Source: Gammaproteobacteria bacterium
GTDB taxonomy: Bacteria > Pseudomonadota > Gammaproteobacteria > Pseudomonadales > Pseudohongiellaceae
DNA: 41,220 nt
Reading direction: 5' to 3'
Assembly (NCBI GenBank): GCA_030654835.1
Contig: JAURWS010000011.1
Coordinates: 1-41,220 of the forward strand
Position numbers and translations under genes: made by a program. The notes under the pieces were generated by a model. It had not been told where the DNA came from. It saw nothing but the letters and a program-made list of their open reading frames with translations, and did no database searches. Positions 1-41,220 of this stretch are shown piece after piece (within the stretch, counting starts at the first letter, position 1; each line of letters opens with the position of its first letter).

Positions 1-2
1 GG

Positions 3-476
3 CGCGTGCTGGTGCAGCCTGGCAAATATAATTTCGACGAGCAGCGCATCGGTTTCAGCACCGCAGGACAGCGTGAATTCGCGGGTGGCCTCACCTATCA
101 GACTGGTGACTTCTACAATGGCAAGCGCACCAACATCGGTGGTTCTTTTGCGTGGACGCAGTCACGCTACTTCGTGATGTCGCTGAATTACGACTGGAAT
201 GACATCACTCTGCCGCAGGGCGATTTCGTCACGCGCCTGACCAGTCTCTCTACACAAGTGGCATTTTCCTCCACGTTGCACTGGGTGAGCCTGTTTCAAT
301 ACGACAATCTCTCCGAAGAGCTGGGCATCAACACCCGCCTGCAATGGATTCCGCGCGCTGGACAAGAGGGTTTCATCGTGCTCAATTACAATCTGCAGGA
401 CAAAGACAAGAACAATTCCTTCGAGTCGGCGGTGTCGGATCTGAGTGTGAAATTCAAGTACACGTTGCGCTTTTAA
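3..476 (+). CDS. DUF5916-type outer-membrane beta-barrel protein, C-terminal fragment
   Basis: The reading frame is open from the left edge of the window, so only about the last 157 residues are present. The fragment alternates hydrophobic and polar residues, is rich in aromatics (YFVMSLNYDW, LHWVSLFQY, FIVLNYNLQDK) and ends in KYTLRF. A C-terminal Phe after alternating residues is the usual signal for outer-membrane barrel assembly. The pattern resembles the C-terminus of DUF5916 proteins, which normally carry an N-terminal CBM9-like domain and are about 700-900 residues long; that part lies outside the window. The role of the family is not established. No terminator is obvious before the next gene, which starts 49 bases downstream. 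Confidence 0.6.
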   Translation, partial: RVLVQPGKYNFDEQRIGFSTAGQREFAGGLTYQTGDFYNGKRTNIGGSFAWTQSRYFVMSLNYDWNDITLPQGDFVTRLTSLSTQVAFSSTLHWVSLFQYDNLSEELGINTRLQWIPRAGQEGFIVLNYNLQDKDKNNSFESAVSDLSVKFKYTLRF

Positions 477-525
477 GCATGGCAGGAGTGCGTCACTATT
501 ATAGTCATGAATTTGGAGCAGCCGC

Positions 526-1527
526 GTGCCTTCCGATACGAATGAAAGCAAGAAAATCTTTGTCTCCATCGCCTGTTTCATGGACAGCGATGTCGTCAAC
601 ACCGTCAATGATCTGTTTCGTCAGGCGAAATTTTCCGAGCGCATCAGCGTCGGGATTTGTCTGCAATATGCGCCTGAGCTCTGTGAAAAAGGCATAGATG
701 GACATGGCGACTTTGCGGAACTGGACACCATCGACAGGGTGCGGATCGACAAGCTTCATTACACCGAAGCACGCGGTCCGATCTACGCACGCTATCGCTG
801 CGAGAAGCTATTGCGCGATGAAGATTTTTTTCTGCAGATTGATTGCCACAGTCGCTTCTTCGCGAACTGGGACGAGATACTACTGGAAGAGTTCGCGCAC
901 TGTCGGGAGGTGAGTGACAAGGTCATTATTTCTCATTATCCGATTTCGATTACGGACATGACCAATCCAGAACGACTGAATATGATTGGCAGAATAGATC
1001 GTTTCCGCGAAGTCAGTACGGACGATATCAAGATGCACGGCACGCTGGTGCCGATTCAGAGCAACCCGCAATCAGGCTTCGGGATCAGCGCCGCCATGTT
1101 GTTTATGGAGTCATCCGTCAAGCGCGCGCTTCCTTACGATGCGAATCTGCATAATGGCTTGCACGCGGCGGAGCAGTTTCTCTATTCCGCCAGGCTATGG
1201 ACGGCAGGCTATGATTTTCTGGTGCCGACACGTCACGCACTAGCCACGGAATACCTCTCCAACCGCGATCGCATTCCTGATCCAGCGTGGCAACATTACT
1301 GCAGTGAGTACAACAAGTGGCGATTGAAAACCTGGACGAAGGTGAAATATTACCTGGAGCTGGATGACCTCGCTCAGGTGGACGAGAGCTATCAAGTCGA
1401 TGTGCGTGAGAATCGGGCACACTTCGCACCCGGGACGATAAGGACGCTGGTTGACTACTATCACTTTACCGGGCTGCACGCCGAGCTGATCAAATACTTT
1501 CCTTTCTATGCGCAGCGACACGCGTAG
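526..1527 (+). CDS. GT60-family GlcNAc-transferase (Skp1 GnT-like, PF11397)
   Basis: A 333-residue protein with no signal peptide or membrane segment, so probably cytoplasmic. It shows the hallmarks of the GlcNAc family founded by the Dictyostelium Skp1 hydroxyproline GlcNAc-transferase: the opening strand KKIFVSIACFMD (residues 9-20), DLFRQAKFSERISVGIC, the EARGPIYARY block (81-90), and the metal/nucleotide-sugar site FFLQIDCHSRFF (101-112) with D106 and H108. Later blocks such as LWTAGYDFLVPTRH are also family-like. The start is GTG at 526, with GGAG at 515-518 upstream. Known for the family: transfer of GlcNAc from UDP-GlcNAc to hydroxyproline of a protein. Inferred here: the same chemistry. 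The next gene, convergent 40 bases away, is a prolyl-hydroxylase-like 2OG dioxygenase, which would make the required acceptor. Confidence 0.8.
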   Translation: MPSDTNESKKIFVSIACFMDSDVVNTVNDLFRQAKFSERISVGICLQYAPELCEKGIDGHGDFAELDTIDRVRIDKLHYTEARGPIYARYRCEKLLRDEDFFLQIDCHSRFFANWDEILLEEFAHCREVSDKVIISHYPISITDMTNPERLNMIGRIDRFREVSTDDIKMHGTLVPIQSNPQSGFGISAAMLFMESSVKRALPYDANLHNGLHAAEQFLYSARLWTAGYDFLVPTRHALATEYLSNRDRIPDPAWQHYCSEYNKWRLKTWTKVKYYLELDDLAQVDESYQVDVRENRAHFAPGTIRTLVDYYHFTGLHAELIKYFPFYAQRHA

Positions 1528-1567
1528 AGAATTTACCTTTTCTGCAATGCCTGATAGACCTGCGGCC

Positions 1568-2599
1568 TTATTCGCTCTCCGGCACGATGCGATTGATCTG
1601 CATGTCACAAATGTCGCGCCGTACCAGAAACCTGAAGCGTTCCAGGTCTGGCTGCAGCCGTGCCTCTTCCTCGGCGAACAGGAATGACACCACGACATAG
1701 CGCTTGCCCTTCCCGATTTCCTTCACCTGATGGTAAAGCGAACCGGGGAAGATGATTGCGGAACACTTGGGGGCCTGAACGACGGTGTCGTTGTATTCCG
1801 GGAACACGACGCCCCCTTCTTCGAAGTCATCGTTCAGGATCAATGTCATGGCGTAGCGACGATGCAGATGTGGGAATATCGTGTCGCGATGCCTGCCGAA
1901 AGTCCCACCCACTTGCGAGTCGTAGCAGCAGACCTTGTAGGTCTCGCGATGACTGATGTCCGAATAGAATACTTTTCTGATCTCCGGAAGCATGGACTTG
2001 CAGAGTTTGTTGTCGAGCTCCCGTTCAAGATCCATAGGAGGGTGGATATGGGCGCGCGATTTGTAACTGCCTGAGTTTATTTCGGCCTTGTCCTGATTGT
2101 TGTCGAGGTAGGCGATCAAGCGTTGTGCGAGATTGTCGGAAATGACATCCGGGATGATCAGCAGTGGCGCCGGTATGTTGCGAACCGCGAGCGTGTTCTG
2201 TGGAGGAATCTGCGCAATCAGTGCCGCGAAGTCATTGCCAATATTGACGTTGATCAACTTCAAGTTCCTGTCGCACAGAAAGACTCCGAACCTGGCTTCC
2301 GGCGGCATGAACAGCCGGTACACGTTGGGATCATGAAAGAGCCGGTCATTGCTGATCGCCACAGGTCTCTCACTGATGACAAAGGTGTAATAGCCCCTAC
2401 TCACCCTCAAAGTAGCTTCGATCTCGGTCTGCGGCAAGTTCGAGTCGATGAAGATCAGCAGGTTGTGATAACTCGCCATTACCTGCATGTCCAACTTGCG
2501 TTCACCGTGCAGAATGTAGAAGTACGGGACGTAGTCTCCCACCTCCAGTCGGCTGGAATATTGAATGTTGTTCTGACGTGGGGTGACTTCAAGCTTCAT
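1568..2599 (-). CDS. 2-oxoglutarate/Fe(II) dioxygenase, prolyl 4-hydroxylase-like, with redoxin-like N-domain
   Basis: A 343-residue protein in two parts. Residues about 15-130 resemble a peroxiredoxin/thioredoxin fold (RLEVGDYVPYFYI, then FGVFLCDRNLKLINV) but lack a CxxC or peroxidatic Cys at the expected place, so this part is probably structural. Residues about 145-315 form a P4Hc-type 2OG-Fe(II) domain with Fe ligands H237, D239 (GRHRD) and H290 (YHQV), and R300 (GKGKRYVVVSF) to bind 2-oxoglutarate. There is no signal peptide. The ATG at 2599 has a purine-rich GAGAAG upstream. Expected activity is hydroxylation of a protein side chain, most likely proline, using O2 and 2-oxoglutarate. It is convergent with the GT60 gene and divergent from the proline-rich secreted protein. 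A different substrate, such as a ribosomal protein or EF-Tu, remains possible. Confidence 0.8.
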   Translation of the reverse strand: MKLEVTPRQNNIQYSSRLEVGDYVPYFYILHGERKLDMQVMASYHNLLIFIDSNLPQTEIEATLRVSRGYYTFVISERPVAISNDRLFHDPNVYRLFMPPEARFGVFLCDRNLKLINVNIGNDFAALIAQIPPQNTLAVRNIPAPLLIIPDVISDNLAQRLIAYLDNNQDKAEINSGSYKSRAHIHPPMDLERELDNKLCKSMLPEIRKVFYSDISHRETYKVCCYDSQVGGTFGRHRDTIFPHLHRRYAMTLILNDDFEEGGVVFPEYNDTVVQAPKCSAIIFPGSLYHQVKEIGKGKRYVVVSFLFAEEEARLQPDLERFRFLVRRDICDMQINRIVPESE

Positions 2600-2783
2600 C
2601 GGCTTCTCTTGTATTGGGCCTTATCGGTGCACTGGAGAGTGTAATCCGGGAGAGGCCAATTGAAAATCGCGACCGTGTTCACACAAACAAATATTCTGTT
2701 GCATTGAGTCAGTATATTTTCGCGACAGTGGGGTACACTGACCGGGGATCGTACGAGATTTCGTTGTTTAAGAGGAGATGGGT

Positions 2784-4649
2784 ATGACGATGAAGAAACG
2801 ACTAATTTCCAGCGCAATTGTGGCTGTCATGTGCGGGCTGTATCTGCCGGTTGCCTCAGCACAGTTGCCTCCACCGCCAGATGGAACTACCACACCGCCA
2901 CCGGGTGATGCTACCAAACCCCCCACGGGCGAAACGACCACACCTCCTCCCGGCGGGACAACTACACCTCCCCCGGACGGAACGACCACGCCACCGCCCG
3001 GTGGAACCACTACACCTCCTCCGGGCGGGACGACCACGCCACCACCCGGTGGAACCACTACACCTCCTCCGGGCGGAACGACTATGCCTCCCGGCGGTAC
3101 AACGGTTCCCCCTCTGCCGGCACCACCGACTGATTTCACCAACGTCAAGCCGGAGGACTTTTTCCAGCAGTTCAAGCCAACGGATTTCTCCGGATTCACG
3201 GGAACGACGATGGACAACATGAAGCCGGAGTTCATGCAGAACTTCACGCCGGAGCACATTGCGAACCTGACACCGGACTCGATCGGGGCTCTCGACAAGA
3301 CGCAATTCCAGAATCTGGCGCCCACAGCGATGACTGGCTTCAGTGCAGATCAGCTGCAGAAGCTTGATCCAACCGTGATGTCCGGCATGACCGCTACTCA
3401 GCTCGGTGCCTTCAAGCCTGAGGCGATGGCAGGCATGAAACCTGAACAGATCGGGGCAATGGCGCCCGAGATGATGTCCAAATTCACTCCGGAGCAGTTC
3501 ATCAAGCTGGATGCCAAGGCTTTTGAGGGCATTACGCCGCAGCAGATGACGGCGCTGTCCGGTACACAGATTGGTGCAATGGACAAAAACAAGCTGGGGG
3601 CTTTGTCACCCGACGCTATCAATGCCATGAGTAATGATGTGCTCGGTTCCATGAACAAGACCGAGTTCAAGAACATGAATAGCGAAGACTTCTCCAAGAT
3701 GATGGTGAACTTCGATCCTGCCAAGTTCGCGCCCAGCCAGCTGACGGACTTCATTCCGCCCAGCTGGAGCATGAACGCGCAGACCGGGCAGTTGACGGCC
3801 CCGCCGGGAGCAGAGCTGCAGTTCAAGGCGCTGCCGAGCCTGGATACATCGACTATGCAGATGCCCACGTTGCCGGATCTGAACTCCAAGCTCGCGCTTG
3901 GGGGTACTGCGACTGGCGGCAATACGGTCCTGCAGGGAATGACCCAGGCACTCGCCAACTTTGACCCCAATCTTAGGTTTGAGCAGGTAGGCGGCATCCT
4001 CAATGTCAGGGGAACCGGGGCCAATTCAGGCCCAATGGCGGCATTCATCCCGGATTCGAATGCCATGGTGCAGGCTCCTGCTGGCTCCATTCCGGGTATC
4101 ACTGTGGACGCGACGGGCAAGTTCGTCCTCACCACTCAGGAAGGCTACATGGTGCCTGTGATCCCTACGCTGCAGAATCCGACAGCACTGATCAGCGCCG
4201 TTCCTGGTTTGACACTGGATGTTGCGGACAAAGGGGGAACCTCGATCAAGATGCCCGGCGCCAACCCTCTCAACGGCATCGCCGACCCGTTTATCACCAC
4301 CTCTACTCAGCCGCCGGGAATCTATCGCTCTGGTGAGAAGGGTAACGAGGAGGCGTTGATGGTGTATCCGGATGGCACAGCTCAGAAGATGAAGCCCACC
4401 ATTCAGAGCCCTGATGAGTTCCAGAACGCCACCAAAGAAATACCTCAGGTCGGCGATCTGAAGGTGAATGTCGATGGCAGCATCACACTGAAGTTCGATG
4501 GTCAGCCGCTGACGTTGAAGCCTGAGTTCGAAGTCGTTCCTGGCGCCACAGGAACCACCGTGACGCCTTCGATCAGGCTGATCGATTCCACCACGGCGGA
4601 GTTCACGAATGCCCGTGGCGACAAGCAGCGATTCTATGTAAAGCCGTAG
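2784..4649 (+). CDS. Secreted Pro/Thr-rich octapeptide-repeat protein
   Basis: The ATG at 2784 is chosen because AGAGGAG at 2771-2777 lies six bases upstream; an ATG at 2778 overlaps that site and one at 2790 is also possible. The 621-residue product begins with a Sec signal peptide (MKKRLISS..., cleavage likely after VASA, residue 26). Residues 30-101 are nine octads of the PPPGGTTT type. Residues 155-298 are 18 exact-length octads of the form xPxxφxxL/M. The remaining ~320 residues are Gly/Pro/Thr-rich and probably beta-structured, with no membrane helix. It is monocistronic, closed by a strong hairpin at 4663. It shares a 184-base divergent region with the hydroxylase gene. Function unknown; it may be an exported surface or matrix protein and a plausible substrate of the two enzymes to its left. 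Confidence 0.75.
   Translation: MTMKKRLISSAIVAVMCGLYLPVASAQLPPPPDGTTTPPPGDATKPPTGETTTPPPGGTTTPPPDGTTTPPPGGTTTPPPGGTTTPPPGGTTTPPPGGTTMPPGGTTVPPLPAPPTDFTNVKPEDFFQQFKPTDFSGFTGTTMDNMKPEFMQNFTPEHIANLTPDSIGALDKTQFQNLAPTAMTGFSADQLQKLDPTVMSGMTATQLGAFKPEAMAGMKPEQIGAMAPEMMSKFTPEQFIKLDAKAFEGITPQQMTALSGTQIGAMDKNKLGALSPDAINAMSNDVLGSMNKTEFKNMNSEDFSKMMVNFDPAKFAPSQLTDFIPPSWSMNAQTGQLTAPPGAELQFKALPSLDTSTMQMPTLPDLNSKLALGGTATGGNTVLQGMTQALANFDPNLRFEQVGGILNVRGTGANSGPMAAFIPDSNAMVQAPAGSIPGITVDATGKFVLTTQEGYMVPVIPTLQNPTALISAVPGLTLDVADKGGTSIKMPGANPLNGIADPFITTSTQPPGIYRSGEKGNEEALMVYPDGTAQKMKPTIQSPDEFQNATKEIPQVGDLKVNVDGSITLKFDGQPLTLKPEFEVVPGATGTTVTPSIRLIDSTTAEFTNARGDKQRFYVKP
2871..3086 (+). repeat. Nine tandem 24-bp units encoding PPPGGTTT-type octads
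   Basis: Translation in the frame of the surrounding gene gives PPPDGTTT, PPPGDATK, PPTGETTT, PPPGGTTT, PPPDGTTT, PPPGGTTT three times and PPPGGTTM, then a degenerate seven-residue unit. The later units are also nearly identical in DNA, so this tract probably expands and contracts by slippage or recombination. Poly-proline triplets followed by Gly and Thr resemble extensin-like hydroxyproline glycosylation substrates. Confidence 0.9.
3246..3677 (+). repeat. Eighteen in-phase degenerate octads (xPxxφxxL/M/F)
   Basis: The protein reads without any register slip as TPEHIANL, TPDSIGAL, DKTQFQNL, APTAMTGF, SADQLQKL, DPTVMSGM, TATQLGAF, KPEAMAGM, KPEQIGAM, APEMMSKF, TPEQFIKL, DAKAFEGI, TPQQMTAL, SGTQIGAM, DKNKLGAL, SPDAINAM, SNDVLGSM and NKTEFKNM. 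A hydrophobic residue is fixed at positions 5 and 8. Unlike the upstream proline tract, the DNA has diverged, so the unit is held by protein structure rather than recent duplication. It resembles the TTAQIAAL-type octads of some large proteobacterial surface proteins. Confidence 0.88.
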
Positions 4650-4662
4650 TGTGAGATAGTCC

Positions 4663-4702
4663 AAAGGGAGAGCAGAGGCGGTGCCTCTGCTCTCCCTTTT
4701 TT
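4663..4702 (+). terminator. Rho-independent terminator after the octad-repeat gene
   Basis: A perfect 17-bp stem, 4663-4679 paired with 4683-4699, with a three-base loop and a T-run continuing to 4702. It begins 14 bases after the stop codon of the octad-repeat gene. Confidence 0.93.
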
Positions 4703-4740
4703 ATGGGTATTGAATTCCCGCTGGCTTCTCTGGAGACGCT

Positions 4741-5196
4741 ATGAACAACATGGAATACGCAGGTTTCTGGGTGCGTGTCGGCGCCTCTCTGATCGACACG
4801 GTGCTGATGATGTTCATCATCGTGCCAGCACTGACGTTCATCTACGGGGGGGAGTACTGGCTGGGCGGAGTGACTGCCACAGGGTTCTGGGACATCCTGT
4901 TCAACTACATTCTGCCGGGCGTCGCCGTCGTGCTGTTCTGGATCTACAAGTCGGCGACGCCGGGCAAGATGGCCCTGCGCCTGATGGTGGTGGATGCCCG
5001 TACCGGCGGCAAGCCTTCCGTCGGGCAACTCGTCGGCCGTTACCTAGCCTATTATGTGTCCATCCTGCCTCTGTGCCTCGGGCTGATCTGGGTCGGCATC
5101 GACAAGAGGAAGCAGGGTTGGCACGACAAGCTGGCTGGCACCGTGGTCATTCGCCGGCTGGACAAGGAACCGGTGCGGTTCGAAACTCCGCAATAA
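4741..5196 (+). CDS. RDD family membrane protein
   Basis: A 151-residue integral membrane protein. The N-terminal segment has the family Arg and Asp (R12 and D19 in WVRVGASLIDTVLM). Three hydrophobic segments are visible (about 17-37, 50-72 and 95-117). The conserved SATPGKMALRLMVVDA motif lies between the second and third. GGAGA at 4731-4735 supports the ATG at 4741. RDD proteins are poorly characterised; some have been linked to ion or solute transport. The gene stands alone between the terminator at 4663 and the LexA box of dnaE2, and nothing local points to a specific role. Confidence 0.85.
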   Translation: MNNMEYAGFWVRVGASLIDTVLMMFIIVPALTFIYGGEYWLGGVTATGFWDILFNYILPGVAVVLFWIYKSATPGKMALRLMVVDARTGGKPSVGQLVGRYLAYYVSILPLCLGLIWVGIDKRKQGWHDKLAGTVVIRRLDKEPVRFETPQ

Positions 5197-5253
5197 ATCT
5201 CTCAGGGACAAATACCCCGGCTGATCGTGATTGACTCTCTGCGGCTCGCATAA

Positions 5254-5273
5254 TACTGTACATAAAAACAGTA
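5254..5273 (+). promoter_or_regulatory. LexA box of dnaE2
   Basis: TACTGTACATAAAAACAGTA fits the gammaproteobacterial consensus CTGT-N8-ACAG, with the arms extended on both sides (TAATACTGT and ACAGTATTA). It ends 15 bases before the dnaE2 ATG. A TTGACT at 5231-5236 could be a -35 element, which would put the -10 inside the box. No Shine-Dalgarno sequence is seen between box and start codon, so the mRNA leader must be very short. Confidence 0.9.
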
Positions 5274-5288
5274 TTATGTGCCGCCTCC

Positions 5289-8200
5289 ATGACCTCGCCT
5301 TCTATCACTTCCCCCGCCTATGCCGAGCTGCATTGCCTCAGCAATTTTACTTTCCTGCATGGCGCCTCCTCTCCGGAGGAGCTGGTGGCACAGGCTTGCG
5401 CGCTCGGTTATGCCGCGCTGGCCATCACCGATGAGTGTACGCTCAGCGGTGTCGTGCGGGCTCACATGGCGGCGCGCAACACCGGGTTGAAGCTGATCAT
5501 CGGCAGCCGCTTCGTGCTGGAGGATGGCCTGTGTGTTGTGCTGCTGGCGCGCAACCGGCGTGGCTATGGGCAGCTCTCTCATCTGATCACACTGGCGCGG
5601 CGGCAGGCGGTCAAGGGCCGCTATCGTATGGACCGTGCGCTGGTGGAGGCACGGGCTCTTGCCGATGGGCTGGATGCCTGCCTCGCCCTGTGGGTGCCCC
5701 CTTTCCGGAGCTCGACAGACGATGAGCTGGCTGCCGAGGAAGGTGCGTGGCTGAGTGGTCTGTTGCCCGGACGGGTCTGGATTGCCGTTGAGTTGTTGCT
5801 GCAGGGAGCGGACCGCCGTCGGCTTGCCGCTCTAGACGCGCTGGGGCAGAGGTTGCACTTGCCGTTGGTGGCCAGCGGTGCAGTAACCATGCACGTCCCG
5901 GAACGGCGGATGCTACGCGACACCCTGGCGGCCATTCGTCTGGGTTGCCGGGTCGATGAACTCGGCTTCGATATTCCGGGCAATGGTGAACAGCATCTGC
6001 GGCCACTGGCGCGACTGGCGAAACTGTATCCACCGGAGCTGCTGACGGAGAGTGTCCGCATTGCCTCTCTTTGCCAGTTTTCGCTGAGTGAGCTGCGCTA
6101 CGAATACCCCCACGAACTGGTGCCGACCGGGCACACTGCCAGCAGCTGGTTGCGTGAACTGACCGAGCAGGGCATGCAACAACGCTGGCCGCAGGGCGTT
6201 TCTCCCGCAGTGCATGCGCTGGTGGAGAAGGAACTGGCGCTGGTGGCGGAGCTGGCCTATGAGCATTTCTTTCTCACGGTGCACGACATCGTGGTGTTTG
6301 CCCGCAGCCGCCACATTCTCTGTCAGGGGCGCGGCTCGGCGGCGAATTCGGTGATCTGCTACTGCCTCGGCATCACGTCAGTGGACCCCGCGCGCATGCA
6401 GCTGCTGTTCGAGCGCTTCCTCTCCAAAGAGCGCGACGAGCCCCCGGACATCGATGTCGATTTCGAGCACGAGCGCCGCGAGGAAGTGATCCAGTACATC
6501 TACGCCAAGTACGGGCGTGAGCGGGCTGCTCTGGCTGCCACGGTCATCTGCTATCGCCCGCGCAGCGCGATTCGCGATGTGGCCAAAGCGCTCGGTATCG
6601 ATGAAGCGCTTGCCGAGCGGCTGAGCAAGTCGGTGGACTGGTATGCCGAGCGGATTGAGGCCTCTCTGGATCCAGATGAACTGGGCATCGCACCGGCTTT
6701 GCTGCAACGGTTGGTGACGCTGGTGCAGAGCCTGATTGGCTTCCCGCGCCACCTCTCGCAGCACGTGGGCGGTTTCGTGATCAGCCAAGGCCCGCTCTCG
6801 GAGCTGGTGCCGGTGGAGAACGCGGCGATGGCGGAGCGCACCGTCATCCAATGGGAGAAAGACGATCTGGAGGCGCTGGGCCTGTTGAAGGTGGACGTGC
6901 TGGCGCTGGGCATGCTCACCGCAATCCGCAAGGCACTGCAGCTGGTACAGGCCACCACGGGGCAGACACTGGAGATGCGCGACATCCCCGCCGATGATGC
7001 GGCGGTGTACGAGATGATCTGTGCGGCCGACACTGTGGGCGTTTTCCAGATCGAATCGCGTGCGCAGATGAGCATGCTGCCACGGCTGCAACCGCGCAAT
7101 TACTATGATCTGGTGATTCAGATTGCCATCGTGCGGCCCGGACCGATCCAGGGCAACATGGTGCATCCTTATCTGGCGCGGCGCGCCGGACGTGAGCCGG
7201 TGTCCTATCCGAGTGACGCCGTCCGGCAGGTGCTGGAGCGCACGTTAGGCATTCCCATCTTCCAGGAGCAGGTGATGAAGATCGCCATCGTCGCCGCAGG
7301 TTTCAGTGGCGGTGAGGCGGATCAGCTACGGCGGGCGATGGCGGCCTGGAAGAAGAAAGGTGGCCTTGAACCTTTCCGCGACAAGCTGATCCAGGGCATG
7401 ACCGAGCGTGGCTACAGTGAAGCCTTCGCGCTGCAGATCTATAGCCAGATCAAGGGGTTCGGCGAGTACGGCTTTCCCGAATCCCATTCGGCCAGCTTTG
7501 CGCTGCTGGCCTATGTCTCGTCATGGCTGAAGTATCACCACCCCGCCGCCTTCACCTGCGCGCTCCTGAACAGTCACCCGATGGGTTTCTATGCGCCTGC
7601 GCAGCTGGTGCAGGATGCGCAGCGGCACGGCATCACGGTGCTGCCTGTGACGGTCAACCACAGTGCGGTGGATTGCACGCTGGAGCCTGCCCCGGACAGG
7701 ACATGTCAGCCTGGCCTGCAGCAAGAGCGACAACAGGAGTTGCGACTGGGCTTGCGGCTCGTGAAAGGGCTGTCGCTGGATGGCGCTCAGCGTGTGTATG
7801 AGGCGCGGCGCCAGGGAGTATTCCGCACCGTGCCGGAACTGGTCGAGCGCTGTGCTCTCAACAGCAAGGATCGCGAGGCGCTCGCCGCCGCTGATGCCTT
7901 GCAGGGGCTGGCCAGTGACAGGCACAGGGCCTTCTGGGAGGTCGCCGGTTATGAGGAGAGCCTACCGCTTTTTGCGGCGCCAGAGGTGGCGGGTCAAGAG
8001 CCCGTCGACTGGCCGCAGGCTGGGGCCGATAAGCAGGCGTTTGTGGAGATCATGCTGCCCAGACCCACCGAGGCACAGAACATCATCGCCGATTACGTCA
8101 GCACCGGGCTGACACTGCGTCGCCATCCACTCGCGCTGCTGCGCTCGCACCTGCAGCGCTATCGGGTCGTGACGGCGGCGCAACTGCCGCAGCTGGCAGA

Positions 8201-8486
8201 TGGCTCGCTCGTGAAGGTGGTCGGCATCGTCACCTCGCGGCAGCGCCCGCAGACGGCTTCCGGGGTCACTTTCATGACGCTGGAAGATGAGAGTGGTTTT
8301 CTCAATGTGGTGGTGTGGTCAACCTTGTCGGAACGCCACCGTCTGACAGTGCGCGAGGCGTTGCTGCTGGGAGTGAGTGGCCGGGTGCAGATCAGCGAGG
8401 GGGTGGTTCATGTGCTGGCAGGGGAGCTGGTCGATCTCAGCTCCTGGCTGGCGGCCCTGGAGCTGAGGTCGCGGGATTTCTGCTAG
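5289..8486 (+). CDS. dnaE2: Error-prone DNA polymerase III alpha subunit DnaE2
   Basis: A 1065-residue C-family polymerase of DnaE2 type. The N-terminus (YAELHCLSNFTFLHGAS) is the DnaE2 form of the PHP domain, lacking the histidine cluster of a proofreading PHP. Catalytic aspartates are D387 and D389 (PPDIDVDFEHERR) and D536 (LLKVDVLALGML). A C-terminal OB-fold (about 970-1040, LVKVVGIVTSRQRPQ) ends in the typical SRDFC. It performs translesion synthesis after DNA damage together with ImuA and ImuB, which are encoded convergently with only nine bases between stop codons. Expression should be SOS-controlled through the box at 5254. The ATG at 5289 has no ribosome binding site. Confidence 0.95.
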   Translation: MTSPSITSPAYAELHCLSNFTFLHGASSPEELVAQACALGYAALAITDECTLSGVVRAHMAARNTGLKLIIGSRFVLEDGLCVVLLARNRRGYGQLSHLITLARRQAVKGRYRMDRALVEARALADGLDACLALWVPPFRSSTDDELAAEEGAWLSGLLPGRVWIAVELLLQGADRRRLAALDALGQRLHLPLVASGAVTMHVPERRMLRDTLAAIRLGCRVDELGFDIPGNGEQHLRPLARLAKLYPPELLTESVRIASLCQFSLSELRYEYPHELVPTGHTASSWLRELTEQGMQQRWPQGVSPAVHALVEKELALVAELAYEHFFLTVHDIVVFARSRHILCQGRGSAANSVICYCLGITSVDPARMQLLFERFLSKERDEPPDIDVDFEHERREEVIQYIYAKYGRERAALAATVICYRPRSAIRDVAKALGIDEALAERLSKSVDWYAERIEASLDPDELGIAPALLQRLVTLVQSLIGFPRHLSQHVGGFVISQGPLSELVPVENAAMAERTVIQWEKDDLEALGLLKVDVLALGMLTAIRKALQLVQATTGQTLEMRDIPADDAAVYEMICAADTVGVFQIESRAQMSMLPRLQPRNYYDLVIQIAIVRPGPIQGNMVHPYLARRAGREPVSYPSDAVRQVLERTLGIPIFQEQVMKIAIVAAGFSGGEADQLRRAMAAWKKKGGLEPFRDKLIQGMTERGYSEAFALQIYSQIKGFGEYGFPESHSASFALLAYVSSWLKYHHPAAFTCALLNSHPMGFYAPAQLVQDAQRHGITVLPVTVNHSAVDCTLEPAPDRTCQPGLQQERQQELRLGLRLVKGLSLDGAQRVYEARRQGVFRTVPELVERCALNSKDREALAAADALQGLASDRHRAFWEVAGYEESLPLFAAPEVAGQEPVDWPQAGADKQAFVEIMLPRPTEAQNIIADYVSTGLTLRRHPLALLRSHLQRYRVVTAAQLPQLADGSLVKVVGIVTSRQRPQTASGVTFMTLEDESGFLNVVVWSTLSERHRLTVREALLLGVSGRVQISEGVVHVLAGELVDLSSWLAALELRSRDFC

Positions 8487-8495
8487 TCATCGTTG

Positions 8496-9932
8496 CTAAT
8501 CAAAGATGCCGTGCAGGAACCAGTTCCGCTCGCGGCCATGCTCTTCACAACGTTCGTGGAATATCCACAGCTGCATGCCCTGCCGGTTGCCTGCCACGTA
8601 GTAGTCGCGCCGGATCTCCTGGCCGCTCCACCAGCCTGTCTCGATACGCTCCGGGCCGCTCAACAGACGCAGGCTGCTGCGGTAATACAAGCGGCCCTGC
8701 TCCTGTCGCAAGGCGAGAGGTTCTGGCAGTAACCAGCAGGGCCGCCGATTGGTTGTGGCAGCTGCCGTGATGGAGCTGGCCGCGCCGACTGTTGAGCCGT
8801 ACACCAACCCCTGCCCCGCCTGCTCCGGGCGATGTTCGTTCCTGCAGAGAAGACTGCACACGGCGGCGTTGCCCAGGCGAGCCTGGAGCCGTTCCAGCAG
8901 CGGGGTGATGAGGTGGCGTGAGGGGAGGTGCGCCTGGTCTATTCCTGAAAGTGAATGAACACTGGCTTGAAAAGGCTCGAAATGCCTGACTTCAATCTGG
9001 ATGCCGAGGACCGGCGCGGGCAGCACCAAGGTGTCGAGGTGGGTCTGTACGAGCAACCGCAGATGTTCCTCTGCACGGGTGGGTTGACGCAGTTCAATAT
9101 CCAGCGCTGTGCCCTGCCGGTGTTCATGCTCCAAGGTCAAGCTCACATAGGTAGCGGCCAGTTCGCGTCGGCGCAGAAAGCCACAGAGCCGGGCCAGCAA
9201 TTCTTCGGCGCCATGCAGCAGGAGTTGGGTGTTCTCCACAGCGTACTCAAACTCCAGGCTGGAGCGGAAGAGGGGCGGACTCTGGTAGGGTTTGATCGGG
9301 CTGGCAACCTTGCCGAGACAGCGGTCGAGCTGACCAACGAAGTCCGCGCCGAAGCGTTGTCGGAGTCCGTGCTGAGGCAGACGCCAGAGATCGCGCAACC
9401 GCCGCAGGCCGCTGTTGTGCAATTGCCTGCTTTTGCGTGCGGGCTGAGGCAGCAGCTGCACGGGCAACCTGCCCAGTGCCGAGCGCAAATTTTCCGGGCG
9501 ATGTATCAGCACGTTGCAGCCTGCCTGCGCCAGCAGCAAGCTGGCAGCGGGAGTGGGGCTGGCGGCCTGCTGAATGTCGCCGGGCAGCCCCCAGGACTGC
9601 AGCAGCGGCAGCAACTGTTCCTGCAGACGGTTGCGGATGCGCTGGATACCCCCGAAATAATTGAGTGTGCTGCGCACCTCGAAGACGAAGCTGTCGGGGG
9701 GCTCTATGCTGACGTTCGCGCTGAGGCTGCCGAGCAGTTCCGCGATCGCAGCTTGTCGCGCGGTGCACGCCAGTGCGTCGGTTGTCATCAGTTGCGGCAG
9801 GCAGACGGCGTACCACAGTGGCGTGCGCCGTCCATCTGTCTGCCGTTTCCCGGTAGGCGACTTGGGCACGACCGGGCGCACGACATGGAGTGTCCGGGGC
9901 AGCAGCGGCAACTGGTAGAGTCTTCCGCTCAT
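8496..9932 (-). CDS. imuB: ImuB, inactive Y-family polymerase of the mutasome
   Basis: A 478-residue ImuB. Recognisable blocks are ANVSIEPPDSFVFEV, STLNYFGG, ASPTPAASLLLAQAG, the helix-hairpin-helix area (RRLRDLWRLPQHGLRQRFG), the little finger, and the C-terminal RPCWLLPEPLALR and RRDYYVAG blocks. Polymerase carboxylates are absent, as in known ImuBs, so it acts as a scaffold for DnaE2. The start at 9932 overlaps the imuA stop as ATGA, which supports translational coupling and makes the unusual N-terminus real. That N-terminus (about residues 1-38) carries QLPLL at 7-11, a beta-clamp-binding type motif. The usual QLxLF before LLERLQARLG is missing. The stretch between LPQL (45-48) and the EPPD block is about 50 residues shorter than I expect for the family. 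Confidence 0.9.
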   Translation of the reverse strand: MSGRLYQLPLLPRTLHVVRPVVPKSPTGKRQTDGRRTPLWYAVCLPQLMTTDALACTARQAAIAELLGSLSANVSIEPPDSFVFEVRSTLNYFGGIQRIRNRLQEQLLPLLQSWGLPGDIQQAASPTPAASLLLAQAGCNVLIHRPENLRSALGRLPVQLLPQPARKSRQLHNSGLRRLRDLWRLPQHGLRQRFGADFVGQLDRCLGKVASPIKPYQSPPLFRSSLEFEYAVENTQLLLHGAEELLARLCGFLRRRELAATYVSLTLEHEHRQGTALDIELRQPTRAEEHLRLLVQTHLDTLVLPAPVLGIQIEVRHFEPFQASVHSLSGIDQAHLPSRHLITPLLERLQARLGNAAVCSLLCRNEHRPEQAGQGLVYGSTVGAASSITAAATTNRRPCWLLPEPLALRQEQGRLYYRSSLRLLSGPERIETGWWSGQEIRRDYYVAGNRQGMQLWIFHERCEEHGRERNWFLHGIFD

Positions 9933-10588
9933 GGCGTGCTCCTCGCCAGCCTGATCGAGTCGCGACGATAACTACCACGCGCCTTCAGCACCGTCACCTG
10001 CAGCCCCTCTTCATCACTGTCCACCCGCAGCTGCAACACCGCGCTGGAATGGCGAACATGGTGATGATGGAAGAGGATGCCCAGCGTCCTCCCCGTGCTG
10101 GCGGCCAGTTGCAGGCGGCGGATGTGCTTGCCGGAGAGTTTGTCCGGCCAGGCTAGCACCAGCGCACAGGCCTCATTCTGCAGAGCCTTCTCCATGCTCC
10201 ACAGCGCCTGCACAGGTGTCGCACGATTCGGACTGACGACGATGATCTGCCCGGCGGCAATGCCAGCCTGAGTGAGTGCTGGCGCATAAGGCAGGCAGGG
10301 CGGGGAAATCCACAGTATCCACTTCCCTTGCTGGCTCAAGTTGCGCAGCAGTGGCAACACCAGTTGCAGCTCGCCAGCGCCCCAGAGCGGGGTGATGATT
10401 TCGACCAGTGCGCTGGCTGGCCAACCTCCCCAGGGCAGGCAGGCATCCAGTGCCGGGTAGCCACTGCAAAGCCCCGGCAGATGGCTGTTCTGTGTGGAGC
10501 TGGCAGCGAGCTGATGCTCTCCTCCGCGCCACAGAAGAGAACTGTTCAGCAGAGATTCGAGGGATTTTGGAATGTCGGGATTTGGCAT
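9929..10588 (-). CDS. imuA: ImuA, RecA/SulA-like mutasome component
   Basis: About 219 residues, with the ImuA layout: SLLWRGGEH near the N-terminus, LDACLPWGGWP, then ELQLVLPLLRNL in the place of a nucleotide-binding motif, ILWISPPCLPYAPAL, and the C-terminal LFHHHHVRHSSAVLQLRV block. The frame opens at an ATG at 10600, but that codon lies inside the LexA box. The next in-frame ATG, 10588, immediately follows the operator and is preferred. ImuA is needed for DnaE2-dependent mutagenesis and contacts ImuB and RecA in studied systems. Its stop codon overlaps the imuB start (ATGA). Confidence 0.88.
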   Translation of the reverse strand: MPNPDIPKSLESLLNSSLLWRGGEHQLAASSTQNSHLPGLCSGYPALDACLPWGGWPASALVEIITPLWGAGELQLVLPLLRNLSQQGKWILWISPPCLPYAPALTQAGIAAGQIIVVSPNRATPVQALWSMEKALQNEACALVLAWPDKLSGKHIRRLQLAASTGRTLGILFHHHHVRHSSAVLQLRVDSDEEGLQVTVLKARGSYRRDSIRLARSTP

Positions 10589-10590
10589 AA

Positions 10591-10610
10591 TACTGTACAT
10601 ATTAACAGTA
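10591..10610 (-). promoter_or_regulatory. LexA box of imuA-imuB
   Basis: The plus strand reads TACTGTACATATTAACAGTA, CTGT-N8-ACAG with the same extended arms as the dnaE2 box. The 29-base stretches 10585-10613 and 5248-5276 match at 27 positions in the same plus-strand orientation, although the genes they control point toward each other. The operator directly abuts the probable imuA start codon. Confidence 0.9.
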
Positions 10611-10684
10611 TTAAAGCCTTCGGCAAGACAGAGATAAGAGGTGTTCCGAACAGATATCTTGACTTAGTTCACAATCAACCATTT

Positions 10685-10719
10685 TTGTGATTGTCAAATA
10701 GAGATTATTGTAATAATCT
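10685..10719 (+). promoter_or_regulatory. Candidate promoter with palindromic operator over the -10
   Basis: TTGTGA (10685-10690) and TGTAAT (10709-10714) are separated by 18 bases and form a plausible sigma-70 promoter pointing at the small ORF at 10794. An 18-base perfect palindrome, AGATTATT-GT-AATAATCT (10702-10719), covers the -10, a typical place for a repressor. A second hairpin, GCCTAT-CTTA-ATAGGC (10735-10750), follows in the putative leader. The regulator is unknown. Confidence 0.4.
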
Positions 10720-10793
10720 TCAACCACTTAGCCTGCCTATCTTAATAGGCTTCTCAGATTACAATTTTAATAGACTGGAAAGCCGGGTAATTA

Positions 10794-10886
10794 ATGAAGA
10801 AAAAACCAGACATGCTCATGGTGGTGGTGGTCCTGTTTGCCTTGGGAGTTCTTGCAAGCGGGGTTGTACAGAGCGGTCTGCTCTAA
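10794..10886 (+). CDS. Small single-pass membrane peptide (30 residues)
   Basis: ATG at 10794 encodes MKKKPDMLMVVVVLFALG and a further twelve residues ending QSGLL, then TAA at 10884. The layout is a Lys-rich N-terminus, Pro-Asp, and one hydrophobic helix (about residues 7-25), typical of genuine bacterial small membrane proteins. GGAAAG at 10777-10782 is an acceptable if distant ribosome binding site. It lies in an otherwise gene-free AT-rich stretch between imuA and the cyclo-ligase gene, behind a candidate promoter. I do not recognise a named family, and function is unknown. After its stop, 10887-10930 holds only an 11-bp direct repeat (AGTGCAACATC twice, 10900-10921). Confidence 0.55.
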   Translation: MKKKPDMLMVVVVLFALGVLASGVVQSGLL

Positions 10887-10930
10887 GGGCCTGCTCTCTA
10901 GTGCAACATCAGTGCAACATCAGTGCGACT

Positions 10931-11533
10931 TCATTGCGGCTGGTAGGTCTGCCAGTCGCTCACGATTCTATCCATCCTGATATCCCAATCCTGTGCCTTC
11001 AGCGCAGATACCCTCTGACACTCGTGTGCCACGCCAATCAGTCTGGGGCTGCGCCTTCTGCTTCTGACACCGGAAGCTCTGAATCCAAACGTGCGGTCGT
11101 AGAAACCCTTGCCCATCCCCAGCCGGTTGCACGCCGCATCGAAACCCACTAGTGGCACAAGCACCAGATCGAGTGCGCGGGCCGGAATGAGCGCCGCACT
11201 GCGCAAGCGTGGCTCATAGATTCCCCAGCGATTCGTTTGCAGCACATCGCCGCTGCGAAAGCGCACAAACACGAGGGCATTTTTCTTGTGTGGGTGTATC
11301 ACGGGAAGATAGCAGTGCTGTCCACGTTCCAGCGCCGCAGCCATCAGCAGACCGGGGTCGATCTCGCCGTCGCCAGGAAGGTAGAAGGCGATGCGTCTGG
11401 CGCAGTGGAAGAAGCGTTTCCCGGCGACCTGATCGTACAAGCGTGAGGCGGCGGCGTCCTGCTCTCTGGGAGTCAGTTGACGTCGGCAGTGCCTGAGGGA
11501 TTTGCGTAACGAGGCGCGTTCGGATGGGGTCAT
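10931..11533 (-). CDS. ygfA: 5-formyltetrahydrofolate cyclo-ligase (5,10-methenyl-THF synthetase)
   Basis: A 200-residue protein starting SERASLRKSLRHCRRQLTPREQ. It has the family blocks FYLPGDGEIDPGLLMAAALERG, CYLPVI, WGIYEP, and LVLVPLVGFDAACNRLGMGKGFYDR, whose glycine-rich motif binds ATP. It converts 5-formyl-THF and ATP to 5,10-methenyl-THF in the cytoplasm, returning a storage folate to one-carbon metabolism. It lies downstream of 6S RNA and zapA on the same strand, the conserved gammaproteobacterial order, in which the enzyme is often co-transcribed with 6S RNA precursor. Confidence 0.93.
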   Translation of the reverse strand: MTPSERASLRKSLRHCRRQLTPREQDAAASRLYDQVAGKRFFHCARRIAFYLPGDGEIDPGLLMAAALERGQHCYLPVIHPHKKNALVFVRFRSGDVLQTNRWGIYEPRLRSAALIPARALDLVLVPLVGFDAACNRLGMGKGFYDRTFGFRASGVRSRRRSPRLIGVAHECQRVSALKAQDWDIRMDRIVSDWQTYQPQ

Positions 11534-11556
11534 GGCATACAGGCAGAAGAGAAAAT

Positions 11557-11736
11557 GAAGCTACCCGGAGCACCGCTACCAGAATAGTCCTGAACCCAAG
11601 GGTTCAGGTGGTGACTCCAGCGGTACATAAGGCTTTCCGTCGAGCGGACATGCACAACAGCACCTTGCAAAGAGCCTCCGGTTTAACGATATCGGCTCAA
11701 GAACATTTCTGATTGGCTAATGCTCTAGGTAACTCT
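11557..11736 (-). ncRNA. ssrS: 6S RNA
   Basis: Between zapA and the cyclo-ligase, on the minus strand, the sequence matches E. coli 6S RNA signatures: TGAGCCGATAT near the 5' third, a GCATGTCCG...CGGAAAGCCTTA block, and the near-palindrome CTGAACCCTTGGGTTCAG. The 5' side (from about 11735) and 3' side (to about 11558) pair as a long closing stem through ACC, GAGCA and CAG blocks. A -10 element TATACT lies at 11748-11743. Ends are estimated from the closing stem. 6S RNA binds sigma-70 RNA polymerase and mimics an open promoter in stationary phase. Confidence 0.88.
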
Positions 11737-11824
11737 GGATCGAGTATATACAACTTGATTGGGGCTATCGATAGCCGAATGGAACTTTTTTGCGGGCTTG
11801 TGCAGGGCTTGTGAAAAGGGGATT

Positions 11825-12151
11825 TCAGGTGATCTCAATCTGACGATTGATCTGCAGGCTGCGGTCGATCTTGTCCTCCAGCGCCTTGACCTGTTGCACC
11901 GTGATGTGACGGCTTTCGTTGAGTTGCTGGCTCTTGCCGAGCATCTCGTGGGTGATGTTCAGGGCAGCCATCACGGCGATTTTCTCAAGACCGTGGATGT
12001 TGCCTCGGGACTTGATTTTGCGCATGTTCTCGTCGAGATAGCGGGCAGACTTCAGCAGAGCATCCTGTTCCGAAGGAGGGCAGCTGACCTGATATTCCTT
12101 GTCGAGGATCTTGACCATTACTGCACCGGGGGCATTTTCTTCAGGGCTCAT
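11825..12151 (-). CDS. zapA: Cell division protein ZapA
   Basis: A 108-residue ZapA with the family opening VMVKILDKEYQVSCPPSEQDALLKSARYL, the central block LEKIAVMAALNITHEML and a C-terminal coiled coil (about 75-105). ZapA cross-links FtsZ protofilaments at midcell. The gene precedes 6S RNA on the same strand, as in most gammaproteobacteria, and lies 54 bases after the TIGR02449 gene, so the two are probably co-transcribed. Confidence 0.92.
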   Translation of the reverse strand: MSPEENAPGAVMVKILDKEYQVSCPPSEQDALLKSARYLDENMRKIKSRGNIHGLEKIAVMAALNITHEMLGKSQQLNESRHITVQQVKALEDKIDRSLQINRQIEIT

Positions 12152-12205
12152 GCGTTTTCTCTTGTTCTGCAGGAAGGGCGATTGCCAGGGCTGTTACCAA
12201 GGCGA

Positions 12206-12421
12206 TTACACGGACTGTGTCTGTTCCATGGACTTCAGTCTGTTGAGCACAGATTCGAGGCGGGTCTTGGCCAGTTTGTTGTTTTCAAGCAGTTGCTGGC
12301 GTTCAGATTGCCAGTTATGCTCCTTCGCCCTTAACTGCTGATTCTCTCTCTTCATTGTTGCGCAAAGTTCAATGAGAGCATCGATCTTTTGATCCAGCGT
12401 GTTAAATCTTTCGTCATTCAT
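12206..12421 (-). CDS. TIGR02449 family coiled-coil protein (ZapB-like in form)
   Basis: The start is placed at the ATG at 12421 (MNDERFNTLDQKIDALIEL), giving 71 residues. The frame extends upstream to 12508, but that extension does not look family-like. The product is almost entirely heptad-repeat coiled coil (LDQKIDALIELCATMKREN, then QLLENNKLAKTRLESVLNRL). Proteins of this family sit next to zapA in many gammaproteobacteria, and a role in division is guessed from size, fold and context. It is divergent from pepP. No UPF0149/YgfB gene, common at this position elsewhere, is present. Confidence 0.8.
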   Translation of the reverse strand: MNDERFNTLDQKIDALIELCATMKRENQQLRAKEHNWQSERQQLLENNKLAKTRLESVLNRLKSMEQTQSV

Positions 12422-12561
12422 TATGATGTTCGCTATGCACAAACCCACTGGGATAATGGCCGTTACTATAGAGCTGAGACCCTGGCCGGTCAATCGCGGT
12501 ATATGCAATACAGCTCAGGAATCGCGGCGAAAAACCAACGCAGACCGAATCAAGGCAGACC

Positions 12562-13890
12562 ATGACCAGCATTTATGAAGAAGTCGCCAGACGGCGCAAA
12601 GAATTGATGCAGCAGATGGAGCCCAACAGCATTGCCCTGCTGTGTGCGGCGCCTCAGAGCACGCGCAGTAACGACACCGAATACCTCTACCGCCAGAACA
12701 GTGACTTCTACTATCTCACCGGATTCACAGAGCACGACGCGCTGCTCGCGCTGATTCCCGGCCGTGAACAGGGAGAGGTGGTGCTGTTCTGTCAGGAGAA
12801 AGACAAGACCCGCGAATTGTGGACGGGCATCCTGATGGGCCCGGAGCAGGCCATCAAACAACTGCAGATTGATGATGCGTTTCCGATTGGCGACATCGAC
12901 GACATCCTGCCCGGCCTCATCGAAGGTCGTGACCGCGTGTACTACTCCATGGGCAAGGATCAACGCTTCGATCAGCGCGTGATGGACTGGGTGAAAGTCA
13001 TTCGTGGCAAAGTGCGTCAGGGTGCGCATCCCCCCGGTGAGTTTCTGGTGCTGGATCATCTGCTCAATGAGATGCGGCTGATCAAGAGTCCACTGGAAAT
13101 CAAGCTGATGGAGAAAGCCGGTGCCATCTCGGCGCAGGCTCACAAGCGTGCCATGGCCGTCTGCCGTCCGGGGCTGCACGAATATCATCTGGAGGCAGAG
13201 TTGCTGCACGAGTTCGTGCGCTCCGGCAGCCGTGCCCCGGCCTACAACAACATCGTTGCCGGTGGCAAGAATGCCTGCATCCTCCACTATATCGAGAACA
13301 ATGCATTGCTGAAGGATGGCGACCTGGTGCTGATCGATGCGGGCTGCGAGTATGGATACTACGCCGCAGACATTACGCGCACCTTTCCGGTGAACGGACG
13401 TTTCAGTACAGAGCAACGCGCACTTTACGAGATCGTGCTCAAGGCGCAACTCGACGCCATCAAAGTCATTAAACCTGGCGCCCCTTGGGATGAGCCGCAC
13501 AATGTCACCGTGCGTGTAATCACGCAGGGGCTGGTCGATCTTGGTCTGCTCAAGGGCGACGTGCAGGAGCTGATCAAGAGCGAAGCGTACAGAGCATTCT
13601 ATATGCACCGCGCAGGGCACTGGCTGGGCATTGATGTACACGATGTCGGTGATTACAAAATAGACGACAAGTGGCGCCTGCTGGAGCCCGGCATGGTCAC
13701 TACTATCGAGCCCGGTATCTATGTCGCCCCGGACAATATGGACGTGGCCAGAAAGTGGCGTGGCATCGGCATCCGCATCGAGGACGATGTGCTAGTGACA
13801 CGCACCGGACATCGCGTGCTGAGTCATGGCGCGCCCAAGACAGTGGAAGAGATCGAGAGTTTCATGGCGCAGGCGCAAGCCGCCGCTTAA
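12562..13890 (+). CDS. pepP: Xaa-Pro aminopeptidase P
   Basis: A 442-residue M24B peptidase. The N-terminal creatinase-like domain includes SNDTEYLYRQNSDFYYLTGF. The C-terminal pita-bread domain carries the five dinuclear metal ligands D259 and D270 (LIDAGCEYGYYAADITRTF), H353 (GHWLGIDVHD), E383 (TTIEPGIYV) and E407 (GIRIEDDVLVT), almost the same positions as in E. coli PepP. It removes N-terminal residues that precede proline, in the cytoplasm. AAGGCAG upstream of ATG 12562 may serve as ribosome binding site. It is followed after 54 bases by ubiH, as in the conserved pepP-ubiH-ubiI order. Confidence 0.95.
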   Translation: MTSIYEEVARRRKELMQQMEPNSIALLCAAPQSTRSNDTEYLYRQNSDFYYLTGFTEHDALLALIPGREQGEVVLFCQEKDKTRELWTGILMGPEQAIKQLQIDDAFPIGDIDDILPGLIEGRDRVYYSMGKDQRFDQRVMDWVKVIRGKVRQGAHPPGEFLVLDHLLNEMRLIKSPLEIKLMEKAGAISAQAHKRAMAVCRPGLHEYHLEAELLHEFVRSGSRAPAYNNIVAGGKNACILHYIENNALLKDGDLVLIDAGCEYGYYAADITRTFPVNGRFSTEQRALYEIVLKAQLDAIKVIKPGAPWDEPHNVTVRVITQGLVDLGLLKGDVQELIKSEAYRAFYMHRAGHWLGIDVHDVGDYKIDDKWRLLEPGMVTTIEPGIYVAPDNMDVARKWRGIGIRIEDDVLVTRTGHRVLSHGAPKTVEEIESFMAQAQAAA

Positions 13891-13944
13891 AGATTTTCGT
13901 GTAAGTGCATTTTTTGAAAGAACTGAAAGGAAGAGTGGTGAGCG

Positions 13945-15201
13945 GTGCGAGTATCTTCTCTGCGTGAACATTATGATGTGGTGGTCGTCGGCGGCGGTCT
14001 TGTCGGTGCCAGCTTCGCTTGTGCCTTGGGCGCAAAAGCGGGCGCCAATCCACTCCGCATCCTGGTAACCGAACCGGTAGCGGCATTGCAGGCCTCGACG
14101 AGTTTTGACGCCAGGTCCACAGCCTTGTCCTATGGCAGCCGCCGTATCTATGAACGCCTCGGCCTGTGGCAGGAACTCAGCCCGTTGGCCACGCCCATCA
14201 AGAATATTCACGTCTCTGATCGCGGGCACTTTGGTGCAGTGCGCATCGACCACGCCAATATGGGCGTCGAGGCGCTGGGCTATGTGGCAGAGAATCAGCA
14301 TCTGGGTGTGGTGCTGACTGCCGCGCTGGATCGGGCGCCCAATATCGATTTCCTGTGCCCCGCCGTGATCGATGAGCTGCAGCCACGCCCCGACGGCATG
14401 AGTGTACGAATTCAGCATGGGGAGGGCCTCCCCGAGGGCATCACCACAGAGATCACTGCAGGTCTGGTGGTGCTGGCGGACGGTGGCAAGTCCATTCTCA
14501 GCGAACGGCTGGGCATATCCGGCAGCGTGACTCACTACGGGCAGAAGGCCATCATTGCCAACATCGCCTTCGAAAAATCCCATGACAATGTTGCCTTCGA
14601 GCGCTTCACCGACGGCGGACCGCTGGCGGTGTTGCCTCTGGCGACTCAGCAGGGCGACCATCGCGGCGCCCTGATCTGGACGGTGGAAGAGCACGAGGCA
14701 GATGAGATTCTGGCGCTGCCGGAACCGTTGTTCCTGCAGCAATTGCAGGAGCGCTTCGGGTACCGCCTCGGGCATATTGAGAAGGTCGGTGCGCGAGTCG
14801 CCTATCCGTTGAGTCTGGCGGTCGCGCGCGAGCAGATCAGGCCGGGACTGGTGTTGCTCGGCAATGTCGCACACACACTGCACCCCGTGGCCGGGCAGGG
14901 GCTGAACCTCGCGCTTCGCGATTCGGAGGTGCTGGCCGAACTCCTGGCGGCAGCGCATGACGAAGGCCTCTCGCCAGGTGCGATGACAGTGTTGCAGCGC
15001 TACGTCGATGCTCAGCGTCACGATCAGGATGCCACCATCGACTTCAGCCACTACATGATGCGGCTGTTCTCCAGCGGCAATCCGGCGCTGATCTGGGCGC
15101 GCAAGTTCGGCTTGTTCTCCATCGATCTGATCCCGGTGATGAAGAAGACCTTTGCCAGACAGGCCATGGGGCTGGCCGAGCGGCGTACTCGCCGGGCTTG
15201 A
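13945..15201 (+). CDS. ubiH: 2-octaprenyl-6-methoxyphenol hydroxylase UbiH
   Basis: A 418-residue FAD monooxygenase. The ADP-binding motif is DVVVVGGGLVGASFACALG. The DARSTALSYGSRRIYERLG block and the second FAD motif LLGNVAHTLHPVAGQGLNL follow. Asn in GNVAHTLHP (where UbiI and UbiF have Asp) and position directly after pepP point to UbiH, which hydroxylates C4 of the ubiquinone ring. The start is GTG at 13945, with GAAAGGAAGAG about ten bases upstream. A REP palindrome follows the stop codon. Confidence 0.88.
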   Translation: MRVSSLREHYDVVVVGGGLVGASFACALGAKAGANPLRILVTEPVAALQASTSFDARSTALSYGSRRIYERLGLWQELSPLATPIKNIHVSDRGHFGAVRIDHANMGVEALGYVAENQHLGVVLTAALDRAPNIDFLCPAVIDELQPRPDGMSVRIQHGEGLPEGITTEITAGLVVLADGGKSILSERLGISGSVTHYGQKAIIANIAFEKSHDNVAFERFTDGGPLAVLPLATQQGDHRGALIWTVEEHEADEILALPEPLFLQQLQERFGYRLGHIEKVGARVAYPLSLAVAREQIRPGLVLLGNVAHTLHPVAGQGLNLALRDSEVLAELLAAAHDEGLSPGAMTVLQRYVDAQRHDQDATIDFSHYMMRLFSSGNPALIWARKFGLFSIDLIPVMKKTFARQAMGLAERRTRRA

Positions 15202-15210
15202 TTAGCGCTA

Positions 15211-15235
15211 TCGCGGGCGAGGCCCGCTCCCACAG
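15211..15235 (-). repeat. REP element (Pseudomonas-like)
   Basis: The minus strand reads CTGTGGGAGCGGGC followed by CTCGCCCGCGA, an imperfect palindrome of the Pseudomonas REP type. The copy at 41035-41059 differs by one inserted base. It lies between the convergent ends of ubiH and the DUF1499 gene, where it may also stop transcription. Confidence 0.75.
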
Positions 15236-15269
15236 GTCACGTTCGCATCTGGCTACGCAAAGATCTGCG

Positions 15270-15716
15270 CTAGCGAGTCCGCTGTTCCAGCACGGCCAAT
15301 CTGATCGCCTCAATGCGTTTACGGTTCACCCCCAGATCGCTCTTGCCCAGACGCGATGCGGAGCGCACCTGCACAAGCCCGGTGGCAGGATCGGCCAGAA
15401 ACTCCACGTCATCCACAAAACCCATCAACCGCGTGGTGAACTCCGCATACAGATAATTGTCCTGTTCGTTGATGATCTGCGCTCCGGCCATGGCAGCGAC
15501 GGCCTGCTTGACCTCGGGCAGTGTGGCGTTCAACGGCTCTATGCGGTGGCTCTCGCGGCTCTCGGCGCTGGAGACGCAGTTCGGAGAATCCGGACACAGG
15601 CCGAGCCCGCCGTTGCTCGCTCCCAGAGTGGTCGGCCGTTCGCCCGCGCAGCCCAGCAGTGTCAGAAGGGGGATCATGATCAGGAGGCTCCGTGTGTGCG
15701 TGGCTGATGGTTTCAT
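15270..15716 (-). CDS. DUF1499 family lipoprotein
   Basis: The start is taken as ATG 15716, which overlaps the stop of the MaoC gene as ATGA; eight further in-frame residues upstream look non-native. The 148-residue product has a lipoprotein signal (LLIMIPLLTLLGC, lipobox Cys 23, Ala at +2, so probably outer membrane). The DUF1499 core follows: GLCPDSPNCVSS, then YLYAEFTTRLMGFVDDVEFL, and VQVRSASRLGKSDLGVNRKRIEAI. The family's biochemical role is unknown. Translational coupling to the MaoC gene suggests the two are made together, but no shared pathway is evident. Confidence 0.88.
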   Translation of the reverse strand: MKPSATHTRSLLIMIPLLTLLGCAGERPTTLGASNGGLGLCPDSPNCVSSAESRESHRIEPLNATLPEVKQAVAAMAGAQIINEQDNYLYAEFTTRLMGFVDDVEFLADPATGLVQVRSASRLGKSDLGVNRKRIEAIRLAVLEQRTR

Positions 15717-16180
15717 AAGATCACCTGCATGCCCAGCCACTCGGCGATCATCGCAGGCTTGTCCTCGCCTTCGATCTCCATGGTGGCCTTGTGTTTGAGC
15801 AGGATATTGCCGGGGCTCTTCAGCGTGACCTCCAGCAGTTCGAAGCGGGCACGGATGCGTTTGCCAACCCTCACCGGACTCATGAAGCGCACCTTGTCCA
15901 GCCCATAGTTGATGGTCATCCGCGCGTCCTTGATCTTGATGACACGGGTCTGGGCAGACAGTGTGCTCAGCAGCGAGAGCGTCAGGAAACCGTGGGCGAT
16001 AGTGCCGCCGAAGGGTGTCTCAGCCATGGCGCGCTCCCGGTCGACATGGATGAACTGGAAGTCACCGGTCGCCTCGGCGAACTGGTTGACCCGCTGCTGG
16101 GTAACCTCCAGCCACGGGCTGATCCCGACCTCCTGTCCGATGAACGAACGGGCTTCTTCAATCGTCACGAAATTAGGCAT
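15713..16180 (-). CDS. MaoC-like (R)-specific enoyl-CoA hydratase/dehydratase
   Basis: The frame is open to 16315, but ATG 16180 has GGAG nine bases upstream and begins the family sequence (MPNFVTIEEARSFIGQEVG), giving 155 residues. The hot-dog hydratase motif is DFQFIHVDRERA...PFGGTIAHGFLTLSLL, with the catalytic Asp and His of hydratase 2. Proteins of this type hydrate trans-2-enoyl-CoA and often serve fatty-acid or polyhydroxyalkanoate metabolism; the substrate here cannot be assigned. It is divergent from ubiI (130 bases between starts) and couples to the DUF1499 lipoprotein. Confidence 0.9.
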   Translation of the reverse strand: MPNFVTIEEARSFIGQEVGISPWLEVTQQRVNQFAEATGDFQFIHVDRERAMAETPFGGTIAHGFLTLSLLSTLSAQTRVIKIKDARMTINYGLDKVRFMSPVRVGKRIRARFELLEVTLKSPGNILLKHKATMEIEGEDKPAMIAEWLGMQVIL

Positions 16181-16309
16181 GGGGTTCTTCTCCAGGATCT
16201 CATTGCCGAGGCGTCTTGCTGGCTGTCGGGTGACGGCCGGAGCTATACTCTGCCACATCAACAGATCCCGCAAGAGACAGACCTCGAGCCCCGGGACAAT
16301 GGGAACCCT

Positions 16310-17587
16310 ATGCAAGCCAGTTCAGCAGAGAGTGAGTTTGATGTTGTCATCGTGGGTAGCGGCATGGTCGGTGCGAGCCTCGCCTGCGCGTTGGCTGATT
16401 CCGGGTTGCGGTTGGCGGTGCTCGACAGTCAGCCGTTCGCGGCTCCAGATGCCGTCGATGGTTCTGCCGCCGACCTGGCGGACCAGGCCTTCGATCCGCG
16501 CGTCAGTGCCATCACGCCAGCGTCACAGCAGTTCCTGAACGAGATCGGCGTCTGGGATGCCATTGCTGTACGGCGATGCTCTCCCTACACGGACATGCAT
16601 GTCTGGGATGGTGACGGCACGGGCTCCATTCATTTTTCCGCCACCGATATTCATGCCGATCTGCTCGGTCACATCATCGAGAATTCGGTGATCGTGGCGG
16701 CGCTGCAGCAGCGTCTTCGCCAAAGTATTCACGAGAGCGCTGACATCACTTTGCTGGCTCCGGTTTCCTTGAGTGGTCTGCGGGCACCCACCACTGCCTC
16801 TCAGGGAACTCCTGTGCAGATCGAACTCGCGGACGGCAGCCGACTGACTACTCGCTTGCTGGTCGCCGCCGATGGTGCCAACTCCACGGTCCGTGAGCTG
16901 GCCGGTTTCCAGACCCGCGAATGGGACTACGAACACCACGCCATCGTGACCACTGTTCGCACACAGTTTCCCCATCGCCAGACCGCCATCCAGCGCTTCA
17001 TGGACAAGGGTGTACTGGCATTTTTACCGCTGCGGACCAGTCTCCAAGGTGGCCGAGATGATCAACGGCACTGCTCCATCGTCTGGTCGGTGCTGCCGGA
17101 GCTTGCTCAAGCATTGATGGCGCTGGACGATGCAGCCTTTGCGCGTGAGCTGCAGGCAGCGATCGAAAACCGTCTCGGCACGATCGAGAGCGTGGATAAG
17201 CGCTACAGCTTTCCGCTGCGCCAGCGCCATGCGCACAGTTATGTGCAGCAAGGCATCGCCCTGATCGGCGACGCTGCTCACACCATTCATCCGCTGGCCG
17301 GGCAAGGCGTCAACCTCGGGCTGCAGGATGCCAGCGTGCTGGCGGCAGAGATTCTGCAGGCGCTCAGCAAGGGGCGGGACTTCGCCGACTTGCGCACCCT
17401 GCGCCGCTATCAGCGCCGCCGCATCGGCCACAATCTGGGAATGATGTGCATGATGGAGGGCTTCAAGCGTCTGTTCGCCGAGCAACCGCTGGCCGTGCGC
17501 TGGCTGCGCAATGCAGGCATGGCTGGTCTCGATAAAACGGTGTTGATCAAGAATCACATCATGCGCTCGGCCATGGGAATCGAGTGA
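16310..17587 (+). CDS. ubiI: UbiI/VisC-type 2-octaprenylphenol hydroxylase
   Basis: ATG 16310 opens a 425-residue FAD monooxygenase; the same frame is open further upstream, but that part overlaps the divergent MaoC gene and is not protein-like. The FAD motifs are FDVVIVGSGMVGASLACALADSG and IGDAAHTIHPLAGQGVNLG, with Asp in the GDAAHT position typical of UbiI or UbiF. DPRVSAITPASQQFL is the second conserved block. By position after ubiH it is most likely UbiI (C5 hydroxylation of ubiquinone precursors); a UbiF-like C6 role cannot be excluded from sequence alone. Confidence 0.85.
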   Translation: MQASSAESEFDVVIVGSGMVGASLACALADSGLRLAVLDSQPFAAPDAVDGSAADLADQAFDPRVSAITPASQQFLNEIGVWDAIAVRRCSPYTDMHVWDGDGTGSIHFSATDIHADLLGHIIENSVIVAALQQRLRQSIHESADITLLAPVSLSGLRAPTTASQGTPVQIELADGSRLTTRLLVAADGANSTVRELAGFQTREWDYEHHAIVTTVRTQFPHRQTAIQRFMDKGVLAFLPLRTSLQGGRDDQRHCSIVWSVLPELAQALMALDDAAFARELQAAIENRLGTIESVDKRYSFPLRQRHAHSYVQQGIALIGDAAHTIHPLAGQGVNLGLQDASVLAAEILQALSKGRDFADLRTLRRYQRRRIGHNLGMMCMMEGFKRLFAEQPLAVRWLRNAGMAGLDKTVLIKNHIMRSAMGIE

Positions 17588-17620
17588 ATTTCGCTCAGAA
17601 TCGCCAGGCCACTAAAAAAC

Positions 17621-17641
17621 TTCTAAAGTATTTCTAAAGTA
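17621..17641 (+). promoter_or_regulatory. Paired 10-bp direct repeat, possible activator site
   Basis: TTCTAAAGTA occurs at 17621-17630 and again at 17632-17641, a spacing of 11 bases that places both on one face of the helix. This arrangement is common for OmpR-type response regulators. It lies 100 bases upstream of the small ORF at 17742. Between them (17680-17694) is a short CCATCC/GGATGG hairpin. Confidence 0.3.
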
Positions 17642-17741
17642 ATTCCTCTCATGGCCGATTAACGGGTATGGCCCCTGCCATCCTTCGGATGGAGACACGG
17701 GCCCAATTACTGTTCAGACCCGCCGCAGAGGAATCGCAAGC

Positions 17742-17933
17742 ATGCTGGCAAAAGATACTTCCTGGCCTTTTGATATGGACCTGAGTGCGCTGGATACCAG
17801 CAGCATCACCAACATCCTCAACGACATTGAGAACCATCTGCCCATGATCGAATCGGAAGGCGGGATGACCGAATTGCTGCGCGTGAAACAACTGTTCGAG
17901 ACTGAACTGAAGACCAGTCGCCGTCTGCACTAA
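17742..17933 (+). CDS. Hypothetical 63-residue acidic protein
   Basis: ATG 17742 is preceded by GAGGA with about eight bases of spacing. The product starts MLAKDTSWPFDMDLSALD and looks mostly alpha-helical (ITNILNDIENHLPMIE, then ELLRVKQLFETELKTSRRL). There is no signal peptide or membrane segment. I do not recognise the family. The good ribosome binding site, helical amphipathic composition and isolated position between ubiI and the methyltransferase gene support a real gene. The 237 bases after it (17934-18170) hold no gene I can support and presumably carry the next promoter. Confidence 0.55.
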   Translation: MLAKDTSWPFDMDLSALDTSSITNILNDIENHLPMIESEGGMTELLRVKQLFETELKTSRRLH

Positions 17934-18170
17934 TCAAGCGTAATGGCGCCCTGCGGCACACTTACTGGTGTACTCCCTTACCTGCTTCGTTTATCCTTTA
18001 CCCCGCCCGAATATCCCCTTGAATCGACAGATGCAGCGAAATTATCAGGACCTGTGCAAGCAGATCCACACTCTCGCGGTCTTGATCCGAGTCAAGACGG
18101 ATGTCTGAATATCTGTCTCAACACCGTCATTGAAACTCCCGGAAAATAATCAAAAAAGGTTGGTCATATT

Positions 18171-18902
18171 ATGAAATTGTTACTCTCTTTAGTTGCAGCT
18201 ACCGCACTGCTGGCCGGAGGCAACGCCCTGGCGATCGACGCAGCCAAAGTCACTCAGGCTCTGGCCGATCCTGCCCGCAGCGATGCTGACAAGGCGCTGG
18301 ATAGTGCGCGCAAGCCAGTCGAGGTACTGGACTATCTGGGCTTGGAAGAAGGCATGACCGTGTTGGACATCATGTCCGGTGGTGGCTGGTACACCGAAGT
18401 TCTGTCGCGCGCTGTTGGCCCGACTGGCAAGGTCTACATGCAGAACTCCGAGGCCGCTCTGGCCCGTGGTACCACTCAGGCAACTGTTGATGCCCGTCTG
18501 GCTGCGCTGAGCAATGTCGAGCTGCTGAAGCAGGATGTTGTCGTTGATCTCGGCCTGCCCGCGAACTCCATCGATTTCGCCATCACCAATCTGAACTTCC
18601 ACGACGTCTACAACCGTGATCCCGCTGCTGCGCAGACTTTCCTGGTCAACGTGAAGAATGCCCTCAAGCCGGGCGGCATCTTTGGCCTGATCGACCACGA
18701 AGGCAATATGGGTGCTGATAATGCCACGCTGCACCGCGTTCCACTCGAGCAGGTGATTGCTGCGGTACAACAGGCCGGCCTGACCATCGTCGAAAGTGAC
18801 AGTGACCTTTTGAACGTGCCAACAGACAACCATACCCAGGCTCAATTTGCCGCAGAGCTGGAAAGGAATACTGATCGCTTCGTCCTGAAGCTGACCAAGT
18901 AA
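18171..18902 (+). CDS. Exported SAM-dependent methyltransferase-like protein (COG4798 type)
   Basis: A 243-residue protein. It has a clear Sec signal peptide (MKLLLSLVAATALLAGG, cleavage probably after ALA at about 21). A class I methyltransferase fold follows: motif I MTVLDIMSGGGWYTEVLS, an acidic turn, IDFAITNLNFHDVYN (motif IV region), and LKPGGIFGLIDHEG (motif VI). It resembles the COG4798 group of predicted methyltransferases, which often carry signal peptides. Because SAM is cytosolic, activity in the periplasm is puzzling. The gene is closed by hairpins at 18970. Substrate unknown. Confidence 0.82.
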   Translation: MKLLLSLVAATALLAGGNALAIDAAKVTQALADPARSDADKALDSARKPVEVLDYLGLEEGMTVLDIMSGGGWYTEVLSRAVGPTGKVYMQNSEAALARGTTQATVDARLAALSNVELLKQDVVVDLGLPANSIDFAITNLNFHDVYNRDPAAAQTFLVNVKNALKPGGIFGLIDHEGNMGADNATLHRVPLEQVIAAVQQAGLTIVESDSDLLNVPTDNHTQAQFAAELERNTDRFVLKLTK

Positions 18903-18969
18903 TTCAAGTTTGATACCCGGTTCAAACCGCCTGGCTTAATGCAGTTGGTTTGAACTGGCAGTAAGCCCG

Positions 18970-19012
18970 GACTGCCTGTGAAGCGCGATGCTTTCCAGGC
19001 AGTCTCATTTTC
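18970..19012 (+). terminator. Probable terminator after the exported methyltransferase gene
   Basis: GACTGCCTG (18970-18978) pairs with CAGGCAGTC (18996-19004). Inside it AAGC pairs with GCTT around a GCGAT loop, and TCATTTTC follows. The U-tract is weak. A second imperfect hairpin (GGTTCAAACC with GGTTTGAACT) lies just upstream, near 18921-18956. Confidence 0.55.
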
Positions 19013-19048
19013 AGATCCTCTCAGATTTCTTCGCGCCCGAGTATTTCC

Positions 19049-20938
19049 TTGAAGCAATCCTCTCAGCATTCACACACCCCATCGACTTCCCGGTCTTCAT
19101 CGCCTTCACCCAAAGCATCCGGGCCGCTGGCGCTGGTGACCAGGTTCTTCTCCGTCTTCAAGTACAGCCGCGTGGCGGTGGAGATTGTCTGGAGCACGAG
19201 TGCTGCGCTGACACTGACGATGGCGCTGGCGACATTGCTGGCGGGCATCCTGCCGGCGGGCATTGCCTATGTCGGGCAGTTGATTGTGGATGCGGTAGTG
19301 ACGGCCATCCAGGCTACTCCCGCACAGCGCGAGGCTGCCACCGATCAGACCATTTTCTGGGTGCTGTGCGAGGCAGGACTGGTGGTGTTCATCACCGGAG
19401 TGCAGCGCATCAACAGTGTGTGCCAGTCGATCCTGCGTGTGCTGCTGGGTAACAAGATCAACGTGATGATCCTCGAAAAATCGCTCACCCTGGAGCTACA
19501 ACACTTCGAGGATTCCGAATACTACGACAAGCTGACCCGCGCCCGGCGCGAGGCGTCGAGCCGTCCGCTCAGCCTCGTGATCCGCACCTTCGACCTGCTG
19601 CGCGAATCTATCTCACTGGCTAGCTACGGCTTCCTGCTGTTCCAGTTCTCGCCCTGGGCGGTGTTGCTGCTCGCCTTCGCGGGCCTGCCTGCCTTCCTCG
19701 CCGAGGCGAAATTCTCCGGTGAAGCCTTCCGCAACCAGCGCCACCGTTCCGCCGAACGCCGCATGCAGATCTATCTGGAGATGGTGCTTACCCGCGAGGA
19801 CGGCGTGAAGGAAGTGAAGCTGCTGAAGATCGGCCGCCTGTTCCTGCAGCGCTACGTCGACATCTTCCTGGCCATCTACAAGGAAGACCGCAATCTGGTG
19901 CTACGCCGTGGTTTCTGGGGCTATGTGCTGGGGCTGGTCGCGAGCGCCGCGTTCTACTTCGCCTACGGCTGGGTGGTGTTCGCCGCCATCGCCACCACCA
20001 TCACGATCGGCCAGATGACCATGTACATCGCTGTGTTCCGGCAGGGCCAGAGCGCGGTGACCAACAGCCTGACGGCCATCAACGGCATGTATGAAGACAA
20101 TCTCTACCTCTCGAACCTGATCGAATACCTGGAGCACAAGGTTCCCGAGGCCAGCGGCGACAAGACAGTGGGGCCGGACCCGAAAGATGGCATCCGCTTC
20201 GAGAACGTCAGCTTCTTTTACCCGGAGAGCCGCACCCCCGCGATCCACGAATTGAACCTGCACATCAAGGCCGGCGAGAGCCTGGCCATCGTCGGCGAAA
20301 ACGGCTCCGGCAAGACCACGCTGATCAAGCTGCTGACACGCCTCTATTCGCCGACCAGCGGCCGCATCCTGCTGGAGGGGCTGGATCTGCAGGAGTGGGA
20401 TATCGAGACTCTGCGCTACAAGATCGGCGTGATCTTTCAGGACTTCAGCCGCTACCAGCTCAAGGTGAGCGACAACATCGGCATCGGCGACGTGGACAAC
20501 ATGGAGGTGCGCCCGCAGGTCGAGGCTGCCGCGCGCGACGGACTGGCGGCCGACTTCATCCAGCACATGCCACAGAACTACGACACCCAGCTGGGCACCT
20601 GGTTCAAGGGCGGCAAGGAGCTTTCCGGCGGCCAATGGCAGAAGATCGCCCTGGCCCGCGCCTTCATGCGCAACCACGCCGACGTGCTGATTCTCGACGA
20701 GCCCACCGCCGCCATCGACGCCAAGGCCGAAGCCGACATCTTCGCCCACTTCCGCGAGCTGACCGCCGACCGCATCTCCATCATCATCTCGCACCGCTTC
20801 TCCACCGTGCGCATCGCCGACCACATCATCGTGCTCGACAAAGGCGTGATTCTGGAGGAAGGTTCCCACGAGGAACTATTGGCGCGGGGTGGGCAGTACG
20901 CGCACCTGTTCAATCTGCAGGCGCAGGGATACATGTAA
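19049..20938 (+). CDS. ABC exporter, fused permease-ATPase (peptide-exporter-like)
   Basis: A 629-residue half-transporter expected to work as a homodimer. About 30 Ser/Pro-rich residues precede a six-helix membrane domain (about 40-340). The NBD contains GENGSGKTTLIKLL (Walker A), LSGGQWQKIALARAF (signature), VLILDEPTAAID (Walker B with catalytic Glu) and the IISHR His. The cytoplasmic stretch KEVKLLKIGRLFLQRY...IYKEDRNLVLRR resembles lantibiotic and microcin-type exporters rather than MsbA. No precursor peptide gene is visible beside it. The TTG start at 19049 is uncertain because no ribosome binding site is clear. The second half of the gene has more uniform GC-ending codons than its neighbours, possibly reflecting transfer. 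Confidence 0.85.
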   Translation: MKQSSQHSHTPSTSRSSSPSPKASGPLALVTRFFSVFKYSRVAVEIVWSTSAALTLTMALATLLAGILPAGIAYVGQLIVDAVVTAIQATPAQREAATDQTIFWVLCEAGLVVFITGVQRINSVCQSILRVLLGNKINVMILEKSLTLELQHFEDSEYYDKLTRARREASSRPLSLVIRTFDLLRESISLASYGFLLFQFSPWAVLLLAFAGLPAFLAEAKFSGEAFRNQRHRSAERRMQIYLEMVLTREDGVKEVKLLKIGRLFLQRYVDIFLAIYKEDRNLVLRRGFWGYVLGLVASAAFYFAYGWVVFAAIATTITIGQMTMYIAVFRQGQSAVTNSLTAINGMYEDNLYLSNLIEYLEHKVPEASGDKTVGPDPKDGIRFENVSFFYPESRTPAIHELNLHIKAGESLAIVGENGSGKTTLIKLLTRLYSPTSGRILLEGLDLQEWDIETLRYKIGVIFQDFSRYQLKVSDNIGIGDVDNMEVRPQVEAAARDGLAADFIQHMPQNYDTQLGTWFKGGKELSGGQWQKIALARAFMRNHADVLILDEPTAAIDAKAEADIFAHFRELTADRISIIISHRFSTVRIADHIIVLDKGVILEEGSHEELLARGGQYAHLFNLQAQGYM

Positions 20939-20996
20939 GAACCGACCTTTCTGTTCTGTATGAGCCAGCCCTGCTGGCGACGAGAAGATTGAGAAT

Positions 20997-21464
20997 ATGG
21001 CCCAATGGCTGGTCAAGACAGAGCCAGAAGAGTGCAGTATCGATGACCTGGCCAACCGGCCGACAAAGCCGGTGGTCTGGGAGGGTGTGCGCAACTATCA
21101 GGCGCGCAATTTCCTGCGCGAGATGCGTGAGGGCGATCAGGTCTTCATCTACCACTCCAGCTGCAAACACATCGGCATTGCCGGCATCGCGCGGGTTGCC
21201 CGGGCCGCCTATCCTGACCCGTCCCAGTTCGATTCGAACTCCCTCTATTTCGATGCCAAGAGCCCGCGCGACAAGCCGCGCTGGGACTCCGTCGACCTGT
21301 TGTTTGTGGAGAAATTTCCACAATTGCTTGCGCTTGATGAGCTCAAGGCCATGCCGGGGCTGGAGGCTCTGCCGCTGATCAAAGCAGGGAATCGGCTTTC
21401 GGTAATGCCGGTTGGTGAGAGGGAGTGGGGGCTGATTGTAAGGGCGGCGGGTGTCGGAAAGTAG
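20997..21464 (+). CDS. EVE domain protein (thymocyte nuclear protein 1-like)
   Basis: A 155-residue protein that is entirely one EVE domain. Conserved stretches are MAQWLVKTEPEECSIDDL, VVWEGVRNYQARNFLREM, GDQVFIYHSSCKHIGIAGIA and WDSVDLLFVEKF. EVE domains share the PUA-like fold and are thought to recognise modified bases in DNA or RNA. In related gammaproteobacteria such genes lie near the cyclo-ligase/zapA/pepP region, so this may be a rearranged remnant of that order. The ATG at 20997 follows a GAGAAGATTGAGA purine-rich stretch. Confidence 0.92.
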   Translation: MAQWLVKTEPEECSIDDLANRPTKPVVWEGVRNYQARNFLREMREGDQVFIYHSSCKHIGIAGIARVARAAYPDPSQFDSNSLYFDAKSPRDKPRWDSVDLLFVEKFPQLLALDELKAMPGLEALPLIKAGNRLSVMPVGEREWGLIVRAAGVGK

Positions 21465-21488
21465 CGCGGCCATCTGCCTGCAGTGGTA

Positions 21489-22103
21489 TCAAGGCGGCAG
21501 ACGCCCCACCAATCTAGCCACAGCCACGAGCGCCTGATCGGGGTCGCGCGTCACACCCTCCCAATACGAGATGATCTCCATCCCCGAAGCGGCATCCAGC
21601 AGCGCGCCAGGCGCGGCCCGAAATGCCGATCCGCTCGGACCTGCAACCACCTGTTCCGTGGCGAGATGCACCTCGCAGAGCAGATAACCTCCGGGCCGAA
21701 TGTGCCGTAATGCGGCTCTGATCATGTCGAGATCCAGATAACGAATAATCGCCATCATATCTGCAGGCGGCAAATCCGCAGGAAGCCCATCGCCCAGATC
21801 GTGCTCGACCCAGCGGATGCTGGCGTGGTGATCACTGCCTGTTGCCCGTGCTCGGTTCAGCGCCTCGGCAGACACATCGACGGCATCGACCTGATAGCCC
21901 AGACCTGCCAGATAGAAGGAGTTGCGACCTGCGCCACAGGCAATGTCCAACGCCCGCAGCGACTCGTTCGAAGTCTTCGCATTGAGTTGCTGCGCAAGAA
22001 TTTCCGGCACGTGCTCGACCAGAAACGCCGCCGGATGCCCGCGTTCGGCGTAGGCTCCTTCGCGGTAGCGCTGATCCCACTTGTCTCGATCCACCTGACT
22101 CAC
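21489..22103 (-). CDS. Class I SAM-dependent methyltransferase
   Basis: The core begins DRDKWDQRYREGAYAERGHP, typical of small methyltransferases of the TehB/UbiE-like type. It continues with motif I LRALDIACGAGRNSFYLAGLG, the acidic loop VDAVDVSAEALNRA, and LRHIRPGGYLLCEVHL. A GTG at 22103 is taken as the start (204 residues). The frame is open to an ATG at 22241, but the extra 46 residues look unlike the family, so the true start is uncertain. The substrate is unknown. It is convergent with the EVE gene and divergent from the PQQ dehydrogenase gene. Confidence 0.8.
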   Translation of the reverse strand: MSQVDRDKWDQRYREGAYAERGHPAAFLVEHVPEILAQQLNAKTSNESLRALDIACGAGRNSFYLAGLGYQVDAVDVSAEALNRARATGSDHHASIRWVEHDLGDGLPADLPPADMMAIIRYLDLDMIRAALRHIRPGGYLLCEVHLATEQVVAGPSGSAFRAAPGALLDAASGMEIISYWEGVTRDPDQALVAVARLVGRLPP

Positions 22104-22345
22104 ACTTATATACCCCGACGGAATTGCATAACCGTTCAACAGCCCTGTCGCGCCGCCGACATCGGTGAACGTGCCCTGATAATAGAAACACGCTGCCCAA
22201 CTATAGAGACGATCGACCCCAGTATTCAAGGCGCTCTGCATTTGTATGAGGGAGCACGGCTGGGTCTACGGCGCGTCCTTCATCCCATCTGCAACAAATG
22301 TTGTCTGACGCTTTTTCCCACCGGTGCTCTGCTTGACCAACCTAT

Positions 22346-22360
22346 GTATGGAGTCCATAC
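22346..22360. promoter_or_regulatory. Palindrome, candidate operator of the PQQ dehydrogenase operon
   Basis: GTATGGA-G-TCCATAC is a perfect 7+1+7 palindrome 105 bases upstream of the dehydrogenase start. It is a suitable size for a dimeric regulator. The regulator is not known. No other feature was seen in 22242-22464. Confidence 0.35.
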
Positions 22361-22464
22361 TCTTGCGCCAAACAAAGTAAGTGCGTAGCATCCCCGCCCG
22401 CTAGCGTCGTCGACTCGGTCGGCAGGTGCGCAGACTTCAAGATTTGATAATGGGAGAGTCCAAC

Positions 22465-24390
22465 TTGATAACAAAAAAACGATTGATTTCATCATTGATT
22501 GCGAGTGTCGGCGTACTGATGTGTGCCCCATCGGCATGGAGCCAGTCTGGCACCGACGTCTATGCTGGAGATTGGCCGGACTATAACGGCAACATGGCCG
22601 CTCAGCGCTACTCACCGCTTGACCAGATCAACGCGGAAAATGTCAACACGATGAAGATAGCCTGGCGCTTCTCCACCGCGAACTTCGGACCTACCGCTGA
22701 CTTCAACAACCCGTCCACACCGCTCGAAATAGACGGCATACTCTACGCCCACGTCGGCACCACCCGAGACATCGTCGCCCTTAACGCCACCAACGGTCAG
22801 GTATTGTGGCTGTGGCGCCAAGAGGAAGGCCAGCGCTTCAATGATGCACCGCGCAAAGGTTCCGGCCGCGGACCAGCTTTCTGGACCGACGGTGACAACA
22901 CGCGTGTCATAAGCGTCACCCCAGGCTTCCACCTCGTATCCCTGGATGCCAAAACCGGTTTGCCAGACCCGAACTTTGGTGAAAACGGCGTCGTGGATCT
23001 GATGGATGGACTGCGTAATGCTGACGACTTTGAAGACGTCGACATTGGTTCTTCGGCACCACCCTTTGTGATGAATGACGTCATTGTAGTGGGACCTGCT
23101 CATCGCGTGGGCATGCGCCCCCGCTCCAGGTCCAACGTAAAAGGTGACGTGCGCGGATACGATGCTCGCACTGGCGAACACTTGTGGACTTTCCGCACAA
23201 TTCCAGAGCGCGGCGAAGTCGGCATTGAAACCTGGCTTGATGAAGGTGTCGATTTTACCGGCAATGCTGGCGTCTGGGCGCCCATGTCAGGTGATCCAGA
23301 ACTGGGCCTGGTGTATCTGCCCGTTGAATCAGCAACCGGTGACCGTTACGGTGGCGACCGCCCCGGCGACAACCTTTTCGCGAACTCACTGGTCGCACTG
23401 GACATCAAGACTGGCGAGCGCCGCTGGCACTACCAGATAATCCATCACGACATCTGGGACTGGGACAACCCCGCAGCCCCTGTTCTAGCGGACCTGCCCA
23501 ACGGCAAAAAGGTTGTGATGCAAGTGACCAAGCAGTCCTGGGTCTACACCTTCGACAGACTGACCGGCGAGCCAATCTGGCCGATTGAAGAGCGTCCAGT
23601 TCCTGCTGGCGACGTACCTGGCGAGTGGTACTCTCCTACACAACCGTTCCCAACCAATCCTCCAGCCTTTGATCGCCAGGGAATTAGCGAAGATGACCTG
23701 ATTGACTTCACGCCGGCCCTGCGTGCAGAAGCGCTGGAAGCCGTCAAGGGTTTCCGAATGGGAACCAATGTGTATGCTCCGCCCTCACTGGCTGAGGCAG
23801 CAGATGGCACAACGGGCACATTGAGCCTTCCGTCTGCTACTGGCGGCGCGAACTGGGAAGGTGCAGCTCTGGACCCGGAAACTGGTCTGATCTACATTCC
23901 GTCACGAACTGATGTGGCGGCGCTTTCTGTCGCAAACGATCCGGAAGCAGACGTGGCCTTCAGCCAATCTTTCGGTGTTCGTGTGCCGCGCATTCAGGGT
24001 CTGCCACTGGTCAAGCCTCCCTATGGCCGAATCACAGCGATCGATATGAACAGCGGTGAGCACGTATGGCAAATGGCCAACGCGGACACTCCTGCATCAA
24101 TCGCCAACAACCCTGCTCTGGCAGGTTTGGACATTCCCCGCACAGGTGTTGCAACACGCTCAGGCTTGTTGCTGACCAAGACCCTGCTGTTTGCAGGCGA
24201 AGGCGCTGGCGGCAGCAACAAGTTACGTGCGCACGATAAGCAGACAGGTGAAATCGTCGCAGAGTTTGAATTGCCAAGCACCCAAACCGGTCAGCCGTTT
24301 ACTTACGAGCACAACGGCAAGCAATACGTCGCAATGTTTGTCAGTGGTAACGGTCAGGTTGCCGAGCTGGTAGCCTACGCGCTGCCGTAA
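22465..24390 (+). CDS. Periplasmic PQQ-dependent dehydrogenase (glucose dehydrogenase-like beta-propeller)
   Basis: The TTG at 22465 is chosen because GGGAGAG (22452-22458) lies six bases upstream and it opens a clean signal peptide (ITKKRLISSLIASVGVLMC, cleavage near AWSQ). An ATG at 22450 and a GTG at 22426 are alternatives. The ~641-residue product has repeated propeller tryptophan-docking motifs (DIVALNATNGQVLW, GYDARTGEHLWTF, LDIKTGERRWHYQ, AIDMNSGEHVWQM). It also has IIHHDIWDWDNPAAP and GGANWEGAALDPETGLIYIP, typical of GDH-type PQQ enzymes. I see no Cys in the mature protein, so the vicinal disulfide of alcohol dehydrogenases is missing. There are no membrane helices and no cytochrome domain. 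It oxidises a sugar or alcohol in the periplasm; the substrate is unknown. It heads an operon with two yceI-type genes. Confidence 0.88.
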   Translation: MITKKRLISSLIASVGVLMCAPSAWSQSGTDVYAGDWPDYNGNMAAQRYSPLDQINAENVNTMKIAWRFSTANFGPTADFNNPSTPLEIDGILYAHVGTTRDIVALNATNGQVLWLWRQEEGQRFNDAPRKGSGRGPAFWTDGDNTRVISVTPGFHLVSLDAKTGLPDPNFGENGVVDLMDGLRNADDFEDVDIGSSAPPFVMNDVIVVGPAHRVGMRPRSRSNVKGDVRGYDARTGEHLWTFRTIPERGEVGIETWLDEGVDFTGNAGVWAPMSGDPELGLVYLPVESATGDRYGGDRPGDNLFANSLVALDIKTGERRWHYQIIHHDIWDWDNPAAPVLADLPNGKKVVMQVTKQSWVYTFDRLTGEPIWPIEERPVPAGDVPGEWYSPTQPFPTNPPAFDRQGISEDDLIDFTPALRAEALEAVKGFRMGTNVYAPPSLAEAADGTTGTLSLPSATGGANWEGAALDPETGLIYIPSRTDVAALSVANDPEADVAFSQSFGVRVPRIQGLPLVKPPYGRITAIDMNSGEHVWQMANADTPASIANNPALAGLDIPRTGVATRSGLLLTKTLLFAGEGAGGSNKLRAHDKQTGEIVAEFELPSTQTGQPFTYEHNGKQYVAMFVSGNGQVAELVAYALP

Positions 24391-24415
24391 TTTAAAATCA
24401 GGAGTAATCACAATT

Positions 24416-24991
24416 ATGCGTACTAAGTTTTTCAGAGCGGCGCTTGCGCCTCTCCTGCTGGTCTCCAGCCTGCCGTCACAAGCCGCCAACTGGGTTCTCG
24501 ACTCAGGTGAGTCTGTTGTTACCTTCAAGTATTCCTATGAAGGGACTCCCTACCAGGGCGCGTTTCAGAACGTAGAGGCAACCTTCGAGATCGACCCGCT
24601 GAACCCAGGCTCTTGCGTTTTTTCAGTGACCATTCCAATCGCTGATATCAAGGTAGACAGCGCCGAGGTTCTGGATTATCTGCTCGATCTGGAGATGTTT
24701 GACGTAGACCGCTGGCCAACAGCGAGCTTCAAAGCAGAGAAGTGCAGCCTGGAATCAGCGAATACTTTCGTTGCGGAAGGTTCATTGACTATCCGTGATC
24801 AGACTCGCCCCATCAGCTTCCCGTTCACACTCGACGTGGAAACTGTTGACGGTCAGGTCGCCTTTCACATGACCAGCGAAGTAACAATTCAGCGTCTGGA
24901 TTTCGGCGTTGGTCAGGGCTACTGGGCTAACACGGCGACAATTCCGAACGACGTCGTTGTCGGGGTAGACATCTACGCCGGCCAGCAGTAA
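24416..24991 (+). CDS. Periplasmic YceI family protein
   Basis: A 191-residue protein with a Sec signal peptide (MRTKFFRAALAPLLLVSSL, cleavage after SQA). A lipocalin-like YceI barrel follows: NWVLDSGESVVTFKYSYEG, FDVDRWPTASFKAEK, EGSLTIRDQTRPISFPFTL and the terminal VGVDIYAG. YceI proteins bind isoprenoid chains such as ubiquinone-8 or polyprenyl pyrophosphate in structures solved to date. It starts 25 bases after the dehydrogenase stop, with AGGAG at 24400-24404, so it is co-transcribed. A role in carrying quinone for the dehydrogenase is inference. Confidence 0.9.
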   Translation: MRTKFFRAALAPLLLVSSLPSQAANWVLDSGESVVTFKYSYEGTPYQGAFQNVEATFEIDPLNPGSCVFSVTIPIADIKVDSAEVLDYLLDLEMFDVDRWPTASFKAEKCSLESANTFVAEGSLTIRDQTRPISFPFTLDVETVDGQVAFHMTSEVTIQRLDFGVGQGYWANTATIPNDVVVGVDIYAGQQ

Positions 24992-25024
24992 TTAAACAGA
25001 CTCTCTTGCAAACAGGTTATTTCA

Positions 25025-25666
25025 ATGTCTAAAAGCTTATATTCAAAATGCCGTTGGTTTTCACTGGTACTGTTCTCTTCAGCATTGCTGGTTTCATGCG
25101 ATCGCCTGCTGACACCAGATTTCAATACTGAAATTACAGAGCTCAGATCTGGACAGTACACGCTTGATAAGGATCATGCGGCATTGCTGTTCAAGATCAA
25201 TCACCTGGGCTTCTCGACGTTCATTGGCCGTTTCACAGCGTTCGATGCGTCTCTGGATTTCGATCCAGAGAACATTCAGAACTCCAGCGTGGAAGTGGTC
25301 GTGGACATGAACTCGATCGATGTGAACCTTCCTGAATTCGAGGAAGAGCTGCGTGGTTCGGATTGGCTGGACGCGGTGCAATACCCACAGGCTGTGTTCA
25401 AGACTACGGGTTACGTAGGAGCGAACGGTGAGAACTCGCACACGTTTGCAGGCGAGCTGACATTCCACGGCGTGACTGCACCGGTGAACCTCAATGTGAA
25501 TTTCCACGGCGGCGGTCGTAACTTCCTGACCCGCAAATACACGCTGGGTTTCTCTGCTGATACCACATTCCTGCGCTCAGCGCATGGAGCAGATCGATTC
25601 ACCAACTTTGGTGTTGGCGATGACATCACATTGGAAATTCATGTTGAATTCCAGGCAGCTGAATAA
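25025..25666 (+). CDS. YceI family lipoprotein
   Basis: A 213-residue protein with a lipoprotein signal ending LLVSC (Cys 25) and Asp at +2 (DRLL). In Enterobacteria, Asp at +2 keeps a lipoprotein in the inner membrane, so it is predicted to face the periplasm from there. The YceI barrel shows GQYTLDKDHAALLFKINHLG, FTAFDASLDFDPEN, WLDAVQYPQAVFKTTG and GELTFHGVTAPVNLNVNF. It is the third gene of the operon, 33 bases after the first yceI, and is followed by a strong terminator. Confidence 0.9.
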   Translation: MSKSLYSKCRWFSLVLFSSALLVSCDRLLTPDFNTEITELRSGQYTLDKDHAALLFKINHLGFSTFIGRFTAFDASLDFDPENIQNSSVEVVVDMNSIDVNLPEFEEELRGSDWLDAVQYPQAVFKTTGYVGANGENSHTFAGELTFHGVTAPVNLNVNFHGGGRNFLTRKYTLGFSADTTFLRSAHGADRFTNFGVGDDITLEIHVEFQAAE

Positions 25667-25697
25667 CTTTGCAGGTGTTTGAATAGTTAATGGCTTC

Positions 25698-25740
25698 AAA
25701 AGGGCGGCGATCGGGTTTTCATCCGGTCGCCGCCCTTTTT
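25698..25740 (+). terminator. Terminator, probably bidirectional
   Basis: A 17-bp stem with one G-U pair (25698-25714 with 25723-25739), an eight-base loop, and a T-run on the plus strand. The minus strand also ends in TTTT, so it can serve the convergent ABC exporter operon whose stop codon is at 25753. Confidence 0.93.
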
Positions 25741-25752
25741 CATTTGGCGGGA

Positions 25753-27528
25753 TTATTCCACCTCGGCCACCAGCGCTCTCTGCAACTGCAATTCATGCAT
25801 GTGCCTGTATAAACCATCCTCTTTCAGCAAAGCCCGATGCGTACCTTGCTGCATGATGCAACCCTGATGCAGAACGATGATCTGATCGGCGCGCACGATG
25901 GTGCTCAGCCGGTGTGCAATGGCCAGTATCGTGGTTTGGCCGCGCAGCCCCTCAAGCGCTGCACTGATTACGGACTCGGTGTGACTGTCCACATTCGCAG
26001 TGGCCTCGTCCAGAATGAGAAGGCGCGGCTCACGGGCAAGTGTGCGCGCCAATGACAACAGTTGACGCTGGCCAGTGGATAGATTGCCACCTCTCTCTCC
26101 CAGCTGTGTGTCATAGCCTTTCGGCAAACTCATCACAAAGTCATGCAGCTGCGCCATACGGGCAGCGGCAACCACCTGCTTATCGGTCATCTCCAACCCC
26201 AGCGTGATGTTGTCGCGCACAGTGCCCGCGCTGATGAAAGGATCCTGCAAGACGACGCCAAGCCCGGAGCGCAGGCTGGCCTGATCCATCTCCTGCAGCG
26301 GAATGTCATCAATCAGAATGCGCCCCTGCTGTGGCTGGTAGAAACGCAGCAGAAGACTCATCAGCGTACTCTTGCCGCTCCCCGTATGCCCGACGATGGC
26401 GACGAATTCCCCGGGTGCCACATTGAAATTGATGTGACGCAGCACCGGGTGCTCTTCGTCATAGCCGAACCCGACATTCTCGAAGCGGACCGCTCCCTGA
26501 GTGATGCGGTGTGTCGTGGCGGATTGTGTCTCGCCAGGCTGGTCAATGATGGCGAAGACTCGCTCACCTGCCACCACCGCCTGCTGCAGCAGACTCAGGC
26601 GCTGCGTCATCTCCACCACTGGCTGAGTGATCCGCGACAGATAGTTTACGAAAGCGTAGATCACGCCAACCTCCACCACACTGTCGAACGACTGCGTGCC
26701 GAAATACAACAGCAAGGCCGCCAGCGTCAGCGTGCGCAGCATGTCGGGCAACGGTCTCAGCATCAGCGCATCCAGACGCAGATTGCTCATGCGCGCATTG
26801 AACAGCTCTCGGCTGACTCCTCCAAACTGCTGTGAGAAGCGACGCTGCTGGTTCAACACCTGAATGATGCGCATCCCCTGAATGGACTCGCTGAGCGTCG
26901 CGTTGATCCTGCTGAGCACGCTACGCGCCCGGTGATAGCGTGGCGAGCTCTTGCGCTGATAGAAGTACATCACCGCCGTCACGGTGGGCAGCATGAGACA
27001 GCACACCAGCATGAGACGAACGTCGAGCCAGGCCATGGCAATGAAGACGGCGATGATCAGCGTAATGTTCTGCACGAAGGTTGCCATCACTTGCACAAAC
27101 AACTCTTTGATCGCTTCAGTGTCGTTGGTGATACGTGAGACCAGGCTGCCGGTCGGACGGTGATCGAAATAGCTGAGCGGCTGTCGCATCACTGCAGCGA
27201 AGACTTGTGAGCGCACGGTTCTCACGACAGAGAACGCGACCTTGTTGAAGCGTAGCGCGTTCTGATACCCGGCCCATGCAGAGAGCGCGTAGAAAAACAC
27301 ATAGGCCGCCGCCAGCATGGCCAGCTCGCCCGCCGGATAATGAGCTGCTGTCACATAGTCGTCGATGAAAATCTTGACGAGTACCGGTCCCAGCACCTGC
27401 CCGAGCGTGGCCAGCAGCAAGAGAATCGCAGCCTCCTTCAGCAGCCGCGGATAGGCGAGGCTGTAGCGCAACAACCGCCACAAGGAACCGGTGTCGATTC
27501 CCTTGCGAATATCATCGTCCTGATTCAA
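25753..27528 (-). CDS. mdlB: ABC exporter subunit, MdlB-like
   Basis: A 591-residue fused permease-ATPase. A six-helix domain (about 20-310) is followed by an NBD with GHTGSGKSTLMSLLLRF (Walker A), LLILDEATANVD (Walker B with catalytic Glu) and IAIAHRLST (His switch). The signature is LSTGQ rather than LSGGQ. It overlaps the preceding exporter gene by 17 bases, so the two are translationally linked. Family resemblance is to MdlB/SmdB, half of a heterodimeric multidrug-like exporter in the inner membrane. The substrate is unknown. Confidence 0.88.
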   Translation of the reverse strand: MNQDDDIRKGIDTGSLWRLLRYSLAYPRLLKEAAILLLLATLGQVLGPVLVKIFIDDYVTAAHYPAGELAMLAAAYVFFYALSAWAGYQNALRFNKVAFSVVRTVRSQVFAAVMRQPLSYFDHRPTGSLVSRITNDTEAIKELFVQVMATFVQNITLIIAVFIAMAWLDVRLMLVCCLMLPTVTAVMYFYQRKSSPRYHRARSVLSRINATLSESIQGMRIIQVLNQQRRFSQQFGGVSRELFNARMSNLRLDALMLRPLPDMLRTLTLAALLLYFGTQSFDSVVEVGVIYAFVNYLSRITQPVVEMTQRLSLLQQAVVAGERVFAIIDQPGETQSATTHRITQGAVRFENVGFGYDEEHPVLRHINFNVAPGEFVAIVGHTGSGKSTLMSLLLRFYQPQQGRILIDDIPLQEMDQASLRSGLGVVLQDPFISAGTVRDNITLGLEMTDKQVVAAARMAQLHDFVMSLPKGYDTQLGERGGNLSTGQRQLLSLARTLAREPRLLILDEATANVDSHTESVISAALEGLRGQTTILAIAHRLSTIVRADQIIVLHQGCIMQQGTHRALLKEDGLYRHMHELQLQRALVAEVE

Positions 27529-29257
27529 CGGTGCGCTCCAATTTCTGATAGTCGATCATTTGTGCGTACCAACCGCCCCTGCTTACCAACTCTGCGTGCG
27601 TGCCATGCTCGATCATTTCACCATGATTGAGCACGACTATCTGCTCCGCATCTTCGACAGCCGATAGACGGTGGCAGAGAATCACTGTGGTGCGGTCGGC
27701 ACGCACTGTGCGCAGGTGTTCCAGAATGTTGCGTTCGGTGGTCACATCGACAGCAGACAATGCATCGTCAAGGATCAGCACAGGCGCATCGAGGAGCAGT
27801 GCACGGGCAATGGCGATGCGCTGCTTCTGGCCACCGGATAGCGTAATGCCGCGCTCGCCGACCAAGGTGTCATAGCCGTCCGGGAAGCGCTGAATATCCT
27901 TGTCGATCGACGCCAATGCCGCAACCGCACGAATCTGTTCCCGGGTCGCATCTGGTCGGCCGAGGGCGATGTTCTCGGCAATACTGGCTGTGAACAGGAA
28001 TGCGTCCTGCGGGACGACCGCCACTGCGTCTCGCAGGGCATGCAACGTGAGTTGCTGCACCAATACTCCGCCAATGCGTATCGAGCATCCAGGTGCGTCA
28101 AAGAAACGCAGCAGCAGATTGATCAGCGTCGTCTTGCCCGCGCCGGTCGGCCCCACAATGCCGAGCGTCTCCCCGGCGCCGATCCGCAGGTGAATATTGC
28201 GCAACACCGGAGCATGCGCATCGGCAAAGGAAAACTCGTCGATATCGATGGCGATGTCTGCCGTGGGAACGTCGGCGATGGTGCCTGTATCAGGCACCGC
28301 CGAAGCTGTCTCCAGCAACTGTTGAATGCGGGCATAGGCCGCCGAGCCGCGCTCCAGGATGTTCAGGAGCCAGCCGTAGGCAAACATCGGCCAGATCAGG
28401 AAGCCCAGATACATTGTGAAACTGGTGAGCTGGCCCAGCGTCAGGCGCTCTTGCTCTATCAACCAGGCGCCCGACCCGATGCACAGCAGGAACGACGAGC
28501 CCACGGTAATGAAAATCGCTGGATCATAGAGTGAGTCAGTGGCAGCCACGCGCATGTTCGCCTCCGCCGCGCGATCAGCGATCCGCAGGAAGCGGGCATC
28601 CTCGTTCGCCTCCTGCCCAAAAGCACGAATCATGCGAATGCCCGAAACACTTTCCTGTGCGTAGTCGTTCAGATCCGAAAAACGCTCCTGGGCATCGCGG
28701 AACCCCACATGCAGACGATCTCCGAGCACCACGAAATACCAAGCCATGAAGGGAAATGGCAGCAGAGCGACCAAGGTCAGCTCCCAGCTGATCGCCACCG
28801 TCATGATGGTGATCACCAGCACACCGGTGACCAGACCGTCGATGCCGGAGAGCACTCCCTCTCCCGCCGTCATCTCTACCGCCGAGATGTCGTTGGTGGC
28901 ACGCGCCATCAAGTCCCCCGTGCGATGCTCCTGGAAGAAGTGCGGAGCCATCAGCGTGAAATGTGCATACAGGCGCTGACGCATGGTCTCCGCTAGATTG
29001 AAGGAGGCATGGAAGAGCAACACGCGCCAGAAGTAGCGCATCACATAAACGGCGAGGGCAATCAGCACGACAATGCCGACGTAGGCCCACAACAGTTCGG
29101 GGGTGAGCGAGTCGGCAACCACGTGATCGATGATCTGCCCGATAATCCAGGGAATCAGCATATCGGTCAGATCGACGCCGACGAACATGAGGATGGCGAG
29201 TACATAGCGCCGCCATTGCTCGCGGAAATACCAGCCTAATTTGAAAAACAAAGCCAT
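27512..29257 (-). CDS. mdlA: ABC exporter subunit, MdlA-like
   Basis: The start is placed at ATG 29257 (MALFFKLGWYFREQWRRY), which matches how family members begin; the frame extends to an ATG at 29290. The 581-residue protein has six membrane helices, Walker [19 protein letters not shown], a canonical signature LSGGQKQRIAIARAL, and Walker B VLILDDALSAVD, with Asp where the catalytic Glu should be. Together with the LSTGQ of its partner, this gives one degenerate and one active ATP site, the standard asymmetry of heterodimeric exporters. The region 29291-29560 upstream holds the divergent decarboxylase promoter. Confidence 0.88.
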   Translation of the reverse strand: MALFFKLGWYFREQWRRYVLAILMFVGVDLTDMLIPWIIGQIIDHVVADSLTPELLWAYVGIVVLIALAVYVMRYFWRVLLFHASFNLAETMRQRLYAHFTLMAPHFFQEHRTGDLMARATNDISAVEMTAGEGVLSGIDGLVTGVLVITIMTVAISWELTLVALLPFPFMAWYFVVLGDRLHVGFRDAQERFSDLNDYAQESVSGIRMIRAFGQEANEDARFLRIADRAAEANMRVAATDSLYDPAIFITVGSSFLLCIGSGAWLIEQERLTLGQLTSFTMYLGFLIWPMFAYGWLLNILERGSAAYARIQQLLETASAVPDTGTIADVPTADIAIDIDEFSFADAHAPVLRNIHLRIGAGETLGIVGPTGAGKTTLINLLLRFFDAPGCSIRIGGVLVQQLTLHALRDAVAVVPQDAFLFTASIAENIALGRPDATREQIRAVAALASIDKDIQRFPDGYDTLVGERGITLSGGQKQRIAIARALLLDAPVLILDDALSAVDVTTERNILEHLRTVRADRTTVILCHRLSAVEDAEQIVVLNHGEMIEHGTHAELVSRGGWYAQMIDYQKLERTVESGR

Positions 29258-29467
29258 CGATAATCCATTCGGAAACGTTGTCGCCGTCATTTCGGCTGCG
29301 ATGGGCAGTCTACCAGCCTTTGCAGCCTCGTTGCCGCTCCATTGCGAGCACCACTATAAAATCAGGTTTTATTATATAAATCATTAAGTTAAATGACCAA
29401 GTCGAGACATTGTCGAAGGCCTTTCGGTCATAGGTGAAAGTAATTTTCCCGAATCTGAAATTCGAGA

Positions 29468-29495
29468 TTTACGTCAGGAATGTGTTTGCTACAAT
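29468..29495 (+). promoter_or_regulatory. Candidate sigma-70 promoter of the decarboxylase gene
   Basis: TTTACG (29468-29473) and TACAAT (29490-29495) with a 16-base spacer. The start would be near 29502 and the leader about 60 bases. An upstream inverted pair, TGACC (29394-29398) with GGTCA (29427-29431), is seen but not interpreted. Confidence 0.4.
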
Positions 29496-29560
29496 AGCGC
29501 ACCTGTTTACCCACCCCCCTACATACCAGAGAGCACCCCGCGGAGGAGACCAATTCGTCA

Positions 29561-30733
29561 ATGAACACAGAATACACTCGAGTGGAAGACTACTACGACA
29601 AGGAAACTTTCAACCGTATCAAGGCGTTAGCAGATACCAAGGAAACGCCGTTTGTAGTAATCGATATCGCTATGGTAGAGCGTCATTACGACGTCCTACA
29701 GGAACTCTTCCCATACGCGAGTGTGTACTACGCCGTGAAGGCGAACCCCGCTCCCGAGATTATCAGTTCACTGCGTGACAAGGGCTCCCGTTTCGACGTG
29801 GCCTCGATCTACGAATTGGACAAACTGCTGTCACTTAACGTGCCTCCGGACCGTTGCAGTTACGGCAACACCATCAAGAAAAGCCGTGACATCCGCTACT
29901 TCTACGAGAGGGGTGTGAGAATGTATGCCACCGACTCCGAGGCCGATGTGCGCAATATTGCCAAGGCAGCTCCGGGCTCCAAGGTCTATGTGCGAATTCT
30001 GACAGAGGGCAGTGGCACGGCTGACTGGCCGCTGTCACGCAAGTTCGGTTGTCAAAGCGACATGGCAATGGACCTGATGGTGCTGGCCCGCGATCTGGGC
30101 CTGATCCCCTACGGTGTGTCTTTCCACGTGGGCTCACAGCAGCGGGACATCGGCGCCTGGGATGCGGCGATCGGCAAGGTTAAAGTGATCTTCGAACGCC
30201 TGAAGGAAGAAGACAACATTACTCTGAAGATGGTCAATCTGGGTGGCGGCTTCCCGGCCAACTACATCACCCGTGCCAACTCTCTGGAAACCTACGCGGA
30301 AGAAATCACCCGCTTCATCGAAGAAGACTTTGGTGATGAGTTCCCGGAAATCATTCTGGAACCGGGCCGCTCGCTGATTTCCAATGCCGGCATCCTGGTA
30401 TCCGAAGTAGTCTTGATTTCCCGCAAGTCGCACACCGCTTTGCAGCGCTGGGTGTTTACCGACGTTGGTAAATTCTCTGGCCTGATCGAGACTCTGGACG
30501 AGTGCATCAAGTATCCAATTTACGTGGAAAAGCACGGCGAACTGGAAGAAGTCGTCATCGCGGGTCCAACCTGCGACAGCGCCGATATCATGTACGAGAA
30601 CTACAAATACGGCCTGCCACTGAATCTCGCCATCGAAGACCGCATGTACTGGTTCTCGGCCGGCGCCTACACCACCAGTTACAGCGCGATCGAATTCAAC
30701 GGCTTCCCGCCACTGAAAGCCTACTTCGTCTGA
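29561..30733 (+). CDS. Group IV PLP decarboxylase, ornithine/lysine decarboxylase type
   Basis: A 390-residue alanine-racemase-fold decarboxylase of the eukaryotic ODC type. K60 in VYYAVKANP forms the PLP Schiff base. FHVGSQQRD, MVNLGGGFPANY and ILEPGRSLISNAG bind the cofactor phosphate. C338 in GPTCDSADIMYEN is the catalytic Cys of the partner subunit. The specificity region fits bacterial L/ODC enzymes that accept ornithine and lysine, making putrescine or cadaverine in the cytoplasm. GGAGGAG lies at 29542-29548, 12 bases before ATG 29561. Its last 13 bases overlap the convergent symporter gene. Exact substrate preference is not resolved. Confidence 0.9.
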   Translation: MNTEYTRVEDYYDKETFNRIKALADTKETPFVVIDIAMVERHYDVLQELFPYASVYYAVKANPAPEIISSLRDKGSRFDVASIYELDKLLSLNVPPDRCSYGNTIKKSRDIRYFYERGVRMYATDSEADVRNIAKAAPGSKVYVRILTEGSGTADWPLSRKFGCQSDMAMDLMVLARDLGLIPYGVSFHVGSQQRDIGAWDAAIGKVKVIFERLKEEDNITLKMVNLGGGFPANYITRANSLETYAEEITRFIEEDFGDEFPEIILEPGRSLISNAGILVSEVVLISRKSHTALQRWVFTDVGKFSGLIETLDECIKYPIYVEKHGELEEVVIAGPTCDSADIMYENYKYGLPLNLAIEDRMYWFSAGAYTTSYSAIEFNGFPPLKAYFV

Positions 30734-32076
30734 GCCACATCCGGCAGTAAACGTGCTGTCACCACTCCGGTGGTGATGGCGCCGTTGACGTTGAGTGCCG
30801 TGCGTCCCATATCGATCAGCGGCTCTATCGAGATCAGCAAAGCGACCAGCGTAACCGGCAGCCCCATGGCCGGCAGCACCACGAGTGCAGCAAAGGTCGC
30901 TCCCCCGCCTACCCCCGCTATTCCAAATGAACTGATGGCGATGATGCCAAGCAGGCTGATGATGAATCCTGGCGCCGTCGGGTCGATGCCGACAGTGGGT
31001 GCCGCCATCACGGCGAGCATTGCCGGGTAGATACCCGCACAACCGTTCTGACCGATGGTCGCGCCGAACGTCGCCGCCAGATTGGCAATGGGTGACGGCA
31101 CCCGTAACTCCTCCATCTGCGTCTTTACCGTCATGGGGATGGTAGCGGCGGAGCTGCGCGTAGCAAACGCGAAACTGAGCACGGGCCAGACCTTTCGGTA
31201 GTATTCGCGGGGGTTGTGCCCGGCCAGAAAAATCAGCACCGCATGAACACCAAACATCAGTGCAATGGCGACATAGGAGGCCACCACGAAGCTGATCAGG
31301 TTGAGAATGTCGGAACCATTGGAGCTCGCCACGACATAAGTCATCAACGCCATAATTCCGTAAGGCGTCAGCGACATGACGATCTTCACCAGCTGCATCA
31401 CGATCAGCTGCGTTGACTCGATGAAACGCTTGATACCGTCCCCATGCTCTGGGCGATCACGCACGACCAGCAGCGCGGCAATGCCACTGAGAATGCCGAA
31501 GATCACCACGGCAATGATCGAGCTGTCACGCGCGCCTGTCAGGTCCGAGAAGATATTGGTGGGAATGAAACCGACAATCACCTCGGGCAGACTCAGATCA
31601 CTGACCGTGTCGAGCCGTAGCTCCAGCACCTCTGCCCGTGCCAGTTCGCGCGCGCCGGAAGTCATACCCTCTGCGCTCAGTCCTGCAGCCAGTGTCACTA
31701 CGATGCCGATGATCGCCGCAATGATCGCAGTGCCCACGAGCAGCGCCACTACGCACACTCCAATTCTCCCAACAGAGGCGATGGCATCCATCCGCAGAAC
31801 GGCCGCCATCATGGTGATGAGGATCAAAGGCATGACAATCATGCGCAGGAGATTGACATAGGCATCGCCCACCACATTGGTCCACTGCAGCGTTTCCGCC
31901 ATTACTGGTGAACCAACACCATAGATAAATTGCAGATAAAAACCGAAGGCAACACCCAGCAGCAAGCCAACGAACACCTGACGTGAGAGTGTGAGGGATT
32001 GGCGGCGGAGGTAGAACAGGAGGTACAACAGGCCCGAGAACAAGGCCAGATTGATGATGCTGAAGAGGTTTAGCAT
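30721..32076 (-). CDS. tcyP: L-cystine:cation symporter, TcyP type (DAACS family)
   Basis: A 451-residue membrane protein of the SLC1/DAACS fold. The TcyP-like regions are LRRQSLTLSRQVFVGLLLG, LLRMIVMPLILITMMAA, IPTNIFSDLTGARDSSII and VLSFAFATRSSAATIPM. IGQNGCAGIYPAML and ISIEPLIDMGRTALNVNG distinguish cystine transporters (TcyP/YdjN) from the glutamate carriers, which carry NMDGT. It imports cystine with a cation. AAGGTG precedes ATG 32076. The 3' end overlaps the decarboxylase gene on the other strand. Confidence 0.88.
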   Translation of the reverse strand: MLNLFSIINLALFSGLLYLLFYLRRQSLTLSRQVFVGLLLGVAFGFYLQFIYGVGSPVMAETLQWTNVVGDAYVNLLRMIVMPLILITMMAAVLRMDAIASVGRIGVCVVALLVGTAIIAAIIGIVVTLAAGLSAEGMTSGARELARAEVLELRLDTVSDLSLPEVIVGFIPTNIFSDLTGARDSSIIAVVIFGILSGIAALLVVRDRPEHGDGIKRFIESTQLIVMQLVKIVMSLTPYGIMALMTYVVASSNGSDILNLISFVVASYVAIALMFGVHAVLIFLAGHNPREYYRKVWPVLSFAFATRSSAATIPMTVKTQMEELRVPSPIANLAATFGATIGQNGCAGIYPAMLAVMAAPTVGIDPTAPGFIISLLGIIAISSFGIAGVGGGATFAALVVLPAMGLPVTLVALLISIEPLIDMGRTALNVNGAITTGVVTARLLPDVAQTK

Positions 32077-32104
32077 GCTGGCACCTTTATTTTTGTTATC
32101 CCGG

Positions 32105-32818
32105 TCACTCCGGTAAATTGGACATCATGATCGCGAGTGTATCTGATCGGAACTCGCGACGGTACAGTACCGCCACTACCAGTACCGACAGTAGTATAAA
32201 AATCCAATAATTCACGAACCACCCCAGCACTGCCATGCTGAAATAGTAGGTCCGCAATCCGTTGTTGAAGTTTCCTGCAGCCTTGGATGCCATCCGCGAG
32301 ATGCTCTCGACGTGGCGAGCGACCACCTCATCGGAAGGATGTTCGTGCCGCTCAGGCACACCACCCAGCATTACTGAGACCTGACCGAACTGGCGCAGCC
32401 CCCAGGTGAATTTGAAGAAGGCATACACGAACAGGCACAGCAGCAGCATGACCTTCACCTCCCACTGGCCGCGAGTATTGTGATCGGAGAAGGGCACTTC
32501 ACTGAGCATCATGATTACCGTCTCCGACGAACTGCCCAGCACCGTCATCAGACCAGCCAGAATGAACAGCGTCGTGGAGGCGAAGAAGGAAACATTGCGC
32601 TCAAGATTCGCGATGATGTTGGTGTCCGCGATACGGTTCTCGCGTCGCAATGCCTTGCGAATCCACTGCCTGCGGTGGCGATGCATGGCGAAAGCGAGCG
32701 TGGGGGTGTCTGTGCTGCGCCTTCCCGTGTATATGAAATACCCGCGAAAACAGATCAGAAACCAGATCACGGCGATCAGATTTCCGACATTCATCTGCAG
32801 AAATTCAGCAAAACTCAT
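32105..32818 (-). CDS. DUF599 family membrane protein
   Basis: A 237-residue protein with four predicted membrane segments: near 13-29, 75-95, 122-140 and 197-225. Family blocks are RRQWIRKALRRENRIADTNIIANLERNVSFFASTTL (central), FFKFTWGLRQFGQVSVMLG and AAGNFNNGLRTYYFSMAVLGWFVN. The function of DUF599 is unknown. It sits between the YadH-like permease gene and tcyP on the same strand with short gaps (34 and 28 bases), so co-transcription is possible. Confidence 0.9.
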   Translation of the reverse strand: MSFAEFLQMNVGNLIAVIWFLICFRGYFIYTGRRSTDTPTLAFAMHRHRRQWIRKALRRENRIADTNIIANLERNVSFFASTTLFILAGLMTVLGSSSETVIMMLSEVPFSDHNTRGQWEVKVMLLLCLFVYAFFKFTWGLRQFGQVSVMLGGVPERHEHPSDEVVARHVESISRMASKAAGNFNNGLRTYYFSMAVLGWFVNYWIFILLSVLVVAVLYRREFRSDTLAIMMSNLPE

Positions 32819-32852
32819 GGATACTCCTCTGCACCAGCTCTTCCTGCAACAA

Positions 32853-33614
32853 TCAATTTTTGATGTGATAACCAGTCTTGAATATCCACCAGACCACAGC
32901 CATGCAGGCCGTCAGAAACAACAGAATCATCGTCAGACTGACGCCGATACTGACGTCGGCAATCTCATAAAAGCTCCAGCGAAAACCACTGACCAGATAT
33001 AGCACTGGATTGAACATCGTCACAGTCTGCCAGAACGGCGAGAGCATGCTGGCAGAATAAAAACTGCCTCCGAGAAACACCAGCGGCGTGACGATCAGCA
33101 GAGGGATCAACTGCAGCTTCTCGAAGTTGTCCGCCCACACCCCGATGATGAATCCGAACAGACTGAACGATACCGCCGTGAGCACCAGGAAGAACAGCAT
33201 GATGAACGGATGCGCAATCTCCAGCGGCACGAACAATCCCGCAGTGGCCAGAATGATGGTCCCTAGAATCAGCGACTTGGTCGCCGCTGCCCCCACGTAA
33301 CCCATCACCACTTCGATCATCGACACTGGTGCGGATAATAACTCGTAGATGGTGCCAGTGAACTTCGGAAAATAAATTCCGAACGAGGCATTCGAGATAC
33401 TGTTGGTCAGCAGCGACAACATGATCAACCCGGGCACGATGAAGGCGCCGTAGCTCACACCATCCACCTGCTGAATGCGGCCACCGATGGCGGCACCGAA
33501 CACCACAAAATACAGCGAGGTGGAGATCACCGGCGCGAAGATGCTTTGCATCAGCGTGCGGCGGGTACGCGCCATCTCGAAATGATAAATCGCCTTGATT
33601 GCGTACCAGTTCAT
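32853..33614 (-). CDS. ABC-2 type permease, YadH-like
   Basis: A 253-residue permease with six hydrophobic segments and the ABC-2 opening block [50 protein letters not shown] and [19 protein letters not shown] (the LGGxFyp motif) are diagnostic of the YadH/NodJ-like family. The start overlaps the ATPase stop by four bases (ATGA), so the two are coupled. It exports an unidentified compound across the inner membrane. Confidence 0.92.
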
Positions 33615-34537
33615 CGTGATTCCTCCACCAGTTTTACAAATATCTCTTCGAGCGAACTCTGCGTCGTCTGCAAGTCACGGAAGCCGATGCCCTCACGGCG
33701 CAGGTCATCCAGCAGTGTCGTGATGCCCGTGCGCTCACCCTGCGTGTCGTAGGTATACGTCAGCTGCAGACCATCCTCGGACAGCACGAGATCGTGCTCA
33801 TTCAAGGTTGCGGGCAGCGTCTCCAGCTTATGCTTGAGGTCGAGAATCAGCTGCTTCTTGCCAAGTTTGTGCATCAACGCAGCCTTGTCTTCCACCAGAA
33901 TCAATTCACCTTTGGTCATCACGCCGATGCGGTCGGCGATGGCCTCAGCCTCTTCGATGTAGTGTGTGGTCAGGATGATCGTCACGCCTGACTCGCGCAG
34001 CGCGCTCACCACTTTCCACATATCCTTGCGCAACTCCACGTCCACGCCAGCGGTTGGTTCATCGAGGAACAGGATACTCGGTTCGTGTGACAACGCCTTG
34101 GCTATCAGCAGGCGCCGCTTCATTCCACCGGACAATGTTCTGATGCGATTGTCGCGTTTGTCCCACAAAGACAGGTCGCGCAGGATCTTCTCGATGTAGG
34201 CAGGATTGGGCGCCTTGCCGAAGAGGCCTCGGCTGAAGGACACCGTACCAAACACAGTTTCAAATGCCTCGGTAGTCAGCTCCTGGGGAACCAGCCCGAT
34301 CAGCGCGCGCGTCGCGCGAAAGTCCTTGATGATGTCCTTGCCATCCACCAGCACCTGACCCTCACTGGGATTGACGATGCCGCAGATGGTGGAGATCAGT
34401 GTGGTCTTGCCGGCACCGTTGGGGCCGAGCAGAGCAATGATTTCGCCACGCTGAATGTCGAGACTGACATTCTTGAGGGCTCTGAACCCGCCCGCGTAGG
34501 TCTTGGAGAGATTACGTATCGAGACAATTGCCTGCAT
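33611..34537 (-). CDS. ABC transporter ATPase, YadG-like
   Basis: A 308-residue ATPase: Walker [17 protein letters not shown]-loop LVPQELTT, signature [15 protein letters not shown], Walker [13 protein letters not shown] and the H-loop TTHYIEEA. The ~80-residue C-terminal extension is typical of drug- or polysaccharide-type ABC-2 systems. It is coupled to the permease gene downstream. The LSGGM signature is normal for this subfamily. Confidence 0.93.
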
Positions 34538-34615
34538 AACTCTGACGCCTTTTTTTTTGGTCTTGGAGGACCCTTGATGAATCCCTGCGACTCGCCACGA
34601 TGGGACGCTGTCGCC

Positions 34616-35986
34616 TTATACTGCTTCTATGGCCTCGGCCAGCTTCACGACGCCGATCACTTCCATGCCAGGCACTCCGCCGCGTGGCACATTGGCCTTC
34701 GGCACAATCGCACGCTTGAATCCATGTTTTGCCGCCTCCTGCAGCCGTTCCTGACCGCTGGGCACGGGACGGATCTCACCAGACAGACCGACTTCCCCGA
34801 ACACCACCAGATCGTGTGGCAAGGCTTTGTCGCGGAAGCTGGAGACAATGGCAAGGATCAGTGCCAGATCGGCGCTGGTCTCGGCGACCTTGACACCGCC
34901 GACCACATTCACGAACACATCCTGATCCGCCATGTAGATGCCACCATGGCGATGCAACACCGCCAGCAGCATCGCGAGTCGATTCTGATCGAGCCCCACC
35001 GCCAGTCGCCGTGGATTGCCCATCTGGGTGCCGTCCACCAGTGCCTGAATCTCCACCAGCAACGGGCGCGTCCCTTCCCACAGCACCATCACCAGCGAGC
35101 CCGGGCTTTCTTCTTCCGCACGCGCGAGGAAAATGGCTGACGGGTTCTTCACCTCTTTGAGGCCCTTCTCCGTCATCGCGAACACGCCCAGTTCATTGAC
35201 GGCGCCGAAACGGTTCTTCTGTCCACGTAGCGTGCGGAACTTGCTGTCGCTGCCACCATCGAGCATCAAGAAGCAGTCGATCATGTGTTCGAGCACCTTG
35301 GGGCCGGCGAGCGTGCCGTCCTTGGTGACGTGCCCGACCAGGAACAGCACGGTGTTGGTCTGCTTGGCGTATTGAATCAGATAGGCGGCACACTCACGCA
35401 CTTGCGACACGCTGCCGGGCGCCGACTGAATATCACTGCTGTGCATCACCTGAATCGAATCGACCACCAGCATGCGCGGACTTTGCTGCTGCGCTATCTG
35501 ACAGATCTTCTCCACATTGGTCTCGGCCAGCATCTTGAGATTCTTTTCCGGCAGCCCGAGACGGCGGGCACGCATGCCCACCTGCTGCAACGATTCTTCA
35601 CCTGTCACATACAGCGCGCTCATCGATTGGGCCAGCAGGCACATCACCTGCAGCAGCAACGTACTCTTGCCCGCTCCAGGGTTGCCGCCGATCAGGATTG
35701 CAGAACCGGGCACGAGACCACCGCCCAGTACGCGATCCAACTCACCGATGGTGCTAGAGACACGCGGCACCGATTCCAGATCGATCTCGGAAAGATCCTG
35801 CACGGCGGAGATCGCTCCGGCATAACCCTGCTGGCGAAAGTCCGGCTTGGCGGCTGGTGCGGCGGCACTGCCGAGGCTGATTCTTGACAGCGTGTTCCAT
35901 TCTTTGCACGACGCGCACTGCCCCTGCCACTGGCCATGCTCTGCACCGCACTCCGTGCAAACGAATGCTGACTTCACCTTGGCCAT
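34616..35986 (-). CDS. radA: DNA repair protein RadA (Sms)
   Basis: The start is taken as ATG 35986 (MAKVKSAFVCTECG); a GTG two codons upstream is also in frame. The 456-residue protein has an N-terminal C4 zinc finger (C10, C13, C24, C27) and a RecA-like ATPase with Walker A GGNPGAGKSTLLLQ. The RadA-specific KNRFG motif follows (GQKNRFGAVNELG). The C-terminal Lon-protease-like domain (EVGLSGEIRPV) lacks a need for proteolysis. RadA is a hexameric helicase that helps branch migration of recombination intermediates. It lies 18 bases after alr, and the operon continues from dnaB. Confidence 0.95.
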   Translation of the reverse strand: MAKVKSAFVCTECGAEHGQWQGQCASCKEWNTLSRISLGSAAAPAAKPDFRQQGYAGAISAVQDLSEIDLESVPRVSSTIGELDRVLGGGLVPGSAILIGGNPGAGKSTLLLQVMCLLAQSMSALYVTGEESLQQVGMRARRLGLPEKNLKMLAETNVEKICQIAQQQSPRMLVVDSIQVMHSSDIQSAPGSVSQVRECAAYLIQYAKQTNTVLFLVGHVTKDGTLAGPKVLEHMIDCFLMLDGGSDSKFRTLRGQKNRFGAVNELGVFAMTEKGLKEVKNPSAIFLARAEEESPGSLVMVLWEGTRPLLVEIQALVDGTQMGNPRRLAVGLDQNRLAMLLAVLHRHGGIYMADQDVFVNVVGGVKVAETSADLALILAIVSSFRDKALPHDLVVFGEVGLSGEIRPVPSGQERLQEAAKHGFKRAIVPKANVPRGGVPGMEVIGVVKLAEAIEAV

Positions 35987-36004
35987 AAGCACTCACTTCG
36001 TTCA

Positions 36005-37186
36005 TCAGATATAAACATAGTGCACCCGCGCGGTGACCTGACAGAACAGTTCATAGGCGATAGTGCCGCAGTGCCGGGCGATCTCGTCCGCTGGCAGTCC
36101 TTCGCCCCACAGGATCACCTCGTCACCTACCACAGCCTCATCACAACCGCTCAGATCCACAATGATCTTGTCCATGGAGACGCGCCCGGCCAGTGTGGCC
36201 AGCTTTCGCAATGGACGCTGCGCGGAGCGGCAATGAATCAACACGGGCGTGCCATTCGGTGCACTGCGGGGATAGCCGTCACCATAGCCGATAGAGACCA
36301 CAGCGAGGCGATGCTCTGTTTCGCAGACATAGGTGGCGCCGTAGCCGATGACTTCACCCGCCGCGACTGTCTTGATGGAGATGATGCGCGAGCGCAGGGT
36401 CATTACGGGCTGCAGTCCGCGATCGATACCATTTTCGCCGACAATGGCAGTACCACCGTAAAGCATGATGCCGGGGCGCAACCATTGAAAATGTGTCTGC
36501 GGCCAGATGAGGATGGCGGCGGAGGCGGCGAGACTCAACTCGCAATCACCCTCGGCGACTCCGGCATGAGCGAGCGACTGCTGTAAAGAAGCGATCTGGC
36601 GCTCAGTCACGGGACTGTGTGGATCATCCGCGCAGGCAAAGTGTGACATAACCACGAGCTGCTCGACATGCGGGCTGCCGTGCAGCAACTGCCAGGCAGC
36701 AACGAAATCTGTCTCGCTCAAACCGAGCCGGTGCATACCGGTGTCGAGCTTCAGCCAGAGTGTAAGCGGGGCGAATTCTTTCGTGTCGGCGAAATAAGCA
36801 TGCAAAATTTCCAGCTGGTAAAGCGCATGGACAACGAAATGAAAACCGTGCAGAACGATGAGTTCCAGTTCGGCAACAGTGACAAAACCCTCCAACAGCA
36901 GAACGGGTTCGGTGATGCCCGCGCGACGCAGTGTCAGCGCCTCGTCGAGTGTCGCGACACCAAAACAGTCACGCCCGCGCAGCTGCGAACGCAAGGCGCT
37001 GGCGACGGCGATGAGTCCGTGGCCATAGGCGTTGGCCTTGACGACAACCACCAGCGAGCAGTTAGGGTTAGTGGTGCGAACGAGCGAGAGATTGGCGCGC
37101 AGCGCCTGCAGGTCGATCGTCGCCCAGGCACGTGCATGGGCACCAGACCGAAGCTGCGAATCAGCTTCCGTGCATATAACTGTCAT
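36005..37186 (-). CDS. alr: Alanine racemase
   Basis: A 393-residue PLP enzyme. K50 in VVVKANAYGHG is the Schiff-base lysine. Y282 in GYGATYV is the second catalytic base. LDTGMHRLG, RPGIMLYGG and SIGYGDGYPR are the other conserved blocks. It makes D-alanine for peptidoglycan. The ATG at 37186 overlaps the dnaB coding end by 26 bases, so alr is translated from within the dnaB tail. The dnaB-alr order is conserved in gammaproteobacteria. Confidence 0.95.
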   Translation of the reverse strand: MTVICTEADSQLRSGAHARAWATIDLQALRANLSLVRTTNPNCSLVVVVKANAYGHGLIAVASALRSQLRGRDCFGVATLDEALTLRRAGITEPVLLLEGFVTVAELELIVLHGFHFVVHALYQLEILHAYFADTKEFAPLTLWLKLDTGMHRLGLSETDFVAAWQLLHGSPHVEQLVVMSHFACADDPHSPVTERQIASLQQSLAHAGVAEGDCELSLAASAAILIWPQTHFQWLRPGIMLYGGTAIVGENGIDRGLQPVMTLRSRIISIKTVAAGEVIGYGATYVCETEHRLAVVSIGYGDGYPRSAPNGTPVLIHCRSAQRPLRKLATLAGRVSMDKIIVDLSGCDEAVVGDEVILWGEGLPADEIARHCGTIAYELFCQVTARVHYVYI

Positions 37187-38570
37187 CGTAATCCTGTCGC
37201 GCGAGATTCTCGAAACGGGTGTACTGTCCCATGAACCCGAGTTTTATTGTGCCAATTGGCCCGTTACGCTGCTTGCCGATGATGATCTCGGCCACGCCTT
37301 TCTCTGGCGTATCTTCGTTGTACACCTCGTCGCGATAGACGAAGGCGATGATATCCGCATCCTGCTCGATCGCACCGGACTCGCGTAGGTCTGACATCAC
37401 CGGGCGTTTGTTGGGCCGCTGTTCCAGGCTACGGTTGAGCTGCGAGAGCGCGATCACCGGGCACTCGAATTCGCGCGCCATGGTCTTGAGTGAGCGCGAG
37501 ATCTCGGAGATTTCACCGACTCGGTTGTCGCCGTAGCCCTTGATCTGCATCAGCTGCAGGTAGTCCACCACCACCAGACCGAGCTGGCCGTATTCACGCA
37601 CCACGCGGCGCGCCCGCGAACGCATCTCCATGGGGCTGAGACCGACGCTGTCATCGATCAGCAGGGGCTTGTCCTTGAGCTTGCTGACGGCTGCGGTCAA
37701 CTTGGGCCAATCCTCCTCTTCCAGTTTGCCGGTACGCAGGCGCTTCTGGTCGATGCGGCCGATGGAGCTCAGCATACGGAAGATCAGGCTCTCGGCAGGC
37801 ATTTCCAAACTGAACACCAGAACGGGCTTGTTGGCGAGCAGCAATGCATTCTCGGCCAGGTTCATGGCGAAGGAGGTCTTGCCCATGGAGGGTCGCCCCG
37901 CCACGATGATCAGGTCGGACTTCTGCAGCCCGGAGGTCTTCTCGTCCAGGTCTTTGTAACCGGTCGGCAAGCCCGTGAGCGCGCCGTCGGAACGGAATAG
38001 TTCATCGATGCGCCCCACCGCCGCCTGCAACAGCGGATTGATCGCCTGAGGGCCACCGTCTTTGGGACGGTCATCGGCAATCTGGAATACTTTCTGCTCG
38101 GCCACATCGAGCACATCGTCAGCTTTCTGACCTGCCGGGTTGTAGCCACTCTCAGCGATCTCGTAGGCGACCTTGATCAGCTTCCGCAGCTTGGCACGCT
38201 CGGCGATGATATCCGCATAGGTGCCGATGTTGGCAGAGCCACGCGCGTTGCTGGCGAGGTCACTTAGATAATCCAGCCCACCGGCGCTGTCGAGTTCACC
38301 GAGACTGTCCAACGCCTCGACCAATGTCACCACGTCCAGCGGCCGGTTGGATTCGGTCTGCGAGTACATGACGCGGAAAATCAGCTGATGCTCGTGCCGG
38401 TAGAAGTCTTCTTCGATGAGTTTTTCGGAGACCGTGTCCCACACGGTGTTGTCGAGCATGAGCCCGCCAAGGACGGCCTGCTCGGCTTCCACCGAGTGGG
38501 GAGGGACCTTCAATGAGGTGAGCGTACCGCCATCGAGGGGCTTGCGGCTCTTTTCAAAAAGTTCGGACAT
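37161..38570 (-). CDS. dnaB: Replicative DNA helicase DnaB
   Basis: A 469-residue helicase. The N-terminal DnaG/DnaC-contacting domain begins LKVPPHSVEAEQAVLGGLML. The RecA-like motor has Walker A VAGRPSMGKTSFAMN, FSLEMPAESLIFRML, Walker B LVVVDYLQLM and the arginine-finger region ALSQLNRSLEQRPNKRPVMS. Length is normal and there is no intein. It follows rplI, with the rplI terminator at 38594-38632 between them. Confidence 0.97.
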   Translation of the reverse strand: MSELFEKSRKPLDGGTLTSLKVPPHSVEAEQAVLGGLMLDNTVWDTVSEKLIEEDFYRHEHQLIFRVMYSQTESNRPLDVVTLVEALDSLGELDSAGGLDYLSDLASNARGSANIGTYADIIAERAKLRKLIKVAYEIAESGYNPAGQKADDVLDVAEQKVFQIADDRPKDGGPQAINPLLQAAVGRIDELFRSDGALTGLPTGYKDLDEKTSGLQKSDLIIVAGRPSMGKTSFAMNLAENALLLANKPVLVFSLEMPAESLIFRMLSSIGRIDQKRLRTGKLEEEDWPKLTAAVSKLKDKPLLIDDSVGLSPMEMRSRARRVVREYGQLGLVVVDYLQLMQIKGYGDNRVGEISEISRSLKTMAREFECPVIALSQLNRSLEQRPNKRPVMSDLRESGAIEQDADIIAFVYRDEVYNEDTPEKGVAEIIIGKQRNGPIGTIKLGFMGQYTRFENLARQDYDDSYMHGS

Positions 38571-38593
38571 GGGGTCTTCTTGCGCTGCTGCGG

Positions 38594-38632
38594 AAATAAA
38601 AAGGCGCTGTCACTCAGAGAGTAACAGCGCCT
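38594..38632 (-). terminator. Terminator between rplI and dnaB
   Basis: On the minus strand, AGGCGCTGTTACTC pairs with GAGTGACAGCGCCT (one G-U pair) around a three-base loop, followed by TTTTATTT. It ends the ribosomal protein operon and leaves a short gap for a dnaB promoter. Confidence 0.88.
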
Positions 38633-38704
38633 CATTGTCTACTATTGAGTGCCATCCAACAACCGGCAAAACCGCGTTGTGCGACGGACTCCAGCAGTCA
38701 CCGC

Positions 38705-39151
38705 TTAAGCCGGAACGATGGCCAGCGTGATGTTTTCTTCGACTTCGTGGCCGAGGTCGATGCTGATCACATACTCGCCCACTTCGCGCAGCGCGCCGTG
38801 TGGCAGACGCACTTCAGCCTTGCTCACTTCCACGCCAGCCGCAGTCACCGCATCGGCGATGTCACGAGTGCCGATAGAACCGAACAGCCTGCCTTCTTCA
38901 CCGGCGTTTACCGCGATGACAACACGCAGATCTTTCAGCTTGCTTGCACGGCCTTGGGCGACGCCCACTTTCTCGTTGTGGGCTGCGAGCAGCTCGGCAC
39001 GACGTGCTTCAAAATTTTCCAGGTTAGTTCTGGTAGCAGGAATTGCCTTACCAGTGGGGAACAGGAAGTTACGTGCGTAACCTGACTTCACCGCCGCCGT
39101 GTCGCCTACAGCGCCCAGCTTGCCTACTTTTTCCAACAGAATTACGTTCAT
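38705..39151 (-). CDS. rplI: Ribosomal protein bL9
   Basis: A 148-residue bL9 beginning [17 protein letters not shown], followed by [16 protein letters not shown], the long connecting helix and the C-terminal domain ([14 protein letters not shown]). Full normal length. It is the last gene of the rpsF-rpsR-DUF2232-rplI operon. Confidence 0.97.
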
Positions 39152-39217
39152 TGTCGTTTCCTCGTTAAATCTTGCTAATAGACTTGAGTCGATCGTTTCA
39201 CGCCCTGCACGAAGGAA

Positions 39218-40057
39218 TCAATCCTTCGGCCTGAGGCGCGATCTGAAGTCGTACCAGCTGTCCGTGATAGCGGCCAGCACCAGTATCTGCGTCATGATCG
39301 GACTCAGTAGCGCCACATAAAAAATCACCAGCACCACCCCCGGCCACTTCTTCAACCCCGCGATGCCGTGGACCAGAGCCACACCGGCAAACAATAGCGG
39401 TAATACGAAGAATAGCGTCAGCGGCTGCAAAACCGGCGTGCCGAGACCCGCCAGCGTAAACATCAAAAGCAATCCTGCTGCTGTCTTCCAGCTCAGTCGC
39501 AATCGATGGAACTCGTCGCGAAAACCACCAGGGTTGTAGAGCCCTGCCTGCCAGCTTCTGGCCAGCATCAGCAACACCAGGGCCAGGAACATCAGCATCG
39601 TGCCGAAGAACGCTTGCAGCAATTGCAGCATCTGTTCCGGCGGCACTGCGGTGACCTGCCCCTGCAAATCGGGACTGCTTAATACCAGCTCCAACTGTTG
39701 CTGCATCAGCAGCAGAAAGTCGGGCCGCAGATACAGACCCAGCAATGCCCCAATACCAACACCGATGGCACTGAGCAGCGTCGCTTCCCAGGAATTCGTG
39801 GTGCGCAATACATTCGCGAGCACCGTGATACCGATCAGCAACAACAGGGGAATCACATCCCCGAGCACTGCCCAACCAAGGGCGGGCAGTACGGCCCAGG
39901 CTAGTACAATCATTCCTTCCGTGCGGCCGTGACGCAGGCAAACCAGCGCCACCACGGGTGCACTCAGAAAGTTGACTACCGGGAGAACTCCGAGAAGCAT
40001 CGCGGCAAGGATGGCCTGACGGCGCCCTGCCATTACGAACTCTGCGAGAGACCTCAT
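39218..40057 (-). CDS. DUF2232-type polytopic membrane protein
   Basis: A 279-residue protein with about eight hydrophobic segments and few charged residues. A polar loop lies near residues 115-145 (LMQQQLELVLSSPDLQ, VPPEQMLQLLQ). Membrane proteins of this kind occur between rpsR and rplI in Pseudomonas and relatives. Function unknown. Its place inside a ribosomal operon implies constitutive, growth-linked expression. It starts 24 bases after the rpsR stop. Confidence 0.8.
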   Translation of the reverse strand: MRSLAEFVMAGRRQAILAAMLLGVLPVVNFLSAPVVALVCLRHGRTEGMIVLAWAVLPALGWAVLGDVIPLLLLIGITVLANVLRTTNSWEATLLSAIGVGIGALLGLYLRPDFLLLMQQQLELVLSSPDLQGQVTAVPPEQMLQLLQAFFGTMLMFLALVLLMLARSWQAGLYNPGGFRDEFHRLRLSWKTAAGLLLMFTLAGLGTPVLQPLTLFFVLPLLFAGVALVHGIAGLKKWPGVVLVIFYVALLSPIMTQILVLAAITDSWYDFRSRLRPKD

Positions 40058-40081
40058 TCCGAAGCCCTCATCTTAACGGAA

Positions 40082-40312
40082 TCAGGCAGTATGGCTGTCG
40101 GTGTACGGAATCAGCGCCAGATGACGGGCACGCTTCACCGCAGTCGCCAGCTGACGCTGGTAACGGGCTTTGGTGCCAGTGATGCGGCTCGGCACGATCT
40201 TGCCGGTTTCGGACACGTAGGCCTTCAGAGTTTCGATATCTTTGTAATCGATCTCTATGGTGCCTTCAGCAGTAAATTTGCAGAATTTACGCCTTCTGAA
40301 AAATCGAGACAT
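40082..40312 (-). CDS. rpsR: Ribosomal protein bS18
   Basis: A 76-residue bS18: [33 protein letters not shown] and the conserved [21 protein letters not shown]. Full normal length. It pairs with bS6, encoded 77 bases upstream, on the platform of the 30S subunit. Confidence 0.97.
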
Positions 40313-40389
40313 GGTTACTATCCTTTCAACTAATATTGCTATGACTGTTAAAAATCGCCAGAAACGGGTCGATGGCTGATGCTCCGGAA

Positions 40390-40860
40390 TTACTCCTTGG
40401 AGTCATCCGCATCCAATTCGTCCGCATCATCAAAGCCGTCGAATTCTTCGACAGCTTCTTCAGTTTCTGCCTCACGGGCAGCCGCATCTTCTTCCAGCTT
40501 GCGCTTCTGTTCGGCGCGCTGACGACGCTCACGGCTCTCACGCTCGCCCTTCAGAATCAGAGACTCTTCAATGACGGGACCGCTCATCTTCATAACGAGG
40601 TTACGCAGAATCGCATCGTTGTAGCGGAACAGAGTGACGATTTCTTCCAGCACTGCACTGCCACACTCGACGTTCATGAGAATGTAGTGAGCTTTGTGGA
40701 TTTTGTTGATCGGGTAGGCGAGTTGGCGACGGCCCCAGTCTTCAAGACGGTGGATCGCTCCGCCGCTTTCCTTGATCATCTGGGTGTAACGCTCGACCAT
40801 CACGGGCACCTGATCTGTTTGATCCGGGTGCACCAAAAAAACTACTTCGTAGTGTCTCAT
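40390..40860 (-). CDS. rpsF: Ribosomal protein bS6
   Basis: A 156-residue bS6: [36 protein letters not shown] and [11 protein letters not shown]. Family members are often 95-135 residues. The C-terminal ~50 residues here are a charged helix ([19 protein letters not shown]) ending in a strongly acidic tail ([16 protein letters not shown]). AAGGAG lies just upstream of ATG 40860. It is the first gene of the operon, driven by the promoter at 40980-41008. Confidence 0.96.
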
Positions 40861-40861
40861 A

Positions 40862-40973
40862 GAGACTCCTTTCGGTTTGTAGCCTTCCGACGAGCAGCGG
40901 TTTGAGAGACCGATGTGCAGTAAGGCAAGGAGTTAAGGGGTTTCGTCCGCAGACAGTTCCCCGAAATTAAGGA
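40862..40973 (-). promoter_or_regulatory. rpsF mRNA leader, candidate bS6:bS18 autoregulatory structure
   Basis: About 112 bases lie between the predicted start of transcription and the rpsF start codon. Two hairpins are visible on the minus strand: GGGG...CCCC enclosing GUC-UGCG-GAC, and GCCUU...AAGGC enclosing CGGU-CUCUCAA-ACCG. Leaders of rpsF in many bacteria bind the bS6:bS18 dimer through a bulged CCG, and an ACCG occurs here. I could not confirm the full consensus. Confidence 0.35.
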
Positions 40974-40979
40974 GCGGGC

Positions 40980-41008
40980 ATTCTAGAGAAGCGCTGCTGA
41001 ACATGCAA
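40980..41008 (-). promoter_or_regulatory. Sigma-70 promoter of the rpsF operon
   Basis: On the minus strand TTGCAT (41008-41003), a 17-base spacer, then TAGAAT (40985-40980). Transcription would start near 40973, with no competing gene before rpsF. Confidence 0.65.
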
Positions 41009-41034
41009 TCTGTTTTTCTCCCGGCCCTGTGACT

Positions 41035-41097
41035 CCTGTGGGAGCGGGCCTGCCCGCGATTGACTTTGCACTACATCTGATCGCGGGCAGGCCCGCT
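41035..41097. repeat. REP pair (BIME-like inverted repeat)
   Basis: CCTGTGGGAGCGGGCC continues to GCCCGCGA at 41059 and matches the REP at 15211 apart from one base. Its 17-base core 41043-41059 recurs as a perfect inverted copy at 41081-41097 across a 21-base spacer. The arrangement resembles paired REPs mobilised by RAYT transposases. The rest of the window to 41220 contains short hairpins but no gene I can support. Confidence 0.8.
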
Positions 41098-41220
41098 TGT
41101 ATGTTTATGGTGGACAAGCGATAAGGGGCTTGTCGGGGGTGGAGGGACTAGGCTCGCATCTGCATAGACAGACCGTGGGAGACATCGCCCCACCTTCTCA
41201 CCGCAAGCGCCAATAAGGAA

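Follow-up and report, generated by a model that had tools for sequence, protein, structure and literature searches.

Does a bacterial GT60 gene that lies beside an oxygenase gene and a gene for a secreted proline-rich repeat protein mark a counterpart of the hydroxylase-coupled glycosylation of protists? According to the available part of PMC8724618, Skp1 of protists carries hydroxyproline-linked GlcNAc made by a hydroxylase and a GT60 enzyme that together constitute an oxygen-sensing pathway, the odd-even enzyme pairs of this pathway are often fused, and GT60 also has mucin-type members acting on Thr/Ser. The window analysed here is a 41,220-nt stretch of a contig from a gammaproteobacterium of the Pseudohongiellaceae, and its initial annotation had described the GT60, dioxygenase and octad protein genes as consecutive, convergent and then divergent. 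The ORF coordinates and strands confirmed this arrangement, and the features of the locus are as follows.

526..1527, + strand: GT60-type glycosyltransferase (PF11397), 333 aa, from the PF11397 match
900..2790, no strand: mosaic block holding the 3' two thirds of the GT60 gene, the whole oxygenase gene and the octad promoter, which differs as one unit between genomes G000 and G012
1568..2599, - strand: redoxin-like N-terminal part plus 2OG-Fe(II) oxygenase of the PKHD/prolyl-lysyl-hydroxylase superfamily, 343 aa, from PDB profile matches
2600..2777, no strand: intergenic region between the divergent oxygenase and octad genes, from ORF coordinates
2778..4649, + strand: secreted octad protein, 623 aa, candidate substrate, from a signal peptide (by eye) and orthologues
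2859..3134, + strand: Pro/Thr/Gly repeat region of the octad protein, with 9 PPP, 7 TTT and 4 exact PPPGGTTT
3534..3632, + strand: ALTTAQ repeat (PF20080), octad protein residues 253-285, 4.4e-8 and 33.1 bits (cut-off 26.4)

The GT60 and oxygenase genes converge across a 40-bp gap and form no operon, and the octad gene is divergent from the oxygenase gene with 178 bp between them. The reading that we tentatively favour, with a confidence just short of even, is that the locus is a small protein-modification system in which the GT60 enzyme glycosylates the octad stalk and the oxygenase acts as its hydroxylating partner. It builds on the gene identities, co-inheritance, selective constraint, independent linkages and Pro/Thr (PT)-repeat association presented below, from which we infer substrate, acceptor, sugar and order of action.

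The identity of the GT60-type gene stood up in a Pfam scan, which scored its product against PF11397 at 148 bits (curated cut-off 21). In two family alignments that both include the window enzyme (A1, 14 sequences; A5, 32 sequences), the D-x-H, W-D, R and G columns were invariant, among them the D106-x-H108 motif of the window enzyme, but AAE stands where GEE is usual, and HWDDH is not retained. The C-terminal His (W/Y-H-x-Y) has a role in GT-A enzymes, and in the window enzyme this residue, H257, is shifted by one position (WQHY vs WHEY) behind a 15-residue insertion, where the pLDDT of the model is <50. A reading of this His as lost was toned down when the larger alignment revealed the one-residue shift. 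Given the long branch of the enzyme (2.86 in the tree), AAE for GEE, the missing HWDDH and a displaced His in a low-pLDDT stretch, catalysis is not assured from the sequence. The dN/dS of 0.10-0.16 indicates purifying selection. The AlphaFold model (mean pLDDT 74) was nearest to ppGalNAc-T structures, the Foldseek top 50 being all GalNAc-Ts (E 6e-11 to 6.5e-8), and a single-sequence PDB search with the enzyme gave chance-level matches only. The protein is thus predicted to be a transferase with a ppGalNAc-T-like fold, as in mucin-type O-glycosylation. Like the GT60 mucin-type initiators of T. cruzi and Dictyostelium, it belongs to PF11397/GT60, has a Pro/Thr-rich candidate substrate and is modelled with a fold near ppGalNAc-T; unlike these Golgi enzymes, it has no signal peptide (read by eye), a local 2OG partner, a long branch and an altered C-terminal His region.

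The octad protein begins with a signal peptide, MKKRLISSAIVAVMCGLYLPVASA, ending before QL (read by eye). The nine proline octads first described hold when variants are counted, since nine octad-like units and nine PPP are present, while exact PPPGGTTT occurs only four times; the ALTTAQ repeat (PF20080) had been absent from that description. With 30% Thr and 37% Pro in the octad region, the protein has the dense Ser/Thr(-Pro) tracts expected of a candidate substrate for mucin-type O-glycosylation. Within the genus, 5 of 14 genomes (its own included) had an octad orthologue, and a sixth had a remnant. In all three enzyme-bearing genomes the octad gene adjoins the enzyme pair, and in two others, G002 and G008, the protein is present without the enzymes and its gene lies in other surroundings, the G002 copy carrying an in-frame TAG. 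The octad proteins had 7, 8 and 3 TTT triads with the enzymes vs 0 and 1 without them, and 25-32% threonine vs 13-17%; PPP units also differ (9, 9 and 4 vs 4 and 3), and proline is 33-37% in all five, in a comparison of n=5 proteins that are not independent.

Pro/Thr-repeat proteins were also sought near other GT60 genes. PT-repeat ORFs made up 11 of 229 ORFs at ranks 1-3 from bacterial GT60 genes vs 1/261 farther out and 4/311 in control windows from these genomes, with the G411 PTPEP protein counted as absent. In six frames, the 313 kb lying within 4 kb of a GT60 gene contained 19 PT tracts (the window trio entering three times), the 264 kb at 4-10 kb contained 10, and the 357 kb of control windows contained 9. 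Five rows at distance 0, where the tract falls inside the GT60 gene, were taken for other-frame readings and omitted, and some near tracts that look like spurious frames (L116, L072 at 6489, L107 and L067 at 13015) stayed in the count. Weak or fragmentary PF11397 matches (G775, G821 and G1046) were left out of the neighbourhood tests. Of 80 viral GT60 loci, 31 had a PT-repeat protein; of 80 loci recruited through a P4H, 2 did. The association of GT60 with PT repeats is modest in bacteria, by six-frame density, and strong in phages.

The proposal that the octad protein is the likely substrate is upheld in part, by the over-represented Pro/Thr-repeat neighbours and by adjacency in 3/3 genomes, and is weakened by the two relatives that have the octad protein without the enzymes. 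The enzyme pair might instead modify another, probably cytosolic protein, with the octad gene a neighbour by history only. The octad genes of G002 and G008, without enzymes and in other surroundings, would fit this, as would the lack of any PT tract in the stretches around the SAR86 (L006) and G713 pairs described below; we consider it rather unlikely in view of the adjacency in all three enzyme-bearing genomes, the TTT triads that track the enzymes and the PT-repeat excess at GT60 loci. The missing export signals of both enzymes (the oxygenase, too, has no signal peptide when read by eye), once raised as a difficulty for modification of a secreted protein, are not fatal, since some GT60 genes lie within T1SS, T6SS and phage-tail-like clusters, as expected for cytosolic action before export. 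Exported adhesins are glycosylated in the cytosol before Sec export in systems of the HMW1C type, HMW1C being a GT41 enzyme that makes N-linked products. The window locus would resemble such systems in glycosylating before Sec export and would differ in that its enzyme is a GT60 and, if active, O-linked.

The nature of the oxygenase was less direct to establish, as the Pfam scan gave no match and NCBIfam PRK05467 scored 39 bits, under its curated cut-off of 143. Profile A6, from a five-sequence family, matched PiuC (5e-8), LH3 (1e-4), P3H1 (6e-4) and bacterial P4H (2e-3) in the PDB, and its N-terminal part gave a peroxiredoxin-like match (0.011). The residues H237 (in H237-R-D239), D239, H290 and R300, reported as intact at the outset, are indeed invariant in all five sequences. 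The HxD...H residues, the 2OG-binding R and the profile match place the protein, judging from sequence, in the PKHD-type/prolyl-lysyl hydroxylase superfamily. It falls outside the P4H/PHD (PhyA) family (PiuC 5e-8 vs P4H 2e-3) and by profile resembles PiuC more than PhyA-type P4H. PiuC (PDB 9qn0, 9ghl) is the closest solved relative of its oxygenase domain by sequence profile; unlike PiuC, the window protein has an extra redoxin-like N-terminal part, since the PiuC chains (225-241 aa) match its C-terminal part only. The one computable pair gave a dN/dS of 0.08, indicating purifying selection, and a fold prediction from a four-sequence alignment (pLDDT 40) was set aside. The superfamily also includes non-prolyl hydroxylases.

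Among the window's relatives the two enzymes are co-inherited, as both occur in 3 of 38 genomes (its own included) and neither in the other 35. Between the close genomes G000 and G012 the pair diverges as one block, with 53-81% identity per 100-bp bin inside 900..2790 and mostly 92-100% outside it (81-84% in two repeat-region bins). It could be argued that the GT60 enzyme glycosylates the octad protein and that the oxygenase is an unrelated passenger, for example with PiuC-like iron/siderophore chemistry, given that PiuC is its best PDB match and that two relatives on plasmids (Niveispirillum and Rhizobium; n=2) lack an annotated GT60 within 8 kb. Against such a passenger role stand the oxygenase's co-inheritance and block divergence with GT60, along with the other 2OG domains repeatedly and independently paired or fused with GT60, and we hold it to be improbable.

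Such pairs were found well beyond the window's relatives. In the SAR86 family (107 genomes), GT60 occurs in 46 and P4H in 47 genomes (45 both, 1 GT60 only, 2 P4H only, 59 neither), and in 45/45 genomes having both the two genes lie ~0.2 kb apart. The SAR86 partner matched Cr-P4H (2e-33) and human C-P4H (7e-26) and is, by these matches, a true prolyl-4-hydroxylase. In G713, a proteobacterium of another class, P4H is fused to GT60, and in G411, a second proteobacterium, GT60 is fused to a 2OG domain, with collagen-like and PTPEP-repeat proteins encoded alongside. Hydroxylase-GT60 coupling in bacteria is thus supported at the sequence level by co-inheritance in the window's relatives, the SAR86 pairing and the two fusions. 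The genomic linkage of PF11397 with hydroxylase genes predicted for this locus is real in these cases, but 2OG genes are rare at GT60 loci among the matches listed. A Pfam scan of 163 sequences (85 + 78), drawn from 201 GT60-neighbour ORFs with spurious-looking ones dropped by hand, had PF13640 among the matches listed in three, all deliberately added hydroxylase sequences (the SAR86 P4H and the G713 and G411 fusion halves); the scan took in the 25 commonest families per set, and a 2OG family with a single member could be hidden. A P4H/oxygenase profile built from viral P4H, which replaced an insensitive two-seed 2OG profile, matched 5 of 46 GT60 loci, three being the window trio. Most GT60 loci that had a PT-repeat neighbour showed, among the matches listed, no 2OG gene over the length examined. 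The five P4H loci of viruses that also have GT60 agree in gene order and probably represent one lineage.

These data bear on a strict PhyA-Gnt1-like order, in which prolines of the PPP units are hydroxylated by the oxygenase and GT60 adds GlcNAc to the resulting hydroxyproline only. This order is established for Skp1 in Dictyostelium and Toxoplasma (available parts of PMC8724618 and PMC6939170), GT60 has a genuine P4H as its partner in SAR86 and as its fusion half in G713, and the window oxygenase belongs by profile to the prolyl/lysyl hydroxylase superfamily; against it, that oxygenase is nearest PiuC rather than PhyA or P4H, the octad-region proline percentage is the same without the enzymes whereas TTT triads change, and 2OG genes are rare at GT60 loci (the 3/163 and 5/46 above), so that we deem it unlikely here. 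Threonine appears the likelier acceptor at the window locus, since TTT triads, more than proline content, track the enzymes and the oxygenase is closer to PiuC than to PhyA-type P4H. What remains of the bacterial equivalent first proposed is the repeated hydroxylase-GT60 partnership in bacterial genomes, not hydroxyproline as the acceptor at this locus, and SAR86 is the cleaner candidate, on sequence grounds, for a bacterial hydroxyproline-GlcNAc pathway.

In the favoured small modification system, the GT60 enzyme would act in the cytosol as a polypeptide HexNAc transferase, probably for alpha-GlcNAc, with a mucin-type-initiator fold. It would glycosylate the octad protein on its Pro/Thr repeat stalk ahead of Sec export, threonines in the TTT triads being the most likely sites. 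The PKHD-type oxygenase, its co-inherited partner, would most likely hydroxylate this stalk sequence or one that overlaps it, probably on proline, and may thereby provide extra acceptor sites or a stiffer stalk. As in the Skp1 PhyA-Gnt1 system of Dictyostelium and Toxoplasma, a 2OG-Fe(II) hydroxylase would be coupled to a soluble GT60, and the G713 fusion recalls the protist fusions (available part of PMC8724618). Unlike that system, the window has a secreted repeat protein as candidate substrate, a PiuC/PKHD-like oxygenase with a redoxin-like N-terminal part, and probably Thr as acceptor.

A literature search, with most subscription journals outside its reach, gave no pointer to such a bacterial system. 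A broader proposal, possible though distinctly doubtful, is that bacteria own a hydroxylase-coupled protein glycosylation in which the P4H-GT60 pair (SAR86; the G713 fusion) is a PhyA-Gnt1 counterpart making hydroxyproline-linked GlcNAc, the window locus being a branch in which a PiuC-like oxygenase and, as dedicated substrate, a secreted Pro/Thr-repeat protein were recruited. Together, the findings suggest that bacteria, too, have a protein modification known chiefly from amoebae and parasites. If the bacterial pairs perform the same chemistry, they would be a prokaryotic counterpart, perhaps an ancestor, of the protist pathway, and proteins of SAR86, a group abundant in the sea, might bear an oxygen-dependent mark. 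The recurrent association of GT60 with Pro/Thr repeats, in bacteria as well as in phages, would, if true, define a mucin-like form of O-glycosylation that acts on surface and virion proteins of prokaryotes, and both ideas, the hydroxyproline-GlcNAc counterpart and the mucin-like O-glycosylation, are open to a direct test by mass spectrometry.

The genes at the start of the window are as follows.

Window start: final part of a gene; its orthologue in the relative G010 is a CBM9/DUF5916 protein
526-1527, + strand: GT60 gene (PF11397, 148 bits)
1568-2599, - strand: 2OG oxygenase gene, by NCBIfam and PDB searches
2778-4649, + strand: octad gene, with a signal peptide read by eye, PPP-led units and an ALTTAQ repeat
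After the octad gene: RDD-family gene

A Pfam search with the window oxygenase returned no match, and the NCBIfam and PDB searches placed it in the PKHD/prolyl-lysyl hydroxylase superfamily with PiuC as the nearest member. Its N-terminal part is present also in relatives from Niveispirillum and Rhizobium plasmids, and residues H237, R238, D239, H290 and R300 are kept in all five aligned oxygenase sequences. The octad protein contains nine PPP-led units, four of them exact PPPGGTTT. The window GT60 is divergent, having AAE in place of GEE, HWDDH not kept and a C-terminal His one position out of register, and the model of this protein has ppGalNAc-T structures as its closest match. Farther along, a DNA polymerase III alpha-type gene (5289-8486, + strand; DnaE2-like by eye) is convergent with a gene showing a weak IMS_C match (8496-9932, - strand; ImuB/Y-family-like).

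In a set of 38 genomes, made up of the window's own and those of 37 relatives, orthologues of GT60 and oxygenase were both found in the same three and neither in the other 35, of which 11 are from the window's genus; five relatives carry more distant 2OG proteins (E 8e-22 to 5e-4), left out of the oxygenase count. Gene order is identical in the three enzyme-bearing genomes, and dN/dS was 0.10-0.16 for GT60 and 0.08 for the oxygenase, the latter from the one computable pair since dS was saturated in the other two. The window and its relative G012 are mostly 92-100% identical on both flanks of a sharply bounded mosaic block at about 900-2790, within which identity is 53-81% per 100-bp bin (19-47% difference); two repeat-region bins just beyond the block are at 81-84%. 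Because identity drops so sharply between similar flanks, the enzyme pair appears to have been exchanged as a single block, with little change to the octad and RDD genes.

Of the 14 genomes in the window's genus, five carry the octad gene and a sixth has a remnant; the G010 gene is cut by the contig end, and the copy in the relative G002 has an in-frame TAG. Two of the five octad-bearing genomes lack the enzymes, and the gene lies in other surroundings there. The repeat region holds 7, 8 and 3 threonine triads in the genomes with the enzymes versus 0 and 1 in those without, and 9, 9 and 4 PPP units versus 4 and 3, whereas its proline content is 33-37% in all five proteins. This comparison of five sequences gives a hint in favor of threonine over proline. 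The initial annotation had proposed a hydroxyproline-GlcNAc system with the octad protein as its likely substrate; a strict pathway of this kind is unlikely at the window, since it is the threonine triads that shift with the enzymes while the proline percentage changes little. The octad stalk is retained as the candidate substrate, but with Thr as the probable acceptor. Protist GT60 members initiate mucin-type O-GlcNAc on Ser/Thr and also modify Skp1 hydroxyproline (PMC8724618). The best reading of the window is that the octad stalk would be glycosylated in the cytosol in a mucin-like manner, probably on Thr, with the oxygenase as the predicted coupled partner of GT60.

Hydroxylase and GT60 genes were also found together in other bacteria.

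L006 (SAR86), 9312-10996: divergent P4H-GT60 pair; further loci L301-L320
L066 (genome G713, a proteobacterium), 7545-10172: single frame of 875 aa that joins P4H and GT60 to a tubulin-tyrosine-ligase-like part
L067 (genome G411), 7607-13307: GT60-2OG fusion and two RTX-type proteins

Among solved structures, the product of the SAR86 P4H-family gene best matches Chlamydomonas P4H (2e-33), followed by a bacterial P4H (1e-32). In the family of the L006 genome, GT60 was present in 46 and P4H in 47 of 107 genomes (both 45, GT60 only 1, P4H only 2, neither 59), a table of kin genomes and not of independent events; in the single GT60-only genome the match is at a contig edge. P4H was the divergent neighbor of GT60 in 20/20 loci inspected (of 46 genomes), and the spacing between the two matches is 149-217 bp in all 45 genomes with both. 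The P4H parts of G713 and SAR86 are 40% identical while their GT60 parts fall on opposite sides of a split (support 90/76), which indicates that the pairing had more than one origin, or else that one partner was replaced; a second GT60 was not found in the order of G713 (1/147). The G411 fusion, whose C-terminal 2OG domain scores 26.9 bits, slightly below the Pfam cut-off of 27, adjoins two further proteins, an RTX protein whose GPTGETGPTG stretch is collagen-like and an RTX-like protein (by eye) with PTPEP repeats. A hydroxylase is tied to GT60 outside the window too, and independently: in SAR86, in the two fusions and in a set of viral loci described below. Against this tie, a P4H/oxygenase profile, which missed the G411 domain, matched only 5/46 non-IMG/VR GT60 loci (three being the window trio; 0/20 control windows), PF13640 was found in 3/163 sequences scanned, among the matches listed, all three being hydroxylase sequences deliberately included, and just 1 of the 80 best viral GT60 loci had a 2OG match. 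The initial annotation's central proposal of a bacterial hydroxylase and GT60 protein-modification system survives in a form broader than the window, and SAR86, rather than the window, is its cleanest case.

PF11397 is rare, occurring in 4/369 genomes of the class sample and 28/398 of the phylum sample (own genome counted in each) and in 6/337 from the class of G713. T1SS parts (HlyD, ABC, OEP) are recurrent GT60 neighbors; a Phyllobacterium locus combines T1SS genes with an RTX-type calcium-binding protein bearing PTPPPTGPE repeats. GT60 lies amid T6SS clusters in Burkholderia and Paraburkholderia and in a phage-tail-like cluster in Azospirillum, where TPTPTP tracts occur in a hypothetical protein and the next gene (annotated tail sheath); repeat proteins with EAPTEPPT and TEPPVT lie near GT60 in two other bacteria (G485, G407). 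At L090, L092, L068 and L086, loci with GT60 in T6SS clusters (L068 by eye) or a phage-tail-like cluster, the neighbors include RHS/PAAR, 'fimbrial' or sheath genes. ALTTTQ-repeat proteins are located near GT60 in two further genomes (L106 4223-7441, L113 4419-7601); a Pfam scan matched PF20080 to two GT60 neighbors, assigned to these proteins by pattern, and the window's octad protein has a repeat of that family. Pro/Thr-tract ORFs are concentrated near bacterial GT60, with 11/229 at ranks 1-3 versus 1/261 farther out (Fisher 0.002) and 4/311 in 20 control windows drawn from some of the same genomes (Fisher 0.017), the GT60 loci behind both values not being independent. The enrichment is modest when expressed as raw six-frame density (19 tracts in 313 kb near GT60, 10 in 264 kb at 4-10 kb, 9 in 357 kb of controls).

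In viruses this association is strong. At least 566 IMG/VR stretches encode a GT60 relative (566 of 600 listed). PT arrays were found in 31 of the best-scoring 80 of these loci (L119-L198; 1149 kb) versus 2 of the best 80 loci brought in by P4H (808 kb), the control set, which comes from other viruses. Arrays were commonest beside GT60 (rank 1, 20/159 ORFs) and less so farther away (rank 4, 3/122; rank 6, 6/82; rank 7, 1/65). They are PTPTPT or TPSVTPS-like, and several loci have tandem GT60 copies. Five of the 80 P4H loci also carry GT60, in one common gene order; these phage-like contigs (L228, L231, L240, L243, L244) have P4H and GT60 genes together with carbamoyltransferase-like ones (by eye) in a single run. 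In L228, the sole one of the five scanned, an O-FucT-GT60 fusion immediately follows the P4H gene.

No description of a bacterial hydroxylase-GT60 system was found in the literature searched, most subscription journals being outside its reach. Bacterial PF11397 proteins do carry a database annotation, 'GlcNAc-transferase family protein'.
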